Below are positions 1-64,000 of a stretch of 64,000 bases of DNA, one piece after another (position 1 is the stretch's first letter; each line of letters opens with the position of its first letter). Where the stretch lies: assembly GCA_021740785.1 (NCBI GenBank), contig JAIOZI010000010.1:1-64000 (forward strand). The letters are read 5' to 3'. A program made the translations under genes and the position numbers. This stretch comes from Melioribacteraceae bacterium. Lineage in GTDB: Bacteria; Bacteroidota; Ignavibacteria; Ignavibacteriales; Melioribacteraceae. Below the pieces are notes generated by a model. It had not been told where the DNA came from. It searched no databases and saw nothing but the letters and a program-made list of their open reading frames with translations.

Positions 1-187
1 TTGAATCGCATCGGCTTAATATTCCAAATAGCATTACTACTGTATGATCCCAGCTTTTGAATGCCTTATAATAGTAGTCAGTCTTTTTGGCTTTTACTAA
101 CTGGATAAATGCCGATTTATCAATATATTTTAACAGTTGACCGAATACCGGCTGTCCGACAAATTTTATTTCCTTATCTTTATTCAT
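1..187 (-). mobile_element. IS4-family transposase (DUF4372), N-terminal fragment cut by window edge
   Basis: The minus strand encodes an ATG at 187-185 followed by an uninterrupted 62-codon frame to the window edge. It begins MNKDKEIKFVGQPVFGQLLK and continues through KKTDYYYKAFKSWDH and MLFGILSRCDS. This pattern (VGQPxFGQLLK, DYYYKAFKSW, MLFGxxSRCDS) is the DUF4372 N-terminal domain of IS4-family DDE transposases. The catalytic domain would lie to the left of the window. An imperfect inverted repeat (GGGGGCTAC/GTAGCTCCC, about 231-256) lies between the start codon and the neighbouring gene and probably belongs to the IS right end. The precise IS end and target duplication cannot be seen. 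Confidence 0.85.
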
Positions 188-291
188 GTCGTTTTTCCGT
201 TTGTTTTTGGTTAAACAAAATTACGACATCTGGGGGCTACTTTCTTAGTAGCTCCCTAATATTTTTTTGTCGGTTAGTAGTGATTTTTTAT

Positions 292-2367
292 AAATGGTCT
301 GATGGAAATACAGAAAACCCAAGAAATTATCGAATTCCATCGACAAGCAATAATTTGTATGCTAAATACAAAGGTATTCAAATATCCAATGATGTGAATG
401 CCTACAAATCCAACAGCCAAAGAAAATTTGTCCAAACAGATGACGGTTATCAACATACAGTATACGAGTCAATGGGTCATGTTTGGTATGAAAGGAGTAC
501 CGATAATGGCAGCACTTGGTTTTTAGCAAATAACAACAAACCTCTTGATGTAAACGGTGGTAAACTTCCTTCAATAGACTATCGTGGTAATGATGTTGCG
601 ATTGTATGGCAAGAGAAATATGGTGGTGGAGCTGTTTATCTCAAAGTAGCGTATTTTGAAGGTTATTTAATGTATCCATACTATCCTAAAACAGTATTTG
701 TTGACCTTACCCAGTCTTATACTCAAAACCTTAACCCGGTAATTGCTTACGATTATAACGGAAGGGCAATTGTTGCCTGGGAAAATAAAAGTAATTCTAC
801 AGGCTATCCAATTTTGCCAATTGGAATAGTTGTAGCATATGGTCCATTAGGTCGGGCTTATCCTTTCGATCCTCCAGAATGGACAACGTTTGATGCGGTA
901 GCTATTCCATCAACTAATTCCAATTGTGTTAACCCGACAATTTCAGCGGCAAAAAACCCCACAGATCAATATAATTTGGTTTATAACCTTGCATGGCAAT
1001 TGAATGAATCTTCAATTTTTTCATCAATCAAGTATTGTAAAATTTCAGTAAACGGAAGCCAAGAATTGAATGTATCAAGTATCAGCACCATTTCCTCCGG
1101 CTCAGGATATTTAAGTAATAAATCCCCTTCATTAGCGCTAAAAAATGAAAGACCCTATGTTGTTTGGGTAGGTGATGGTGAAATGGAAGAAGACGGCAAA
1201 GTACGAAAAACCGCAAGAGTTCCATTTGGTAAACGCGTTGTAATGAGATTTCAAGATTCCAACGGCTGGGTAAGTACGTTTAGAAAATACGGCATTGATG
1301 TTCAGAACCCGAATATCAATAATTTATCCGGTTCAATAGAAGGATATTCATTTGGATGGAGCGAAGTATCTAACAGCGCGGTCAAATATGTTAATGGAAC
1401 TAATATCTATAATATCTATCAAACAAAATCATCGGGATTAACCGGTAATTATGTGCAGCTATCGAACGGAGATAACTTTCAAGAAATGTTTCTGCATTCG
1501 TTTAATAACAGCTCGCTGCCTTACAGCTTCGACTTAACAACAGTAGAATCCACTACTAAATCAAGCACAATATCTCAAAGATTCGGCAGGGAAGGAATTC
1601 TTAGTTACGGCAGAACCGAGTACTACTTTGCAGTTGCGGATATCTTAAACGGTGAGGAAGTAATTGAATTTGTAGATTTGGAAGACAGTCCGGCTCTAAC
1701 CATAGATGAACTAAATGATGCACTCTACACAAAAGCCTTTATGGTGCTGGAAGGAACACCGGTGTATTTCAGCGTAATGTACGGAATAGCAGATACAACC
1801 GGCACTGCCGATTTAAGCGAAGCGGAATATGTAAATTACGCGGTAGAATTAATTGATGAATCCACCGGTGAAGTAATAGGCGAATATGATAATGTAACCT
1901 ACGACGCTGAAAATACATCAGGGCGCAAACTAGTAGCATACGAAATAAACACAGAAGGAATAGGCAGCCGTGAGGTAAGATTACGCTTAGCCGTAAATAC
2001 TAATACCGATGCAGTTTACACATTGGGAGAATTAGTAAACGATGAACAAATAATAACCAAGCAGGGAACAAAAACAATTTCCTATGCCGGAAGTTTGGAA
2101 GTGAAGGAATATGCATTGAGTCAAAATTACCCCAATCCATTTAATCCTACAACAAACATAATGTATCAACTTCCGAAAGAAGGAAGAGTAGTCATAAAAC
2201 TATACGACATACTCGGCAGAGAAATACAAACTCTAGTGAACAAACATCAACCACAAGGGCGATACGAGTTCACATTTGACGGCGGCAAACTTTCCAGTGG
2301 TGTTTATATATACAGAATTACGTCGGGTGAGTTTACGGCAAGTAAGAAATTCATATTAATGAAGTAA
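292..2367 (+). CDS. T9SS-secreted protein with C-terminal sorting domain, 5' end removed by IS insertion
   Basis: A large secreted protein exported by the type IX system. The reading frame is open from an ATG at 109, but its first ~60 codons are antisense to the transposase and the IS end. Real homologous sequence seems to begin near 292 (KWSDGNTENP), so the natural start lies beyond the IS. The body resembles BNR/sialidase-like beta-propeller repeats (STDNGSTW, VAWE, VVWVGDGE). The last ~80 residues form the sorting domain: NYPNPFNPTT, then IKLYDILGREIQTLV and SSGVYIYRI, ending KKFILMK. This domain is cleaved after outer-membrane passage. The gene is probably non-functional unless the IS supplies a start. 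No enzymatic activity can be assigned. Confidence 0.75.
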   Translation, partial: KWSDGNTENPRNYRIPSTSNNLYAKYKGIQISNDVNAYKSNSQRKFVQTDDGYQHTVYESMGHVWYERSTDNGSTWFLANNNKPLDVNGGKLPSIDYRGNDVAIVWQEKYGGGAVYLKVAYFEGYLMYPYYPKTVFVDLTQSYTQNLNPVIAYDYNGRAIVAWENKSNSTGYPILPIGIVVAYGPLGRAYPFDPPEWTTFDAVAIPSTNSNCVNPTISAAKNPTDQYNLVYNLAWQLNESSIFSSIKYCKISVNGSQELNVSSISTISSGSGYLSNKSPSLALKNERPYVVWVGDGEMEEDGKVRKTARVPFGKRVVMRFQDSNGWVSTFRKYGIDVQNPNINNLSGSIEGYSFGWSEVSNSAVKYVNGTNIYNIYQTKSSGLTGNYVQLSNGDNFQEMFLHSFNNSSLPYSFDLTTVESTTKSSTISQRFGREGILSYGRTEYYFAVADILNGEEVIEFVDLEDSPALTIDELNDALYTKAFMVLEGTPVYFSVMYGIADTTGTADLSEAEYVNYAVELIDESTGEVIGEYDNVTYDAENTSGRKLVAYEINTEGIGSREVRLRLAVNTNTDAVYTLGELVNDEQIITKQGTKTISYAGSLEVKEYALSQNYPNPFNPTTNIMYQLPKEGRVVIKLYDILGREIQTLVNKHQPQGRYEFTFDGGKLSSGVYIYRITSGEFTASKKFILMK

Positions 2368-2389
2368 GATACGGCTTGCACTAATTTAA

Positions 2390-2441
2390 CGGATGACGCA
2401 AATTAACCGGGAAAGAATTCCCGGAAGAAATGCGTCATCCG
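2390..2441. terminator. Bidirectional hairpin between convergent genes
   Basis: A perfect 11-bp inverted repeat, CGGATGACGCA ... TGCGTCATCCG, encloses a second hairpin (CCGGGAA/TTCCCGG). It sits between the convergent T9SS cargo gene and copA. There is no long T-tract, so it could be a terminator or only a cruciform-type spacer. Confidence 0.5.
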
Positions 2442-2508
2442 ATTTATATAAACTATAATCTAAAATCCTTCATGTTGCTAACACGCTAATCCTCAAATCC
2501 GCTATTCC

Positions 2509-2750
2509 ATAAATCCAACCATCCGCTAATCCAATAATCCATGCATCCAAATTTTCATTAATCCGACAATCCGTTATCCATTAACACATCCATGTTTTCA
2601 TCCATTTATCTGGAGCGTTTTTTGCGACATCCCGATGACTTTTATCGGACGTCAATTCGCAAATCCGTTAATTTTTATCAACCGTCCTGTCCTCCGTAGC
2701 TTCAGCGTAGGAGGAAGCCTTGGCGAAGGTTGGCGCCAATTCGGTAATTC
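2509..2750. repeat. Dispersed repeat, copy 1
   Basis: Non-coding DNA made of degenerate AATCCG/AATTCG words. It shares long near-identical stretches with 27386-27610. Its last 70 bp carry the block starting CCGTCCTGTCCTCCGTAGC, with small hairpins (CCTTGGCGAAGG). No gene is seen in the rest of the 2368-2788 gap. Confidence 0.7.
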
Positions 2751-2788
2751 ACTAATAGTTATTGGATTTGTAAGTGAGGCAAAATTTA

Positions 2789-5029
2789 TTAGAGTTTAGT
2801 ACTACGCAGCCGGAGTGAATTCGTTACTACCGATACCGAACTCAACGACATTGCAAGAGCGGCAAACATCGGATTTAGTAAGCCCAGTGCAGCTAATGGA
2901 ATTCCAATAATATTATAGATAAATGCCCAGAAGAGATTCTGTTTAATTGTCCTGATAGTTCTGCGGGATAAATGAATGGCACTTACAACATCCATCAGAT
3001 CTCCTTTAACCAAGGTGATTTGAGCGGTTTCAATTGCTACGTCGGTACCGGTTCCTATTGCGATACCAACATCCGCTTGAGCAAGAGCCGGTGCATCGTT
3101 TATGCCGTCACCAACCATTGCAACAGTCTTTCCATCTTTTTGAAATTCCTTTACTTTGTTTACTTTATCTTCCGGGAGCACTTCCGCCAGATATTCATCA
3201 ACTCCTACTCTTTCAGCAATAGCTTGGGCAGTGTGAGAATTATCACCGGTTATTATAACAACGCGTAGTTTCATCTGTTTTAAAATACTAATTGCGGCTT
3301 CGGATGTTTTTTTAATCGGATCTTCAACGGCAATAATTCCAATCAACTTTCCATTTCTAGCAGCATAAATAACTGTCTTTCCTAATGACGAAAGCTCTTT
3401 AAGTGTTTCATTATATGCATCAAGATTAATAGAATATTCACTCATCAATTTTTGATTTCCAACAGCAACCGCATCGCCGTTAAGTATCCCGGTAATTCCA
3501 AACCCGCTCATACTCTGAAATGATTCCAATTTATCAAACTGAATGTTTTTATTCTTGGCAAAAGATACAACAGCTTCTGCAATTGGATGCTCTGATTTAT
3601 TTTCAACGCTGCCAACAATTTGAAGTAAATTATTATCTTCAATATCAATTGGAATTATGTCTGTTACAGTCGGTTTACCTTCGGTAATTGTCCCGGTTTT
3701 ATCAAGAATTATTGTTGATATTTTTTTAGCTTCCTGAAGACTTTCACCATTCTTTATCAAAATTCCGTGTTTAGCGCCAAGACCTGTTCCTACCATAATC
3801 GCAGTTGGTGTTGCAAGTCCGAGCGCACATGGACAGGCGATAATCAATACGGCAACAAAATTAATAAGCGCAACATTAAAATTATTTTCAGTTGCAAAAA
3901 TCATCCATCCCGTAAATGTAATAATTGAAATCAACACAACTGACGGTGTAAAAATTGATGCAATTTTATCAGCTAATTTCTGAATCGGGGCTTTAGATCC
4001 TTGAGCTTCTTCAACAAGACGAATAATTTGTCCGAGTACCGAGTTATCACCGATCGCAGTGATTTCATAATTAAATGAGCCGTTTTTATTAATTGTTCCA
4101 CCGATTACCTTTGAGTTCTTCCCTTTTTCCACGGGGATGCTTTCACCGGTTAACATTGATTCATCAATTGTAGAGTAGCCTGTTAGAATAATTCCGTCAG
4201 CGGGAATTTTCTCGCCGGGTTTTACAACAACTTCATGACCGATTTGTAAATCGGAAATATCAATAGTCTCTTCCGAACCATCAATAATTATAGTTGCATG
4301 CTTTGGTTTTAATTCTAGAAGCGCTTTAATTGCGCCTTTGGTTTTTCGTTTAGCCCGATGTTCCAATAATCTGCCGAGTAGTATCAATGTTATTATAACG
4401 CCGGCTGTTTCAAAATAAACGTGAGGAGTTTGACCGGCTGATATAACAAGAGTTGGGAATAGGGTTGTAACTACGCTGTATCCGAAAGCGGCTGCAGTTC
4501 CTATTGCAACAAGTGAATTCATTTCCGCAGTAAAATGCTTTAGGTTATTCCAGAAAATTATATAGAATCTTTTTCCTGAAATAAATATCACTGGGGTGGT
4601 TAATAGGAATAATATTTTGTTCGTATAGTCTTGATTAATTTTCCATATCGACTGGAAAAATTCAAAGTCCATGAGCATGCTGATTGCAAAAACAGGAAGT
4701 GTAAATATGAAAGCAGTAAAGAAGTCGATTTTTAGTTTTTTGTAATGAGAATCTTCTTCGTTATGTTGATCAAGAGTATTATCATCCTTATTTGATGATT
4801 TCGGTTTCTTTTCCTCGGATTGATAATTAAGTTTGTAACCATATTCTTCAATCTCTTTTGCAAGAGATTCCATATCAAAATCATCAGAAACTGAATCGAA
4901 GCTTATCTTCTCAGTCGCCAAGTTTACGGAAACATTCGTTACGTTTTCAAACTTCTTTGCGACCTTTTCAACTCTTGCAACACAGCTTGCACATGTCATT
5001 CCCTCAACGGGAATATTGTATTTTTTCAT
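2789..5029 (-). CDS. copA: Copper-exporting P1B-type ATPase
   Basis: Pumps Cu(I) from the cytoplasm using ATP. The 746-aa length is normal for the family. One N-terminal metal-binding domain (GMTCASC, residues 10-16) is followed by a linker rich in Lys/Glu. The transmembrane metal site CPC is near residues 399-401, the phosphorylated Asp is in DKTGT near 442, the SEHP motif lies in the nucleotide domain, and GDGIND is near 640. The CPC motif and membrane arrangement indicate a copper rather than a zinc exporter. The start overlaps the upstream HMA gene by 4 nt (ATGA), so the two are translationally coupled. Confidence 0.95.
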   Translation of the reverse strand: MKKYNIPVEGMTCASCVARVEKVAKKFENVTNVSVNLATEKISFDSVSDDFDMESLAKEIEEYGYKLNYQSEEKKPKSSNKDDNTLDQHNEEDSHYKKLKIDFFTAFIFTLPVFAISMLMDFEFFQSIWKINQDYTNKILFLLTTPVIFISGKRFYIIFWNNLKHFTAEMNSLVAIGTAAAFGYSVVTTLFPTLVISAGQTPHVYFETAGVIITLILLGRLLEHRAKRKTKGAIKALLELKPKHATIIIDGSEETIDISDLQIGHEVVVKPGEKIPADGIILTGYSTIDESMLTGESIPVEKGKNSKVIGGTINKNGSFNYEITAIGDNSVLGQIIRLVEEAQGSKAPIQKLADKIASIFTPSVVLISIITFTGWMIFATENNFNVALINFVAVLIIACPCALGLATPTAIMVGTGLGAKHGILIKNGESLQEAKKISTIILDKTGTITEGKPTVTDIIPIDIEDNNLLQIVGSVENKSEHPIAEAVVSFAKNKNIQFDKLESFQSMSGFGITGILNGDAVAVGNQKLMSEYSINLDAYNETLKELSSLGKTVIYAARNGKLIGIIAVEDPIKKTSEAAISILKQMKLRVVIITGDNSHTAQAIAERVGVDEYLAEVLPEDKVNKVKEFQKDGKTVAMVGDGINDAPALAQADVGIAIGTGTDVAIETAQITLVKGDLMDVVSAIHLSRRTIRTIKQNLFWAFIYNIIGIPLAALGLLNPMFAALAMSLSSVSVVTNSLRLRSTKL

Positions 5030-5238
5030 ATATTATCTTTGTAAGCAATTACTTTGTATCCGGCTTCCTTTATTGCCGAAACGATATCTTCATGTTTTAC
5101 TTTATTAACATCATATCTCACCTTGGCAGTTCCAATCTCAACATCAAAAAAATCAAGCGCCAGTTCGGAAAGTTCTTTTTTTAATGCCATTACACAATGA
5201 TTGCAGCTCATTCCGTCAATTTTAAAAGTCTGTTCCAT
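5026..5238 (-). CDS. CopZ-like copper chaperone (HMA domain)
   Basis: A 70-aa single heavy-metal-associated domain: MEQTFKIDGMSCNHCVMALK with the Cu-binding CxxC at positions 12-15. It probably hands Cu(I) to CopA encoded immediately downstream. The ATG at 5238 is chosen because AGGAG lies 8 nt upstream. A longer in-frame start at 5265 has no such site and would add nine unusual residues. It overlaps copA by 4 nt. No copper-responsive regulator is recognisable next to the pair. Confidence 0.88.
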   Translation of the reverse strand: MEQTFKIDGMSCNHCVMALKKELSELALDFFDVEIGTAKVRYDVNKVKHEDIVSAIKEAGYKVIAYKDNI

Positions 5239-5324
5239 AATTTTCTCCTGGTAATTGTTTTGCATTAGTTTTATTTGGGTAAATCGAAAATATTCTGAAA
5301 AATCGAAGATGCAGACTTATTCAA

Positions 5325-5936
5325 TTAATTTCGATTATTCTTTTTTGGTTTCAACGTGTAGAGATTTTCGTCTCCTTCTTCATCGTAATATCTGTTGAGG
5401 TTATCAGGATCTAATGATTTAAGATTGGTTTTAGTTTTTTTAATTTTTGCTTTATGGTAATCGTCTCTTTTATTCTGTTGAGTATTTTTCTGAATTTCAT
5501 TTATGACTTGTATTCTATTTTCTCTTTTGGTGAGTTGTTTCTTTGCGTTTTCTTGAGCTTCCTGCTTTCTTTTATATTCATGATAAGTTTCAAGATCCAT
5601 ATACTTATCGGTATTTGTGATTCTCTTACTTGGTTTACTGGCATCTGATTTTTGAGAGTATTCCTTTATGTAACGGTATTTCTCTTTTTCTGAAGAACGG
5701 GATTTCCTTCTAGATTTGCTTGAGGATACATGTTTTTTCGCTTTTGTTGATTTTTCCCTTGCTTTTACTTTTGCAAGTAGTTTTTTCTTCTCCGCTTCCT
5801 CTTTTGCAGCAACTTCGTGAGGTTTTAACTGTCCCTTGGTTCTCACCTTAAATGAGATGTATGAAGAGATAATTGTTATCACCGCAAGGATAGCGAAGAT
5901 GGTTAAACTCGTATATATTATCGGGAGTAATTCCAT
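5325..5936 (-). CDS. Lys-rich single-pass membrane protein, paralogue A
   Basis: Function not recognised. Residues ~5-28 form one transmembrane helix in the segment MELLPIIYTSLTIFAILAVI and beyond. The remaining ~170 residues are very basic, rich in Lys/Arg/Ser and predicted disordered or helical (KSRRKSRSSEKEKYRYIKEY). The positive charges directly after the helix predict an N-out/C-in topology with a cytoplasmic basic tail. The first ~35 residues match those of the next gene (LLPIIYxSLxIF, then SYIxxKVRxK), so the two are tandem paralogues with diverged tails. The gene ends close to the copper operon but is separated from it by ~85 bp. Confidence 0.7.
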   Translation of the reverse strand: MELLPIIYTSLTIFAILAVITIISSYISFKVRTKGQLKPHEVAAKEEAEKKKLLAKVKAREKSTKAKKHVSSSKSRRKSRSSEKEKYRYIKEYSQKSDASKPSKRITNTDKYMDLETYHEYKRKQEAQENAKKQLTKRENRIQVINEIQKNTQQNKRDDYHKAKIKKTKTNLKSLDPDNLNRYYDEEGDENLYTLKPKKNNRN

Positions 5937-6043
5937 CTATGACTTATATTTTAAAAATTGTACTAAGATAAATAATTATTTGCAATTATGGGGGATAAAT
6001 TATTCTCAATTCGATTGATAAAAAATCTTTCTAAATAATATTA

Positions 6044-6562
6044 CTAAAAATCTGCGTAAAAGTTAAATATATCATCAACAGAAAGTTTTGCTCGATCGAC
6101 TGCAATGGTTCCGCCATTCATACGTGTGGTGTTATTCACGGGGTGGGAGGTTCTTGAATTATATTTTTGATACGAAGTATGTGTATTTGATTTAACTGAG
6201 TTATTGTTGTAAGTATATGTTGAATTAAATTGGCTGCTTGAATTTCCGTTATCTAATATTTCATATCTTTTAAACGCTGAACTTGGCTTTCTCTTTTCAA
6301 CAGGTTTTATGTATTTCTTAATAGGTTTCACCGGTTCATTTTTTATTGACTTATATTGATATGCATGTTGAGTTTTTTCAGCTCTATATTTTTTCTCTCT
6401 GCTGGGTAAAACGTTGGTTGTAGGAATTGAAGGCAATTTCTCTGAAACCGGAAGAATATTTTTACTGCGCACTTTATATAATATGTAGGAAATTATAATA
6501 ACAGTTGTGAGCAAGGAAACAAAAATTAATAGGCTGTTATAAATTATTGGTAAAAGAGACAT
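6044..6562 (-). CDS. Single-pass membrane protein with low-complexity tail, paralogue B
   Basis: Function not recognised. The 172-aa protein begins MSLLPIIYNSLLIFVSLLTT, a transmembrane helix closely matching paralogue A, followed by a basic Ser/Asn/Tyr-rich tail (SSSQFNSTYTYNNNSVKSNT) unlike that of A. The C-terminus, DRAKLSVDDIFNFYADF, is more ordered and could be a short interaction motif. A sigma-54-type promoter lies ~40 bp upstream, which suggests activation by an enhancer-binding protein. The two paralogues may be co-transcribed; the gap between them is ~107 bp. Confidence 0.7.
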   Translation of the reverse strand: MSLLPIIYNSLLIFVSLLTTVIIISYILYKVRSKNILPVSEKLPSIPTTNVLPSREKKYRAEKTQHAYQYKSIKNEPVKPIKKYIKPVEKRKPSSAFKRYEILDNGNSSSQFNSTYTYNNNSVKSNTHTSYQKYNSRTSHPVNNTTRMNGGTIAVDRAKLSVDDIFNFYADF

Positions 6563-6603
6563 TAAAAATCCTCATTTGATTAAACGATTTCAATATATAT
6601 TCT

Positions 6604-6619
6604 GCAAAGGTTGTGCCAA
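6604..6619 (-). promoter_or_regulatory. Sigma-54 (-24/-12) promoter
   Basis: The minus strand reads TTGGCACAACCTTTGCA. This matches the TGGCAC-N5-TTGC consensus exactly, with the invariant GG and GC at the right spacing. The transcript would start ~30 nt ahead of the ATG at 6562. Confidence 0.65.
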
Positions 6620-6660
6620 GCTGAATAACGTTCAAAAAAGGTGTTTTCAATGAAATAAAC

Positions 6661-6694
6661 TGTCCCGATTCAAAACTCATCTCAAAATGAGACA
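6661..6694 (-). promoter_or_regulatory. Candidate enhancer (upstream activating sequence)
   Basis: A palindrome TCTCAAAATGAGA (6680-6692) lies inside a larger TGTC...GACA pair, about 75-85 bp upstream of the -12 element. This is where a bacterial enhancer-binding protein would bind. It is based only on symmetry and position. Confidence 0.35.
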
Positions 6695-6831
6695 TTGTCA
6701 ATTCTTCGAAAACGGTTTGAAAATACCGATTAAAGAAATTCAGTAAAAGTTGTTTTGAGGTGAATTTGATAATTGTTGGTTTTTTAATATATTACGTGGC
6801 TATTTATTAAACCAAAATAAAAAGGTGAGAG

Positions 6832-7137
6832 ATGACCAAGGCTGATATCGTTGAAAAAGTTGCCGCAGGGACTGGCTTAACGAAACTAGAGACTGAAGCT
6901 ATTATTGAAGGATTTCTCAATACTGTCATTCATTCACTCAGAGATGGAAATGGTATTGAGATTAGAGGCTTTGGCAGTTATAAGGTTAAGAAAAAAGATG
7001 CACGTTATGCGCGTAATCCCAGAACCGGGGAGAAAGTTTTTGTTGATGAACATTACGTGCCGGTCTTTAAATTTTCAAAGGACTTTAAGACCACAGTTGA
7101 TAAGGGTATGAAAGAACAAACCAAGAAAAATAAGTGA
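6832..7137 (+). CDS. HU/IHF-family DNA-binding protein
   Basis: A histone-like protein that bends and compacts DNA. At 101 aa it is slightly longer than the usual 90-95 aa because of a basic tail (KEQTKKNK). It starts MTKADIVEKVAAGTGLTK. The beta-arm signature GFGSYKVKKKDARYARNPRT contains the Arg-Asn-Pro that intercalates into the minor groove. AAGGTGAGAG immediately precedes the ATG. It is followed after 12 bp by the TPR gene, so the two are probably co-transcribed. Confidence 0.93.
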   Translation: MTKADIVEKVAAGTGLTKLETEAIIEGFLNTVIHSLRDGNGIEIRGFGSYKVKKKDARYARNPRTGEKVFVDEHYVPVFKFSKDFKTTVDKGMKEQTKKNK

Positions 7138-7149
7138 AAAGTCTAAGAT

Positions 7150-7950
7150 ATGAATAAAAGAAGAATAGTAGTTTGCTCTGTTTGCGGTGCTCAAAATGAT
7201 ATTGATAGTATTGCCTGCGATGGATGCGGTGCTAAATTAGAGGGTGAAGAGAAAACTGTCGAGATTGAATCTACTCGGCAAACTAATGAAGATATTCCCG
7301 AAGCAAAACCGCAGACAAAACAAAAAAAGAAAAATAATAAATCCAAAAAGATAACTGAAAAATCTTCCGGGTTGGTTTTAGGCAGCACTTCAATTTTCTA
7401 CATGATATTTTCTCTTGTAATTATTGGAGGAGTTCTGCTTTATGCTTCCGGTATATTTAATGAACCTAGAGCAATAGCGGTTTCAGGAGCCGGGCAGCAA
7501 CAGCAATCACAAATGCAGACAGATCCTCACGGCGGAGCAGATCTAAGTAAACTACAAGAGATTAGAGATCTTGAAACAGCCGTTAAAAATAATCCGAATG
7601 ATCTTCAATCAACTTTAAGGTTAGCGCATTTACTGAACGATTCGGGTTTCTATAATAAAGCGATTGAAAACTATCAAATTTATCTTAAAGCAGATCCTGA
7701 AAATCCCGATGTCTTAGTTGATATGGGAGTTTGTTACTATAGTTTGAATCAATATACACAAGCAATTGCCAATATGGAAAAAGCATTACAGTATCAGCCA
7801 AATCATCAAATAGCTCATTTGAATCTTGGTGTAGTTAACATGGCAGCAGGAAATTTGGTAAAAGCAAAAGAGTGGTGGCAGAAAGCTTACAGTCTGAATC
7901 CAAATAATGAAATCGGACAGAGAGCAAAAGAATTACTGGATAATAATTAA
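7150..7950 (+). CDS. Zinc-ribbon / transmembrane / TPR protein
   Basis: A 266-aa membrane-anchored scaffold protein. Residues ~9-29 form a zinc ribbon with two CxxC knuckles (CSVCGA and CDGCGA). A Lys-rich linker follows, then one transmembrane helix (~residues 82-103), a Gln-rich stretch, and three or so TPR motifs from ~140 to the end (NPDVLVDMGVCYYSLNQYTQ, HQIAHLNLGVVNMAAGNLVK). The TPR part would be periplasmic and mediate protein contacts. Partners are unknown. It lies between the HU gene and the small ribosomal-type gene in one tight unit. Confidence 0.75.
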   Translation: MNKRRIVVCSVCGAQNDIDSIACDGCGAKLEGEEKTVEIESTRQTNEDIPEAKPQTKQKKKNNKSKKITEKSSGLVLGSTSIFYMIFSLVIIGGVLLYASGIFNEPRAIAVSGAGQQQQSQMQTDPHGGADLSKLQEIRDLETAVKNNPNDLQSTLRLAHLLNDSGFYNKAIENYQIYLKADPENPDVLVDMGVCYYSLNQYTQAIANMEKALQYQPNHQIAHLNLGVVNMAAGNLVKAKEWWQKAYSLNPNNEIGQRAKELLDNN

Positions 7951-7962
7951 AAGGAGAAGAAT

Positions 7963-8058
7963 ATGCCTTGCGGAAAAAAAAGAAAACGACATAAAATGTC
8001 GACGCACAAGCGCAAAAAAAGACTAAGAAAAAATAGACATAAAAAGAAATTAAGATAG
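7963..8058 (+). CDS. 31-aa AURKAIP1/COX24-domain protein (small ribosomal-subunit type)
   Basis: MPCGKKRKRHKMSTHKRKKR followed by LRKNRHKKKLR, then TAG. This very basic peptide matches the bacterial AURKAIP1/COX24-domain family, relatives of mitochondrial mS38 and mycobacterial bS22, which sits on the small ribosomal subunit. An AAGGAG site lies ~7 nt before the ATG. The codons are free of stops and the protein is close to the family consensus (KKRKRHKM...KRKKRLRKNRHKKK). It is only 12 bp behind the TPR gene and 22 bp ahead of tRNA-Thr. The call is from recall of the family, not from a search. Confidence 0.85.
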   Translation: MPCGKKRKRHKMSTHKRKKRLRKNRHKKKLR

Positions 8059-8080
8059 TCTATTAGCTATTCTTTGATAA

Positions 8081-8153
8081 GCCGCCTTAGCTCAGCTGGT
8101 AGAGCAATTCACTCGTAATGAATAGGTCGCCGGTTCGATTCCGGTGGGCGGCT
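8081..8153 (+). tRNA. tRNA-Thr (anticodon CGT)
   Basis: A 73-nt cloverleaf. The acceptor stem is GCCGCC/GGCGGC, the D-arm TTAGCTCAGCTGGTAGAGCA, the anticodon stem-loop ATTCA-CTCGTAA-TGAAT with CGT (reads ACG), and the T-arm CCGGTTCGATTCCGG. CCA is not encoded. The 3' portion is the left attachment site of the integrative element that follows. The complete gene is preserved at this end. Confidence 0.95.
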
Positions 8154-8158
8154 CGTGA
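8112..8158 (+). repeat. attL: 47-bp direct repeat at the tRNA-Thr 3' end
   Basis: Identical over 47 bp to 15154-15200. It runs from the anticodon loop (CTCGTAATGAA) through the tRNA 3' end plus five bases (CGTGA). The flanking bases differ on both sides, so these are the exact ends of identity. Confidence 0.93.
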
Positions 8159-8237
8159 TAAGTTCTTATAATTAAATAAGTTATGAGGATTTATCACTTT
8201 TTGAACACTGTTTCAAAACGATTCACTCCATAGGTTT

Positions 8238-8269
8238 TCCCTGGTAATTTTTATGGACTTTACTAGGGA
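8238..8269. repeat. Imperfect inverted repeat next to attL
   Basis: TCCCTGGTAA (8238-8247) and TTACTAGGGA (8260-8269) are inverted copies with one mismatch, about 80 bp inside attL. This could be an integrase or accessory-factor arm site. Weakly supported. Confidence 0.35.
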
Positions 8270-8313
8270 CTTTTCACTATTCAAAGAACTTTACTTAGTC
8301 GATTCATTTAAAT

Positions 8314-8377
8314 AAAAAAAGCCGGTTAGGAAAAGCGAGGGAGTCCAAGCCCTTTTAAAACCTAACCAGCTTTTTTC
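8314..8377. terminator. Strong bidirectional hairpin terminator inside the element
   Basis: AAAAAAAGCCGGTTAGG ... CCTAACCAGCTTTTTT, a ~13-bp stem with one mismatch, flanked by A-run and T-run. It would stop transcription in either direction between attL and the replication genes. The loop contains a further GGG/CCC pairing. Confidence 0.75.
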
Positions 8378-8588
8378 ATATATAGAGAAACTTTTCATTT
8401 GTTGGACTTTTCCGCTTTTGTTATTACTTCAATATAAATAAAAAGTAATGATAAATTCAACTACTTCCAAAAGACAGGAACAGGTAAGAACTTTACTATA
8501 AAAAACTAGCGGTCTTTTGAACGTCTCTGGATTCCGCTTTTATATTACTCAGAAAGTACCTTTTGATTTTTACCACCCCCCACCCCCT

Positions 8589-8727
8589 GTCTTAACTTCT
8601 TAACTACTCTGTTTATTATATATTATTATTATATTTATTTAGAAAACACAAAGAAAACAAAGAAAAATAGAACGGAGTACTTAAGACAAACAAAGTCTTA
8701 AGTAGGTCTTAAGTACGTCTTATGTAC
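8589..8727 (+). repeat. Iteron cis-element A (possible replication origin)
   Basis: In order: GTCTTAACTTCTTAACTAC (8589-8607), an AT-only-like tract (~8609-8640), an inverted 11-mer GTACTTAAGAC (8677-8687), a 7-nt spacer AAACAAA, then three abutting 11-mers GTCTTAAGTAG, GTCTTAAGTAC, GTCTTATGTAC (8695-8727). It lies just past the stop of the DUF3987 gene and is preceded by a C-rich tract (CCACCCCCCACCCCC). The same arrangement recurs inverted at 13514-13650. The rest of the 8159-8733 gap holds no gene that I can support. Confidence 0.7.
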
Positions 8728-8733
8728 TACAGC

Positions 8734-10098
8734 TCATTTAGTCCGGTAAAAAGTTACATACCTATTTATTTGATTTTTTTCTTTTACTTCCTCAATCAAA
8801 TCCTTTTCTTTTAAGTTGGTTAGAATTTCGTCCAAATCTTTCGCCTTACCTTTAAAATTATTCATTAAGTCCGATCTTAAAATTTTGCCTTTATACTTTG
8901 AAATTATGGATAAGATTCTTTGTTCTTTGATTTCAAATTTATTATCGATTAATTCATTATTAAGTAATTTTTCTACATTCCGTTTATAATATTCAGCTAT
9001 TAGAATTCCATCTTTCATATCATTCAATTCAACTACTTTTCTTTGTTCCGTTATTGCAATCAACCCCGCAAACTTTAAGGAATAGATTAGTAATCTAGCC
9101 TTGAAACTTAATTCATTATCATTAGCTGAATTTAACAGTTCTTTATAGCTCTCATTATCATATATTTTATGATAATCAGCAGCATCTTTTGTAATTGTAA
9201 GTTCTATTATATCATTGATAGAAACTAAATAATCATATATTTCCCGTGTGTTGATATATCGATCTGATCTTTTAGTCAAATTCGAAAGTTCCAATAAAGG
9301 AATATGTGGTTTATCTGGAAAGTTATGTATTGAATAAATAAATCTTGCAAAGAAACCCGATCTCAAATCAGTTTCAGTACTATGTTCTTTTATCCAGTCG
9401 ATTGTACTAGCTCCCAAAATACTGATATATGGTCTCTCTAAAAGTGTGTTCTCTTTTGTTACTCTTGAAACTTCATAACTATCCGGTACATCATAAATAG
9501 TTGTTAAAAATTGCTTTGCGTCCGCACTGTAACCCCGATTAAGTTGTAAAAGGAAACTCCCAAATTCTGAATGAGTTAATAGCCCTCTATCTGAACATGC
9601 TAGTATCTCTGATAAAGATTCAATTGTACTATCTTGTGGTAAAAGAATATGCTTTCTAATCGGTTTAATTATAGTTGATTTACTTTGCTTATTCCCCGAA
9701 GTTTCAAGTTCTCTTTGGTATTGTGATACCGCTTTTTTATACTCGTGAAAATTTTTTGTTTCAATTCTCTGTAAATCTTGTTTCACTATATTTAATGCTG
9801 TAGTCTTTTTCATTATTGTGGAACGTCCGATTATAACAGCCCAAACGTTAAGATGAATCAACATTGAATCAGTGATTTTAAAATAAACATTTTTACCAAC
9901 AGCCCCCGAAAGGCTTGCTAAAGTTCCTGTCAATAAATATTCAAGTGGACTAGAAGAAATTGAATCATAATATAATATCATTCGTTTGAATGCAGTATTA
10001 CTAAGTCTATTGATGTCAAATCTAACCTCAGTCTCTTTTGATGAATTTATTTTTTTTACTTCTATATTCTCGTTTCCTAATAAGTGATTATTTTGCAT
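8734..10098 (-). CDS. DUF3987-like replicative helicase/ATPase of the element
   Basis: A 454-aa protein resembling the DUF3987 family, which pairs with Toprim primases in integrated elements and phages. A P-loop-like segment, GRSTIMKKTT (residues 91-100), departs from the canonical GxxGxGKT but keeps KKTT. Further family-like stretches are LLTHSEFGSFL and LERPYISILGASTIDWI, then RSGFFARFIYS. The C-terminal ~100 residues look like a winged-helix DNA-binding domain (KGKAKDLDEILTNLKEKDLI). The start overlaps the primase stop by 11 nt, so the two are translationally coupled. Expected role: unwinding or loading at the element origin. Confidence 0.7.
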   Translation of the reverse strand: MQNNHLLGNENIEVKKINSSKETEVRFDINRLSNTAFKRMILYYDSISSSPLEYLLTGTLASLSGAVGKNVYFKITDSMLIHLNVWAVIIGRSTIMKKTTALNIVKQDLQRIETKNFHEYKKAVSQYQRELETSGNKQSKSTIIKPIRKHILLPQDSTIESLSEILACSDRGLLTHSEFGSFLLQLNRGYSADAKQFLTTIYDVPDSYEVSRVTKENTLLERPYISILGASTIDWIKEHSTETDLRSGFFARFIYSIHNFPDKPHIPLLELSNLTKRSDRYINTREIYDYLVSINDIIELTITKDAADYHKIYDNESYKELLNSANDNELSFKARLLIYSLKFAGLIAITEQRKVVELNDMKDGILIAEYYKRNVEKLLNNELIDNKFEIKEQRILSIISKYKGKILRSDLMNNFKGKAKDLDEILTNLKEKDLIEEVKEKNQINRYVTFYRTK

Positions 10099-11230
10099 TG
10101 AAATACTCCGTTAAATCTTTGTGGACTTTTAACTTAATTACATTTATAGGTCTATCAAAAAGCATTGAAATTTTATCGATTGCTTTTTGTCCCGCCTCAT
10201 CAGAATCAAAAGCCAAATAATTATTATAATACTTTATGATGTTGATTTGATTTTGTGGAAAGTTTGAAACTCCCGGAACTCCAATTGCATAAAGCCCGGT
10301 TTGATTTGTTATAATTGCGTCAAATTCCCCCTCTGTTATAATCAAATCTTCAAAAGCTCTCATCTTTTTTAGTATATCAACATTATAAAATCTTTTTGGA
10401 GAGAGAGTAAGAGTCCAATTGTTTAGACCAATATATTTTCCAAAATTATCCGGTTTAAAATTGCCCTCATAGAAATAACGTCCTCTAAGATATACGATCT
10501 TACCGTTTTCTATATATGGTATTATTAACCGGTGTTTAGTGAATAGAAAATATTTGTTCTTGAAAAAACCCGAAATTCTGATTTCATCTTTTGTAAAATT
10601 ATCCTTCAGAAAATCAATCGTATCTTTAACGCTGTGGATATTGAAAATTTTGAATTCACTTATAGAATTATCGTTTAATCCTCTTTGTGTTCCGGTTAGA
10701 TAAGAATATATATTTTCATCAATTCCTTTTGATTTACAAAATTGATATACCGCCTCATAAATTTTCGATTGAATGATTTTACGGTTAATCAGAATTGTTT
10801 CAAAAGCCAATTTTTCAGATGTGGTTCGGTCTAGCTTTTTATCAAATTGGCTTACCGCAGCTTTTTCATCAAATAATTCTTTTTCACTTTCCAACAATTT
10901 ATATTGATCATTGATTGAATACTTTACTAAGTTAATTGTTTCATCAGATTGTTTATTTTTATTGTAATTGTTTTCTATGCCGAAAACTTCTGCTAGTTCT
11001 TTTATCGATTGTTTAACTTCGATCTTGTGATAATCAGCATAGAATTTTATAACATCCCCGCCGGTATCGGTTGCAAAACAGAAATAAGTATTTGTAGCCG
11101 GGTATATTTTCAGACTAGCAGTTTTTTCTTGTTTGTAGATAGAATGAATGAAATTACTTCTGTTAGGTCGGATCCCCAAATATGAAAGTAATTGTTCTAT
11201 GCTGATTCTATTTTTTATTTCATCTATCAT
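10088..11230 (-). CDS. Toprim (DnaG-like) primase of the element
   Basis: A 380-aa primase. The N-terminal ~80 residues fold like the CHC2 zinc-finger domain (ISIEQLLSYLGIRP, KTASLKIYP, FATDTGGDVIKFYAD), but most metal ligands are lost. FIHSIY stands where CPFH is usual and YFCFAT where CxxC is usual. A linker region follows, then a Toprim domain with the catalytic Glu in LIITEGEFDAI (~residue 287) and the DxD in LAFDSDEAGQKA. The start overlaps the preceding gene by 4 nt. It synthesises primers for replication of the excised element, probably together with the DUF3987 protein. Confidence 0.82.
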   Translation of the reverse strand: MIDEIKNRISIEQLLSYLGIRPNRSNFIHSIYKQEKTASLKIYPATNTYFCFATDTGGDVIKFYADYHKIEVKQSIKELAEVFGIENNYNKNKQSDETINLVKYSINDQYKLLESEKELFDEKAAVSQFDKKLDRTTSEKLAFETILINRKIIQSKIYEAVYQFCKSKGIDENIYSYLTGTQRGLNDNSISEFKIFNIHSVKDTIDFLKDNFTKDEIRISGFFKNKYFLFTKHRLIIPYIENGKIVYLRGRYFYEGNFKPDNFGKYIGLNNWTLTLSPKRFYNVDILKKMRAFEDLIITEGEFDAIITNQTGLYAIGVPGVSNFPQNQINIIKYYNNYLAFDSDEAGQKAIDKISMLFDRPINVIKLKVHKDLTEYFNAK

Positions 11231-11736
11231 TTTCGTAAATAGGACTGCATCTTTATATCATAATTCATTTTACTATTAACAATATCTACAAAAGCAAAAA
11301 GCATCGAATCCACAAACCAATTCTTTTGTTTTAGATGAAGAATTTCCTCGATTAGCTTTAACGGTGTATCAACTTCATTCCAGTCAATAAAATATGTTGC
11401 ATCATTAATAATTCTTATTATTATACCGCTATCAGTAACAGTAAATTTTTTGAGTGTTTCGGCTTTGCTCTCAATAACTTTATTACAAAGAGATTGGTAA
11501 TCCTCACTGTTATCATTTTGGTGTTTTATTAATTGCCAAAATTCATCATCTGAAATACTCACATTGAATAAACCTTCAAGAAAAAGTTTCAGAACGCTGA
11601 AATTAAGTTTCCTAAACTCAAAATCATTGTTACTTTTTTTCGTACGATAAAGAATTGATTCTGGATAAAGTAAAAATTTGAACTCATAATTATCGTTTAA
11701 GTAACCCGTTATTTTTTGTCTGTCTTGTGTTTGCAT
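11227..11736 (-). CDS. Unknown element protein between integrase 1 and primase
   Basis: Not recognised. A 169-aa soluble, mixed-charge protein starting MQTQDRQKITGYLNDNYEFK. The ATG at 11736 is preferred because GGGGG sits 8 nt upstream; a longer frame from 11769 would overlap the integrase. The start is 1 nt behind the integrase stop (TAA A ATG), and its end overlaps the primase start by 4 nt, so it belongs to the integrase-primase operon. The position suggests a replication accessory or regulatory role, but no motif supports a specific function. Confidence 0.7.
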   Translation of the reverse strand: MQTQDRQKITGYLNDNYEFKFLLYPESILYRTKKSNNDFEFRKLNFSVLKLFLEGLFNVSISDDEFWQLIKHQNDNSEDYQSLCNKVIESKAETLKKFTVTDSGIIIRIINDATYFIDWNEVDTPLKLIEEILHLKQKNWFVDSMLFAFVDIVNSKMNYDIKMQSYLRK

Positions 11737-11737
11737 T

Positions 11738-12697
11738 TTATACCCCCTTGATTTTTTGATAATTATCATTTAATCGATTTACAGCATTGATTAAATTTTC
11801 ATTATTCATTTTTGCGTAATACTTTTGTGTTAATCTTATATCCGAATGCCCCAATAAAATTTGAATTTCGTGGATAGGGCAATCCCTGTAAACTAATTCA
11901 CTTGCGAAGGTTCGTCTTAGTGCCTGAAAGGAATATCTGTTATTTAATCCCGAATCTTTGACAGCTCGTTTAAACTTTTTTGAAACGTAATCTTCATTTA
12001 TTTTAACGCCGGGTATCCGGTAAAAAACATATTCCGGTTTATTGATCTTTCTTACTATTGGATAACGAGAGGAGAGCACTTTAAAACAATTTTCATTAAT
12101 AGGAATGATTCTATTCTTTTTTGATTTAGTTATGAATGAATCCCGGTTTTCAACATTAATAATACTTTCCGATAAAGAAATTGATTTCCATTGTAAATTA
12201 ACCAATTCGCCTAATCTCATACCGGTGTTTACAGCAACAGAAACAATATCATTAATCACGTTTTCTTTGATGTTGGATTGAATGATTTCTAATTCATTTT
12301 TGGGTATAGTAATAATATCTCTTTCCGGTATACGTGGTTTTTTAACTTTATTAAAAGGATTTTCAAATATGTAATTCCATTGGAGAGCTTTATTGAAAGC
12401 AGCACTTAAATGGTTGTAATATTGTAATGCAGATGAAGGAGCTCTTGAATATACTTCACTGATAAAAGAATCACTAGTTTTTACATCAATGTCTTTTAAT
12501 TGTTGATTCCCGGTATATCTTATTAATTGATTGAAAGAACATTTTGCGGTTTTTATAGTTTTATTACTTCTCATAGATGCATTATATCTTATATACTCAT
12601 CTCGAAAGGACTCTAATGTTACAACTTTATCATTAGTCAGTCGAAGTAATAACTCCTTATAGTCATTCGCTAATTTTAATATTTCATCTTGATTCAT
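11738..12697 (-). CDS. Tyrosine recombinase 1 (short form)
   Basis: A phage-type site-specific recombinase of ~319 aa. Catalytic positions: Arg in TGMRLGEL, Lys in TKSKKNR, box II QALRRTF where the usual His-x-x-Arg has Gln for His, then LLGHSDIRLTQKYY with the second His and nucleophilic Tyr. A SAM-like core-binding domain (SFISEVYSRAPSSALQYYNH) precedes the catalytic domain. It lacks the N-terminal arm-binding segment present in its paralogue at 14022-15065. ATG 12697 is taken; a TTG at 12721 would add eight residues and overlaps an inverted repeat. The pair share long identical stretches. Confidence 0.85.
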   Translation of the reverse strand: MNQDEILKLANDYKELLLRLTNDKVVTLESFRDEYIRYNASMRSNKTIKTAKCSFNQLIRYTGNQQLKDIDVKTSDSFISEVYSRAPSSALQYYNHLSAAFNKALQWNYIFENPFNKVKKPRIPERDIITIPKNELEIIQSNIKENVINDIVSVAVNTGMRLGELVNLQWKSISLSESIINVENRDSFITKSKKNRIIPINENCFKVLSSRYPIVRKINKPEYVFYRIPGVKINEDYVSKKFKRAVKDSGLNNRYSFQALRRTFASELVYRDCPIHEIQILLGHSDIRLTQKYYAKMNNENLINAVNRLNDNYQKIKGV

Positions 12698-12708
12698 GTA
12701 TAAACCAA

Positions 12709-12770
12709 AACAGCCTTTCAAAATTCTTTGACTATTGGTGGGTATAGTCTCCGAATCTCAAAAGGCTGTT
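12709..12770. promoter_or_regulatory. Inverted repeat over the integrase 1 leader
   Basis: AACAGCCTTT (12709-12718) and AAAGGCTGTT (12761-12770) are perfect 10-bp inverted copies ~42 bp apart, directly upstream of the integrase start. On the transcript the arms would pair and be followed by TTTTGGTTT, resembling an attenuator. It could also be a recombination site. Confidence 0.4.
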
Positions 12771-12799
12771 ATTCGTGTATAATATTTCTCTTAGCCCAC

Positions 12800-12837
12800 C
12801 GCTAGAATGTCAAAACTATTAAGAACATTTTCTAGCG
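12800..12837. terminator. Hairpin downstream of the unknown 195-aa gene
   Basis: CGCTAGAA(TGT) ... (ACA)TTTTCTAGCG forms an 8-bp perfect stem extendable past a bulge. It lies ~70 bp beyond the stop of the gene at 12906-13493 and before integrase 1. There is no T-tract, so termination is only a possibility. Confidence 0.4.
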
Positions 12838-12905
12838 AAAACTAATCGATTATTTATATCATTTCATTCCTTTAACTTCCCCCAAATTCCCTAAAATTCC
12901 CCATG

Positions 12906-13493
12906 TTATTTGTAACGTTTTTTATAACTCTCGTATAGTTGCTCCTTTGTACCGCCTGGAAAATGCTCAAAAGTATATTTATCAAATAATCGAAATACAC
13001 AATCTTTCTCACCTTTATATTCTGTTTTATTATTTTCGTATTCATGTTCAACTATCTCCATGCAAAATTCTTTTTTAGTGCCCTTCCAAATCTTTCTTGA
13101 TTTATTTTCGAGTATTATATCACTGATATCAGTATTTTCTTTATCGTTTTTATGTTCTTTCTTAGTTAAACTCTCCCGTAATTCTTCAGCTTCCCAATTT
13201 TCAATAAACCATTTCAAAAATATTATATTTTGTCGCAGCTTATTATAGGTACTAGGTTCTTTCTTTTGTAATGGTATTTGATTTTTATAGACTTTTCTTA
13301 TTGTAACCTTTTTTCTTTTTCTTTCCGGCAAGTCAAGAGAATCAAACTGTTCTTTGTAGAATTTATACGCTTCCTTTAGTCCCTCAATTGTAAAATCGAA
13401 TGGTTTTCCGGTTTTTTCATAATCGGTCTTGATTTCTTTTAAAAATCTCAGCTCCTTACTTTTGAGATTTTCAATGAATAAGTTCTCCACCAT
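12906..13493 (-). CDS. Unknown highly charged element protein
   Basis: Not recognised. A 195-aa protein, very Lys/Glu rich and predicted mostly helical, with no membrane segment. It begins MVENLFIENLKSKELRFLKE. A central stretch (RKRKKVTIRKVYKNQIPLQK) is basic enough to bind nucleic acid. AGGTGGG precedes the ATG at a good distance. It lies directly downstream of cis-element B, so the iterons could be operators for this gene. Candidate roles are excision factor, replication initiator or cargo; none is supported by a motif. Confidence 0.6.
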   Translation of the reverse strand: MVENLFIENLKSKELRFLKEIKTDYEKTGKPFDFTIEGLKEAYKFYKEQFDSLDLPERKRKKVTIRKVYKNQIPLQKKEPSTYNKLRQNIIFLKWFIENWEAEELRESLTKKEHKNDKENTDISDIILENKSRKIWKGTKKEFCMEIVEHEYENNKTEYKGEKDCVFRLFDKYTFEHFPGGTKEQLYESYKKRYK

Positions 13494-13513
13494 AATTTAC
13501 CCACCTAAATTAT

Positions 13514-13650
13514 GTAGTTAAGAAAATAAAGTAGTAGTTAAGACGTAATTAAGACACGGTTTGTCTTAACTACTACTAGACCAAAATATTTATTTATTTA
13601 CTATAAATCAAATATTCTGCATGCTGAATTAGTAATTAAGAAGTTAAGAC
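13514..13650 (-). repeat. Iteron cis-element B (inverted copy of element A)
   Basis: Read on the minus strand from 13650: GTCTTAACTTCTTAATTAC (18 of 19 bases as in A), an AT-rich tract (~13583-13618), an inverted 11-mer GTAGTTAAGAC (13573-13563), a 7-nt spacer AAACCGT, then abutting 11-mers GTCTTAATTAC and GTCTTAACTAC (13555-13534) and a partial copy TTCTTAACTAC (13524-13514). It occupies the gap between the RHH-like gene and the 195-aa gene. Confidence 0.7.
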
Positions 13651-13709
13651 AACTTAGGGAGTACTTTCAAGTTTTCTGTCATTTCTTCAACTGATTTCAG
13701 CTTTACTTT

Positions 13710-13952
13710 TTAATTAGTTCTGGAAATCTTCTTTTCGTTTTTTCTGCATAAGTTATTATTTCTGTTTTTTGGAAGAACAACTTCTACATGATTTAAAATA
13801 CTGTTTAAAATATTTGATGTACTTCTACCGGTTTTAGAAGATAAATCAATAAGATATTTCGAATTTTCTGAATTTAACACTACGCTGAATCCTTGTTCTT
13901 TTTCCGAATTTTCTGAATTTAACATTACGCTGATTCCTTGCTCTTTTTTCAT
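13710..13952 (-). CDS. Small ribbon-helix-helix-like protein with duplicated N-terminal strand
   Basis: An 80-aa protein. The segment SVVLNSENSKYLIDLSSKTG followed by RSTSNILNSILNHV has the strand-helix-turn-helix pattern of ribbon-helix-helix (Arc/CopG-like) DNA-binding proteins. The N-terminus carries the strand unit twice: EQGISVMLNSENSEK and EQGFSVVLNSENSK, with matching repetition in the DNA (13858-13948). AAGGAG lies 9 nt before the ATG. It sits beside cis-element B and is a candidate for the iteron-binding protein, acting as copy control or repressor. The family call is by pattern only. Confidence 0.65.
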   Translation of the reverse strand: MKKEQGISVMLNSENSEKEQGFSVVLNSENSKYLIDLSSKTGRSTSNILNSILNHVEVVLPKNRNNNLCRKNEKKISRTN

Positions 13953-14021
13953 TTGTCCTACTCCTTATATTATTTTTGTTAAAAAGTCTCATCTCGTCTA
14001 AGTATTGGCGAAATTAGACCA

Positions 14022-15065
14022 TTATTTTACCTGCTTTAAACTTTCCGAATTCGACAATAATTCTACAGCATCGAATAAATTAGAATTCTGTAAATGTGAA
14101 TATATTTGAGTTACTCTAAAATCAGAATGCCCCAATAATTTTTGAACGGTTAACAAAGAACATCCCCTCTGTACCAAATTACTAGCGAATGAGTGCCGTA
14201 AAGAATGAAAATGGATTTTGTCATTTAATCCCGCTTTCCTAACTGATTTTTTAAATTTCTTTGAAACAAAATCAACATTCAATTTAACGCCGGGTATACG
14301 GTAAAAAACATAATCAATTTGATTGATCTTTCTTACAGTTGGATAACGAGTCGAGAGGACTTCAAATAATTTTTTATTTATCGGAACAATTCTTTCTTTT
14401 TTGCTTTTAGTCGTGAATGTTTCGGAGTGTTCAACTTTTATGATTCTTTCAGTTAGTGAAATTGATTTCCAGTCCAAAGTTAGAATTTCGCCTAAACGTA
14501 AACCGGTATAAAAACCAAATATGAATAAATCCCTTAGATAAGGTTCTTTAGTGTTGTTACAAATTAATTCTAATTCCATATCGGTAATGAAAACCGGGAA
14601 AGATACTTTTACTCGTGGTGGTTTAATTTTACTAAAAGGATTGTTTTGTAAGTAATTCCATTGGAGAGCTTTATTAAAAGCAGCTTTTAAAATTCGATAA
14701 TATGTTAATGCACTTTGTGGAGCTCTTGAATATACTTCACTAATAAAAGAATCAATTGATTTTATAGTTATGTTTTTTAATTGCGGATTCTCGATAAAGT
14801 TTATGAATTGTTTGAATGCAACATTTACAGTTCTTTTATAGCTCTCCGATCTAATCCCGGAAATATAATTTTTATACTCATCTCTGAATTGAAAAAGGGA
14901 AAGGTTTGTTTCTTTAGGTTTTGTCTTTAGATGTTGTTCAAATTCAGATAGGAATTTTAACGCCTCTGATTTTATTTTTGTTTTTGTGCTTTTGGATGTA
15001 GGTTTTTCGTCTCTCTCATATATGATCTGATAAAATGGAGACTTGTTATTTTTTGTTAAATACAT
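14022..15065 (-). CDS. Tyrosine recombinase 2 (full-length integrase)
   Basis: The 347-aa integrase next to attR, the usual place for the gene that drives integration. N-terminal residues 1-~50 form an arm-binding-type segment (KSPFYQIIYERDEKPTSKST), followed by the core-binding domain and a catalytic domain. All catalytic residues are present: Arg in TGLRLGEI, Lys in TKSKKER, HSLRH in box II, LLGHSDFRVTQIYSH with the Tyr. AGGAG precedes the ATG by 9 nt. It is a clear paralogue of integrase 1, with long shared blocks such as YVFYRIPGVK. This is the most likely enzyme for tRNA-Thr integration. Confidence 0.92.
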   Translation of the reverse strand: MYLTKNNKSPFYQIIYERDEKPTSKSTKTKIKSEALKFLSEFEQHLKTKPKETNLSLFQFRDEYKNYISGIRSESYKRTVNVAFKQFINFIENPQLKNITIKSIDSFISEVYSRAPQSALTYYRILKAAFNKALQWNYLQNNPFSKIKPPRVKVSFPVFITDMELELICNNTKEPYLRDLFIFGFYTGLRLGEILTLDWKSISLTERIIKVEHSETFTTKSKKERIVPINKKLFEVLSTRYPTVRKINQIDYVFYRIPGVKLNVDFVSKKFKKSVRKAGLNDKIHFHSLRHSFASNLVQRGCSLLTVQKLLGHSDFRVTQIYSHLQNSNLFDAVELLSNSESLKQVK

Positions 15066-15121
15066 ATTGAAAACTCCTGAATCTATAAGTAAAATTCTAT
15101 GGAGTTTGAAAAAAAGTTTTG

Positions 15122-15144
15122 ATTTTAAGTCCTATTCTTAAAAT
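15122..15144. repeat. Short inverted repeat next to attR
   Basis: ATTTTAAG (15122-15129) and CTTAAAAT (15137-15144) form a perfect inverted repeat 10 bp from the attR core. It may be an integrase or excisionase arm site. Confidence 0.3.
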
Positions 15145-15153
15145 ACCTGTTTT

Positions 15154-15200
15154 CTCGTAATGAATAGGTCGCCGGTTCGATTCCGGTGGGCGGCTCGTGA
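15154..15200 (+). repeat. attR: 47-bp direct repeat (tRNA-Thr 3' half only)
   Basis: Identical to 8112-8158. Only the tRNA 3' half (from the anticodon loop) is present, so this is not a functional tRNA gene. Confidence 0.93.
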
Positions 15201-15206
15201 AGATAG

Positions 15207-15240
15207 AAACCCTCAATTCAACGAGGGTTTTGCTGTTTTA
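15207..15240 (+). terminator. Terminator of the original tRNA-Thr transcript
   Basis: AAACCCTC-AATTCAAC-GAGGGTTT followed by TGCTGTTTT. It lies 6 bp beyond attR and would follow tRNA-Thr directly in the element-free chromosome. Confidence 0.8.
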
Positions 15241-15287
15241 AAAGATATTCAATCCATATTAAGTTTTTCCCACTCATTTATTTTTGG

Positions 15288-15349
15288 TTGACATTATTGC
15301 GAAAACTGTTTAGTTTTTACTGTTTCAAAAATTTCAAACATATAAAACG
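15288..15349 (+). promoter_or_regulatory. Promoter/operator region of the MarR/GbsR-like regulator
   Basis: TTGACA at 15288 is followed by GTTT-N10-AAAC (15322-15339) and then ATATAAAACG. Over ~28 bp this block matches the one ahead of the fabG-like gene at about 22 positions, suggesting a shared operator and autoregulation. Confidence 0.5.
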
Positions 15350-15354
15350 TACTG

Positions 15355-15843
15355 ATGACTTCAGAAGAAAGGATAAAGAAAGAAATAATTCAGAATTTTG
15401 GGCATGCCTACCGTGCTTTCGGTTTAAGCAAATTGATGGGACATGTTGTTGCGCTTTTGATCTCATCGCCCGAACCTGTTTCATTAGATGATATTTGTAA
15501 ATACCTCGGAAGAAGTAAAGGACCTATTAGCCAGATTATGAAGCGGCTGCGTGACCGTAACCTTATTAGAAGAGTATGGCACGAGAACAGCCGTAAAGAC
15601 TATTATGAAATTCAACCGGAAATTTTTGAAAACGCATTCCGAAATAATTTTGAACTAATCAAATCAAATACTCGACTTGCCAAACAATTGAAATCACTCG
15701 TTAATAAAGAAAAAAGTAAAAATCTAGATGCACTTAAAAATAGATTAACCGAGATGCACCGTTTTTATGAATTAACAGAGAAACACTACAATAACTTTTT
15801 AGATGAGTGGGAAGTTGAACGCGAAAAAATATATTCTAAATAA
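15355..15843 (+). CDS. MarR/GbsR-family transcriptional regulator
   Basis: A 162-aa winged-helix regulator starting MTSEERIKKEIIQNFGHAYR. Residues ~25-90 are the DNA-binding domain (LISSPEPVSLDDICKYLGRS, then GPISQIMKRLRDRNLIRRVW with the wing following). The C-terminal half is a long helical dimerisation segment. The layout fits the GbsR-like branch of the MarR superfamily. It precedes the reductase gene by ~85 bp in the same direction, and the two upstream regions share an operator-like block, so it likely controls the following genes. The effector is unknown; an acyl-CoA or small acid would fit the neighbours. No clear Shine-Dalgarno site is seen. Confidence 0.8.
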   Translation: MTSEERIKKEIIQNFGHAYRAFGLSKLMGHVVALLISSPEPVSLDDICKYLGRSKGPISQIMKRLRDRNLIRRVWHENSRKDYYEIQPEIFENAFRNNFELIKSNTRLAKQLKSLVNKEKSKNLDALKNRLTEMHRFYELTEKHYNNFLDEWEVEREKIYSK

Positions 15844-15874
15844 TTTTTGACTATAGCTTTGCAGTAAATTTTTT

Positions 15875-15913
15875 ATTGACTAAACGTTTTAAATTTTTCA
15901 AACGTTAAAAACG
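15875..15913 (+). promoter_or_regulatory. Operator/promoter of the fabG-like gene
   Basis: AACGTTT (15883-15889) and AAACGTT (15900-15906) form a perfect 7-bp inverted repeat with a 10-nt AT spacer, preceded by TTGAC and followed by AAAAACG. It contains the same GTTT-N10-AAAC block found ahead of the regulator gene. Confidence 0.55.
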
Positions 15914-15929
15914 CTAAGAGGAAATTAAG

Positions 15930-16673
15930 ATGAAAAGATTGGAAGGAAAAACTGCAGTAATTACCGGAGGGGCTCAAGGAATAGGGAAAGCCACAGTAAT
16001 TAAAATTGTTGAGGAAGGCGCAAGTGTCGCTGTCTGGGATTTGAATGAAGAAAAAGGAAATCAGTTGGTAAATGAATTGAACAAAGACGAACAGAAAGTA
16101 TCTTTCTACAAAGTGAATGTAGCAAATTTCGAAGAAGTAATTACAAGTATGAAGAGAGTAATTAACGACTTCGGCAAAGTGGATATACTTATTAATAATG
16201 CGGGTATTACCAAAGACGCAACATTAAAAAAAATGACCCCGGAACAATGGCAGCAGGTTATTGATGTAAACCTAACGGGGGTTTTTAACTGTACACAGTC
16301 CGTTTCTGCACATATGACAGAAAGGGGAAGCGGCAGAATTATTAATGCTTCTTCGGTTGTCGGTTTATATGGTAACTTCGGGCAAACTAATTATGTCGCA
16401 GCTAAAGCAGGTGTTATTGGTATGACAAAAGTTTGGGCGCGCGAACTTGGACGAAAAGGTATTTGCGTTAATGCTGTTGCGCCTGGTTTTATAGTAACTG
16501 AAATGGTTGCGGCTATGCCCGATAAAGTTATTCAAATGATGGAAGAAAAAACTCCGCTCGGCAGGCTCGGCAGACCGGAAGATATTGCGAACGCTTATTG
16601 TTTTCTTGCTGGTGATGAAGCTTCTTTTATAAACGGCACAACGTTATGTGTTGACGGCGGGATTATTAGTTAA
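15930..16673 (+). CDS. FabG-like 3-oxoacyl reductase (SDR)
   Basis: A 247-aa classical short-chain dehydrogenase that reduces a 3-oxoacyl (ACP or CoA) substrate with NAD(P)H. TGGAQGIG near residue 12 is the cofactor glycine motif, NNAG is near 90, and the catalytic Ser-Tyr-Lys lie in SSVVGLYGNFGQTNYVAAKA. AGAGGAAATTAAG precedes the ATG. It is the first gene of the regulated cluster and is followed by a KASIII-like gene, so it may serve a dedicated acyl pathway rather than general fatty-acid synthesis. A role as acetoacetyl-CoA reductase (PhaB-like) cannot be excluded. Confidence 0.88.
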   Translation: MKRLEGKTAVITGGAQGIGKATVIKIVEEGASVAVWDLNEEKGNQLVNELNKDEQKVSFYKVNVANFEEVITSMKRVINDFGKVDILINNAGITKDATLKKMTPEQWQQVIDVNLTGVFNCTQSVSAHMTERGSGRIINASSVVGLYGNFGQTNYVAAKAGVIGMTKVWARELGRKGICVNAVAPGFIVTEMVAAMPDKVIQMMEEKTPLGRLGRPEDIANAYCFLAGDEASFINGTTLCVDGGIIS

Positions 16674-16742
16674 CTAATTCTTTGCGGATGGTATGAGAAA
16701 GGATTTTTAAACAATGTTCGAAAAAATACTGGATAAAGATGA

Positions 16743-17729
16743 ATGCGAAATGCAGTAATTAAATCGGTCGGCGCTTATGCTCCCGAAAGAGTAATACCGA
16801 ATTCATATTTTAATGAATTACTTGGTGAAGATGTCGATACATGGTTGAGAACAAATCTTACTATTAAAGAAAGAAGATGGAGCAGTGAAGAACAGGCAGC
16901 GAGCGACTTGGCTGTTGAAGCGGCTAAAATCGCGTTGAAACGAGCCGACTTAAAGCCGGAAGATATAGATTTGCTTATCGTTACTACCGATACTCCCGAT
17001 TATATCTCTCCTTCTACTGCATCTGTTGTACAAGATAAATTAAATGCCCTTCACGCGGGAACATTTGACATAAACTCAGCTTGCGCGGGTTTTGTTACCG
17101 GAATTGACACTGCGGCAAAATTTATTAAAGCAGATGATAATTATAATAATATTCTCGTCATAGGCACTTACGCAATGAGCAAGTATTTGGATTTAACAGA
17201 TAAAAAAACAGTTACTCTTTTTGCTGACGGAGCGGGTGCACTAATCCTTTCTGCTGAAAATTCCAAAAGTGGATTTGTTGAAAGCAAACTTCACAGCGAA
17301 GGGCAATATAATGATTGGATGGGAATTTACGGCGGCGGTACACGGAATCCTCTGACTCCGCAAAAAGTTGCAGCTAAAGATCATCTATTAAAATTTGTGA
17401 AAAAATTCCCTAAAGAAATAAATCCAACTACCTGGACGAACATGATTTCCGGGGTGATTGAAAAACATGATTTGAACCCCAATAATATTGACCATTATTT
17501 CTTTACTCAGATTAACATCAACTCAATTTGGGAAACGATGGATAATTTGAAAGTTGATAAATCTAAAGCGCATACAATCATGGATCGTTACGGTTATACG
17601 GGATCAGCATGTATCCCGATGGCGTTAAACGATGCATTCGAGAAAGGAAAAATTAGCAAAGGCGACAAATTAATTTTTATGGGCTCGGGCGGAGGATTGG
17701 CTTTTGCCTGTGCCTTATTTCAATGGTAA
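16743..17729 (+). CDS. KASIII (FabH)-like thiolase-fold enzyme with altered active site
   Basis: A 328-aa ketoacyl-synthase-III-fold protein. The acyl-accepting Cys is present in INSACAGFVTG. The FabH His-containing PHQAN motif reads FFTQIN here, so His is replaced by Thr, and the GNTSAAS motif reads GYTGSAC, so the catalytic Asn is replaced by Tyr. Decarboxylative condensation by the usual mechanism is therefore doubtful. Acyl transfer or a different condensation is more likely. A 14-codon reading frame starting at 16713 overlaps the start. The enzyme probably works with the adjacent reductase and acyl-CoA synthetase. Confidence 0.85.
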   Translation: MRNAVIKSVGAYAPERVIPNSYFNELLGEDVDTWLRTNLTIKERRWSSEEQAASDLAVEAAKIALKRADLKPEDIDLLIVTTDTPDYISPSTASVVQDKLNALHAGTFDINSACAGFVTGIDTAAKFIKADDNYNNILVIGTYAMSKYLDLTDKKTVTLFADGAGALILSAENSKSGFVESKLHSEGQYNDWMGIYGGGTRNPLTPQKVAAKDHLLKFVKKFPKEINPTTWTNMISGVIEKHDLNPNNIDHYFFTQININSIWETMDNLKVDKSKAHTIMDRYGYTGSACIPMALNDAFEKGKISKGDKLIFMGSGGGLAFACALFQW

Positions 17730-17746
17730 ATACAATTGAGTTGTGA

Positions 17747-19264
17747 ATGAACATAGCGTCAGATGAATTGGTAATAGCCGGCTGGATTTTGATAAGTTTG
17801 TATGCCGCATCAATTTTGGTTTTTGTAGTACGCGGCGCAATAAAAACCAAAAGCATGAAAGATTATGCTGTTGGTAATATTGCATTTTCTCCGGCGGCTG
17901 TGGGACTTGCTTTAGCAGCTTCTATGACCAGCGCGGCTACGTTTATTATTAATCCGGGAATAATTGCTTTTTACGGAATAAGCGGAGTTATATCTTACGC
18001 GTTCGTACTCCCGGTTGCGGCTATGGTTTCATTGGTAGTTTTAACAAAGGGTTTTAGAAAACACGGCAGCACTGTAAAAGCACTCAGCATGGCGCAGTGG
18101 ATGGGAACACGTTATAACAGCAAAGGTTATTCATTGTTCTTCGCTTTCCTATCTTTATTGTTGATAACATTCATTGTATTGATTGCAGTCGGGCTTACTA
18201 AAGTATTGTCTAAAACTTTGAACGTCGGCGAACTTTTGATGTTAATCGGAATAGTTGTTTTTATTTTCGGCTACATGATGTTCGGCGGCGCAAACTCAAT
18301 GGTATATACAAATACAATTCAAGCAATATTGATGCTGGTTGTAGCGTTTATTTTACTCGGATCAGGCTATGAACATTTCAGCAGCGGTGTGCATGGCTTT
18401 CTTGATGAACTTGCCGCAATTGATCCCAAATTGGTTTCAACTACCAATGATTCCAGCTTTTTATTCCGTGATTACTTTGAAATTTTCTTTGCACAAATAG
18501 TTGTTGGTGTTGCTATTGTCTGTCAGCCGCATATCATTACAAAATCACTTCTGCTTAAAACCGATTCCGATGTGAATAAATATTTGGTGTTCGGAGTTAT
18601 AACAGAGTTTATATTCTTTCTTGTTGTGATAGCAGGTTTATACGCAAGATTGGTATTTCCCGGTTTAACTGTTGATGGAAAAGCGCTGGCTCTTGACGGA
18701 ATAATCTCGGCTTATGTTGTAAAGGAGTTTCCTGTTTACGTGGGATTATTAGTTGTACTTGGATTAATTTCGGCAGGCATTTCAACTTTAGAAGGATTGA
18801 TACAAGCGCTCGCCACCACAATATCCGCCGATATCGCTAAACCATTATTCGGTAATAAATATCCCGGGGATAATTTGAAGCGTGAGAAATTTGAAATCGG
18901 GTTGAATAGAGTTGTGATTGCCATCTTAGGAATTGTAACAATACTTATTTCGTACGATCAACTTGTAAATCCAAAGTTAAGCGTTGCGATATTTGCTCAG
19001 AACGGTGTATACGCATATTTCTCAGCCGCATTCGTACCGATACTGTTCGGAATGTTCCTGAAGGGAGTTGATAAGGTTGTTGCCATAGGTGCTTCGGTAA
19101 CCGCGGTCATTGTTCACTTCAGTTATTATTACGGAAAACTTCCGGTTCCGTTTACGGCATCGACCGGAGAAAATCCCGGCGTTGCTGCTGCTATGGCAAT
19201 TGTAGCTTCGTTAATTGTTGGATATGTTTTATATAGATTTACGTGGAGGACAGAAAGTGTCTAA
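17747..19264 (+). CDS. Sodium:solute symporter (SSS family)
   Basis: A 505-aa inner-membrane carrier with about 13 transmembrane helices and no signal peptide. The N-terminal helix is followed by KDYAVGNIAFSPAAVGLALA and ASMTSAATFIINPGIIAFYG, typical of SSS transporters related to those for acetate and other monocarboxylates. ISAGISTLEGLIQALATTIS matches the Na+-site region. It overlaps the acyl-CoA synthetase by 8 nt, so transport and CoA activation of a carboxylic acid are probably linked. The substrate cannot be read from the sequence. Confidence 0.87.
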   Translation: MNIASDELVIAGWILISLYAASILVFVVRGAIKTKSMKDYAVGNIAFSPAAVGLALAASMTSAATFIINPGIIAFYGISGVISYAFVLPVAAMVSLVVLTKGFRKHGSTVKALSMAQWMGTRYNSKGYSLFFAFLSLLLITFIVLIAVGLTKVLSKTLNVGELLMLIGIVVFIFGYMMFGGANSMVYTNTIQAILMLVVAFILLGSGYEHFSSGVHGFLDELAAIDPKLVSTTNDSSFLFRDYFEIFFAQIVVGVAIVCQPHIITKSLLLKTDSDVNKYLVFGVITEFIFFLVVIAGLYARLVFPGLTVDGKALALDGIISAYVVKEFPVYVGLLVVLGLISAGISTLEGLIQALATTISADIAKPLFGNKYPGDNLKREKFEIGLNRVVIAILGIVTILISYDQLVNPKLSVAIFAQNGVYAYFSAAFVPILFGMFLKGVDKVVAIGASVTAVIVHFSYYYGKLPVPFTASTGENPGVAAAMAIVASLIVGYVLYRFTWRTESV

Positions 19265-20777
19265 TTATCATTTGGATTGGCTTGCCAAATGGGCTAAGTA
19301 CACTCCGAACCGAATGATGCTGCGGGAATATGATTCCGGTCTGGAATGGAATTACTCCGATTTTAACAACAGGGTAAACACTCTTGCTGTAAAGTTTTTG
19401 AATAATTACGAAATTAATTTCGGTGATAGAGTTGCTGTCTATTCTAAAAATCGTGCTGAATATGTTTTGCTGTTATTCGCATGTATTAAAACCGGCGCTA
19501 TATTAGTTCCGCTGAATTTTAGATTAACACCGCGCGAGTTAGATGCTTTAATTACAGACGCTGATCCGGAATTGTTTTTCTACGAAAATGATTTTGAAGA
19601 GAGCGTAAAGCAGCTAAAAACATTTAAAAATATTTCACAGAAAAACCAGATCGAAGAAATATCCAGTTTATTAAAAGAAGATATCGAAGAAACAAAATTC
19701 AATCTGCAGCCAAATATTAATGAAGAAACAACTGTGATGATTTTGTACACAGCCGGAACAACGGGATTATCGAAAGGCGCTATAATAAATCATCGCATGT
19801 TGTTTTGGAATTCTATTAATACTGAATTGCGTTTGGATATAACATCAATTGATCACACCCAGAGTTTTGCACCGTTCTTTCATACCGGCGGATGGAATGT
19901 GCTGTTTACGCCATTTGTTCATCACGGAGCATCGCATACTCTGTTAACTAAATTCGAGCCCGGTTTAATTCTGCAGTTAATAGAAAAAGAAAAGGCTACG
20001 ATTCTTTTCGGTGTTCCTACGATGCTTCAGATGATGGCTGATTCCGAATATTTTGATAAAGTTGATTTAAACTCGGTTCGATATGCTATTGTTGGCGGCG
20101 CACCCATGCCTTTACCTCTGATAAATAAATGGCATGATAAGGGAGTGTTTATTCGTCAGGGTTACGGCTTAACAGAAGTCGGTCCGAATTGTTTTTCACT
20201 TCACCAAGACGATGCTATAAAAAAGAAAGGTTCAATTGGATATCCGAATTATTATATCGAAGCAAAAATTATGAATGAACTCGAACAAGAAGTTGAAGTA
20301 AATGAGATAGGTGAGTTATGGCTTAAATCGCCGGTTGTTACTCCCGGATATTGGCGAAAAGAAAAAGAAACAAAAAGGGCGATAACAAACGGATGGTTTC
20401 ATACCGGGGATATGGTAAGAAAAGATGAAGATGATTTTTATTATGTAGTTGACCGAAAAAAAAATATGTATATAAGCGGCGGCGAAAATGTATATCCCTC
20501 TGAAATTGAAAATTATCTTTATACAAATGAGGCAGTTCGGGAAGTTGCAGTTATCGGTGTGGCTGATGAAAAGTGGGGAGAGGTTGGTAAAGCGTATGTA
20601 TCATTAAATGAAAATGCTGCATTAACTGAAGAACTGCTAAAAGAATTTTGCACAGGAAATTTAGCTAAGTACAAAATCCCTAAGTACTTCGAGATAATTA
20701 ACGAAATACCTAAGAACGATGCGGGTAAGATTGATAAAAAGAAATTACTGGAATTACACAATAAACAATCAATATAA
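19257..20777 (+). CDS. AMP-forming acyl-CoA synthetase
   Basis: Activates a carboxylic acid to its CoA thioester through an acyl-adenylate. Motifs in order: the P-loop-like TAGTTGLSKGA, YGLTEVGP, and GWFHTGDMV with DRKKNMYISGGENVYPSEIE (hinge and A8 region), ending GKIDKKKL with the catalytic Lys. The GTG at 19257 is chosen because GGAGG lies 8 nt upstream; an ATG-like start at 19215 would overlap the symporter by 50 nt. The length is ~507 aa. Medium-chain or aromatic acids are typical for this branch, but specificity is not visible. Confidence 0.88.
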   Translation: MSNYHLDWLAKWAKYTPNRMMLREYDSGLEWNYSDFNNRVNTLAVKFLNNYEINFGDRVAVYSKNRAEYVLLLFACIKTGAILVPLNFRLTPRELDALITDADPELFFYENDFEESVKQLKTFKNISQKNQIEEISSLLKEDIEETKFNLQPNINEETTVMILYTAGTTGLSKGAIINHRMLFWNSINTELRLDITSIDHTQSFAPFFHTGGWNVLFTPFVHHGASHTLLTKFEPGLILQLIEKEKATILFGVPTMLQMMADSEYFDKVDLNSVRYAIVGGAPMPLPLINKWHDKGVFIRQGYGLTEVGPNCFSLHQDDAIKKKGSIGYPNYYIEAKIMNELEQEVEVNEIGELWLKSPVVTPGYWRKEKETKRAITNGWFHTGDMVRKDEDDFYYVVDRKKNMYISGGENVYPSEIENYLYTNEAVREVAVIGVADEKWGEVGKAYVSLNENAALTEELLKEFCTGNLAKYKIPKYFEIINEIPKNDAGKIDKKKLLELHNKQSI

Positions 20778-20801
20778 TTATTAACAACAAGGAGTAGTAA
20801 A

Positions 20802-21554
20802 ATGAAAAAAATTATTTCATTATTTGTTGTCGTTCTGCTCGCAGTTGGCTTTTCTGCCTGCAGCAAAGACGATACAACACCAACAGGCGCAACTACCTAT
20901 AAAATAACCGGTAAAATTTTAGATGCCGACGGTGCAGGTGTCGAAAATGTAAGTGTAAAAGCTGTCAGCGAAGACGGTTCGGTTAGTAAAACTACGGTAA
21001 CGGGTTCAGACGGCAGTTATTCATTTACCAGTTTAACGCCTAATGTTTTTTATACTTTAACAGCAACATCAGACAATTTTTATTTCACATCAACAGGAAA
21101 TGAAGTTGGATTGGATTCTGATTCAGAAGTGAATTTCACTGCCATAGGTATTTACGGAACATGGGTTGCTGAAGATTATGATGTTTCAGTATTACTCTAC
21201 ACATATTTCAATATAAGGAAAATTACAGCCACGTTTAATCCGAATGGAAGCTATACTGTGGTTCAAGTTGATTCTTCAGGCGCAGAAAAAACAATTGGCG
21301 GCACATTCACCATTTCAAAAAGTGAAGTGGAAAATATTTTTTCTATAACTGCCGATCAAACAATTGGCGGAACCCTGACAGCACAAGGTATTTTTGAAAT
21401 TAGTTCAAGTTCAACTCCATTTACAATGCAGTATGAAGTTGTTCAAACAACTCCTGATATTGGCGCTACTCCTCCAACTCCTGAAGCTGGTTTCGGCAGC
21501 ACTAGCGGAGGTGCATACGGAACTACTAATATTCAGAAATATACTCGGCAATAA
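20802..21554 (+). CDS. Surface lipoprotein with CnaB/carboxypeptidase-regulatory-like domain
   Basis: A 250-aa lipoprotein. The signal peptide ends in a lipobox (VGFSAC; Cys at ~20) followed by SKDD, and Thr-rich residues follow. Residues ~30-105 form a carboxypeptidase-regulatory-like beta-sandwich (ITGKILDADGAGVENVSVKA, GSYSFTSLTPNVFYTLTATS). The C-terminal half resembles a lipocalin-like beta-rich domain found in Bacteroidota lipoproteins (YGTWVAEDY, GGTFTISKSE). A strong AAGGAG site precedes the ATG. It probably binds or holds a substrate at the cell surface for the neighbouring barrel. Confidence 0.78.
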   Translation: MKKIISLFVVVLLAVGFSACSKDDTTPTGATTYKITGKILDADGAGVENVSVKAVSEDGSVSKTTVTGSDGSYSFTSLTPNVFYTLTATSDNFYFTSTGNEVGLDSDSEVNFTAIGIYGTWVAEDYDVSVLLYTYFNIRKITATFNPNGSYTVVQVDSSGAEKTIGGTFTISKSEVENIFSITADQTIGGTLTAQGIFEISSSSTPFTMQYEVVQTTPDIGATPPTPEAGFGSTSGGAYGTTNIQKYTRQ

Positions 21555-21560
21555 CTATTA

Positions 21561-21600
21561 AGGGTCTGCAAAATTGTAGACCCTCTTATTTGATTTTTAT
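21561..21600 (+). terminator. Rho-independent terminator
   Basis: AGGGTCTGCAAAATTGTAGACCCT followed by CTTATTTGATTTTT. It separates the lipoprotein gene from the barrel gene, so the barrel and hydrolase genes may be expressed separately or by read-through. Confidence 0.8.
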
Positions 21601-21620
21601 ATTATTAAGTGGTTATGACC

Positions 21621-23168
21621 ATGAAAAAATTAATACTACAATTTATTTTATTTAGTTCAATAATATTTGCTCAACAAGGCAGTTGGAATTATGATGAAAA
21701 TTATATCCCAATTGATTACCCGAAAGAATTTCAGTTTCTTGCTTACTTTATTAATCAAGGGGTGGCAAATAATGTTTATGCAACAAACGATTTGTTGAAA
21801 GGGCAAACAGTCGGACGACTTTTCGGTGGAAACACAACTTCAACCGGGCAGAACACCGCTTATTTTGAGCAAAGATTAATTCCTTTTTTTATATATCAAC
21901 CAAAACTCTTAAATGGTAGAGCGCTGCTGCGTATGGCTTTTGAAATTGATTGGACATGGGGAGACGCTTCATACGGCGCGGGCGGTAATTTCGGATCAGC
22001 TCTCTCAGCCGATCAGGTGAATTTGCAGACACAGAATATTGAACTTGAACTTATACCATTCAAAAATTTTGCTATCAACCTTGGTTTACAGAGGCTTTAT
22101 GATACCCCGTACAATCCGTATCGTACATTTGCAAGTACAATGCTTAAAACAGGTTACAGGTTGATGTTCTGGGGCAGTGATGCTGTTGGAATTTCTGCAA
22201 GATATGACTGGGACTATAAAAGAATAAAAGCAGGATTCTATCAACTTTATGAAAATAATATCAATCAAAATGATGATGTTACTCTTTGGGAATTAAATTT
22301 CGAAATGGATATCACAAAGGAATGGCGTCAAGGTTTTACGGCTTATTATCTTTATGACAGAGCAAACGGAGAAGGAGGCGTCTCAATTCTCGGGCAGGGT
22401 TTGAATAGTAATCTTGCTCCTTATAACGGTGTTTATCGTTTTCCGCTCGGCGCTGATCCCTACCAAGCCGACATTATTTGGCTGGGAACCTTTGGAAATT
22501 ACAATCCTGAGTTTCAGTTGGGTCAATGGTCGGTTAACGGTTTTTTTATGACCAACCTTGGTGAAATTAGAACGGAAGTTAATAACGAATATAAAAAAGC
22601 TGCTGATGTATTCGGGTATTCAGCAAATTTAAGAGCGGGTTACAAATACGGTCAAACTCCGGAAGATAATGTTATGCTGGATATGTTTTATGCATCCGGT
22701 GATGAGAACAATCTTGATGATAAAGAGTACAGTGGAGTGATAACCGGAAATCAGTGGGGTTCTCCGGGCGCAATAATGATTGGTCACGGCGCTTATTTAT
22801 TATACCCGCATGGCAATGTAGTGAACCGTTATGTTGCTGCGGTCAGTGATTTATCAAATATGGGATTGGGACAAATCGGCGGAACAATAAATCTATCTCA
22901 CTCATTTATTCCCCATAAATTGTCGGCAAAAGTTGGCGCTGCATTTGCTCAGAGCTTGGTTGAACCAGCCGCTGGAGGAAAGACTATCGGTACTGAAATA
23001 AACGGTATGGTTGGATTTAAGCCTGCAGTATTCATGGATATTGAACTGCATGCAGCTTATTTAATGCTTGGTAATTTTTATGACAGCTCGCTTGTTAACG
23101 GCGGTGTAACCCTGAAACCGGCAAATCCATATACTGTATTTGTTGTCTTAAAATGGTTGATGTTCTAG
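21621..23168 (+). CDS. Outer-membrane beta-barrel protein
   Basis: A ~515-aa outer-membrane protein. The signal peptide is MKKLILQFILFSSIIFAQ. The rest has alternating amphipathic strands rich in Tyr, Trp and Gly, and ends VVLKWLMF with the terminal Phe recognised by the BAM complex. The ATG at 21621 gives the best signal peptide; in-frame starts at 21609 (GTG) and 21615 add only four residues. It lies ahead of the lipoprotein hydrolase gene by 27 bp. A channel or porin for a hydrophobic or acidic substrate would fit the neighbours, but no specific porin family is recognised. Confidence 0.75.
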   Translation: MKKLILQFILFSSIIFAQQGSWNYDENYIPIDYPKEFQFLAYFINQGVANNVYATNDLLKGQTVGRLFGGNTTSTGQNTAYFEQRLIPFFIYQPKLLNGRALLRMAFEIDWTWGDASYGAGGNFGSALSADQVNLQTQNIELELIPFKNFAINLGLQRLYDTPYNPYRTFASTMLKTGYRLMFWGSDAVGISARYDWDYKRIKAGFYQLYENNINQNDDVTLWELNFEMDITKEWRQGFTAYYLYDRANGEGGVSILGQGLNSNLAPYNGVYRFPLGADPYQADIIWLGTFGNYNPEFQLGQWSVNGFFMTNLGEIRTEVNNEYKKAADVFGYSANLRAGYKYGQTPEDNVMLDMFYASGDENNLDDKEYSGVITGNQWGSPGAIMIGHGAYLLYPHGNVVNRYVAAVSDLSNMGLGQIGGTINLSHSFIPHKLSAKVGAAFAQSLVEPAAGGKTIGTEINGMVGFKPAVFMDIELHAAYLMLGNFYDSSLVNGGVTLKPANPYTVFVVLKWLMF

Positions 23169-23195
23169 AAATGCAAAAATAAAAACGAGTTTGAA

Positions 23196-24140
23196 ATGAT
23201 TAAAAAATCTATTTATATGTCACTACTAATAAGCGCCTTTTTAATTGGCTGTTCACCTTACGGGAACTTAACCAAAATGGAATTTAACGACCTGCAGTAT
23301 CCGTTCGATGTTCATTACGTTACATTAGACGATGGTAGAAAAATAGCTTATGTTGATGAAGGTAATTTTGATGAAACAATAATATTCGTGCATGGATTGG
23401 GAAGTTATTTGCCTGCATGGAAAAAGAATGTTGAAGCGCTGAGCAAAAAATATAGAACGATTGCTCTCGATTTACCCGGTTACGGAAAATCCAGTAAAGA
23501 ACCTCACACTGGTACCCCGGAATTTTATTCCGATGTAATTGCTGAATTGATGGATAAACTTGATATCGAAAATGCGAACATCGCCGGTCATTCGATGGGC
23601 GGACAAGCAGCAATGGCGATGGCTTTGAAATATCCTGCGAAAGTTAAGCGATTAATTTTAGCCGCTCCCGCCGGAATTGAAGAATTTAACGAAGGGCAGA
23701 AAGAATGGTTCCGTGAAGTTATGACAGTTAATGCAGTTATGCTTACCCCGGTGCAGCAAATTAGAGCCAATGTTGCCGCTAACTTTTTCAACATGCCTTC
23801 GGATGCCGAATTTATGGTTACTGATAGAATTGCACTTCGTGGAGCAGATCAATTTGACAACTATTGCTACACGGTTGTACAATCAGTGAATGGAATGGTT
23901 GATCAGCCGGTCGCTCATCTTTTAAAAAGAATTACTCAACCTACACTAATCTTATTCGGAGAGAATGATAATCTTATTCCTAATCCTTATTTGAATCCGG
24001 GTTTCACAAGTGAAATCGGTAAGAAGGGGAGGGACTTAATTCCAAATAGTGAGCTTGTTATGATACCTGATTGTGGACATTTTCTGCAGTTCGAGAAACC
24101 TGGTGAATTTAATAAAGCTGTTGAATATTTTTTAAATTAG
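23196..24140 (+). CDS. Alpha/beta-hydrolase lipoprotein
   Basis: A 314-aa envelope-anchored hydrolase. The signal peptide ends in LIGCSP with the lipid-carrying Cys at ~19. The hydrolase fold follows: FVHGLGSYLPAWKKN (oxyanion HG), the nucleophile Ser in AGHSMGGQA, an acid Asp in LFGENDNLIP, and His in CGHFLQFE. It probably cleaves an ester outside the cytoplasm. Together with the barrel, symporter and acyl-CoA synthetase it suggests release, uptake and activation of an acid. It could also be a haloperoxidase-like or epoxide-type member. Confidence 0.85.
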   Translation: MIKKSIYMSLLISAFLIGCSPYGNLTKMEFNDLQYPFDVHYVTLDDGRKIAYVDEGNFDETIIFVHGLGSYLPAWKKNVEALSKKYRTIALDLPGYGKSSKEPHTGTPEFYSDVIAELMDKLDIENANIAGHSMGGQAAMAMALKYPAKVKRLILAAPAGIEEFNEGQKEWFREVMTVNAVMLTPVQQIRANVAANFFNMPSDAEFMVTDRIALRGADQFDNYCYTVVQSVNGMVDQPVAHLLKRITQPTLILFGENDNLIPNPYLNPGFTSEIGKKGRDLIPNSELVMIPDCGHFLQFEKPGEFNKAVEYFLN

Positions 24141-24145
24141 ATTAG

Positions 24146-24176
24146 ACTAAAGCCCTCCGTAATGAAGGGCTTTAGT
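24146..24176. terminator. Bidirectional terminator
   Basis: ACTAAAGCCCT-TCATTACGG-type hairpin: ACTAAAGCCCT at 24146-24156 pairs with AGGGCTTTAGT at 24166-24176. It lies between the convergent hydrolase and ricin-like genes. Confidence 0.85.
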
Positions 24177-24192
24177 GATTTTGATGCGATTC

Positions 24193-25197
24193 TTAAAACA
24201 GTGAAAAAGTTCCTTCTTCCATAATCCAATGCTGATTTTTTTGTGTCGGATCTGCCGGTACGGTTTTCAACATATTCTCTTCAGATATCAAAGCGCCTGC
24301 TTCTCCAGGATAGATGTAGAATATGAAGGTGTTAGGTGAACCTTCAACTGATTTGAAATGGAATAATAACTGTCCATTCGGATTATAGGGCATCTGTTTT
24401 ATGCCCCCTCCTGTTAGAACATTTCCTTCTTCATTTTTGGGAACGGTCAAAAACTGTTTAGAGAAGGAATTCATAACATAATAAATGCCTGAAGCAGTTG
24501 GATGATTTATAAAATTCCAGTTTGCATACATACTTTTAACATCGGATGTAGTTCCGATAATAGCGCCGGGGAAAAATATGTTTTTCTTTTCCGGCATTAT
24601 AACTTGCCCGGTTGCCGCATTTCTCATTTTCTTTCTCAATGATAAAGCCCACACCTGGTAAGAATTTCCTTCGCTCATTTTATTTTGGAATAGCTCCTTA
24701 CTCTCTTTGTTATATTCTAAAACTAAACCGCTGTGTTTCGATATTAGATAGCAGCCGTAACGGTATTTTACGGTGTCCCGTTGAACGTAAAATATTTGGT
24801 GCTGGGCATCTTTCTGATAATTTTCCGGGATAACTTTTGCATTAACTTCTTTCGAACCTCCCTCAACTGTCAACGCTTGTTTGTATTGATCATTAAATAT
24901 AACGAATTCGCCTTCAGTCACCATCGTGATTTTCCAAAGCTGTCCCGGTGTTGAGTTGAATGAAGTTAACCTTAATAATGGATTTTCATTCGTTTTGGTA
25001 TCAAGACCAACTTTCCCGAATAAGTCACCAACCAAATTATCAGCGGCTTTTTCTTCTTTTGACATTTTTTTGCCCGGTACTAATTCAAGCGTCTCGTGAT
25101 CACCCAGATTCAAAATATTGTTGAAAGTTCCACCCTGAAATTGAGCAAATAAAGAAGTTGAAACCAGCATAAGAACAATAAGAAATTTTCTAATCAT
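24193..25197 (-). CDS. Secreted ricin-like (beta-trefoil) protein
   Basis: A 334-aa secreted protein with signal peptide MIRKFLIVLMLVSTSLFAQ. The body carries three spaced QxW-type endings (GQLWKI, YQVWAL, NQHWIM), as in ricin-type beta-trefoil lectin domains. Other repeat-like segments are LTVEGGSKEVNAKV and GLVLEYNKES. It may be a carbohydrate-binding envelope protein. There are no catalytic motifs and no T9SS sorting domain. It is transcribed alone, divergent from the next gene. The lectin assignment rests on the QxW pattern only. Confidence 0.6.
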   Translation of the reverse strand: MIRKFLIVLMLVSTSLFAQFQGGTFNNILNLGDHETLELVPGKKMSKEEKAADNLVGDLFGKVGLDTKTNENPLLRLTSFNSTPGQLWKITMVTEGEFVIFNDQYKQALTVEGGSKEVNAKVIPENYQKDAQHQIFYVQRDTVKYRYGCYLISKHSGLVLEYNKESKELFQNKMSEGNSYQVWALSLRKKMRNAATGQVIMPEKKNIFFPGAIIGTTSDVKSMYANWNFINHPTASGIYYVMNSFSKQFLTVPKNEEGNVLTGGGIKQMPYNPNGQLLFHFKSVEGSPNTFIFYIYPGEAGALISEENMLKTVPADPTQKNQHWIMEEGTFSLF

Positions 25198-25429
25198 TTT
25201 AATACCTCTTGGAGTTTTAGTATTGTGGATTTATGTGAATTGAAATTCATTCCAAATTTAGATATATGCCTTAATTCATTAAAAAATATATTACAGACCT
25301 AAATATCTGAAAATAATCAATCCTTTTCAGTAATTTATTTAACAGAATGATTTTTAGTTTGGATTATGAATTGAGTTTTTCGCCAAATAATTCCTATTTT
25401 TATTTTTAACTAATCAGAAGAGTGTTTTT

Positions 25430-25912
25430 ATGAATTCAAAATGGATAATATCTGCATTAGAAATAACGCGATGGATAACAGTGATTATAGGATTTCAACT
25501 TGCATATTTCATGGGAAACAATGACATCCAGCGAATTCATATTTTAATGCCTTGGATTGTTATTTCTCTTTCCGGTCTTACAGGAATTGAAAGTCTTTTT
25601 TTCGGGAAAAGTGCATCAGAAGTAACCGGATATGTTTACAGTGCTTACCAAAGGCAATCTGGTTTGAATAATGTTTCTGTTGCGATTACTGCAGTTTTAG
25701 TGCTTATACTTGGATGGGGAACTTTGGCAGAAATAACAATTTTATGCGCATCGTTAATTTTTCTGTTTCTTTCATCAATCAACCATTTCTGGTCGTTTTT
25801 AAAAGAGGGAAATAAAAACATTAAAAATCAATTAAGACCTTTGATGACGCTGCTTCTAATCATTTTTATTCTTCCATTGATCATTGGAGCTTTGGAGCAA
25901 ATTCAAAAGTGA
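25430..25912 (+). CDS. Small four-helix membrane protein
   Basis: Not recognised beyond being a 160-aa integral membrane protein with about four hydrophobic helices: ITRWITVIIGFQLAYFMG, then IHILMPWIVISLSGLTGI, VSVAITAVLVLILGWGTLA and LMTLLLIIFILPLIIGAL. It lies 6 bp ahead of the PrsW-like gene in the same direction, so they are probably co-transcribed. DUF6790-type or similar families could match, but I cannot confirm one. Confidence 0.65.
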   Translation: MNSKWIISALEITRWITVIIGFQLAYFMGNNDIQRIHILMPWIVISLSGLTGIESLFFGKSASEVTGYVYSAYQRQSGLNNVSVAITAVLVLILGWGTLAEITILCASLIFLFLSSINHFWSFLKEGNKNIKNQLRPLMTLLLIIFILPLIIGALEQIQK

Positions 25913-25918
25913 AAAACG

Positions 25919-26923
25919 ATGTTAATTAATATATTATTCGGATTTATTCCCGGTCTGGTTTTCTTGGCGTTTTTGTTTTTTTTAGATAGCTATAAATTAG
26001 TCCGGCTAAGAATTTTAATGGGAACATTTATTACCGGTGGATTCTGTGCAGCCGCGGCATATTTTGCAAACACTTTTCTAATTGAAACATCCGGTATCGG
26101 TTTTATGAATTATTCTCAATTTGCCGCACCGGTTGTAGAAGAACTGCTTAAACTATCTATAATAGTAGTACTTATAAGGCAGAACAAAATCGGGTTTATG
26201 ATTGATGCTGCAATACTCGGATTTGCAGTTGGCGCCGGATTCGCAGTAGTGGAAAATTATCACTATTTATTTAACATCGCATCCGGTGATTTTTTCGTTC
26301 TGATTGTGCGCGGTTTCGGGACTGCAATTATGCATTCCGGTACGACGAGTTTGTTCGCTGTAATTTCGGTCTATTTAATACACAAGAACGATACAGGAAA
26401 ATTAATATTTTATGTCCCGGGATTTGCGGCTGCGGTTGTATTTCATTCTATCTTTAATCAATTCGTTTTTTCGCCTTTCATATCTACTATCTTTATTATT
26501 TCCACATTACCTGCTTTTTTGATTTTCATTTTTTACAGGAATACAAACTCAATTCATAACTGGCTCGAAGTAGAATTGGATAACGAAGCGCGTCTTTTAA
26601 CAATGATTAAGGGAGGCAGGTTTGCGCAGAGTAAAACAGGCAGATATATTATTAACCTTCGTGAAAAATTTCAAAAAGAGATTGTGTTTGATATGGTTTG
26701 CTATGTTCAGTTATATATCGAATTATCAATACTTGCAAAGGGAATATTAATGATGCAGGAGAGCGGGTTTGATGTACCAAAAGACCCTGAGCTGGAAACA
26801 AAACTCGATGAATTAAAATCTTTGGAAAAACGGATTGGCAAATCGGCAGTGATTGCAATTTCACCGGTGCTTAGATTAAAAAAACAAGATTTGTGGAAAT
26901 TGAGTTATTTGAATCGGGGATAG
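25919..26923 (+). CDS. PrsW-family glutamic intramembrane protease
   Basis: A 334-aa polytopic membrane protein with the PrsW motifs: paired Glu in APVVEELLKL, GFAVGAGFAVVENYHY with Glu-Asn, RGFGTAIMHSGTTS with Arg and His, and a later FHSIFNQFVF with His. In Bacillus the family cleaves an anti-sigma factor within the membrane. Here the natural substrate is unknown. The ~110-residue C-terminal soluble extension (NEARLLTMIKGGRFAQSKTG onward) is longer than the core and may choose the substrate. It is co-oriented with the small membrane protein just upstream. Confidence 0.85.
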   Translation: MLINILFGFIPGLVFLAFLFFLDSYKLVRLRILMGTFITGGFCAAAAYFANTFLIETSGIGFMNYSQFAAPVVEELLKLSIIVVLIRQNKIGFMIDAAILGFAVGAGFAVVENYHYLFNIASGDFFVLIVRGFGTAIMHSGTTSLFAVISVYLIHKNDTGKLIFYVPGFAAAVVFHSIFNQFVFSPFISTIFIISTLPAFLIFIFYRNTNSIHNWLEVELDNEARLLTMIKGGRFAQSKTGRYIINLREKFQKEIVFDMVCYVQLYIELSILAKGILMMQESGFDVPKDPELETKLDELKSLEKRIGKSAVIAISPVLRLKKQDLWKLSYLNRG

Positions 26924-27385
26924 TTATTTGGTTAATAAGTTATTGAGTTATTAATGTTGTACGAATTGAATATTGACTACTGACAATTGAATATTGAAAA
27001 ACAGACAATCCCGCATCCATGTTTTGATCCACAAATCCGTAAATCCGTCAATTCGCAAATCGTTATCAATTAACACATCCGTGTTTTCAACCATTTATCC
27101 ACTAATTCGAAAATTCGCAAATCCGACAATTCGGAATTCGTTTATCCGTAAATTCACTCAAAACAAATTTCTCGCAAAGGTGCAGCGACCGCAACGTAGA
27201 AGAAAAAACCTCAGTGCCTTCTCTGAGTTTCAATTGAGATCGGACGAATTGAATATTGAATATTGACAATTGACTACTGAAAAACAGATAATTACACATC
27301 CATGTTTTCAAATATTTATCCACTAATTCGTTAATTCGCAAATCCGTCAATCCGCAAATTCGTTAATTCGAGAATCCCCAATTCA
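26924..27385. repeat. Repeat-rich non-coding region
   Basis: AT-rich DNA made of irregular AATCCG, AATTCG and TTGAATATTGA words. TTGAATATTGACTACTGACAATTG-type text near 26966 recurs in scrambled order near 27250. No reading frame resembles a protein. No regular repeat-spacer pattern is present. Confidence 0.55.
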
Positions 27386-27610
27386 ATAAATCCAACCATC
27401 CATTAATCCAATAATCCATGCATCCAAATTTTCATTAATCCGACAATCCGTTATCCATTAACACATCCATGTTTTCATCCATCTATCCACTAATTCGTTA
27501 ATCCGTTAATTCGTCAATTCGAGAATCCGAAAATTTTTACCAACCGTCCTGTCCTCCGTAGCTTCAGCGTAGGAGGAAGCCTTGGCGAAGGTTGGCGTTA
27601 ATTCGGTAAT
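27386..27610. repeat. Dispersed repeat, copy 2
   Basis: Nearly identical over long stretches to 2509-2750: ATAAATCCAACCATCC through TCCATGTTTTCATCCAT, and the distal block CCGTCCTGTCCTCCGTAGC through TTGGCG. Copies 1 and 2 differ in the middle ~60 bp. Confidence 0.7.
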
Positions 27611-27624
27611 CCGCCATTCACAAG

Positions 27625-27720
27625 GGTGACACGGTCTTACCGTGGCATAAAAGTTATCCGCCATAGCAAGAGTCAGCGGCTGTCAGGTACTCGGGTCACG
27701 GTGGGACCGTGACTCCCAAG
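27625..27720. repeat. GC-rich hairpin-forming spacer
   Basis: Contains ACGGT-CTT-ACCGT and GTCACGGT-GGG-ACCGTGAC hairpins, in contrast to the surrounding AT-rich DNA. It may be a small repetitive palindrome or a terminator ahead of the dcw cluster. Confidence 0.5.
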
Positions 27721-27832
27721 TCAATTCACTAGTTCATTAATTCAATTCGATACAAAACATTCTTACTGATATAAGAGAATTAGAATATTTTTCAAAAAAA
27801 ATGCTTGCTTTAACAGGTAAAATAAATTAATT

Positions 27833-27847
27833 TGGGTCGTGGTGGGT
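27833..27847 (+). promoter_or_regulatory. MraZ operator (two TGGGT boxes)
   Basis: TGGGT-CGTGG-TGGGT: two TGGGN boxes with 10-bp periodicity, the known MraZ binding pattern, 37 bp before the mraZ ATG. This implies autoregulation of the dcw operon. Confidence 0.7.
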
Positions 27848-27883
27848 AATTGTGTTTAATTTTCCCAAGGATGACAATAGAAA

Positions 27884-28324
27884 ATGTTTATTGGAAGCTT
27901 TAAATATTCAGTCGATACAAAAGGACGTGTCAGCATTCCGGCAAAATTGAGGAAGTATTTAAGTCCGGAAGCAAATGATTCTTTTGTTATGACCCGCGGC
28001 ACGGAAAAGTGTATAGATCTCTATCCCTTTGACGGCTGGAAGGAGCTGGTAGCCAAAAAGCTAAATGAACTAAACACATTTGATCCGAAAGAAGCCACAT
28101 TCATTCGTCTCTTTCTTCAGGAAGCGGCGGAAGATAAACTCGATAGTCAGTCAAGACTTCTGATTCCCAAAAATCTTCTTGAGTTCGCCGATATCAAAAG
28201 GGAAGTATTCATACTCGGTGCAATTAAGAAGATAGAAATTTGGAACCCCGAGATTTACGATAATTACTTGAAAGAGAACAATGTTTCTTACATAGATATT
28301 GCCAAAGAAGTAATGAAGATGTAA
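27884..28324 (+). CDS. mraZ: Transcriptional regulator MraZ
   Basis: A 146-aa AbrB-fold regulator of the dcw cluster with two SpoVT/AbrB domains. It starts MFIGSFKYSVDTKGRVSIPA and repeats the pattern at DKLDSQSRLLIPKNLLEFA. It forms ring-shaped oligomers that bind the TGGGN repeats located upstream. The stop is 2 bp from rsmH. Its position as first gene of the cluster is the standard arrangement. Confidence 0.95.
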   Translation: MFIGSFKYSVDTKGRVSIPAKLRKYLSPEANDSFVMTRGTEKCIDLYPFDGWKELVAKKLNELNTFDPKEATFIRLFLQEAAEDKLDSQSRLLIPKNLLEFADIKREVFILGAIKKIEIWNPEIYDNYLKENNVSYIDIAKEVMKM

Positions 28325-28326
28325 GA

Positions 28327-29250
28327 ATGTATGAATTTCATAGCCCGGTATTAATAGAAGAAAGTTGTAAGTATTTAATTACCAAGAATAACGGAAATTA
28401 TTTTGACGGTACAATCGGATTCGGCGGGCACTCTCAAGAGTTCTTAAACATACTTGGTCCTAACGCAAAGCTCGTCGGTACGGATAAAGATGATATCGCC
28501 TATGAGCACTGCAAGCAAAAATTTAAAAATGAAAATCGAATTGTTCTTTATAAATCTGCTTTTACAAACATAAGAACAATATCCAAAATAGAGTTCATTG
28601 ACATGTTTGATGGTATCTTTGCTGACTTGGGAGTTTCCTCATTTCAGCTGGATAATAAATCTTCAGGATTTTCTTACAGGGAAGATTCAATTTTTGATTT
28701 ACGAATGGATAAATCAACAGGCATCTCAGCCGTTGAAGTCATCAATACATATTCGGAAGAGGAATTGGCAAATATTATTTATCAGTACGGTGAGGAGAGA
28801 AAGTCGAGACAAATAGCAAAGCGGATAATCGAATTCCGGAAACAGAAAAAAATCAACACCACTTTTGATGTAAAAAAAATAGTGGGGAAGGTCATACCGG
28901 GATACAAAATCAATCAATCGCTTTCCCGCGTGTTTCAGGCATTTAGGATTTTTGTGAATAATGAATTGGATGAGTTGAAGGAGTTCTTAGAAACTTCAGT
29001 CGATCTTTTAGCAAGCGGCGGCAGAATTGTGATTCTTTCATATCATTCGTTGGAAGATAGAATCGTGAAAGAGTTGTTTAAGTATGAATCAACTGATTGT
29101 ATTTGTCCGCCGGAATCACCGGTTTGCGTTTGCGATAAAGAACGTCGTTTGAAAATACTAACGAAAAAACCGGAAATCCCGAAAGATGAAGAGATAGAGA
29201 AAAATCCCAGATCGAGAAGTGCAAAATTACGGGCAGCCGAAAAAATATGA
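28327..29250 (+). CDS. rsmH: 16S rRNA m4C1402 N4-methyltransferase
   Basis: A 307-aa SAM-dependent enzyme that methylates N4 of C1402 in the ribosomal P site. Motifs: FHSPVLIEE at the N-terminus, FDGTIGFGGHSQ for SAM binding, DGIFADLGVSSFQLD, and SYHSLEDRIVK near the C-terminus, ending NPRSRSAKLRAAE. The length is standard. It overlaps ftsL by 4 nt. Confidence 0.96.
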   Translation: MYEFHSPVLIEESCKYLITKNNGNYFDGTIGFGGHSQEFLNILGPNAKLVGTDKDDIAYEHCKQKFKNENRIVLYKSAFTNIRTISKIEFIDMFDGIFADLGVSSFQLDNKSSGFSYREDSIFDLRMDKSTGISAVEVINTYSEEELANIIYQYGEERKSRQIAKRIIEFRKQKKINTTFDVKKIVGKVIPGYKINQSLSRVFQAFRIFVNNELDELKEFLETSVDLLASGGRIVILSYHSLEDRIVKELFKYESTDCICPPESPVCVCDKERRLKILTKKPEIPKDEEIEKNPRSRSAKLRAAEKI

Positions 29251-29576
29251 GTAAAGAGAAAGGAACATTTTTCAGAAAATTGGTCGTGTCAACATTTTTA
29301 TTAGCGCTTACACTTTTTGTGTACGTGTTTACATTACAGGAGATAAAAACGCTCAATAAAAACAGGGAAAAGAAACTTGAGTTGCTTAAAAGCAAACAAT
29401 CTGCAATTGAGCAAAGGAAAATAGAAATTCAAAAACTATCCGCTGAAGACCGGATAGTAAAAATTGCATCGGATTCACTAGGATTGGTGAGGTCATTAAA
29501 ACCTTTCGATGTAATTAATGTTGACCGCAGAAAAATAGAACAAATAAAGAGGATATTGGAAGACAAGTATGAATAA
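29247..29576 (+). CDS. ftsL: Cell-division protein FtsL-like
   Basis: A 109-aa bitopic membrane protein: short basic cytoplasmic N-terminus, transmembrane helix ~residues 12-30 (LVVSTFLLALTLFVYVF), then a periplasmic coiled coil with a leucine-rich heptad pattern and RIVKIASDSLGLV near the end, as in FtsL. The position between rsmH and ftsI is diagnostic even though sequence conservation is low. It would join FtsB and FtsQ in the divisome. No ftsB is in the window. Confidence 0.85.
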   Translation: MSKEKGTFFRKLVVSTFLLALTLFVYVFTLQEIKTLNKNREKKLELLKSKQSAIEQRKIEIQKLSAEDRIVKIASDSLGLVRSLKPFDVINVDRRKIEQIKRILEDKYE

Positions 29577-31584
29577 TTCAAGAGCGCTGTTAATATTGAT
29601 TCTCGTAATTTTGTTATTCGGTGTACTGGCTATTCGTCTCTTCAATATTCAAATAAACAATCACGATAAATACAAATACTGGGCGGAGAAGCAGCAGAAC
29701 AAATCCGTAATGATCCGTGCGGAAAGAGGATTAATAAAAGACTGCAAAGGAGAAGTTCTCGCCTACACCAAAGATGATATTTCCTACCTCGCCGATACGC
29801 GCATGCTTAATGCTAAAGAGAAAGATTCGATTGCCGTAAAGTTTTCGCAGGTTTTCGGAAAATCAAAAGATTACTATCTGAGTCTTTTGACGAAAAATAA
29901 GGGCAACGTAATTCTAGAGAAAAAAGCTCCGCGTCATAAATCCGTATTGCTGAATGATTTCGTTTTTGACGGTCTGGTAAAAATCGAAGATTACACCCGG
30001 TCGTATCCCTATGGAAGTTTAGCTGCACATGTAATCGGTTACGTTGATTTGAAAAATATAGTCGGCGTCAACGGAATCGAACGGCAATTTAATGATGAAC
30101 TAACCGGGAACGACGGATATGTTTACATAGAACGGGATGTTTTAGGCAGAACCGTTTCAGTAAATGATGAATTAAGCAGGCTCCCGGTTTCGGGGAACAC
30201 AATCAGTTTAACCATAAATGCAACTTTCCAAAAAATTCTGGAAGCGGAATTAAGCCGCGGGCTGGCTGAATTTAAGGGTGAATCCGTGAGTGGAATAATC
30301 ATGGATCCCAACACGGGTGCGATAATTGCAATGGCAAATCTCCCGTCTTATGATCCCGGCAACTACAACCTGTTTAATGACTTCGAAAGAAAGAATAGAG
30401 CGGTAACCGACACATACGAACCCGGTTCAACAATAAAAGCTCTCGTAATGTCGATGCTGGTTGAAGAAAACCTCGTTAATGAAAATGAGATTGTTGATAC
30501 GGAAAATGGAAAGTATAAATTTTATAACGCAACGATAAAAGATGTACACAAACACGAATATTTAACCGTCCGTGAAGTGATCGAGCAGTCCAGCAATATC
30601 GGGATGGTAAAATTGAGTGATAGAATCGAAGCCAACACTTTTTACAAATATCTTCGTGATTACGGATTCGGAAACGGTACATCAATAGAATTACCCAGTG
30701 AATCGCCCGGTTATCTGAAAAAACCTTCTCAATATTCGAAACTCACAAAGCCGTTCATGTCGCATGGATATGAAATTTCAACAACACCTCTGCAGATGAT
30801 AACAGCTTTTTCCGCATTGATTAACGGCGGTATACTTTATCAGCCTCAATTGATTAATGAAATTGTAAATCCCGGCGGAGAAATCATTCAAAAGTTCGAA
30901 CCAAAGAGAATCCGAAGAATAGTTTCAGATGCAACTTCCGAAAAACTAAAAGATTTTATGAAGGGTGTGGTTGAGCATGGAACCGCCACGGCTGCGAGAA
31001 TTGATAATGTATCGATCGGCGGCAAGACCGGAACTTCTCAGAAATTAATAGATAATAGTTATTCAAATGATAAGTATAACGTTTCGTTTATCGGGTTCAT
31101 GCCTGCTGAAATGCCGCAGCTCGTTTGTATAATTTATATGGATTCACCGAAGATCGGTAAGTACGGCGGAGTAGTTTGCGCACCGATATTTAAAAGAGTT
31201 GCCGAACAATTACTCGAAGCAGATTTAAATATTATTCCGGATAAAGGTGAATTAAACGAATCCGAAAAATTTGCAGACCAATTCTTTGCGAATATTAAGA
31301 ATAATGAATCCCAAGATTTATTAAAAACTAGCAACATCGAAGAACCATCAAACAATAATAAAAACGAAAAATTAATAGTAAGAACAGTAATGCCGAATTT
31401 AATAAACAGATCATATCGTGAAGCAGTTGCCCTGGTATCCGAACTTAATTTGGAATGTAAGTTTATCGGTACCGGCGTTGTTGTTTCACAGAGTATTAAA
31501 CCAGGCGCAAAATTAAATGACGGTGATTTATTAATGGTAAAGTGTGAATCAAGAAGTAAACTAAATTCGCTGAGATTGAAATAA
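29569..31584 (+). CDS. ftsI: Septal peptidoglycan transpeptidase (FtsI/PBP3 type) with PASTA domain
   Basis: A 671-aa class B penicillin-binding protein. One N-terminal transmembrane helix, a PBP dimerisation domain, then the transpeptidase with SxxK (STIK, ~Ser286), SxN (SSNIGMVK, ~342) and KTGT (GGKTGT, ~486). The last ~70 residues form one PASTA domain (RTVMPNLINRSYREAVALVS). That tail is usual in Gram-positives and in this phylum but absent in E. coli FtsI. It overlaps ftsL by 8 nt and murE by 1 nt. Confidence 0.95.
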   Translation: MNNSRALLILILVILLFGVLAIRLFNIQINNHDKYKYWAEKQQNKSVMIRAERGLIKDCKGEVLAYTKDDISYLADTRMLNAKEKDSIAVKFSQVFGKSKDYYLSLLTKNKGNVILEKKAPRHKSVLLNDFVFDGLVKIEDYTRSYPYGSLAAHVIGYVDLKNIVGVNGIERQFNDELTGNDGYVYIERDVLGRTVSVNDELSRLPVSGNTISLTINATFQKILEAELSRGLAEFKGESVSGIIMDPNTGAIIAMANLPSYDPGNYNLFNDFERKNRAVTDTYEPGSTIKALVMSMLVEENLVNENEIVDTENGKYKFYNATIKDVHKHEYLTVREVIEQSSNIGMVKLSDRIEANTFYKYLRDYGFGNGTSIELPSESPGYLKKPSQYSKLTKPFMSHGYEISTTPLQMITAFSALINGGILYQPQLINEIVNPGGEIIQKFEPKRIRRIVSDATSEKLKDFMKGVVEHGTATAARIDNVSIGGKTGTSQKLIDNSYSNDKYNVSFIGFMPAEMPQLVCIIYMDSPKIGKYGGVVCAPIFKRVAEQLLEADLNIIPDKGELNESEKFADQFFANIKNNESQDLLKTSNIEEPSNNNKNEKLIVRTVMPNLINRSYREAVALVSELNLECKFIGTGVVVSQSIKPGAKLNDGDLLMVKCESRSKLNSLRLK

Positions 31585-33059
31585 TGAATTTAGCCGAATT
31601 GTTAAATAGCGTGGATGTAATTCAGGTAACCGGTAATGCCGAACTGAAAGAAATTAGAAGCTTAACATTCGATTCGAGAGAAGCGGGAAATGGTTCGTTA
31701 TTTTTTGCAGTAAGAGGATTCAAAACAGACGGACATAAATTCATTCCCGAAGTGTTGAGTAAAAATCCGGCAGCTATTGTGATTGATAATCCTGAAAGTG
31801 TCCCGGCACAAATATTTGATAAATCCGAATGCGTGAAAATTATTGTTGAAGACTCTAGAAAAGCGATGGCTCAATTCGCAAATATATTTTATGGCGAACC
31901 TTCGAAAAAATTGAAAGTATTCGGGATTACCGGTACAAAAGGCAAAACTACTTCCGTTTTTTATCTGAAACATATACTTCAAAATGCAGGAATAAAAACC
32001 GGGTTAATCGGAACGATAAAAAATATGATCGGTGATAAGACTATTGCAACAAAACTCACTACACCGGAATCAATTACGATTAACGATTTAATGCATCAAA
32101 TGATTACCGAAGGATGCACACACTGTGTGATGGAAATTTCATCTCACTCCTTGTCTCTGCATAGAATAGATTACCTGGATATTGATTATGCCGGTTTCAC
32201 AAATATTACTTCGGATCATATGGATTATCACAAAACATTCGAGAATTACCTCGATTCAAAAAAGACTTTATTTGATCAACTGAAACCTGATTCGTGTGCA
32301 GTTGTTAACTGCGACGATCCAAGCTGGGAGAAGCTTACAGCTAATTCGAAATCCCAAATCAAAACTTACGGTGAAGATCGGAATGCTCAATTCAAAATAA
32401 AGAATATCGAATATGATTTTGAATCTACTTCTTATGATTTAGAGTTTGACGGAAATGAATATAAAATCAAAACAAGTTTAGTCGGAAAATTTAATGTGCA
32501 CAATTCGGCAGTTGCATTTGCACTTGCTTACGAATCCGGAATTGATGCAGAAATCATAATAAAAGGAATAGAGACAGCGCCGCAGGTACCAGGCAGATTT
32601 GAAATAATCACCCGCGGAACTAAAAAAGTAGTGATTGATTACGCACATTCTTCCGACAGCTTGAAAAAGGTTTTGTTATCAATGAATCATGTAAACAAAG
32701 AGCATCGACCGCTTTATACGGTGTTCGGCTGCGGCGGCGACCGGGATAAAACTAAACGTCCGGTTATGGGAAGTATCGCTGAAGAACTGAGTGACTACGT
32801 GTACGTTACTTCTGATAATCCTCGAACGGAAGATCCTGTATTTATTATCGAAGACATTAAGAAGGGATTGAAAAAAGATAATCACAAAATAGTTGTGGAT
32901 AGAGAAGAAGCGATTAAAAAATCTATTATGGAAAGCGAAGATAACGCTGTGATATTAATAGCCGGAAAGGGACACGAAAATTACCAGGAGATCAACGGAG
33001 TCAGAAATTATTTCTCCGATAAAGATCTTGCTGAAAAATATTTAGGAATGATTAATTGA
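31584..33059 (+). CDS. murE: UDP-MurNAc-tripeptide synthetase MurE (meso-DAP type)
   Basis: Adds the third amino acid of the stem peptide. The ATP loop is GITGTKGKTTS near residue 113. The motif SDNPRTEDP near residue 412 contains DNPR, the signature of enzymes selecting meso-diaminopimelate rather than lysine. The length of 491 aa is standard. It ends in a 4-nt overlap with murF. Confidence 0.96.
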   Translation: MNLAELLNSVDVIQVTGNAELKEIRSLTFDSREAGNGSLFFAVRGFKTDGHKFIPEVLSKNPAAIVIDNPESVPAQIFDKSECVKIIVEDSRKAMAQFANIFYGEPSKKLKVFGITGTKGKTTSVFYLKHILQNAGIKTGLIGTIKNMIGDKTIATKLTTPESITINDLMHQMITEGCTHCVMEISSHSLSLHRIDYLDIDYAGFTNITSDHMDYHKTFENYLDSKKTLFDQLKPDSCAVVNCDDPSWEKLTANSKSQIKTYGEDRNAQFKIKNIEYDFESTSYDLEFDGNEYKIKTSLVGKFNVHNSAVAFALAYESGIDAEIIIKGIETAPQVPGRFEIITRGTKKVVIDYAHSSDSLKKVLLSMNHVNKEHRPLYTVFGCGGDRDKTKRPVMGSIAEELSDYVYVTSDNPRTEDPVFIIEDIKKGLKKDNHKIVVDREEAIKKSIMESEDNAVILIAGKGHENYQEINGVRNYFSDKDLAEKYLGMIN

Positions 33060-34432
33060 AAATTACTATTGAAGACATATTCAATATTCCGACTGCTGTG
33101 ATTTATAATCCCGATAAATATAAATCGACGGATAAAGTTTCTATTGATTCGCGGACGATCAAAAGGAACTCGATATTCTTTGCAATAAAAGGCGAAAATT
33201 TTGATGGTCATAAATTTGTGATGGATGCAGTGAAGCGCGGTGCAACAACAGTGGTAGTTAATAAAAACAGACTAAGATTATTTGATAAACTTGATATCAC
33301 AATTATTACAGTAAAAGATACAACCAAAGCATTCGGCGCGCTTGCGAACATCTGGCGGAATAAACTCAACACAAAGGTCATCGGGATAACTGGGAGCAAC
33401 GGTAAAACATCAACGAAGGAAATTACTGCAGTATTGCTTTCGGAAAAATTCAATGTTGTTAAATCAATTGCAAACAACAATAATCATATCGGCGTGCCGC
33501 TTACAATTTTTGATGCAAATAGTAAAACCGATGTTATGGTACTGGAACACGGGACAAATCATTTCGGAGAAATTGAATATACCGCAAAGATTTCCGAACC
33601 GGATATTTCTGTAATTACAAATATCGGTGACTCGCATTTGGAATATTTGATCGACAGGGATGGAGTTTACAGGGAAAAATCAGCCCTTCTTACAAATACA
33701 AAAAATGAGGGAATGATTTTAATCAATAATGATGACCCGGTAATCAAAAGAAACACAAAAAAGATAACAAATAAGAAAACATTTGGATTCAGAGGGAAGA
33801 CGGATATTAAAGCATCAGTTTGCGGTTATACAGATAACGGCAGAACGATATTAAATATCGAATCGAATAAAATGAAACTGGATGTTAAACTTCCATTGTA
33901 CGGGTTTTCAAATGCCCTAAATTATCTTACTGCTGTTGCAATTGCTCAAAGCATCGGATTGCCTAAAAGAGATATTTTGAACGGAACAAAAAAACTTAAT
34001 GCAGTAAAGGGAAGACTTGACGTAAAAGAGTTTGATGATTTTATTTTAATTGATGATGCCTATAACGCCAACCCAAATTCAATGATAGCGGCATTTGAAT
34101 TAGTAAAGCGAATCAAATCCAAAAAGAGAAAAATAGCAATCTTGAGCGACATGCTTGAGCTTGGGAAAAATGTAAAAGAACTTCATGCAAATCTGTCTGA
34201 GCATATTTTACGCAATAAAATTAATGAAATCTATCTGACTGGAAAATATTCAAAACAGATATATGATTTAGTTAAAAATAAAAAAGTGACGGCAAAATAT
34301 TTTCGAAATAAAGAATTGTTATCGAAGCACATAGCAAAAATAAATTTGAGCGGAAGCGTAGTGCTTGTAAAAGCTTCGAGAGGTATGGGACTCCAAACAA
34401 TTGTGGAACAAATTGAAAAGAGAGCTGCCTAA
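33056..34432 (+). CDS. murF: UDP-MurNAc-pentapeptide synthetase MurF
   Basis: Adds D-Ala-D-Ala to the UDP-MurNAc-tripeptide. The ATP loop GITGSNGKTSTKE is near residue 105, and DDAYNANPNSM is the family signature. The start is TTG at 33056, overlapping the murE stop (TTGA); no nearby ATG fits better. Length 458 aa. The stop overlaps the mraY start by 1 nt. The ddl gene that supplies D-Ala-D-Ala is not in this cluster. Confidence 0.95.
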   Translation: MKITIEDIFNIPTAVIYNPDKYKSTDKVSIDSRTIKRNSIFFAIKGENFDGHKFVMDAVKRGATTVVVNKNRLRLFDKLDITIITVKDTTKAFGALANIWRNKLNTKVIGITGSNGKTSTKEITAVLLSEKFNVVKSIANNNNHIGVPLTIFDANSKTDVMVLEHGTNHFGEIEYTAKISEPDISVITNIGDSHLEYLIDRDGVYREKSALLTNTKNEGMILINNDDPVIKRNTKKITNKKTFGFRGKTDIKASVCGYTDNGRTILNIESNKMKLDVKLPLYGFSNALNYLTAVAIAQSIGLPKRDILNGTKKLNAVKGRLDVKEFDDFILIDDAYNANPNSMIAAFELVKRIKSKKRKIAILSDMLELGKNVKELHANLSEHILRNKINEIYLTGKYSKQIYDLVKNKKVTAKYFRNKELLSKHIAKINLSGSVVLVKASRGMGLQTIVEQIEKRAA

Positions 34433-35541
34433 TGTTTTATTACTTATTTGATTATATCAACGAAGTCTTTAATCCGCCGGGATTCGATGTGTTCCGTTTC
34501 CTTACATTCCGGTCGGCGCTTGCTGCCATCACAGGTTTATTTTTGTCTTTTTACATTGGTCCTAAAATCATCAATTATCTTAAGAAAAAACAAGTCGGCG
34601 AAAAGGTAAGAGAAGAAGGTCCGCAGAGTCACAAAGCCAAAGAAGGCACTCCCACGATGGGCGGAATAATAATGATCTTCACCGTTGTACTGCCTGTTCT
34701 GCTTTGGAGTGATATAAAAAGTTCATACATAATTCTTGTTTTAATCGGGACATTAATTTTAAGCGGCGTCGGTTTCATAGATGATTATTTGAAAGTAGTG
34801 AAAAAATATCCCCAGGGTTTAATTGCTCGTTATAAATTACTCGGACAAATATTCGTAGGATTGATAGTTGGTTCCGCAATTTATTTTCTTCCTGAATTTT
34901 CCAATTTCAATTCAATCACTACATTGCCTTTTTTCAAAAATCTCAATTTCGATTTCAGTTACCTGTACATACCGGTTGTGATTTTTATAATCACCGCAAC
35001 TTCAAATGCAGTAAATCTCACAGACGGTTTAGACGGTTTGGCAATGGGCACGATGGTGATTGTAATGCTTGCTTTAGCATTTATCACGTATGTATCCGGT
35101 AATGTTATTTACTCGGATTATCTAAATATAATTTACCTCCCGGGTTCCGGGGAGCTTACGGTTTTTATCGCAGCGATGATTGGTGCGGGTCTGGGTTTTC
35201 TCTGGTTTAATTTTTATCCGGCTCAAGTTTTTATGGGTGATACCGGGTCATTAGCAATGGGCGGCGCTTTTGCGATCATCGCAATACTTGTTAAGAAGGA
35301 ACTGCTGATTCCGATTTTAGGCGGGATTTATTTTTTGGAAACGGTTTCGGTAATAATTCAAAGATTGTATTTCAAATACACAAAAAAGAAATACGGTGAA
35401 GGCAGAAGAGTATTCAAGATGGCTCCGATTCATCATCATTATGAACTTCTCGGCTGGTCTGAACCTAAGATTGTTATTCGTTTTTATATCATCACCATAA
35501 TTTTAGCAATAATAAGTTTAGCTTCGTTCAAGGTAAGGTAG
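34432..35541 (+). CDS. mraY: Phospho-MurNAc-pentapeptide transferase MraY
   Basis: An integral membrane enzyme of 369 aa that makes lipid I from UDP-MurNAc-pentapeptide and undecaprenyl phosphate. About ten transmembrane helices. Motifs: GTPTMGG, the Asp pair in GFIDDYLKV, NAVNLTDGLDGLA, FMGDTGSLA, and the histidine motif APIHHHYE. It overlaps murD by 1 nt. Confidence 0.97.
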   Translation: MFYYLFDYINEVFNPPGFDVFRFLTFRSALAAITGLFLSFYIGPKIINYLKKKQVGEKVREEGPQSHKAKEGTPTMGGIIMIFTVVLPVLLWSDIKSSYIILVLIGTLILSGVGFIDDYLKVVKKYPQGLIARYKLLGQIFVGLIVGSAIYFLPEFSNFNSITTLPFFKNLNFDFSYLYIPVVIFIITATSNAVNLTDGLDGLAMGTMVIVMLALAFITYVSGNVIYSDYLNIIYLPGSGELTVFIAAMIGAGLGFLWFNFYPAQVFMGDTGSLAMGGAFAIIAILVKKELLIPILGGIYFLETVSVIIQRLYFKYTKKKYGEGRRVFKMAPIHHHYELLGWSEPKIVIRFYIITIILAIISLASFKVR

Positions 35542-36881
35542 TGAATTACAAAGGTCTGAAAATATCGATCATCGGGGCAGTGAGAAGCGGAGTAGCCGCA
35601 GCTAAACTTGCAAAACGTTTGGGTGCAGTTCCATTCGTGAGTGATACTGCCGAAGAGGAGAAGATTGCTCAAAATTTAGTGATGCTTAATTCGGAAGGAA
35701 TCGCTTTTGAATCAGGCGGTCATTCGGGAAAAGTTTTTGATTGTGATCTGCTGGTTACAAGTCCCGGCGTTCCTTCGGATTCAGAGGTTTTGACAAAAGC
35801 GAAATCTTTGGGAATTAAAATAATTAGTGAATTGGAATTTGCATCGAGTGTATGTAAAGGAAATGTAATTGCAGTTACCGGAACAAACGGTAAAACTACA
35901 ACAACAGCACTCTTTGCGCATGTGATTAACAATTGCGGTGGGAAAGCTTATACGGCAGGTAATATTGGCAGAGCATTTTCAGAGATTGCATTAAATGTAA
36001 GTGAAGATGAATATGTTTCATTAGAGGTTTCGAGTTTCCAGTTGGACTTTATCGAAAGATTCAAACCGAAGTTTGCAACAATTTTGAACATCACACCTGA
36101 TCACTTGGATAGATATGGAAATGATATTAATAATTATATCAATTCGAAAAAAAGAATTAGTGAAAACCAGGATGAGAAGGATTTTTATATATCGAATGAT
36201 GATGACGAATTGACACGGATAATTTACAGTAACGCTACACAGTATGCATTTTCTATAAAGAATAAAGTAAGCAATGGCGCATACTCTCATGATGGAAAAA
36301 TATTTTTTGTAAGTGATAATAAATTTGATCATGTGTGTGATACATCGGATTTGAGTATTAAGGGTGAGCATAATTTATATAACGCTCTGCCTGTTGTAAT
36401 TACCGCAAAAATAATTGGATTCGAAAATGATTTAATAAAAAAAGGACTTTCAACATTTCCCGGTGTTGAACATCGTTTGGAGTTTGTTCGTGAGATTGAC
36501 GGAGTGAAATATATAAATGATTCAAAGGCAACAAATGTAGATTCCGTCTGGTATGCACTAAGAAGTTTTGAAGATCCGATTATTTTAATTCTCGGGGGCA
36601 AAGATAAAGGGAATGACTACAACCAGATAAAAGAACTTGTGAAAAATAGAGTAAAAAAAATATATGCAATCGGATCATCATCAAAAAAAGTTTTTGATTT
36701 TTTTTCTGAGTTTGTTGATACGGAAATAGTCGATACACTTGAGAATTGTGTTAAAAGAAGTCTGGGAGATAGAGAAGAAGGTGATATAGTCCTATTGTCA
36801 CCTGCATGTGCGAGTTTCGATATGTTTGAAAATTATGAACATAGGGGTAGAGTATTTAAGGAAGCGGTGAATAATCTATAA
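35541..36881 (+). CDS. murD: UDP-MurNAc-L-Ala:D-Glu ligase MurD
   Basis: Adds D-Glu to UDP-MurNAc-L-Ala. The ATP loop is AVTGTNGKTTTT near residue 112; YINDSKATNVDS and ILGGKDKGNDY are family motifs. It starts with GTG overlapping the mraY stop (TAGTG). Length 446 aa. It is followed with no gap by ftsW. Confidence 0.96.
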   Translation: MNYKGLKISIIGAVRSGVAAAKLAKRLGAVPFVSDTAEEEKIAQNLVMLNSEGIAFESGGHSGKVFDCDLLVTSPGVPSDSEVLTKAKSLGIKIISELEFASSVCKGNVIAVTGTNGKTTTTALFAHVINNCGGKAYTAGNIGRAFSEIALNVSEDEYVSLEVSSFQLDFIERFKPKFATILNITPDHLDRYGNDINNYINSKKRISENQDEKDFYISNDDDELTRIIYSNATQYAFSIKNKVSNGAYSHDGKIFFVSDNKFDHVCDTSDLSIKGEHNLYNALPVVITAKIIGFENDLIKKGLSTFPGVEHRLEFVREIDGVKYINDSKATNVDSVWYALRSFEDPIILILGGKDKGNDYNQIKELVKNRVKKIYAIGSSSKKVFDFFSEFVDTEIVDTLENCVKRSLGDREEGDIVLLSPACASFDMFENYEHRGRVFKEAVNNL

Positions 36882-37988
36882 ATGAAAAACTTAGCGAAAA
36901 TATTGATAGCATTGGTAATTGTACTGAGTATTCTCGGTGCAATCCTTGTGTTCAGTGCAAGCGGAACTTACAGCGCGGTAAAGTTCAACAGCATTTATAC
37001 ATTGTTCAAATCTCATGTCGGCAAAGTATTAATTGCGGCATTCGGATTGGTAATTTTCTCATCAATACCTTATGAAAATTACCGGCATTACAGCAAGCAT
37101 GCTATGCTTGGTGTGATAATTCTTCTTTTAATTACACTGCTGTTTTCACAAAGTTTTAAAGGAGCCGCACGCTGGATCGACATTGGTTTGTTCAGATTTC
37201 AACCTTCTGAATTGGCTAAAGTAGTTTTGCTGGTTCACCTCGCAAACATGATTGAGAGGCAGGGTAGTAAAGTATCGGAATTTAAATCCGGTTTGGTTTA
37301 CCCGATGTTCTGGATTTTTACAATCAGCCTATTTGTATTTCTTCAGCCGAATGTTTCGACCACTGTAATAATAACTTTGATCTCATTTGTTCTGCTATAT
37401 GTCGGTGGTGCAAGTTTCAAACACGTTTTTGCGACTCTCGGATCGGGAGCCGTTTTTGCGGGACTTGCAATGATGGCATTATCACATTCAAGAGAAAGAA
37501 TTTTGACCTTTGTCGATTCACTGATGAACGGCGGAGATATCAATATGCAGGTAAAACAGGCAAAGATTGCATTAGGCAGCGGTGGCTTTATTGGTGTTGG
37601 TCTTGGTCACAGCAGGCAGAGTGATTTGTTTTTACCCGAATCTTACGGCGATTTTATTTTTTCTGTGCTGGGTGAAGAAACAGGATTTTTAGGAGCAATT
37701 ATTGTCCTACTTGTTTATCTGACAATCTTCTTTGTAGGAATTCTAATTGCAAAACGCGCAAAGGATACATTCGGACAGTTGATTGTATTTGGATTGTCTT
37801 TCAATATCGTAATAAGCGCACTTATAAATGCAGCGGTTGTTGTGGGCATACTGCCAACTACAGGTATAACGCTGCCCTTTATAAGTTTCGGCGGAACATC
37901 AATAATAATTTTTGCTATATCGATCGGAATAATTGTGAACGTTGCATTGCAAACCCATAGATACCGCGAACCAAGGTTGAATCAGTGA
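36882..37988 (+). CDS. ftsW: Septal peptidoglycan polymerase FtsW
   Basis: A 368-aa SEDS-family glycosyltransferase with ten transmembrane helices that polymerises lipid II at the septum with FtsI. Family motifs: FKGAARWIDIGLFRFQPSEL with the Arg-Trp-Ile core, then GEETGFLGA and GITLPFISFGGTS. Its location between murD and murG is standard. It overlaps murG by 1 nt if murG starts at 37988. Confidence 0.96.
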   Translation: MKNLAKILIALVIVLSILGAILVFSASGTYSAVKFNSIYTLFKSHVGKVLIAAFGLVIFSSIPYENYRHYSKHAMLGVIILLLITLLFSQSFKGAARWIDIGLFRFQPSELAKVVLLVHLANMIERQGSKVSEFKSGLVYPMFWIFTISLFVFLQPNVSTTVIITLISFVLLYVGGASFKHVFATLGSGAVFAGLAMMALSHSRERILTFVDSLMNGGDINMQVKQAKIALGSGGFIGVGLGHSRQSDLFLPESYGDFIFSVLGEETGFLGAIIVLLVYLTIFFVGILIAKRAKDTFGQLIVFGLSFNIVISALINAAVVVGILPTTGITLPFISFGGTSIIIFAISIGIIVNVALQTHRYREPRLNQ

Positions 37989-39091
37989 TGAAAATAAACG
38001 CAAATCCATATCGTTTTATTTTTGCAGGCGGCGGAACAGGCGGACATCTTTACCCTGCATTAGCAGTTGCCGAACAAATCCGACTGATAAAACCGGAATC
38101 GAAAATTTTATTCATCGGAACGAAAGATAAACTTGAGTCTACAGTTGTACCGAAGTTCGGATTTGATTTTAAGTCGATTTGGATTTCAGGATTTGTCCGA
38201 AAACTCACATTGCAGAATTTACTGTTCCCGGTCAAACTTCTGGTCTCTGCTGTGAAATCGCTGATGATCTGTTTTAGTTTCAAACCAAGAGTAGCAATTG
38301 GAACAGGCGCGTATGTTTCAGGTCCGGTCGTCTGGGCGGCATCTTTCCTAGGTTCAAAAGTTATGCTGCTTGAGCAAAATAGTTACCCGGGAGTTACGAA
38401 TAGACTTTTGGAAAAACGCGCTGATCAAATTCATGTTGCATTCGAAGATTCAAAAAATTATTTCCGGTTCAGTGAAAAACTTCATGTATCCGGAAACCCG
38501 GTGCGTGTCAATTTGCAGCTTATGGATAAACAAGAGGCAATAAAACATATTGGATTAAATCCAGAAAGAAAAACACTTTTAGTTCTTGGCGGGAGTCTGG
38601 GTGCGTCATCGATAAATAATGCGGTTGATGAAAATTTGGAAAAATTAATTTCCGGCGGAATACAGATCATCTGGCAGACCGGAAAAAGATATTTTGATCA
38701 ATATAAAAATCTTGAAAACGAGTCTGTGAAGGTATTCCCATTTTTTGATGATATCGAAAATTATTATTCAGCTTGTGATTTAGTGATAGCGAGAGCAGGC
38801 GCAACGACAATAGCCGAACTGGCATATTTGGGATTACCGTCGGTATTTGTCCCCTCTCCAAATGTGGCTGAAGATCATCAGTATAAAAATGCGAAATCTA
38901 TGGTTGATAATGAGGCGGCAATTTTAATTAAGGATAATGAATTAGGTAAAAAGTTGGTTGATGTTTTAGTCCGGCTTTTTAATGACAGCATTCAACTTCA
39001 GAAGTTGAGTGATGGAATAAAGAAATTTTCTAAACCTGATGCAGCAAAGACAATTGCGGAAAATGCAATAAAACTTGCTGAAGGAATTTAA
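37988..39091 (+). CDS. murG: Lipid II synthase MurG
   Basis: A peripheral membrane GT-B glycosyltransferase that adds GlcNAc to lipid I. The N-terminal glycine loop is FAGGGTGGHLYPALAVAE; LLEQNSYPGVTNR and LVLGGSLGASSINNA are family motifs, and RAGATTIAELAYLGLPSVFV binds UDP-GlcNAc. The ATG at 37988 is taken; a GTG directly before it (37985) is also possible. About 367 aa. A 14-bp gap precedes murC. Confidence 0.96.
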   Translation: MKINANPYRFIFAGGGTGGHLYPALAVAEQIRLIKPESKILFIGTKDKLESTVVPKFGFDFKSIWISGFVRKLTLQNLLFPVKLLVSAVKSLMICFSFKPRVAIGTGAYVSGPVVWAASFLGSKVMLLEQNSYPGVTNRLLEKRADQIHVAFEDSKNYFRFSEKLHVSGNPVRVNLQLMDKQEAIKHIGLNPERKTLLVLGGSLGASSINNAVDENLEKLISGGIQIIWQTGKRYFDQYKNLENESVKVFPFFDDIENYYSACDLVIARAGATTIAELAYLGLPSVFVPSPNVAEDHQYKNAKSMVDNEAAILIKDNELGKKLVDVLVRLFNDSIQLQKLSDGIKKFSKPDAAKTIAENAIKLAEGI

Positions 39092-39105
39092 AGAGGCAGA
39101 TCGAT

Positions 39106-40476
39106 ATGATGCAGAACGTTATTAAGAAAGTTCATTTTGTCGGGATTGGCGGAATCGGGATGAGCGGACTCGCAGAAATTTTATTGAATAGAGGATTTGA
39201 AGTTTCAGGCTCGGACTTAAATGAAACGGAAGTAACCGATCATCTTAAAGATCTTGGTGTTACTATTTATAAAGGACATTCACCCGAAAATTTGATTGAT
39301 GCCGATGTGCTGGTTTATTCATCAGCGGTTACTACCGCAAATCCTGAGGTTGCTGCTGCAATCGATAGCAAAATTCCGGTTATCAAACGTTCCGAGATGC
39401 TGGCTGAAACGATGAGAATGAAATATGGAATCAGTATTGCCGGTACCCACGGAAAAACCACGACTACCTCAATGGTTGGGCTGGTGCTTACTGCCGGAAA
39501 TATTGACCCGACAATTATTGTCGGAGGTAAACTTAGCGGACTCGGCGGAACAAACGCGCGTCTTGGTCATGGTGATTATATAGTTGTTGAAGCTGATGAG
39601 TTTGACCGTTCCTTTTTGAAATTAACTCCTACCATTGCAGCCATTACAACTCTCGAAAGAGAACATCTTGATATTTATAAAGATCTCGATGATTTGAAAT
39701 CAGCATTTATTGAATTTGCAAATAAGGTTCCGTTTTACGGATTTGTTGCTCTTTGCTTGGATGAGCCGGCGCTGCAGGAAATCATTCCGTTGATCAACAA
39801 AAAGATAATAACCTACGGTGTCAACATACACTCTGATGTTCGTGCCGTTGATATTCAACATGATAATTTTAATAGTTCCTTCAACGTTATTTACAAAGGC
39901 GAGGATTTGGGAAGGATTACTCTGCAGCTTCCCGGTTTGCACTACATTAAAAATTCTCTCGTTGCAGTAATTACCGCAAGAGAACTTGGTGTTGATTTTG
40001 AAACTATTAAAGAAGCTCTTGGGTCATTCACCGGCGTATATAGAAGATTTGAAACAAAATACAGTAATGATATTCTTGTGATTGATGATTACGCACATCA
40101 TCCTACTGAGACAGATGCAACATTAAGCGGAATTAGAAATGGATGGAAGAGAAGACTGGTGGCTGTTTTTCAACCACACCTGTACTCACGTACTCAGGAT
40201 TTTTATAAAGAATTCGGCAGATCGTTGATGAATTCGGATGTGTTTATCTGTACTGATGTTTACCCGGCTCGCGAGGAACCTATTGAAGGAATAAACGGAA
40301 AATTGGTAGCGGATGCCGCAAAAAGTTTCGGTCATAAAAATGTTCATTATGAACCTGATAAAACAAAAATTCCCGAACTATTGAAATCAATTTACAAGAA
40401 GGATGATATCATAATAACAATGGGTGCGGGCGATATATGGAAATTCGGCGAAAAATTTATTGAGTTGATAAAATAA
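39106..40476 (+). CDS. murC: UDP-MurNAc:L-alanine ligase MurC
   Basis: Adds L-Ala, the first stem-peptide residue. The N-terminal Rossmann motif is FVGIGGIGMSGLAEIL, the ATP loop IAGTHGKTTTTSM near residue 108, and the C-terminal domain contains DDYAHHPTE and FQPHLYSRT. Length 456 aa. MurB, which often adjoins murC, is not in this cluster. Confidence 0.97.
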   Translation: MMQNVIKKVHFVGIGGIGMSGLAEILLNRGFEVSGSDLNETEVTDHLKDLGVTIYKGHSPENLIDADVLVYSSAVTTANPEVAAAIDSKIPVIKRSEMLAETMRMKYGISIAGTHGKTTTTSMVGLVLTAGNIDPTIIVGGKLSGLGGTNARLGHGDYIVVEADEFDRSFLKLTPTIAAITTLEREHLDIYKDLDDLKSAFIEFANKVPFYGFVALCLDEPALQEIIPLINKKIITYGVNIHSDVRAVDIQHDNFNSSFNVIYKGEDLGRITLQLPGLHYIKNSLVAVITARELGVDFETIKEALGSFTGVYRRFETKYSNDILVIDDYAHHPTETDATLSGIRNGWKRRLVAVFQPHLYSRTQDFYKEFGRSLMNSDVFICTDVYPAREEPIEGINGKLVADAAKSFGHKNVHYEPDKTKIPELLKSIYKKDDIIITMGAGDIWKFGEKFIELIK

Positions 40477-40479
40477 TAG

Positions 40480-41256
40480 ATGATGAAAAAATTTCTAAAA
40501 ATACCGAGCATTTTATTCTTATTGATTTCTCTTGCATTGGTTTTTTATTTGTCAGTTTCACTGGAAGATAAAGCTCCGAAGATAGGAGTTATTGAATTAA
40601 ACGGGAATTTCCATCTTTCAAAAGACATCTACTTCAAGTATGCGGGATTTGAAGACAAGGAAAAATATAACGAATTGACACTTCCGTTAATTAAGGATCG
40701 ATTGGAAAAGCATCCATATATAAAAAGAGCGGATGTAATCTATGAGGGTGATAACGCGGTTACGGTTCAGATCACAGAGAAAGTATTTGAAGCATTGCTT
40801 TATTGGGAAAGTAAACAGTTTATAATTACCGAGGATTTGGAAACGTTACCGATTTTGTCTTACACTAAACGAATTGATTACCCGGTAATCAGCAATCCTT
40901 TTGTAAAGGATTCTATTCGGAATTTCCATAATGTTAAAAAATATGATGATGTCGTTACAGCTTTGAAAATTTTAACAACAGCGAAATTAACGGACCCGGA
41001 ACTGTATGAAAATCTGAACGAAATTAATTTAAGAAACGGCGGGGATATTTTACTCTATTATTCATTTGCAGATTATCCGGTTGTAGTAGGAAGAGGAAAT
41101 GAAATAGCGAAGGTAATTTACTTCGGAAAATTATGGAATAATATGAAAGGGAAGAGCATTAACCGGGTTATCGAATACATTGATCTAAGGTTTGCGCAGC
41201 ATGTTTATTTAGGTATAACGACCGAAGCACAAGAAGATAAGGAAGTAAATTCATGA
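40480..41256 (+). CDS. ftsQ: Divisome protein FtsQ/DivIB-like
   Basis: A 258-aa bitopic protein with one transmembrane helix at ~residues 9-27, then a periplasmic region with a POTRA-like start (GVIELNGNFHLSKDIYFKYA, RLEKHPYIKRADVIYEGDNA) and the FtsQ beta domain. It links FtsL to the rest of the divisome. The position between murC and ftsA supports the call. It overlaps ftsA by 4 nt. Confidence 0.9.
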   Translation: MMKKFLKIPSILFLLISLALVFYLSVSLEDKAPKIGVIELNGNFHLSKDIYFKYAGFEDKEKYNELTLPLIKDRLEKHPYIKRADVIYEGDNAVTVQITEKVFEALLYWESKQFIITEDLETLPILSYTKRIDYPVISNPFVKDSIRNFHNVKKYDDVVTALKILTTAKLTDPELYENLNEINLRNGGDILLYYSFADYPVVVGRGNEIAKVIYFGKLWNNMKGKSINRVIEYIDLRFAQHVYLGITTEAQEDKEVNS

Positions 41257-42497
41257 AAAAAAATATAATTGCCGGTTTGGATCTCGGTACGACGAAAGTC
41301 GGAGCAATAATTGCCGAGAAATCTGAAAATAATCTGGATATTCTTGGTTTCGGAGTTGCGCCTTCGGAAGGACTAAACCGGGGATTGGTTGCAAACATTA
41401 CGAAAACTGCCGAAGCTATTAAAGAAGCAATGGATATTGCATCGAACCGTGCCGGGATAACAATAAAAGAAGTGAACGTTGGAGTTGCAGGAGAACACAT
41501 TACGAGTTTACGTCATAGAAATTATGTTACGATCAGTAACCCGGATAAAGAAATTACAGAGGAAGATCTCGAGAGGTTAAAAGCAGATGTACGCACAATC
41601 AGAATTCCATCCGACAGACAAATACTTCACATTATTCCGGAGGAATTTTTTATTGATCATCAGGGCGGCATTGAAAATCCAATTGGTATGAGCGGGTCAA
41701 GATTGGAAGCGCTGAATCATGTTGTGCTGGCATCAATTCCCGCAATTCAAAATATAAATAAATCGGTGCAGCGAGCCGGGTACGTAGTAAAAGATTATGT
41801 ACTTCAGCCAATTGCATCCAGTATCTCCGTGCTTGAAGATAATGAAATGGATTTAGGCGTTGCGTTGATTGATATCGGCGGCGGAACGACCGATGTTGCA
41901 ATTTATCACGATAAAAGTGTAAAACATACCAAGGTTATCGGAGTTGCCGGTAATCAAGTTACTAATGATATTCGTGAATCTCTCGGAATTGTAACAGGTG
42001 AAGCAGAAAAATTGAAAAAAGAATACGGTTATGCGTCCGAGGATTCAATCATAAAAGATGAGGACATTTACATAAAAGGTGTCGGCGCCAGGGGAAATAT
42101 TAAAATTCCAATTTCTTTATTGACTCAAATCATCAGTGTGAGAATGAGAGAATTGTTCACGTTGATTGATAATGAATTGCGCCATACAGGTTATAAAGGA
42201 AAAATTAAAGCAGGTATAGTGCTGACCGGCGGCGGTTCACTTTTAAGAGGATGCACAGAATTAGCCGAAGAAGTATTTGGGTTGCCGACTAGAATCGGTG
42301 TCCCGCTGGAATTAGGCGCCGGATTATCGAATGAAATTGAAAGTCCCGAGTTTGCAACAGTTGCCGGATTGATAAAAGGAATTCCCGGAACGACTTCAAG
42401 CGATACTATGATAAACATCAAAAGCGGAAGAGATAGAGGACAGCTTAAAGTAAAAAGTTTCTTTAAAAAGATACAAGAATTTTTTGATGAACTATAA
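41253..42497 (+). CDS. ftsA: Cell-division protein FtsA
   Basis: A 414-aa actin-fold protein that tethers FtsZ to the membrane. ATP-binding motifs are AGLDLGTTKVGAI at the N-terminus, LIDIGGGTTDVAIY in the middle and LTGGGSLLRG later. The SHS2/1C insert follows the first motif. The C-terminal peptide (SFFKKIQEFFDEL) is amphipathic and would be the membrane anchor. The stop lies 22 bp before the ftsZ ATG. Confidence 0.96.
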   Translation: MKKNIIAGLDLGTTKVGAIIAEKSENNLDILGFGVAPSEGLNRGLVANITKTAEAIKEAMDIASNRAGITIKEVNVGVAGEHITSLRHRNYVTISNPDKEITEEDLERLKADVRTIRIPSDRQILHIIPEEFFIDHQGGIENPIGMSGSRLEALNHVVLASIPAIQNINKSVQRAGYVVKDYVLQPIASSISVLEDNEMDLGVALIDIGGGTTDVAIYHDKSVKHTKVIGVAGNQVTNDIRESLGIVTGEAEKLKKEYGYASEDSIIKDEDIYIKGVGARGNIKIPISLLTQIISVRMRELFTLIDNELRHTGYKGKIKAGIVLTGGGSLLRGCTELAEEVFGLPTRIGVPLELGAGLSNEIESPEFATVAGLIKGIPGTTSSDTMINIKSGRDRGQLKVKSFFKKIQEFFDEL

Positions 42498-42519
42498 ATA
42501 CCACAACAAGGAGGAAGTA

Positions 42520-43812
42520 ATGACAAAATTTGTAACCTTAGACCGAGAGAGACCAATGTCCGCCGTCTTAAAAGTAGTTGGCGTAGGTGGAGGCGGGTGT
42601 AATGCTATCGAGAGCATGATGAAAAGAGGACTGCAGGGAGTTGAATATGTTGCAGTTAATACGGATGCTCAAGTATTGGAGAAAAGCAGCGCCCAGCATA
42701 AAATACAAATCGGAAAAAATATTACCCGCGGTCTGGGAGCCGGGGCAGATCCTAATGTTGGACGCAAAGCTCTCGAAGAAGATAGAGAAAAACTAACAAA
42801 GGTTCTGGAAGGAAGTGATATGGTTTTTGTCACATCCGGAATGGGCGGCGGTACCGGGACAGGCGGCGCACCGATCGTTGCTTCGATTGCAAAAAGCCTA
42901 GGCTCACTCGTAATAGGAATAGTCACAAAACCGTTCCGCTGGGAAGGAAAAAAACGTATGCTCAACGCCGAAGACGGAATTCATGAAATGCGTCAATACG
43001 TTGATAGCTTGATTGTTATTCCGAATGAAAGACTTTTGAGCATTTTGGATAAAACCGTATCTGCAGCCACTGCATTCGATAAGCCGAATGAAGTTCTTTA
43101 TGAAGCGACACGCGGAATTGCGGATATCATAACAATCCCCGGAATAATTAATGTTGACTTTGCCGATGTCCGTTCCGTAATGAATGAAAGCGGTGAAGCT
43201 TTAATGGGCTGCGGAATTGCAAGCGGTGATAATCGTGCGGTCGAAGCGGCTCAGAAAGCAATATCTTCTCCTTTGTTGGAAGGTATCAGTATCAAAGGCG
43301 CCAAAAATATTCTGCTTAATGTCAGCGGTTCAACTAATCTTACTATGCAGGAGATTGATGAAGGAAATAAAATTATATATGACTCTGCCGGTGAGGAAGC
43401 CAATATTATATTCGGCTGGGTAAGCAAAGAAGAAATGAACGAATATGTTTCATATACGGTTATTGCAACCGGGTTCAATTCGGCATCTTATAAAGGCGGA
43501 ATTAGTAATCTGAATAAAGTATCAGAAGAAGATGAAACAAGAGAAAAGAAAAAAACTGCAGCATCCGGGCTTGGCGCAGGTTATAAGGGAAGACCGATGG
43601 AAGTGAGTGAAGATGATGATTTGGATGTACCGACGATATTCCGCGTAAAAGGATCGAATAAAAATCTGCTTAAAGAAGATACGGTTACAGAAGGCGGATT
43701 TCAATTTGAACAATTTGATGCATTCGAGCAAAAAGAAAAAGAGAAAGATAGAAAACGAAACCGGGAAAACAGAGACGACAGTTCTTCGTTTTTAAGAATG
43801 ATGATGGATTAG
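42520..43812 (+). CDS. ftsZ: Tubulin-like division protein FtsZ
   Basis: A GTPase forming the Z-ring. The ATG at 42520 is chosen because AAGGAGG lies ~6 nt upstream; an in-frame start at 42484 would overlap ftsA and lacks this site. The glycine-rich loop is VGVGGGGCNAIESM and the tubulin signature MGGGTGTGGAP is at ~residue 107. After the GTPase core (to ~320) the tail holds DLDVPTIFRVK, resembling the usual C-terminal interaction peptide, but it continues another ~55 residues through a charged Lys/Glu/Arg linker to a second similar end, SSSFLRMMMD. Length 430 aa. Confidence 0.96.
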   Translation: MTKFVTLDRERPMSAVLKVVGVGGGGCNAIESMMKRGLQGVEYVAVNTDAQVLEKSSAQHKIQIGKNITRGLGAGADPNVGRKALEEDREKLTKVLEGSDMVFVTSGMGGGTGTGGAPIVASIAKSLGSLVIGIVTKPFRWEGKKRMLNAEDGIHEMRQYVDSLIVIPNERLLSILDKTVSAATAFDKPNEVLYEATRGIADIITIPGIINVDFADVRSVMNESGEALMGCGIASGDNRAVEAAQKAISSPLLEGISIKGAKNILLNVSGSTNLTMQEIDEGNKIIYDSAGEEANIIFGWVSKEEMNEYVSYTVIATGFNSASYKGGISNLNKVSEEDETREKKKTAASGLGAGYKGRPMEVSEDDDLDVPTIFRVKGSNKNLLKEDTVTEGGFQFEQFDAFEQKEKEKDRKRNRENRDDSSSFLRMMMD

Positions 43813-43838
43813 CATAAATTTTCTATTTCCTGTAATAT

Positions 43839-43910
43839 AGGCTGTATGCAGATTTCACCTTGTTGTGGTAAACTAATGGTATTTGAAATCGGTACAGCCT
43901 TTTTTATTTT
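43839..43910 (+). terminator. dcw operon terminator
   Basis: AGGCTGTA ... TACAGCCT with an inner GATTTCA/TGAAATC stem, followed by TTTTTTATTTT. It ends the dcw transcript 27 bp after the ftsZ stop. Confidence 0.85.
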
Positions 43911-43991
43911 CATGTCTAAATTTGGATTGGGGTTTGTTATTTATCACCAAATAACTAAATTTGATGTTTCGAAAACGACTATGAATTATGA

Positions 43992-44723
43992 ATGATAAAA
44001 AAGTATTTTTATTTAATTGTATTCCTCTTTGGTTTTAGCTCAATCTCTATTGCTCAAAATGAAGTTGGCTGGATCTCCAAATTCGGTACTGCGGTTGGAT
44101 TTACACCGTATTACCTGATGCCTGATTATTCCGAATTAAATAAACAACTGCCTGCTTTTGGAGTTGACGATTTTTCCGGGGGATTATTCAGCTATGGCGG
44201 CGGCGGATACATTTACATTCTGGTTGTTGAGAATTTGAGAATCGGCGGAACCGGGTTTAACGGAACTGCTTCCGAAACAAAGTTTTTTAACGGGTTCGAC
44301 CGTGAAGTGATTTATTCAGTTGGAGGCGGAGCGCTTACTATTGAGTACACAATTCCTTCAATCAGAAATGTTGCTGTTTCATTCGGAGCAATGATTGGCG
44401 CCGGTTCACAGGAAATTGAGATTTTTAGAAACAACCAAAATTTCAGTTGGAACGGTGTTTGGAGTGAATTCTCTGCAAGTCCTGATGCAGACAGTTACAG
44501 CAGAAAATTAACAAGAGATTATTATATTTTATCCCCGACAATAAACGTTGATATTCCGTTAAACAGGTTTATTGCATTTCGAATCGGCGGGGGTTATTTG
44601 TTTACATTAGGTAATGATTGGACGACTGAAAATGAAATAGAATTGACCAATGTTTCATCGGGATTAAAATCAGATTCGTTTTTTATTCAAACCGGAATAT
44701 TTTTAGGCTTTTTTGCATTCTAG
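43992..44723 (+). CDS. Outer-membrane beta-barrel-like protein, unknown
   Basis: A 243-aa protein with signal peptide MIKKYFYLIVFLFGFSSISIAQ. The remainder has beta-strand periodicity rich in Gly/Tyr (GGLFSYGGGGYIYILVVENL) and ends FLGFFAF with a terminal Phe, as expected for outer-membrane barrels. No specific family is recognised. It stands alone between the dcw terminator and the polysaccharide locus, 15 bp ahead of rfbB. Confidence 0.65.
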   Translation: MIKKYFYLIVFLFGFSSISIAQNEVGWISKFGTAVGFTPYYLMPDYSELNKQLPAFGVDDFSGGLFSYGGGGYIYILVVENLRIGGTGFNGTASETKFFNGFDREVIYSVGGGALTIEYTIPSIRNVAVSFGAMIGAGSQEIEIFRNNQNFSWNGVWSEFSASPDADSYSRKLTRDYYILSPTINVDIPLNRFIAFRIGGGYLFTLGNDWTTENEIELTNVSSGLKSDSFFIQTGIFLGFFAF

Positions 44724-44738
44724 CCAAATGGAGAAAAA

Positions 44739-45749
44739 TTGAAAAGAATATTAGTTACAGGCGGAGCGGGATTCATCGGCAGTAATTTTATTAATTACAT
44801 TCTCGAAAACCGCGATGATGTTGAGATAATTAACGTTGATAAACTGACTTACGCCGGTAATTTAGAAAACTTAAAACCATCGGAAGATAAAAGTAATTAC
44901 CATTTTGTGAGGGGTGATATTTGTAATCACGAATTGATTGATTACTTGTTCTCAAAATATAAAATTAATTCAGTCATAAATTTTGCAGCTGAGTCTCATG
45001 TTGACAGAAGCATTTTAGGATCCGAAATATTTTACCAGACGAATGTTATCGGAACAAATGTGTTACTTGAAGCTGCAAAACGATTTGAAGTGGAAAGGTT
45101 TCTTCAGATATCTACGGACGAAGTTTACGGAAGTCTCGGTGCAACAGGTAGGTTCACGGAGCATACACCATTATCGCCAAACAGTCCGTACTCATCCAGC
45201 AAAGCCGCAGCCGATATGATGGCGATGGCGTTTCATCATACATATGGATTGCCGGTAGTAATAACAAGATGTTCAAATAATTACGGTCCGCTGCAATTTC
45301 CCGAGAAATTAATTCCATTGATGATTATAAATGCGATGCATGATAAAAAACTTCCTGTTTACGGTGACGGAATGAATGTGCGGGATTGGATTTATGTAAT
45401 TGATCACAATCGTGCGGTAGAAGCTGTGTTTGAGAAAGGAAAAATTGGTGGAGTATACAATATCGGTGCTGATCAGGAGATGCCGAATATCGAAATAGTG
45501 AAATTAATATTGAACAGCCTGGGCAAATCGGAATCATTGATTGAATATGTAAAAGACAGACCGGGGCACGACAGGCGGTATGCGATTGATTCGAGTAAAA
45601 TCGAGACTGAATTAGACTGGAAACCGAAATATAAATTTGACGAAGCAATAGTAAAAACTATTGAATGGTACAAAACAAACAAAAATTGGTGGGAAAAAAT
45701 AATTTCCGGGGAATATCAAAAATATTATGAGAAACAGTATGGGAAATAA
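44739..45749 (+). CDS. rfbB: dTDP-glucose 4,6-dehydratase
   Basis: A 336-aa extended SDR that converts dTDP-glucose to dTDP-4-keto-6-deoxyglucose, the branch point for rhamnose and other deoxysugars. The cofactor motif is GGAGFIGSNF; DKLTYAGNLENL is the nucleotide-sugar signature; STDEVYG and YSSSKAAADM carry the catalytic Thr/Asp/Glu and Tyr-Lys. It starts with TTG at 44739, preceded by GGAG. The partner genes rfbA, rfbC and rfbD are not in the window. It overlaps the next gene by 23 nt. Confidence 0.95.
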   Translation: MKRILVTGGAGFIGSNFINYILENRDDVEIINVDKLTYAGNLENLKPSEDKSNYHFVRGDICNHELIDYLFSKYKINSVINFAAESHVDRSILGSEIFYQTNVIGTNVLLEAAKRFEVERFLQISTDEVYGSLGATGRFTEHTPLSPNSPYSSSKAAADMMAMAFHHTYGLPVVITRCSNNYGPLQFPEKLIPLMIINAMHDKKLPVYGDGMNVRDWIYVIDHNRAVEAVFEKGKIGGVYNIGADQEMPNIEIVKLILNSLGKSESLIEYVKDRPGHDRRYAIDSSKIETELDWKPKYKFDEAIVKTIEWYKTNKNWWEKIISGEYQKYYEKQYGK

Positions 45750-47136
45750 AAGTAAATCAAAATTTAGTTTCATTATTATTCTGTTTTTTCTAATTAATAA
45801 CTTTTTAAATGCTCAAATAAATGAAAGTAATTTTAATAATTTATTGAGCAATCAGTCCATCAGTGTTACAATTGGTGGGTCTTTTATAATAAATGGTACT
45901 TTTCAAGCAAGTCCAACTGAAAGAGTTGATAATTTTATAACAAGGATATTTAATCAAGCAAAAGCTCCATTACTAAACCCCATTAAAGATATGGAGTCTT
46001 TTACTAATATTACAGAAGAAATTGAAAATGTAGCTACTCGTAATATCAAGTTGATTAGATCAAGCGGTGAAACAGAAATAATTGATCTTCAAGATTTTCG
46101 ATTAACAGGAAATTTTCAGAACAATCCTTACTTAAAAAATGATGATCTGTTAATTTTTCCGCCACTTGATTTGGATAACCAGTTTATCGAGATTTCTGGA
46201 GCCGTGAATGCAAAAGAACCTCTAAAATTTCAATTTGTTGAGGGTGATAAATTGTCGGACGCATTACTTTTTGCTCAGGGTATAAATAGTGCATATGAAA
46301 ATGTTAATAAAGCACAAATTTCAAGACTCACATATGACGGTGAAGATGTTGAGGATATAATAGTTGATATCGAAGATGATATATTATTAAAGTCAGGGGA
46401 CAGAATTCGTATACTTGGCGATACACCGAAACGAAAAGCCTATAAAGTTAGAATAAGAGGAGAAGTAAAGAGAGAAGGTGAAATATATATTACGAAAAAC
46501 AACACAACTTTATATGAAACTATAAAGCAAGCAGGTGGATTTACTGAAAATGCTGATCTTAATAGAGCTGAACTTATTAGAGGTGTGAATTTTTTGAATT
46601 TACCTTCCTCGAACAGAGAAATTGAAATTATGTTAATGCAGCGGATGTCGAATATTGATCCGGCGGATTTTACCTCGTTTATAATCGACAACACTCTTAG
46701 ATTATCCAGAGGCAGTACTGTTTTAAGTTTTCAAGGATTGGACGATCCTGAATCTGAAGACTCTGAATTTATTGTTAAAAATGGAGATGTAATATATATT
46801 CCTGAGAAGCAAAATTTAGTTTATGTATTCGGGCATGTAATTGACCCTGGCTATATTGAATATGTTGATGGTGAGTCTTATAAGTATTACTTAGAAAAAG
46901 CCGGTGGACTTGGAAAGTTTCCGCGTGGTGAAATTTATTTGATTAAGGGAAAAACCAGATCATGGATTGAACTCGAGGAAGATTCCAATACACTAATTGA
47001 AAAGGGTGACTTTATTTGGGTACCTCAAGAACCATACAGAGACTTTGATTATTATTTGACAAGAGTTGGGAACTTGGCTCAGATTGTTGGAGCTATTACA
47101 ACTGTTATTGTATTAATAATCCAAATTACAAAATGA
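45727..47136 (+). CDS. SLBB-domain polysaccharide export protein
   Basis: A 469-aa envelope protein. It has a signal-like N-terminal hydrophobic segment (~residues 12-30) and at least two SLBB repeats (IEISGAVNAKEPLKFQFVEG and VRIRGEVKREGEIYITKNNT, followed by VFGHVIDPGYIEYVDG), as in Wza-type export proteins. A C-terminal transmembrane helix (AQIVGAITTVIVLIIQI) would anchor it. There is no lipobox. ATG 45727 overlaps rfbB; ATG 45739 is equally possible. With Wzz, Wzx and Wzy downstream it forms the export part of the locus. Confidence 0.82.
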   Translation: MRNSMGNKSKSKFSFIIILFFLINNFLNAQINESNFNNLLSNQSISVTIGGSFIINGTFQASPTERVDNFITRIFNQAKAPLLNPIKDMESFTNITEEIENVATRNIKLIRSSGETEIIDLQDFRLTGNFQNNPYLKNDDLLIFPPLDLDNQFIEISGAVNAKEPLKFQFVEGDKLSDALLFAQGINSAYENVNKAQISRLTYDGEDVEDIIVDIEDDILLKSGDRIRILGDTPKRKAYKVRIRGEVKREGEIYITKNNTTLYETIKQAGGFTENADLNRAELIRGVNFLNLPSSNREIEIMLMQRMSNIDPADFTSFIIDNTLRLSRGSTVLSFQGLDDPESEDSEFIVKNGDVIYIPEKQNLVYVFGHVIDPGYIEYVDGESYKYYLEKAGGLGKFPRGEIYLIKGKTRSWIELEEDSNTLIEKGDFIWVPQEPYRDFDYYLTRVGNLAQIVGAITTVIVLIIQITK

Positions 47137-47231
47137 CTTTTACCGTATTCTATTTTAGTTTAAAAACATCTAATTAACAAAAGAATAAAAATATTTTCTT
47201 TAATGATATATAAATTTGGCGAATTCAGTAT

Positions 47232-48425
47232 ATGAAAAATGAACAATTCACATTTTTAGATTTTTTAACTTTATTAACGAAGTGGCGAAAACAAATATTT
47301 TTTAATTTGTTAATTGTAGCAGTAATTTCTATTACAATTAGTTTGTTCCTACCTAAGTGGTTTAAATCTACTGCTATAGTCATGCCTCCGCAGCAAAGTA
47401 ATTCTACAAGTGGTTTATCATCAATGCTAAGTGGTTTACCTCTATCAAGTTTCGGAATCAATTTGGGAGGGGGATCTGAACTCACCTATATGGCCATACT
47501 GAAAAGCAAATCGTTGGCAATAAATGTAATTGAGAGATATGATCTTCAACAGTTTTATGAAAAACCAACTATGGAAGAAACCTTTCTAAGTTTTTATTCT
47601 GATTATGAAGTTCTATTAACTGAAGAGAACATGATTTCAATTTCTTACGAATATACTGACTCGAATATGGTAGCTGAAATTGTAAATTATATGATAGATT
47701 ATCTAGGGCAAAAATCAAATCAACTTATACTTGAAAGATCTGAGCGAACATTTAATTTAATCCAAAAAAGATACTTTGAAAACTTACATGACATCGACAG
47801 TTTAAAAATTGCTTTAGAAAACTTTCAGAATCGATATGGAGTAATTGAGTTTGTTGAACAAACAAAAGCAATTATTGCTGCAGTAGTTGATTTTGAGGCA
47901 CAAATATTATTGAAACAGGCTGAATTGGATGCTGTAAAAACAAATTATGGCGAAGGTTCACCTCAGTATAATTCAATTAAAATTCAGATTGATTCATTTA
48001 AAAAACAAGTGGATGTTTTAAAATCTGCAAATATGCAATACTTAGAAAATCCGTTCTCATCAATGTTTATACCTATTGAAAAAATCCCAGAGTTAGGTAA
48101 GAAATACACAGATATATATACTAACCTCTTACTCCAGCAAAAGCTTCAGGAATATTTGCTGCCCGAATATGAGCAAGCCAAAATGCAGTTGATGAAAGAA
48201 AAACCGGCTATCCAGGTGATTGATTACGCAGTCCCCCCCGACTATAAATCCAAACCAAAGCGTGCCTTTATTGTTCTCGGGGCAATAGCAATTGCCTTTA
48301 TAATTCAACTGTTTTTAATTCTACTCTTCAGAAAAATTGAATTTATTCGATTGAACGAACCAGAAAAATATAAAAAGGTTGAATATATTTTTGCCGCACT
48401 TAGTTTTCGTAAAGAAAAAAAGTAA
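47232..48425 (+). CDS. Wzz-type polysaccharide chain-length protein
   Basis: A 397-aa inner-membrane co-polymerase. Two transmembrane helices (NLLIVAVISITISLFL near residue 22, AFIVLGAIAIAFIIQLFLIL near 365) flank a large periplasmic coiled-coil region. The second helix is preceded by the Pro-rich AVPPDYKSKPKR motif typical of the Wzz family. There is no C-terminal tyrosine kinase domain. It sets the length of the polymer made by Wzy. The stop abuts the flippase start. Confidence 0.85.
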   Translation: MKNEQFTFLDFLTLLTKWRKQIFFNLLIVAVISITISLFLPKWFKSTAIVMPPQQSNSTSGLSSMLSGLPLSSFGINLGGGSELTYMAILKSKSLAINVIERYDLQQFYEKPTMEETFLSFYSDYEVLLTEENMISISYEYTDSNMVAEIVNYMIDYLGQKSNQLILERSERTFNLIQKRYFENLHDIDSLKIALENFQNRYGVIEFVEQTKAIIAAVVDFEAQILLKQAELDAVKTNYGEGSPQYNSIKIQIDSFKKQVDVLKSANMQYLENPFSSMFIPIEKIPELGKKYTDIYTNLLLQQKLQEYLLPEYEQAKMQLMKEKPAIQVIDYAVPPDYKSKPKRAFIVLGAIAIAFIIQLFLILLFRKIEFIRLNEPEKYKKVEYIFAALSFRKEKK

Positions 48426-49700
48426 ATGAAATTCTTTAAAGCATTTTACATCACAGGAACCACAACAGTACTCGTGACAATTTTTGCTTTTTTAACGAAT
48501 ATTATTGTTACGAGATATTTGGGACCTGAAGGCAGGGGGCAATATAGTATTGTTGCTAATCTTATTATAATTATCACATTATTTCTCGGAGAAGGAATAA
48601 GAAGAAGTAATATTATTCAAATCGGAAGTAAAAGTAATAGTATCAGATCAGTGTTCAATTTCAATGGAATAATATTCATTGGGATTTCAGTATTTGGGTT
48701 AATAATGTTTTTTTTATTCCCGAAAATGTTCATTTTTCTATTTAAAATAGACATTGAGTATGTCCTAATTGGAGTTTCTGCTGCATTTCTCGGTGTCTTT
48801 TGGAAGGGTGTTCAAGCAATATTTCTTGGACTCCAAGATTATGTACGATATAATTTGATTTTGCTTAATTATACAGCAGGTATCTTTGTCCTTAATTTTA
48901 TTATTATTTATATTATTGACCTTGGATTGGATGCGATATTATTTGCTTTTATTTTAGTTCCTATTTCTATTACAATTTATGAAATAGTTAAAATACTACC
49001 GCTGTTTGAAAATCACAACTCAGATTTGCTAAAAAGTAATAATAAGAAAAATTTGATTTTGAAGGCCACAATAACTTCAATAGCAGGTTTCTTTATTATA
49101 CGAGGAGATATTTTTATAATGAACTATTTTAGTAATGTTTCGAATACAGGTATTTATTCTATTTCTAAAGTGTTTGTTGACCTATTTCAAAAACTTCCTT
49201 TCCTGTTGGGTCCGATTGTGATTGCCCGCTCTGCTGCGACGGAATCGTCTAAAGAGGTTGCCAATATAGCTAAGCTTTCTCGCGTTTTAATATTGGTAAA
49301 TTTTATTGCAGTGGTATTAATATATCTATTTGGTGAGAAAATAATAGTAGTACTATTTTCTTTAGAGTTCTTAGCAGCCTACACATATTTGCTTTATCTA
49401 TTACCCGCATTAATAATATTTTCATCGGGTCACATAATTAATGCTTTTTTACTTGGACAGGGAATCCCAACTATAGTTGTAATAAATAATGTTTTTATTG
49501 CATTTATTAATTTAGGACTTAATTTTATTCTTATCCCTTTACATGGCATTGAAATTATTCCAATTATAAGCGCGGCAAGTTTTAGCTTATGGACAATAAT
49601 ATTCATAATTTATGCATCTCAAAAATATAAGATTAGAATTAGTGATTTTTTATTAATTAAAATGGATGACATTAATTATATTTTAAAATTCGGCAAATGA
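48426..49700 (+). CDS. Wzx-type lipid-linked oligosaccharide flippase
   Basis: A 424-aa MATE/MOP-superfamily membrane protein with about twelve transmembrane helices. The opening FYITGTTTVLVTIFAFLTNI and the loop RYLGPEGRGQYSIVANL are typical of polysaccharide biosynthesis flippases. It moves undecaprenyl-linked repeat units to the periplasm. It begins the base directly after the Wzz stop and overlaps the polymerase gene by 4 nt. Confidence 0.85.
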   Translation: MKFFKAFYITGTTTVLVTIFAFLTNIIVTRYLGPEGRGQYSIVANLIIIITLFLGEGIRRSNIIQIGSKSNSIRSVFNFNGIIFIGISVFGLIMFFLFPKMFIFLFKIDIEYVLIGVSAAFLGVFWKGVQAIFLGLQDYVRYNLILLNYTAGIFVLNFIIIYIIDLGLDAILFAFILVPISITIYEIVKILPLFENHNSDLLKSNNKKNLILKATITSIAGFFIIRGDIFIMNYFSNVSNTGIYSISKVFVDLFQKLPFLLGPIVIARSAATESSKEVANIAKLSRVLILVNFIAVVLIYLFGEKIIVVLFSLEFLAAYTYLLYLLPALIIFSSGHIINAFLLGQGIPTIVVINNVFIAFINLGLNFILIPLHGIEIIPIISAASFSLWTIIFIIYASQKYKIRISDFLLIKMDDINYILKFGK

Positions 49701-51103
49701 CAAGTATTATTAAGAATATTTTTGAAAATAAAACTTCAATAACTATATCATTGGTGTTTTGTGAGCTAATTATATTAGCACTTTATTATGTTAATTCTTA
49801 TTTATCATTAGTGCCTTTTATATTTTTCTTAGGTTTCATCATATTATACTATGGATTTATTAGGGGACCGGTAATTTGGATCATGATAATGATTTTTGCT
49901 ACCGGACTGGATATTTGGGGTCAAATATTTGCAGGCATCACAATTTTTCATGTAGGTTGGTTCTTCAGTATTTTTACAACTGTCATATTATACTTAATCC
50001 GGGATATTGATGAGATTAAATATTTATACTCAATTACCTACCCATTTTTATTTTTTATAATTATTGCAAGTATCTCTTTAATTTATACACCTAATTTTGA
50101 GAATGGCTTATATATAGTTGTACAGACATTGGCACTTTATTTATTTTTTGTGTTGGTTGCAAATTTTATTAAATCTAGAAATCACCTAATCTTGATTATA
50201 TTGATATTATTATTTATCAATATATCTCAGACCTTTTTACTGGTTTATCAACTTCTCTTTGAAAATGTGACATATTTTGCAGACTCAACTGTTCAAACCA
50301 GCGAAGGGTTTAGAATTTACAGACCCAGTGGTACTTTTCATGATCCAAATGTTCTCTGTACATATATGATATTCGGGATTATTTATTCACTTAGTTATTT
50401 ACTTTTTAACAAGGTTAAAATTAAATGGAAAATTTTACTCGGCATCGGAATCTTACTCTCTTTTATCGGCACAGTTTTAACATTTTCTAGGAGTGGTTGG
50501 TTATCACTTCTATTTGGAATAATTACAGTAATATTTTTCTATCCAAAGAAAAGGATTATATTTTATATCTTAACCATAGGTGCAATAATACTTAGCTTTG
50601 CATTGTTCTTTACACCTTATGGTGATTTAATAATTGAAAGATTCGCTTCAATCATAGACTTGATGACAGATCCTTCTATAAGAGTGAGATTGGCTCTAAT
50701 TAATAGCAGCTTCCATATGTTTGTTGATAATCCTTTTTTTGGTGTAGGTTTTAAGGGGTTCCCAGTATTGTATGATCTATACCTTGATCCAATTGTTCCA
50801 CAGATGTTGTTATATGTTAAAGAACCTCATACTTTATGGCCTGCATTGTTAGCAGAACTTGGAGTATTGGGTGTCGTATCAGTATTTATTTTATTCTATG
50901 TTTTCTTTAAAGAAAGTTATAAAAAGGCAATAGAATATTATGATGATTTTTCAAAATCATTTTATGTAAGTATTTTTGCTCTTTTTATTGCAATGAATGT
51001 TGATTTCTTTTTTTATGGGTTTCTTTTTCCTCAATTTAATTTACTCTGGCTAAATTTTGCGTTGTTTTATTCAATGAAGGATAATTATCAAGAATCGAAT
51101 TAA
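49697..51103 (+). CDS. O-antigen polymerase/ligase-like protein (Wzy-type)
   Basis: A 468-aa polytopic membrane protein with ~12 helices and a large periplasmic loop containing RPSGTFHDPNVLCTYM and FSRSGWLSLLFG, the Wzy_C/ligase pattern. It likely polymerises the repeat unit after flipping. The stop TAA at 51101 adjoins the glycosyltransferase frame. Ligase versus polymerase cannot be told apart from sequence alone. Confidence 0.8.
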   Translation: MTSIIKNIFENKTSITISLVFCELIILALYYVNSYLSLVPFIFFLGFIILYYGFIRGPVIWIMIMIFATGLDIWGQIFAGITIFHVGWFFSIFTTVILYLIRDIDEIKYLYSITYPFLFFIIIASISLIYTPNFENGLYIVVQTLALYLFFVLVANFIKSRNHLILIILILLFINISQTFLLVYQLLFENVTYFADSTVQTSEGFRIYRPSGTFHDPNVLCTYMIFGIIYSLSYLLFNKVKIKWKILLGIGILLSFIGTVLTFSRSGWLSLLFGIITVIFFYPKKRIIFYILTIGAIILSFALFFTPYGDLIIERFASIIDLMTDPSIRVRLALINSSFHMFVDNPFFGVGFKGFPVLYDLYLDPIVPQMLLYVKEPHTLWPALLAELGVLGVVSVFILFYVFFKESYKKAIEYYDDFSKSFYVSIFALFIAMNVDFFFYGFLFPQFNLLWLNFALFYSMKDNYQESN

Positions 51104-51125
51104 ACATATTATCGTACTAACAGCA

Positions 51126-52283
51126 TTGTATCCAAACTCTGTAGTTTATAGATCCGGAATTTTTGTTCATGAACAGGTTAAAGAAATTCTTAATCTAGGT
51201 TATAAAGTCACAGTTATTGCACCAATTCCCAAAGTTGTATTTCCAATAAACTTATTAAATAAGAGATACTCAAAATATAAAAAAGTCCCTTTATTTGAAT
51301 GTTATGAAGGTGTTGATGTATATCATCCTCGTTTTTTTGCTTTCCCTACTGGTCTACTTAAACAATACTGGCCTTATTTATACTATATACTTTTAAAACC
51401 TTTGTTTAGGAGAATACTTAAAAATCCCCAAAATTTTATTTTGCATATACATGGAGGATTACCGGATGATTATGGCGGTGTACTTCTAGCCAGCTACTTT
51501 AAATTACCAACTTTACTTACTATTCATGGCGCATCTGTATATGCAACTTTAAGAAAAAAGTCTTGGTTTGAAAAAACAAAAAAAGCAATAGAATCGGTAG
51601 ATTATGTAGTAGCCGTATCAAGTGTTATAAAAAGAAGAATACAAAAATATACTGATAGAAAGGATAATATCATCACCATCCATAATGGCATAAATTTACA
51701 GGATACGATTAATAATAAAATCAATAATTCAATTACTATTATTACAGTATCGGCACTTATTGAAAGAAAAGGAATTGGTTATGCAATAAGTGCTTTTTCT
51801 AATGTTAATAAAAAATTTAATAATCTTAAATATGTAATTATTGGGGACGGACCTTTAAGAAAAGAGCTTGAGTTGCAAGCAATTCAACAAGATTGTAGTG
51901 GTAAAATAAAATTCTTTAGTTTTATGCCGCACGATTCAGTTTTAAAGATGATTAGTAATTCAGATATTTTTCTTTTAACATCATGGGATGAGGCTTTTGG
52001 TGTGGTTTACATCGAGGCAATGTCTTTAAAAATTCCTGTAATTGCTACTAAAAATGAAGGTATTTCTGATATCATTGTTGATGGAGAAAATGGTTTTCTG
52101 GCCAATTTAAAAGATGTTGATGATATAAGTAATAAGCTTGAATCATTGATTTGTGATAACAAGTTAAGAAATCAAATGGGTATGAATGGATATAATTCTG
52201 TAAAAAAATTAACATGGAATAAAAATGCAACTGAGTATTCAAAGATTTACGATCATATATTCGATATAAAGATATCACATTAA
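51126..52283 (+). CDS. Group 1 (GT4) glycosyltransferase, start uncertain
   Basis: A GT-B glycosyltransferase. The nucleotide-sugar region includes VSALIERKGIGYAISAF, IIGDGPLRKELE and the EX7E-type segment DEAFGVVYIEAMSLKIP. The first standard start codon in frame is TTG at 51126, but the conserved first beta strand (KHIIVLTALYPNS) is encoded upstream of it back to ~51099, where only ATT or ATA codons could start. Thus the true start may be a rare ATT at 51099 overlapping the polymerase stop (ATTAA), or the strand has been lost. Length is 385 aa from the TTG. Confidence 0.8.
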   Translation: MYPNSVVYRSGIFVHEQVKEILNLGYKVTVIAPIPKVVFPINLLNKRYSKYKKVPLFECYEGVDVYHPRFFAFPTGLLKQYWPYLYYILLKPLFRRILKNPQNFILHIHGGLPDDYGGVLLASYFKLPTLLTIHGASVYATLRKKSWFEKTKKAIESVDYVVAVSSVIKRRIQKYTDRKDNIITIHNGINLQDTINNKINNSITIITVSALIERKGIGYAISAFSNVNKKFNNLKYVIIGDGPLRKELELQAIQQDCSGKIKFFSFMPHDSVLKMISNSDIFLLTSWDEAFGVVYIEAMSLKIPVIATKNEGISDIIVDGENGFLANLKDVDDISNKLESLICDNKLRNQMGMNGYNSVKKLTWNKNATEYSKIYDHIFDIKISH

Positions 52284-52326
52284 TTATATACTGATAACAA
52301 AGAAAAGAAGAAGTTTTTTTAATTTT

Positions 52327-53553
52327 ATGATAGAAAACAAAAAAATATGCTTGATTACGGAATATTTCCCTCCAGAAACTGGAGCTGGTTCAATAAGAGC
52401 TTTTGAACATGCCAAAGAGTGGGTTAAATTGGGTATCGAGGTCGAGGTAATTACTTGTATGCCGCATTACCCAACAGGGGTAATCCCGGAAAAATATAGA
52501 AATAAATTCTATTATTTTGAAAAAATTGAAGGAGTATCGATTCACAGAACATACACTTATGCTGCGGCTAGCAGGGGGTTTTTAAAGAGATTTATTGCTT
52601 ATTCAGCTTTTATGCTTTCAAGTATTATTCAAGGATCATTTTTATTAAAACAAGTCGATTTTATTATTGCTACAAGTCCACCATTCTCGATTGGAATTAG
52701 TGGCTGGGTTTTAAGTAAACTGAAGAGAATTCCACTTGTTTTTGAAGTACGTGATCTTTGGCCTGAATCTTTAATACAGCTAGGTCAGGTTAAAAATAAA
52801 ATTTTGATATCATTATTAGAGTTCATCGAAAAAAAAATTTATCAAAAGGCATACTATATCGTCAGCGTAACTGATTCTTATTGTGACATAATAAGGCAGA
52901 AAAATATTACAAAGGATAAGATTAAAGTAATTAAAAATGGTGTAGATACAGATTTTTTTAGGCCGAGTAAAAAGGATATTGGTTTATTAAATCAACATAA
53001 TTTGGCTGAAAAAAGAGTAATTGCCTATTTTGGAAACTTCGGTCTATCGCAGCCAATTGATAGGATAGTGGATCTTGCTAGCATATTTACAGACAAAAGT
53101 GAAGTTCACTTCATTTTAATAGGAGATGGAGAACAAAGAATATTAGTTGAAAATAAAATAAAAGAAATGAATCTAACTAATATTACTTTGCTAAAAACTG
53201 TGTCCAAAAGTAAATTGATAAAATATTATTCTATTGCTGATCTTATGATAGTACCGCTTAAGCCGATTCCATTATTTAAGACTGTTATTCCGTCGAAGAT
53301 TTTTGAAATTATGGCAATGGGAATCCCTATTTTATTGGGTGTTGAGGGAGAGGCAAGACAATTAATTGAAGTGTCAAAAGCAGGCAGGTATATTGACCTA
53401 AAAGATTTAAAGAATGTAAAAAATGTGATTTGTGACTTGCTTTCTGATAATGCGGGTCTTGAGTATTACTCAAAAAATGGTAGAAGATTTGTCGTGGAAA
53501 ATTTCGATAGAAAAAGACAAGCTAAAATGTACATCGAATTATTATTTGAGTGA
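52327..53553 (+). CDS. WbuB/WcaI-like group 1 glycosyltransferase
   Basis: A 408-aa GT4 enzyme. The N-terminus, CLITEYFPPETGAGSIRAFE, and the middle stretch VFEVRDLWPESLIQLGQVKN are typical of the WbuB/WcaI branch (fucosamine- or fucose-type transfer). The C-terminal domain holds GNFGLSQPIDRIVDLA and IPLKP-type donor-site residues. The acceptor and donor are unknown. It adds a sugar to the lipid-linked repeat unit. Confidence 0.82.
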   Translation: MIENKKICLITEYFPPETGAGSIRAFEHAKEWVKLGIEVEVITCMPHYPTGVIPEKYRNKFYYFEKIEGVSIHRTYTYAAASRGFLKRFIAYSAFMLSSIIQGSFLLKQVDFIIATSPPFSIGISGWVLSKLKRIPLVFEVRDLWPESLIQLGQVKNKILISLLEFIEKKIYQKAYYIVSVTDSYCDIIRQKNITKDKIKVIKNGVDTDFFRPSKKDIGLLNQHNLAEKRVIAYFGNFGLSQPIDRIVDLASIFTDKSEVHFILIGDGEQRILVENKIKEMNLTNITLLKTVSKSKLIKYYSIADLMIVPLKPIPLFKTVIPSKIFEIMAMGIPILLGVEGEARQLIEVSKAGRYIDLKDLKNVKNVICDLLSDNAGLEYYSKNGRRFVVENFDRKRQAKMYIELLFE

Positions 53554-53606
53554 GTAAAAATTAGTAGAGTGAATCCATATCAAGAGTTTATCTTGACGGA
53601 AATTAT

Positions 53607-54755
53607 ATGAAAGAAAATTTAAAAATTTTATACATTGCAAGAAATATCCCTATTCCCGGAATAAAAGAAAATGATATTATTCTAAGGATAAGCAGAGCAG
53701 TTGAACAATATGGAAAAGCTAAAATTGATATTTGGTTCCCTAAAGAATTTTTACTAGATCTGCCTTTTATAAAAGGTAGAATGAAAGCTATTGCAAAATT
53801 ATCTCCCAGCTTCTATTACGATGAAAAGAAGATATTTTCAATAAACTATTTGAGATTGCTTTCAGTCAGATTATCTTATCTTTTCATGTTTTCTATTTGG
53901 GTTTTTAATAAAAAATTGTTTAGGAAGGTGAATGAGTATAATTTAATTCATGCACATAATATAATGCCGGATGGTTTTATTGCTCTAAAATTAAAAGAAA
54001 AATATAAAATTCCATTAGTTGTTACAATGAGAAATGGAGATTTAGATAAAATCCATAAATTAAGCATTAATAGTTTCTTATATAGGAAATATTTGCAAAT
54101 TTTACATGGAGCTGATGAAATAATTCTTCACAACTATGCAACAGAAGAATTCATTAAATCGCACAACTTGTCTTACTTAAAAATACCTCATGGAATTGAG
54201 AATGTTATTGTGGAAAAGTTTGAACGGAAAAATACAAAAAGAATTATTTGTGTAAGTCAATTAATAAGAAGAAAAAATGTTAATTGGCTTATTGAAGCTT
54301 TTAAACTAATCAATAAATCAGATTGGCAATTAATAATTGTTGGAGAGGGGTATTTAGAAAACAAGTTAAAATCTATTTCTCAGAATTTTAAAAATATTAC
54401 CTTCCTAGGAAAATTATCGAGAAATAGAACTCTTCATGAGATGAAAAAATCTGATATTTTTGTTTTACCAAGCGATGATGAAACATTTGGTCTGGTATAT
54501 TTGGAAGCTGCTGTTACGAGTTGCGCTATAATTGCAAAAAAATTTACCGGAATATATGGTTGGATGAAAGAAGATTTGGAAGCAATATTTATTAGTAATA
54601 TTGAAGAGCTTTCAACCTCATTAAAAAATTTGATTGAAAATGAGGAACTTAGATTTAAAATCGCAAAGAATGGTCATACGAAGGTTACGAATGAGATGAT
54701 TTGGGATGATCAGATTAAAAAATATTCCAAGGTTTATGAACAAATTTGCAGTTAA
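53607..54755 (+). CDS. Group 1 glycosyltransferase
   Basis: A 382-aa GT-B enzyme. HAHNIMPDGFIALKLKEKYK in the N-terminal domain and VSQLIRRKNVNWLIEAF followed by IIVGEGYLENKLK and DDETFGLVYLEAAVTS in the C-terminal domain match GT4 members. It is one of three consecutive group 1 transferases in the AT-rich core of the locus. Sugar specificity is unknown. Confidence 0.82.
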   Translation: MKENLKILYIARNIPIPGIKENDIILRISRAVEQYGKAKIDIWFPKEFLLDLPFIKGRMKAIAKLSPSFYYDEKKIFSINYLRLLSVRLSYLFMFSIWVFNKKLFRKVNEYNLIHAHNIMPDGFIALKLKEKYKIPLVVTMRNGDLDKIHKLSINSFLYRKYLQILHGADEIILHNYATEEFIKSHNLSYLKIPHGIENVIVEKFERKNTKRIICVSQLIRRKNVNWLIEAFKLINKSDWQLIIVGEGYLENKLKSISQNFKNITFLGKLSRNRTLHEMKKSDIFVLPSDDETFGLVYLEAAVTSCAIIAKKFTGIYGWMKEDLEAIFISNIEELSTSLKNLIENEELRFKIAKNGHTKVTNEMIWDDQIKKYSKVYEQICS

Positions 54756-54830
54756 CTCAGAGATAGAATAAGTGGAGAATAGTTTTAAAATCTTGTGAAA
54801 TTCAATTACAATAGTCAATAAATATAAAAA

Positions 54831-55817
54831 ATGAATTATACAATTACAAATTGGTTAGCACCGGAGAATTCTATTTTACCGGATTTTATTATCGGAGGTG
54901 CAATGAAATCTGGCACTTCTACTCTACATAGTATTTTAAATGAACATCCTAATGTGTTTATACCGAAGAATGAAATTAATTTTTTTGATATTGATAATAT
55001 TCTTCAACATAGTGATTTTAATTATTACTATAGATCAATTGATAAGTGGATAAATCAAAGTATGAACTCATTCCCAACTGAATTGTGGAGTTGGTATTCA
55101 CAACATTTTGAAGGGAAAAATGATCTAGTTATTGGTGAGGATTCAACTACTTATTTAGCATCTAAATTAGCTGCTAAGAGAATATCAATTCAGAAAAAAA
55201 AAATTAAGTTAGTCTTTACACTAAGACAACCAACTGAAAGAGCCTATTCTCAATACTGGCATATGCTTAGATCTGGTAGAGCCACACATAGTTTTGAAAG
55301 TACTTTGAAATTTAATCCTGAAACAGTTATTAATAGAAGTCTATATCTCGATCAATTGAAATGGTATTTTGAATTTTTAGAAAAAGATCAAATTATGGTA
55401 ATTATTTTTGAGGAGTTCTTGAAGGATAAGAATAAAATAATTTTTGAATTATGTTCATTTCTCAATTTGGATTTTAATCTTTTTCCTGAGGATGCAAAAA
55501 ATATTCATTCAAATCCAGCAATGATGCCAGTGTTTCCAAAACTCCAAGGCTTGAAAAATAAATTATTTAGAAGTCTCGGAAATCAAAGGTATATTAATTA
55601 CCTACCGCTTAAATCTGAATCATATGGAAAATTTGGAACCTTAATTCCGAAAGTTATTGAAAAAGCTCATAATACTGTGTTTAATCCGAGAATAAGTATG
55701 AAACCCCCAAAGATGCGAGAATCAACTAGAAATTTCTTGAATGAATATTTTATTTCTGAATTAAATGGATTGGATGAATTATTAGAAAGAGATGTGCTTT
55801 CTTTTTGGTTTGATTGA
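54831..55817 (+). CDS. PAPS-dependent sulfotransferase-domain protein
   Basis: A 328-aa cytosolic sulfotransferase related to the heparan-sulfate/polysaccharide group. The 5'-phosphosulfate loop is GGAMKSGTSTLHSILNEHPN at ~residues 22-41. The 3'-phosphate site is LRQPTERAYSQYWHML. It probably sulfates a sugar of the repeat unit before export. PAPS-forming genes (cysND/C) are not in the window. Confidence 0.83.
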   Translation: MNYTITNWLAPENSILPDFIIGGAMKSGTSTLHSILNEHPNVFIPKNEINFFDIDNILQHSDFNYYYRSIDKWINQSMNSFPTELWSWYSQHFEGKNDLVIGEDSTTYLASKLAAKRISIQKKKIKLVFTLRQPTERAYSQYWHMLRSGRATHSFESTLKFNPETVINRSLYLDQLKWYFEFLEKDQIMVIIFEEFLKDKNKIIFELCSFLNLDFNLFPEDAKNIHSNPAMMPVFPKLQGLKNKLFRSLGNQRYINYLPLKSESYGKFGTLIPKVIEKAHNTVFNPRISMKPPKMRESTRNFLNEYFISELNGLDELLERDVLSFWFD

Positions 55818-55974
55818 AAAATTATTTTATTTCTATAACGATGTGGGATTATGAAATCAGTTTGAGAAAATATTGTTAATTCATATGAGATCTTTTATAG
55901 TTTTTTTGAAATCATTGCTCTTTCAACTTCTACCGACGTTTCCTATCTTTAGTTTTTAAATTTTTCATGGATAT

Positions 55975-57174
55975 ATGTCAAACAAAATCACCATCATCGG
56001 TGCGGGTATTGTTGGACTTGCAACGGCTTATCAGTTACTTAAAAAGAATCCCAATTTTAAGATTCAAGTGATTGAAAAGGAAGCGGATATATGCAAACAC
56101 CAAACCGGTAATAACAGCGGTGTTATTCATTCCGGAATTTATTACAAGCCCGGAAGCCTGAAAGCTCAAAACTGTCATAACGGCTATAAGATGTTAATTG
56201 ATTTTTGTAATCAACATGATGTGCGGTATGAATTGTGTGGAAAGGTTATTGTTGCAGCCAATGAATCTGAAATTCCGGCGCTGGAGAATATTTATGAAAG
56301 AGGGAACCAAAACGGTCTGGAAAACTTAAAATACCTATCGAAAGAGGAATTGAGAGAAATTGAACCGCATGTAAAAGGAGTTAAAGGTATTCGTGTCCCT
56401 CAAACCGGTATAATCGATTTTGTTGAGATGGCGGAAAAAATAAAAGTTGAATGTAAAAAGCTCGGAGCGGAATTTATTTTTAATCAGGAAGTAAAAAATA
56501 TTATAGTCAAAAATGCACATACTGAAACTATCACAAATGATAAATCATTTGTTGCAGATTATGTGGTAAGCTGCACCGGTTTACATTCCGATAGAATAGC
56601 TAAAACAACAAACCGCAATTTGGATTTACGGATAATTCCTTTCCGCGGCGAGTACTATAAATTGAAAGATGAATCCAAACATTTAGTAACTAATTTAATT
56701 TACCCTGTGCCGGATCCGGCATTCCCGTTTCTTGGTGTTCACTTTACCAGGATGATAGACGGCGCTGTTGAAGCCGGTCCAAATGCAGTTCTGGCTTTCG
56801 CACGCGAAGGATATAAGAAGTTCGATTTCAATCTTAAAGATACGACAGATACTTTCACATGGCCGGGTTTTCATAAAGTCGCGGTAAAATATTGGAAGAC
56901 CGGGTTTGGAGAATTTTACAGGTCATTCAGCAAAAAAGCTTTTGTTAAAGCTTTGCAGAAGTTGATTCCCAAAATTAACGAAAGTGATTTAGTACCCGGT
57001 GGAGCAGGTGTACGTGCGCAAGCCTGCGATATAAAAGGAAAATTATTGGATGATTTCTATTTTGCCGAACAAGAAAGAGTTATTCATGTATGCAATGCGC
57101 CGTCTCCGGCAGCAACGGCATCTCTATCAATTGGAAATCATATTTCTCAAAAATTGATTGCAAGTATGAACTAG
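55975..57174 (+). CDS. lhgO: L-2-hydroxyglutarate oxidase-like FAD enzyme
   Basis: A 399-aa FAD-dependent DAO-superfamily oxidase. The FAD dinucleotide fold is IIGAGIVGLATAYQLLKKNP; GNNSGVIHSGIYYKPGSLKA is the LhgO/L2HGDH signature; the C-terminus has VPGGAGVRAQACD and HVCNAPSPAATASL. Close relatives oxidise L-2-hydroxyglutarate to 2-oxoglutarate with quinone as acceptor. Its base composition resembles the housekeeping genes rather than the AT-rich polysaccharide core upstream. Confidence 0.87.
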   Translation: MSNKITIIGAGIVGLATAYQLLKKNPNFKIQVIEKEADICKHQTGNNSGVIHSGIYYKPGSLKAQNCHNGYKMLIDFCNQHDVRYELCGKVIVAANESEIPALENIYERGNQNGLENLKYLSKEELREIEPHVKGVKGIRVPQTGIIDFVEMAEKIKVECKKLGAEFIFNQEVKNIIVKNAHTETITNDKSFVADYVVSCTGLHSDRIAKTTNRNLDLRIIPFRGEYYKLKDESKHLVTNLIYPVPDPAFPFLGVHFTRMIDGAVEAGPNAVLAFAREGYKKFDFNLKDTTDTFTWPGFHKVAVKYWKTGFGEFYRSFSKKAFVKALQKLIPKINESDLVPGGAGVRAQACDIKGKLLDDFYFAEQERVIHVCNAPSPAATASLSIGNHISQKLIASMN

Positions 57175-57181
57175 GTGAGAA

Positions 57182-58585
57182 TTGAATAAAAGATTAGAAA
57201 AAGTAATTATAATAACTACGGATTTTTTAACAATTAACCTCGCATGGATTGTCTATTTCTTTTTCCGTGTTGAAACCGGCTGGTTCGAGTTAATTACACG
57301 TCCCGAATTTTTCCTTCCGATGTTCGCAGTATATTTTTATTGGCTGGTGATTTTTTCATTTGTCGGAATGTATAGAACTTGGTTTGCATCTTCTCGTTTC
57401 GATGAACTTTCCACTTTATTCAAAGCATCTTTCGTTGGAATATTTTTATTGTTTGCCGTTATATTTTACGACGACCTGGCACACAATGCACCTTCCGGGA
57501 ACCGGCTTCTTATTTTTATTTATTGGGGAATATTTTTAACCTTTGTAAGCATCGGCAGACTTACTGTAAGAAGTGTTCAGCGGAACCTGCTTATTAAAGG
57601 CTATGGAAGGAGAAATACTCTGCTCGTTGGATTTAATCCAAAAGCAAACAACATTCATAATTCTGTTAAAAAGTACAGAGCACTCGGTTTGGATATTGCA
57701 GGCTACGTTGCAGTGAAAGAAGAAAATGTCGGGAAAGAATATGATGGTAAGAAAGTGTTCGATACTTACATGAATATTGCAGAAGTAATTGAGAGAGAAA
57801 ACATCAAAGAAATAATTATTGCGCTTGAACAGCATGAAGACGATGTGTTGATAAATGTAATCGGAAGAGTAGATACAACACAGGTAAAAATAAAAATCGT
57901 TCCCGATCTTTATGATATAGTGAGCGGTCAGGTTAGAACATCACAAATTTACGGTTTCCCACTGATTGATGTTATGCCGCAGCTAATGCCCGAGTGGGAG
58001 AAAAAAGTAAAAAGAATTATGGATGTTATTATTTCTTCGATAATTTTGGTAATCACTTCTCCGGTAATTTTGATGACAATGCTTGCGATTAAGCTGGACA
58101 GTAAAGGACCGGTTTTTTATCTTCAGGAACGGATGGGATTAAACGGGGAAGTTTTTAGTATTATCAAATTTAGATCAATGTGGGAAGATGCAGAAAAAGC
58201 ATCGGGACCGGTTTGGTCACAGAAAGACGATCCGAGAATAACGAAGGTTGGAAAATTTATAAGGAGAGTGCGGATTGATGAACTTCCGCAAATGATTAAT
58301 GTATTAAAAGGGGAAATGAGTTTGGTCGGTCCGCGTCCCGAAAGACCTTATTTTGTTGAACAGTTATCAAAAGAAATTCCGCTGTATAAAAGAAGACTTG
58401 CGGTAAGACCCGGAATAACAGGCTGGGCACAGGTTAAGCATAAATATGATGAAACTATTGATGATGTTAAGGCAAAGCTAAGATATGATTTGTTTTATAT
58501 TGAGAGTATTTCGTTACGCATGGATATGAAGATATTATTTAGAACTATTTTTGTCGTGTTATTTGGAAAGGGTCACTATGAATAG
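57182..58585 (+). CDS. Polyprenyl-phosphate glycosylphosphotransferase (WcaJ/WbaP type)
   Basis: A 467-aa initiating enzyme that transfers a sugar-1-phosphate to undecaprenyl phosphate. It has four N-terminal transmembrane helices, a CoA_binding_3-type soluble domain (~residues 130-260), another membrane segment (VIISSIILVITSPVILMTML) and the catalytic domain with KFRSMWEDAEK, IDELPQMINVLKGEMSLVGP (Asp-Glu dyad) and RPGITGWAQV. It starts with TTG at 57182. It begins repeat-unit assembly for the locus. Confidence 0.92.
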   Translation: MNKRLEKVIIITTDFLTINLAWIVYFFFRVETGWFELITRPEFFLPMFAVYFYWLVIFSFVGMYRTWFASSRFDELSTLFKASFVGIFLLFAVIFYDDLAHNAPSGNRLLIFIYWGIFLTFVSIGRLTVRSVQRNLLIKGYGRRNTLLVGFNPKANNIHNSVKKYRALGLDIAGYVAVKEENVGKEYDGKKVFDTYMNIAEVIERENIKEIIIALEQHEDDVLINVIGRVDTTQVKIKIVPDLYDIVSGQVRTSQIYGFPLIDVMPQLMPEWEKKVKRIMDVIISSIILVITSPVILMTMLAIKLDSKGPVFYLQERMGLNGEVFSIIKFRSMWEDAEKASGPVWSQKDDPRITKVGKFIRRVRIDELPQMINVLKGEMSLVGPRPERPYFVEQLSKEIPLYKRRLAVRPGITGWAQVKHKYDETIDDVKAKLRYDLFYIESISLRMDMKILFRTIFVVLFGKGHYE

Positions 58586-58615
58586 TTCAATATTACCTTT
58601 AACTGGGGAATCCAT

Positions 58616-59332
58616 ATGAAAAAAACTATTGTAATTATTCCGACGTATAATGAACTGACAAATGTTCAAAAAATTGTTCATGATCTTCTTGAATTATATC
58701 CTGATTTTCACATCCTAATAGTAGACGATAATTCTCCGGACGGTACCGGAAAGCGTGTGAGAGAGATGGGTGAACAGGATAACAGAATTCAATTAATTGA
58801 AAGGGAAGGAAAACTTGGATTAGGTACTGCTTATGTAAAAGGATTCCAATACGCAATTAAGAATGATTATGATATTATAGTTCAAATGGATGCAGATTAC
58901 TCACATGATCCAAATGAAATAAAAACGTTTCTTAATATGCTTAGAAATTGTGATGTTGTAATCGGAAGCAGGTATGTATCGGGAGTAAATGTAATCAATT
59001 GGCCTATGGCAAGATTGTTATTAAGCTGGTTTGCAAATAAATACACAAAGGTAATTACCGGACTTCCTTTACAGGATTCAACTGGCGGATTTAAGTGTTT
59101 CAAAAAAGAAGTATTGCAGTCTATTAAATTGGATAGAATCGGTTCGAATGGTTACGCTTTCCAAATAGAAATGAATTTTTATGCATGGAAGAACGGATAT
59201 AAATTATGCGAATCTCCGATAATTTTCACTGACAGGGTAGAAGGCGATTCAAAGATGTCGAAGAAGATTGTATATGAAGCAGTATTCATGGTCTGGAAAC
59301 TTAGGTTTAGAAGTATATTTGGTTTATTATAA
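58616..59332 (+). CDS. Polyprenol-phosphate sugar transferase (DPM1-like GT2)
   Basis: A 238-aa GT2 enzyme similar to dolichol-phosphate mannose synthase. IIPTYNELTNVQKIVHDLLE begins the fold, LIVDDNSPDGTG follows, and MDADYSHDPNEI is the metal-binding DxD region. SRYVSGVNVINWP and DSTGGFKCFK are family motifs. It has no C-terminal membrane helices. It makes a polyprenyl-phosphate-linked hexose for a later transferase or for protein/lipid glycosylation. Confidence 0.88.
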   Translation: MKKTIVIIPTYNELTNVQKIVHDLLELYPDFHILIVDDNSPDGTGKRVREMGEQDNRIQLIEREGKLGLGTAYVKGFQYAIKNDYDIIVQMDADYSHDPNEIKTFLNMLRNCDVVIGSRYVSGVNVINWPMARLLLSWFANKYTKVITGLPLQDSTGGFKCFKKEVLQSIKLDRIGSNGYAFQIEMNFYAWKNGYKLCESPIIFTDRVEGDSKMSKKIVYEAVFMVWKLRFRSIFGLL

Positions 59333-59337
59333 AATTT

Positions 59338-61320
59338 ATGATTGACCTATCAATAATAATAGTGAACTATAATGTAAAAGAGTTTCTTCAGAATCTCTTT
59401 GCATCGATAGAAAAAGCTGCACAAAATTTATCGCATGAAATTATTGTAGTTGATAATGCATCGGATGACGGCAGCAGGGAATTGCTGGATGAAAAATATC
59501 CGGACGTAAAATTAATTGCCAACAAAAAGAATGTCGGTTTCGGTGTTGCGAATAATCAAGGTCTGGAAATTGCAAAGGGCAAATATATTTTATTGATCAA
59601 TCCCGATACAATTGTTAAAGAAGATACATTTACATCACTCATTAAATTTTTTGAAAACAATCCTGATGCCGGCATGGCTGGATGTAAAGTTCTAAATCCC
59701 GATGGTACATTACAATTAGCCTGCAGAAGATCATTTCCCGGACCTTGGGTTTCTTTCACTAAAGTTGCGGGACTAAGTAAAATTTTTCCGAAGAGCAAAT
59801 TATTTGCACAATATAATCTCACCTATCTTGATGAAAATCAGTCATACGAGGTTGATGCAATCTCCGGCGCTTTCATGATGATGCGTAAAGAAACTTATGA
59901 AAAAGTGGGCGGTTTTGATCCCCAGTTTTTTATGTACGGTGAAGATTTGGATCTGTGCTACAGAATCAAGTCGGCAGGTTTTAAAGTTTATTATGTACAT
60001 GAAACCGAAATAATTCATTATAAAGGTGAAAGCACTAAGCGGAGCAGCATTGACGAAACAAAAGTATTTTACGATGCAATGATGATATTTGTTAGAAAAC
60101 ATCTTTCGTCATCTTTACTGGTAAAACTAATTCTTCAATTTGCAATTTTGCTTCGTCAAACATTAGCGTTTATAAACGTATACCGTTTGGTAATTATCTC
60201 AATTTTTATTGATTTGGTTTTATTCAACTCAGCCATTTATGCAGCCGAGAAATTATACAATCCGGGTTCGTGGCCTGGATTTCCCGAGTATGTAAAGCCG
60301 TGGATTTATTTCGTTCCCTCTTTGATTCAGATAATAATTTCTGCTCTCGGAGGTGCTTATGGAAAGAAAACTCTCAGCGTACTCCGTGTGCTTGTTTCTC
60401 TATTTGTCGGATTGATTTTTATATCATCGATTACATTTTTCTTTAAGCAGTTCGCCTTCAGCCGCGCAATCGTACTGATTACTTATGGTTTCCTAATTAT
60501 TCTTTACCCGCTATGGAGGATTATTAGTAAAGTTGTATTTAAGGTTGGACTGATTCACGAAACGAAAAAATATAAAACAATAATTGTAGGAACCGATCAA
60601 AAAGCTCGAAAACTTTTTTCAGCAATGAAAAGCACATTGGTTAGAGTTCATAACGTTCTCGGATTTGTAAGTTATACTCACAAAGAAGTGGGCGAAAAAA
60701 TCGATAATATTGAAGTCATAGGTTCAGTCGAAAATTTGAAAAGGGTAATTAAAGAAAATCATGTTGACAAAGTTATTTTCTCATCGAACGAAATTTCCTT
60801 TAACAAAATATTTTCTATTGTATCTCAATGCCAGGGTGAAAATGTTGAATTTTTACTAGCGGGAAACGAACTTGATTATTTAGTCGGGAAATCTGCCGTA
60901 ACAATGCTGGATGATATCGCGTTGTTAAAAGTCCAGTACAATATTTCCGCATTCACTCATTCTGTTATCAAATCGGTTTTCGATATCAGTATTTCAATCA
61001 TAATTTTGCTTTTAGTTTATCCTTTCTTATTTTTGGCGGACAAGTTGGGCAAAAGAAAAACTGATTTTTCAAAATTTATTCTCGGAACTCCATCGGTATT
61101 ATTTCGGAAGAAAAGTTTCGTTGGACCTAGAGACGAATCATTTCATAATGGATTATTCATAGGTAAGATTGGTTTAACGGGTTTGTGGTATACTGAGGAG
61201 TATAATCACGATGATGCAACTGAGCTGAATAATCTTGATGTTTATTATGCAAAAAATCAAAACATCTGGCTTGATTTGGAAATACTGGGAAAATCATTTT
61301 CTAAAATGTTTATTAATTAG
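59338..61320 (+). CDS. GT2 glycosyltransferase fused to degenerate sugar-phosphate transferase
   Basis: A 660-aa fusion. Residues 1-~260 form a GT2 rhamnosyltransferase-type domain ([61 protein letters not shown]). About four transmembrane helices follow (~280-400), then a CoA_binding_3-like domain (~415-525, [20 protein letters not shown]). A C-terminal WbaP-like part has a membrane segment ([20 protein letters not shown]), SFVGPRDE and [12 protein letters not shown], but lacks the KFRSM and IDELPQ catalytic blocks. So only the GT2 half is likely active. The WbaP part may act as a membrane scaffold. Confidence 0.85.
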
Positions 61321-61328
61321 AGGAAAAA

Positions 61329-62279
61329 ATGGCTAAAAATATATTGGAGTTCGAAAAGCCGATTATTGAACTTGAGAATAAAATTGAAGAGATGCGTAAG
61401 TATGAAGATAACCTCGATATAAAAGAAGAAATCACCCTTCTTGAAGATAAGGTTACGAAGCTGAAAGAAAACATTTATGATAATTTAACCCGCTGGCAGA
61501 GAGTACAATTAGCGCGTCACCCGGAGCGACCGTTTACATTAGATTATCTTTATTTGATGACAAACGATTTTGTTGAACTTCATGGCGACCGATACTACAG
61601 AGATGATAATGCAATTGTTGGCGGTTTCGCGATGCTTGAAGATCAGAAGGTTATGATTATCGGGCATCAAAAAGGTCGTGATACAAAATCCAATCTTTTT
61701 AGAAATTTCGGAATGCCGAATCCCGAAGGATATAGAAAAGCTCTCCGGTTAATGAAGCTCGCTGAAAAATTCAACAGACCTGTAATAACCTTGCTCGATA
61801 CACCCGGCGCTTATCCCGGGTTGGAAGCTGAACAGAACGGTCAAGCTGAAGCGATAGCACGAAACCTATTTGAAATGAGCCGTCTGCAGGTTCCGATAGT
61901 TGTTGTTATAATAGGTGAAGGCGCAAGCGGTGGCGCACTTGGTATCGGAGTTGGTGATAGAATTTTGATGCTCGAAAATACATGGTACTCGGTCATAAGT
62001 CCGGAATCATGTTCAAGCATTTTATGGAGAAGCTGGGATTACAAAGAACAAGCAGCCGAATCATTAAGACTTACGGCAAAGGATTTATTGGAACAAAAAA
62101 TTATTGATAGAATTGTTGCGGAACCGTTGGGCGGTGCTCACAAAAATCATATAAAGATTGCCGAAACATTGAAAGAAATTTTACTCGAAGAATTAAAAGA
62201 GCTAACGAAAATAAAACCCGATAAATTAGTTCAGAACCGTTTGGAAAAATTTGGTTCGATGGGCGTATACGTTGAATAG
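61329..62279 (+). CDS. accA: Acetyl-CoA carboxylase carboxyltransferase subunit alpha
   Basis: A 316-aa subunit that, with AccD, transfers the carboxyl group from biotin to acetyl-CoA to form malonyl-CoA. It has the N-terminal helical region ([16 protein letters not shown]), the family motifs [17 protein letters not shown] and [14 protein letters not shown], and the oxyanion-hole loop [15 protein letters not shown]. Length is standard. accD is not in the window. It sits 8 bp behind the GT2-fusion gene. Confidence 0.96.
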
Positions 62280-62284
62280 AAATT

Positions 62285-62704
62285 ATGATTAAAAACAAAA
62301 CCATTATCCGTGTCAGGTATGCCGATACCGATAAAATGCAGATTGTTTATAACGGGAAGTATTTGGAATATTTTGAAGTAGGACGTACCGAACTTTTGCG
62401 CAGTGTAGGTTTGCCCTACAACGAAGTTGAAAAACATGGTTACCAGCTTCCGCTTATTGAAGCCGGAGTAAAGTATAAAAGTCCCGCTTTTTACGATGAT
62501 TTATTGGAGATTGAATCAACTAATAACTCTTTATACTCAGCCAAAGTAAAAATTGAATATATTATCAGAAGAAAAGAAACCGGTGAAATTGTTACCGAAG
62601 GTTTTACAGAACATGTTTTTGTAAGGGTTGAGGATAGAAAACCGGTTCGACCTCCAAAGTTTTACATTGATTCGCTTGCAGAATTTTTCGAAGTAGATAA
62701 ATAA
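62285..62704 (+). CDS. YbgC/4HBT-family acyl-CoA thioesterase
   Basis: A 139-aa hotdog-fold thioesterase. RVRYADTDKMQIVYNGKYLE carries the catalytic Asp (YADTD) and the following family motif. It starts 5 bp after accA and is probably co-transcribed. In many bacteria this family hydrolyses short acyl-CoA; 4-hydroxybenzoyl-CoA activity is also known. Location next to accA is consistent with acyl-CoA turnover. Confidence 0.88.
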   Translation: MIKNKTIIRVRYADTDKMQIVYNGKYLEYFEVGRTELLRSVGLPYNEVEKHGYQLPLIEAGVKYKSPAFYDDLLEIESTNNSLYSAKVKIEYIIRRKETGEIVTEGFTEHVFVRVEDRKPVRPPKFYIDSLAEFFEVDK

Positions 62705-62745
62705 AATTATTAACCGGCTATTCTTGATTTACTTATCTTTAATCT

Positions 62746-64000
62746 ATGTTTAATAAATTAAAAGAACTCAGTAAAGACACCGCCGTTTACGGTATAAGCA
62801 CGATAGTCGGAAGATTTCTCGGTTTTCTTCTCGTTCCATTCTACACCAATGTATTCCCCACAGATGAATTTGGAATTTACGCAACTGTTTATGCTTACCT
62901 GGCATTTTTTAATATATTGTTTATTTACGGAATGGATGCTGCGTTTATGAAATACGCATCAATCGCAGATGAAAAAGAAAAGAAAGATATATTCTCAACA
63001 CCGATTATTTTTATAACATTCACGTCTATATTATTAGTGGGAGTAATTTATTTATTAAAAGCCCCTTTGCAACAATTAATGTTCATTCCGGAAAGACATT
63101 CTCAATTACTTAATTATGTTGTGTTCATAATTTTGTTTGATACGATAGCGCTCATTCCGTTTGGTCATCTTAGACTGCAGCGTAAAGCGGGCAAGTTTGC
63201 GCTGATCAAAATTCTGAACATCGGGATTAATCTTGTACTGAACGTGATTTTAGTACTTGGATATAATTATGGAATTGAAGCTATTTTTATAAGCAACCTC
63301 GCTGCATCGGCATTTTCACTACTTGCAGTTTCACCTGATATTTTGAAATATTTAAAATTCCGATTGAGGAAAGACATTCTAATCAAAATGCTGCAATTCG
63401 GAATTCCATATCTTCCTGCAAGTTTAGCCGCAATGATTGTGCAAGTTATAGACAGACCGATATTAAGATATCTCACGGATGAAAGTACGGTCGGAATTTA
63501 TCAGGCAAATTACAAACTAGGAATCTTTATGATGTTATTTGTTTCTATGTTCCAATATGCCTGGCAGCCGTTTTTTTTAACTAATGCACAAGAGAAAAAT
63601 GCCAAGGATATTTTTGCTAAAGTTCTGACTTTATTCACCATTACCTCTTCATTGATTTGGATAGTTCTTACCTTATTTATTGATGATCTGGCATCAATAG
63701 AATTTTGGAACGGTAAAACAATCATCGGTAAAGAATTTCTTCCCGGTTTATCAATCGTACCGATAATTTTATTGGCTTACATTTTTCACGGGATGTACGT
63801 GAATTTTCAGGCAGGAATTTATATTGAAGAAAAGACAAAATATTTTCCGCTGGTTACCGGAGCCGGAGCGCTTGTAAATTTACTGATGAATTTTTTATTG
63901 ATTCCGGTTATCGGAATTTACGGCGCCGCTTATGCTACTCTTGCCAGTTATGTTGTAATGTCTGCCGGCTTATTTATTACATCTCAGAGGTTTTATAAAA
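62746..64000 (+). CDS. Polysaccharide flippase-type membrane protein, 3' end beyond window
   Basis: The frame is open from the ATG at 62746 to the window edge (418 codons). It begins MFNKLKELSKDTAVYGISTI and continues VGRFLGFLLVPFYTNVFPTD and EFGIYATVYAYLAFFN, the typical opening of MOP-superfamily (PST-type) polysaccharide flippases. About eleven transmembrane segments are visible. It is a second flippase in the window, more distant from the locus and set behind accA, so it may serve another glycan or lipid. The 3' end is missing. Confidence 0.87.
   Translation, partial: MFNKLKELSKDTAVYGISTIVGRFLGFLLVPFYTNVFPTDEFGIYATVYAYLAFFNILFIYGMDAAFMKYASIADEKEKKDIFSTPIIFITFTSILLVGVIYLLKAPLQQLMFIPERHSQLLNYVVFIILFDTIALIPFGHLRLQRKAGKFALIKILNIGINLVLNVILVLGYNYGIEAIFISNLAASAFSLLAVSPDILKYLKFRLRKDILIKMLQFGIPYLPASLAAMIVQVIDRPILRYLTDESTVGIYQANYKLGIFMMLFVSMFQYAWQPFFLTNAQEKNAKDIFAKVLTLFTITSSLIWIVLTLFIDDLASIEFWNGKTIIGKEFLPGLSIVPIILLAYIFHGMYVNFQAGIYIEEKTKYFPLVTGAGALVNLLMNFLLIPVIGIYGAAYATLASYVVMSAGLFITSQRFYK

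Follow-up and report, generated by a model that had tools for sequence, protein, structure and literature searches.

The closest described relatives of the protein analysed here are the Lg-PGTs WbaP, WcaJ and CpsE (TIGR03025, PF13727 + PF02397). The WbaP dimer is joined by helix 3 and, for the most part, by the hairpin of the DUF, as described in the accessible part of the source (PMC10942596). Bi-PGTs, in which a further functional domain is covalently joined to a monoPGT fold and sits on its catalytic domain, are already known, and the same part of that paper connects membrane-bound metabolons with an aim that the field has long pursued (PMC10942596). In Myxococcus, EpsW is proposed to act on the initiating step through the dimer of the Lg-PGT EpsZ, as in the proposal made below; EpsW is, however, a response regulator and not a pseudo-PGT, and EpsZ appears without the hairpin in the models of that paper, as far as its available text goes (PMC12802240). 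Contact between step one and step two of a lipid-linked glycan has precedent by other means, because the respective enzymes interact at the membrane in the pairs MraY-MurG and Alg7-Alg13/14 (PMC8993221, accessible part).

The window is the whole stretch of 64,000 nucleotides that was analysed, taken from contig JAIOZI010000010.1 of a Melioribacteraceae bacterium, whose genome comprises 4.85 Mb in 115 contigs. It encodes a fusion protein (Table 1) that has the helical bundle, the DUF, the re-entrant helix, the C-terminal motifs and, putatively, the hairpin position in common with WbaP, WcaJ and CpsE. Unlike these enzymes, the fusion is without the Asp-Glu dyad and the KFRSM segment and carries a GT2 at its N-terminus. 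It resembles the Bi-PGTs in the covalent joining of a further functional domain to the monoPGT fold, but the catalytic core, on which the partner of a Bi-PGT sits, is absent, which places it outside that group as the accessible part of the paper describes it (PMC10942596).

Table 1. Coordinates of the fusion and its parts, of the neighbouring genes and of the WecA fusions in relatives (window positions unless a locus is named)
Feature	Position	Strand	Basis
GT2 - pseudo-Lg-PGT fusion, 660 aa	59338..61320	+	ORF; Pfam/NCBIfam domains
GT2 catalytic domain, residues 5-245	59350..60072	+	PF00535; invariant columns; fold matches
Lg-PGT-type transmembrane helical bundle, residues 281-401, FSR motif	60178..60540	+	models; alignment
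CoA_binding_3/DUF Rossmann-like domain, residues 412-508	60571..60861	+	PF13727; model strands; structure matches
beta-hairpin region, residues 515-531, where WbaP has its dimer-swap hairpin	60880..60930	+	model strands, low confidence; position presumed from alignment
re-entrant membrane helix, residues 539-570	60952..61047	+	helix-break-helix in models; conserved columns
junction, catalytic segment (KFRSM...IDELPQ) missing	61048..61095	+	alignment with intact neighbour; Bac_transf profile 1-96 unmatched
retained C-terminal part of Bac_transf fold, residues 587-658, with 13 protein letters (not shown) before number 637, and D646	61096..61311	+	PF02397 positions 97-178
intact Lg-PGT, 467 aa	57182..58585	+	TIGR03025 451.9 bits, over cut-off; Bac_transf 1-178; KFRSM, IDELPQ present
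GT2 likened to DPM1, 238 aa, between PGT and fusion	58616..59332	+	PF00535; order conserved in relatives
presumed accA-like acetyl-CoA carboxylase subunit, downstream neighbour	61329..62279	+	sequence likeness
WecA-Lg-PGT fusions	L025:2271-4799; L027:3536-5989; L322-L353		

The initial annotation had described a GT2 fused to a C-terminal half of Lg-PGT type with membrane helices, a CoA_binding_3 domain and end motifs, and the Pfam searches and the models agree with this description. PF00535 was matched at residues 5-189 with 90.5 bits (cut-off 23.3) and CoA_binding_3 at residues 343-507 with 54.3 bits (cut-off 25). The Bac_transf profile was matched only at positions 97-178 of 179 (residues 587-658, 38.1 bits), and TIGR03025 (NCBIfam) gave two stretches with 140.3 bits, under its cut-off of 295.55. 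The C-terminal half is 19% identical to the intact neighbouring PGT (BLASTP, E 1e-9). The re-entrant-helix motif (KSVFD...P), 12 further motif letters (not shown) and the late Tyr and Asp are all present in the fusion, and KFRSM and DE, sought by reading the sequence and by alignment with the intact neighbour, are absent. The absence of the KFRSM...IDELPQ segment with its Asp-Glu, also claimed at the outset, is borne out by this alignment, by the partial Bac_transf match and by the family as a whole, as described below.

In an alignment of 38 sequences (A1), N88-P89-D90 and E202-D203 of the GT2 are invariant; we take these columns to be the nucleotide-binding and base motifs. The fold of the GT2 resembles those of the fucosyltransferase WrtF and the rhamnosyltransferase RmlT (structure search, Z about 22-24). 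Judged from its sequence, the GT2 half looks like an intact glycosyltransferase of the active type. S375, K545, D549, Y637 and D646 of the C-terminal half are likewise invariant in A1, and P562 of the re-entrant helix is kept in at least 90% of its rows.

The VIA-align rows for the whole fusion span residues 1-278 only, and the C-terminal half was therefore modelled and searched alone. Its AlphaFold2 model has a mean pLDDT of 81 and a pTM of 0.55, compared with a pTM of 0.51 for the model of the whole fusion. In the whole model, the helical bundle is predicted as four long helices between residues 283 and 401. The best structure match is WbaP (8t53, Z 13.7, 321 residues), with an rmsd of 15.7, so that the domains are placed differently from those of WbaP. 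PglC (8e37) matches residues 283-405 of the model (Z 11.3, 120 residues, rmsd 2.8), and this match takes in the re-entrant helix and the retained C-terminal part of Bac_transf. For the DUF, matches were obtained to 3nkl (Z 13.4, 111 residues) and to WbaP 8t53 (Z 13.7). At the hairpin position, strands are predicted at residues 521-524 and 527-531 with low confidence beside them (pLDDT below 50 at 513-518 of the whole model and at 258-265 of the C-terminal half). From the retained motifs and the model matches to WbaP and PglC, the remnant is therefore predicted to keep the shell of a PGT without the core. The models also predict that it keeps the parts that seat an Lg-PGT in the membrane and join its dimer, namely the bundle, the DUF, the hairpin region and the re-entrant helix.

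The family set was built by adding 55 + 60 + 20 stretches to the loci of the contig scan described below and removing identical sequences, which gave 175 distinct best ORFs, of which four were dropped. Not one of the 171 distinct family proteins, the fusion of the window counted in, has the Asp-Glu dyad. The dyad columns were mapped with a profile built from 92 PGTs of 440-500 aa, the window's own and 91 others from the loci; nothing is aligned there in 170 proteins, and the 'DR' of the remaining one (L244) is a chance alignment. PGT-like ORFs at the same loci, with identical copies kept, have DE in 114 of 119 cases and YK in four, and one is an N-terminal fragment. A relative with an intact dyad was also sought among proteins of odd length (L168-L172, L242-L244), leaving out the long-frame match of G203, and none was found. 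One of them, L172, a relative of 850 aa, carries low-complexity insertions such as TGETGETGG in and around the site of the missing segment, and it has no dyad.

A search of 58 genomes, the fusion's own included, with the C-terminal half gave strong matches, all at E 1e-28 or better, in 56. None of these 56 matches has an internal stop; 54 lie in frames of 659-717 aa, the others in frames of 573 and 419 aa. Many of the genomes also have a weak match to the intact PGT, which lies a few kb off, and the match in G019 is its PGT only. A scan of contigs yielded 44 loci, including some from KSB1, Caldithrix/Calditrichia, Marinimicrobia, Bacteroidales, Flavobacteria and Saprospiraceae; among the 44, L051 encodes a different protein and the sequence of L043 is broken by N. 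The family ranges over Ignavibacteria, Bacteroidota, Calditrichota, KSB1 and Marinimicrobia. The same fusion, which the initial annotation had suggested seeking in relatives, is found across several phyla, and the search brought up no relative with the dyad, the observation that it had named as pointing to a local deletion.

A tree was computed for 73 modules, of which 41 are gutted, 25 PGT and 7 WecA-PGT; it is unrooted and was made by a quick method. All gutted modules fall on one side of a branch (SH-aLRT 100), and those fused to WecA make up one clade (99). Of the 42 family proteins picked for it, L184 was dropped, the trimming motif being wanting, and F_L245 and F_L182 have long end branches. 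Columns filled in less than half of the rows were removed, which should take out the catalytic segment. Recent duplication of the gene two upstream is ruled out as the origin of the module, which stands on an old separate branch of this tree. The dN/dS is 0.02-0.11 for the module, 0.01-0.06 for the GT2 and 0.04-0.17 for residues 531-660 (11 within-genus pairs from two genera); dS of the module is below 1 in five pairs and above 1 in the other six, for which the values are rough. Going by these ratios, the remnant is under purifying selection and less tightly kept than the GT2. Among the 104 fusions with an aligned C-terminal part, the Lys and the Asp of the re-entrant helix are each kept in 103, the Tyr and the Asp of the last helices in all 104 and the Gly of PG(L/I)TG in 91. 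Bacteroidota forms of the fusion have lost further motifs. On the sequence evidence, the missing segment is an old and general feature of the family and not a local one.

The intact homologue that had been reported two genes upstream of the fusion is indeed there, and it matches Bac_transf with 239.8 bits. It is likely the initiating enzyme and is the proposed partner of the fusion. The gaps are 30 bp from the PGT to the DPM1-like gene, 5 bp from there to the fusion and 8 bp from the fusion to accA. Besides the fusion, the genome of the window encodes three Bac_transf proteins, the neighbour (468-aa frame) and one each on C39 (470) and C15 (284). Neighbourhoods were compared at the 131 loci flanked by 4 kb or more on either side. 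At most 5 kb from the family gene and on its strand, a PGT is found at 82 of them (WecA-fused ones counted), a DPM1-like gene at 79, accA at 96, ybgC at 73 and a flippase at 51. All 82 PGT-bearing loci belong to the 121 long forms and none to the 10 short forms, and no PGT gene lies within 5 kb at 49 of the 131 loci. The PGT-free loci include L031-L033, L037, L041, L042 and L044-L049 of Bacteroidota, L030 of Marinimicrobia and L052 of KSB1; in L031, L033, L037, L042 and L046 the gene lies among what we take to be housekeeping genes. The order varies between relatives, either PGT, DPM and fusion or fusion, PGT and DPM.

Further observations concern the surroundings of the fusion. The genes for accA and a ybgC-like thioesterase (61329-62704) follow directly 3' of it, a linkage that is kept in distant relatives. 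At L121 (G040:C201), the Lg-PGT beside the fusion is split into frames of 147 and 253 aa with several stops in the match, which is a frameshift in the genome or in the assembly. A sulfotransferase (PF00685/PF13469) is encoded at 54831-55817, in the same stretch as polysaccharide genes, and the glycan of the stretch may, by this gene content, be sulfated. For protein O-glycosylation in Bacteroidota, the available text of PMC12871550 describes conserved-core machinery that is encoded elsewhere in the genome. The widely kept GT2, with its modelled fold matches to fucosyl- and rhamnosyltransferases, is a candidate for an O-glycosylation core enzyme; a literature search for a link between this GT2 and O-glycosylation in Bacteroidota found no paper.

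In Calditrichota, the gene upstream of the fusion (L025, L027-L029) encodes a protein of 817-842 aa, which in the scanned loci L025 and L027 consists of PF00953 (WecA/MraY type), CoA_binding_3 and Bac_transf. L027 belongs to genome G421, and 35 of the 40 genomes of its phylum gave a WecA-Lg-PGT match. The dyad is replaced by Tyr-Lys in 31 of the 32 distinct WecA-fused proteins read from this phylum and by Asn-Arg in the other one. The motifs of the re-entrant helix, SxVGPR and PGxTG (once PGxSG) are kept, as is that of the last helix in all rows but one, which ends early. The N..NL.DG motif of the WecA half is present at 31 of 32 loci, the exception being L330, which is split by a stop. At all 28 loci with at least 600 bp visible downstream, the next gene is the GT2 fusion, often seen in part; the gap is -4 to +40 bp in 25 of them and 98, 368 and 850 bp in the others. 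Four further loci end after 0-436 bp and stand outside the 28. G421 has two such pairs (C17, C139). An ordinary-sized active Lg-PGT was sought in this genome and not found, the other three Bac_transf matches lying in frames of 235-337 aa. If the assembly is complete, the fusion is therefore independent of an active Lg-PGT in G421, and the obvious Lg-PGT fold for it to pair with would be the dead module borne by WecA. Four WecA-Lg-PGT fusions at other loci (L035, 1639-4119; L173; L190; L195), each 826-828 aa long, retain Asp-Glu and apparently combine two different initiating enzymes in one chain.

The 150 places listed from a phylum sample of 296 genomes break down into 130 full-length, 6 intermediate and 12 short matches and 2 that are truncated at one end. 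Absences in the phylum surveys are soft, because only four candidates were scored per genome. Ten short forms of 345-417 aa, L046-L049 from the contig scan and L254-L259 from the phylum survey, appear by reading to be without the membrane bundle and the re-entrant helix. In an hhalign comparison, the tails of these ten proteins match the long forms' DUF with a probability of 96.3 (E 1.8e-9). The short forms keep only the GT2 and a reduced DUF, and the DUF is therefore the part retained longest. A TIGR03025 match at E 1e-110 or better is present in every one of the 136 genomes that have a full or intermediate form at a listed place; this co-occurrence of fusion and Lg-PGT is confounded by shared ancestry. 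A comparison of 214/214 matched with 49/82 unmatched genomes having TIGR03025 was withdrawn as evidence, the matches being partly to another GT2; at 1e-60, TIGR03025 also picks up small PGTs. The survey tally of 214/296 is too high for the family, because this other GT2 was counted in at least one family. Of the 30 genomes concerned in family 27, 13 were inspected closely (L264-L276, L291-L303). The match there is to a different GT2, with frames of 325-363 aa and about 30-34% identity to a short form. It is encoded some 2.5-5.3 kb away from a small PGT whose frames measure 240-281 aa, and the two possibly form a local glycan cluster.

We propose that the dead Lg-PGT module may be a docking chassis that holds the GT2 beside the Lg-PGT fold of the initiating enzyme, a reading to which we give about an even chance. 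The module would have retained the parts that sit in the membrane and dimerise, with the parts for chemistry gone, and it would pair with that fold in the way one WbaP chain pairs with another. Its partner would be the intact PGT in the window and the WecA-pseudoPGT fusion in Calditrichota. The lipid-linked first sugar would be handed over to the fused GT2, which would perform the second addition, and in Calditrichota steps one and two would both ride on dead modules. With somewhat less confidence, we suggest that, in the bacterial groups sampled, the Lg-PGT fold became a non-catalytic docking system for the assembly of lipid-linked glycans and that in Calditrichota two dead modules heterodimerise and thereby couple the first step to the second. 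What we infer is that PGT activity has been lost, that the two proteins pair, that the substrate is handed over and that the GT2 carries out step two. The scaffold role that the initial annotation suggested, with the GT2 kept close to the initiating enzyme, has indirect support from the conserved neighbourhood, the retained dimerising parts and the gene pairs of Calditrichota. MurG and Alg13/14, the step-two enzymes of the precedents named above, are GT-B enzymes, and we know of no PGT-fold pseudoenzyme that is involved in MraY-MurG or Alg7-Alg13/14.

Several points speak against docking. The module could equally form homodimers, and a PGT gene within 5 kb is missing at 49 of 131 loci, including all 10 short forms, which would need another route to a membrane partner. 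The models add a modest pTM, a hairpin of low confidence and the large rmsd of the superposition on WbaP.

The main rival takes up the homodimer. The pseudo-PGT might be a homodimeric membrane anchor and acceptor holder, whose re-entrant helix and remaining half-pocket present the polyprenyl-diphosphate sugar to the GT2 while the initiating enzyme is left untouched. We consider this doubtful, though clearly worth weighing. The near-complete retention of residues in the re-entrant and last helices (103-104 of 104; Gly 91 of 104) and the occurrence of the fusion at loci without a nearby PGT gene would both fit an anchor; such a role leaves unexplained, however, why the DUF is kept in short forms that lose helices and pocket, and why the linkage to PGT or WecA-pseudoPGT genes is so tight.

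The DUF, as the part that the short forms retain, could instead sense UMP or UDP-sugars, with the dead module tuning the flux of the pathway in a mixed dimer with the PGT. We know of no nucleotide-site residues of the DUF against which the fusion could be checked. The isolated DUF of WbaP is stabilised by UMP, UDP and UTP, and UMP inhibits WbaP, according to the accessible part of PMC10942596; EpsW is proposed to activate EpsZ through the EpsZ dimer in the available text of PMC12802240. A covalently attached GT2 is, however, not needed for regulation, and we regard this role as improbable.

It is very improbable that the module still carries out a residual or changed reaction through other residues; the conservation of the remnant and the purifying selection on it speak for such a reaction, but all 171 family proteins examined are without the dyad and the Bacteroidota forms lose further motifs. 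A local deletion, an assembly error or a decaying pseudogene, for which only the missing segment itself speaks, is rejected as next to impossible, since no family protein among the 171 has the dyad, none of the 56 strong matches has an internal stop and dN/dS is well below 1.

A literature search, which was thin on subscription journals, found no PGT pseudoenzyme, no fusion of a GT2 to a dead PGT and no WecA-Lg-PGT fusion. The Calditrichota WecA fusions score well over the Bac_transf cut-off despite having no dyad. The findings suggest that some proteins, these fusions among them, will be wrongly labelled active PGTs when annotation relies on a Bac_transf or CoA_binding_3 match only. The pseudo-PGT fusion would bear on the question of how the successive enzymes of undecaprenyl-linked glycan assembly are held together. 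A pseudoenzyme that arose from the initiating enzyme, is fused to the next enzyme and occurs across phyla would be a natural tether between the two, and would provide a definite protein pair that can be tested.
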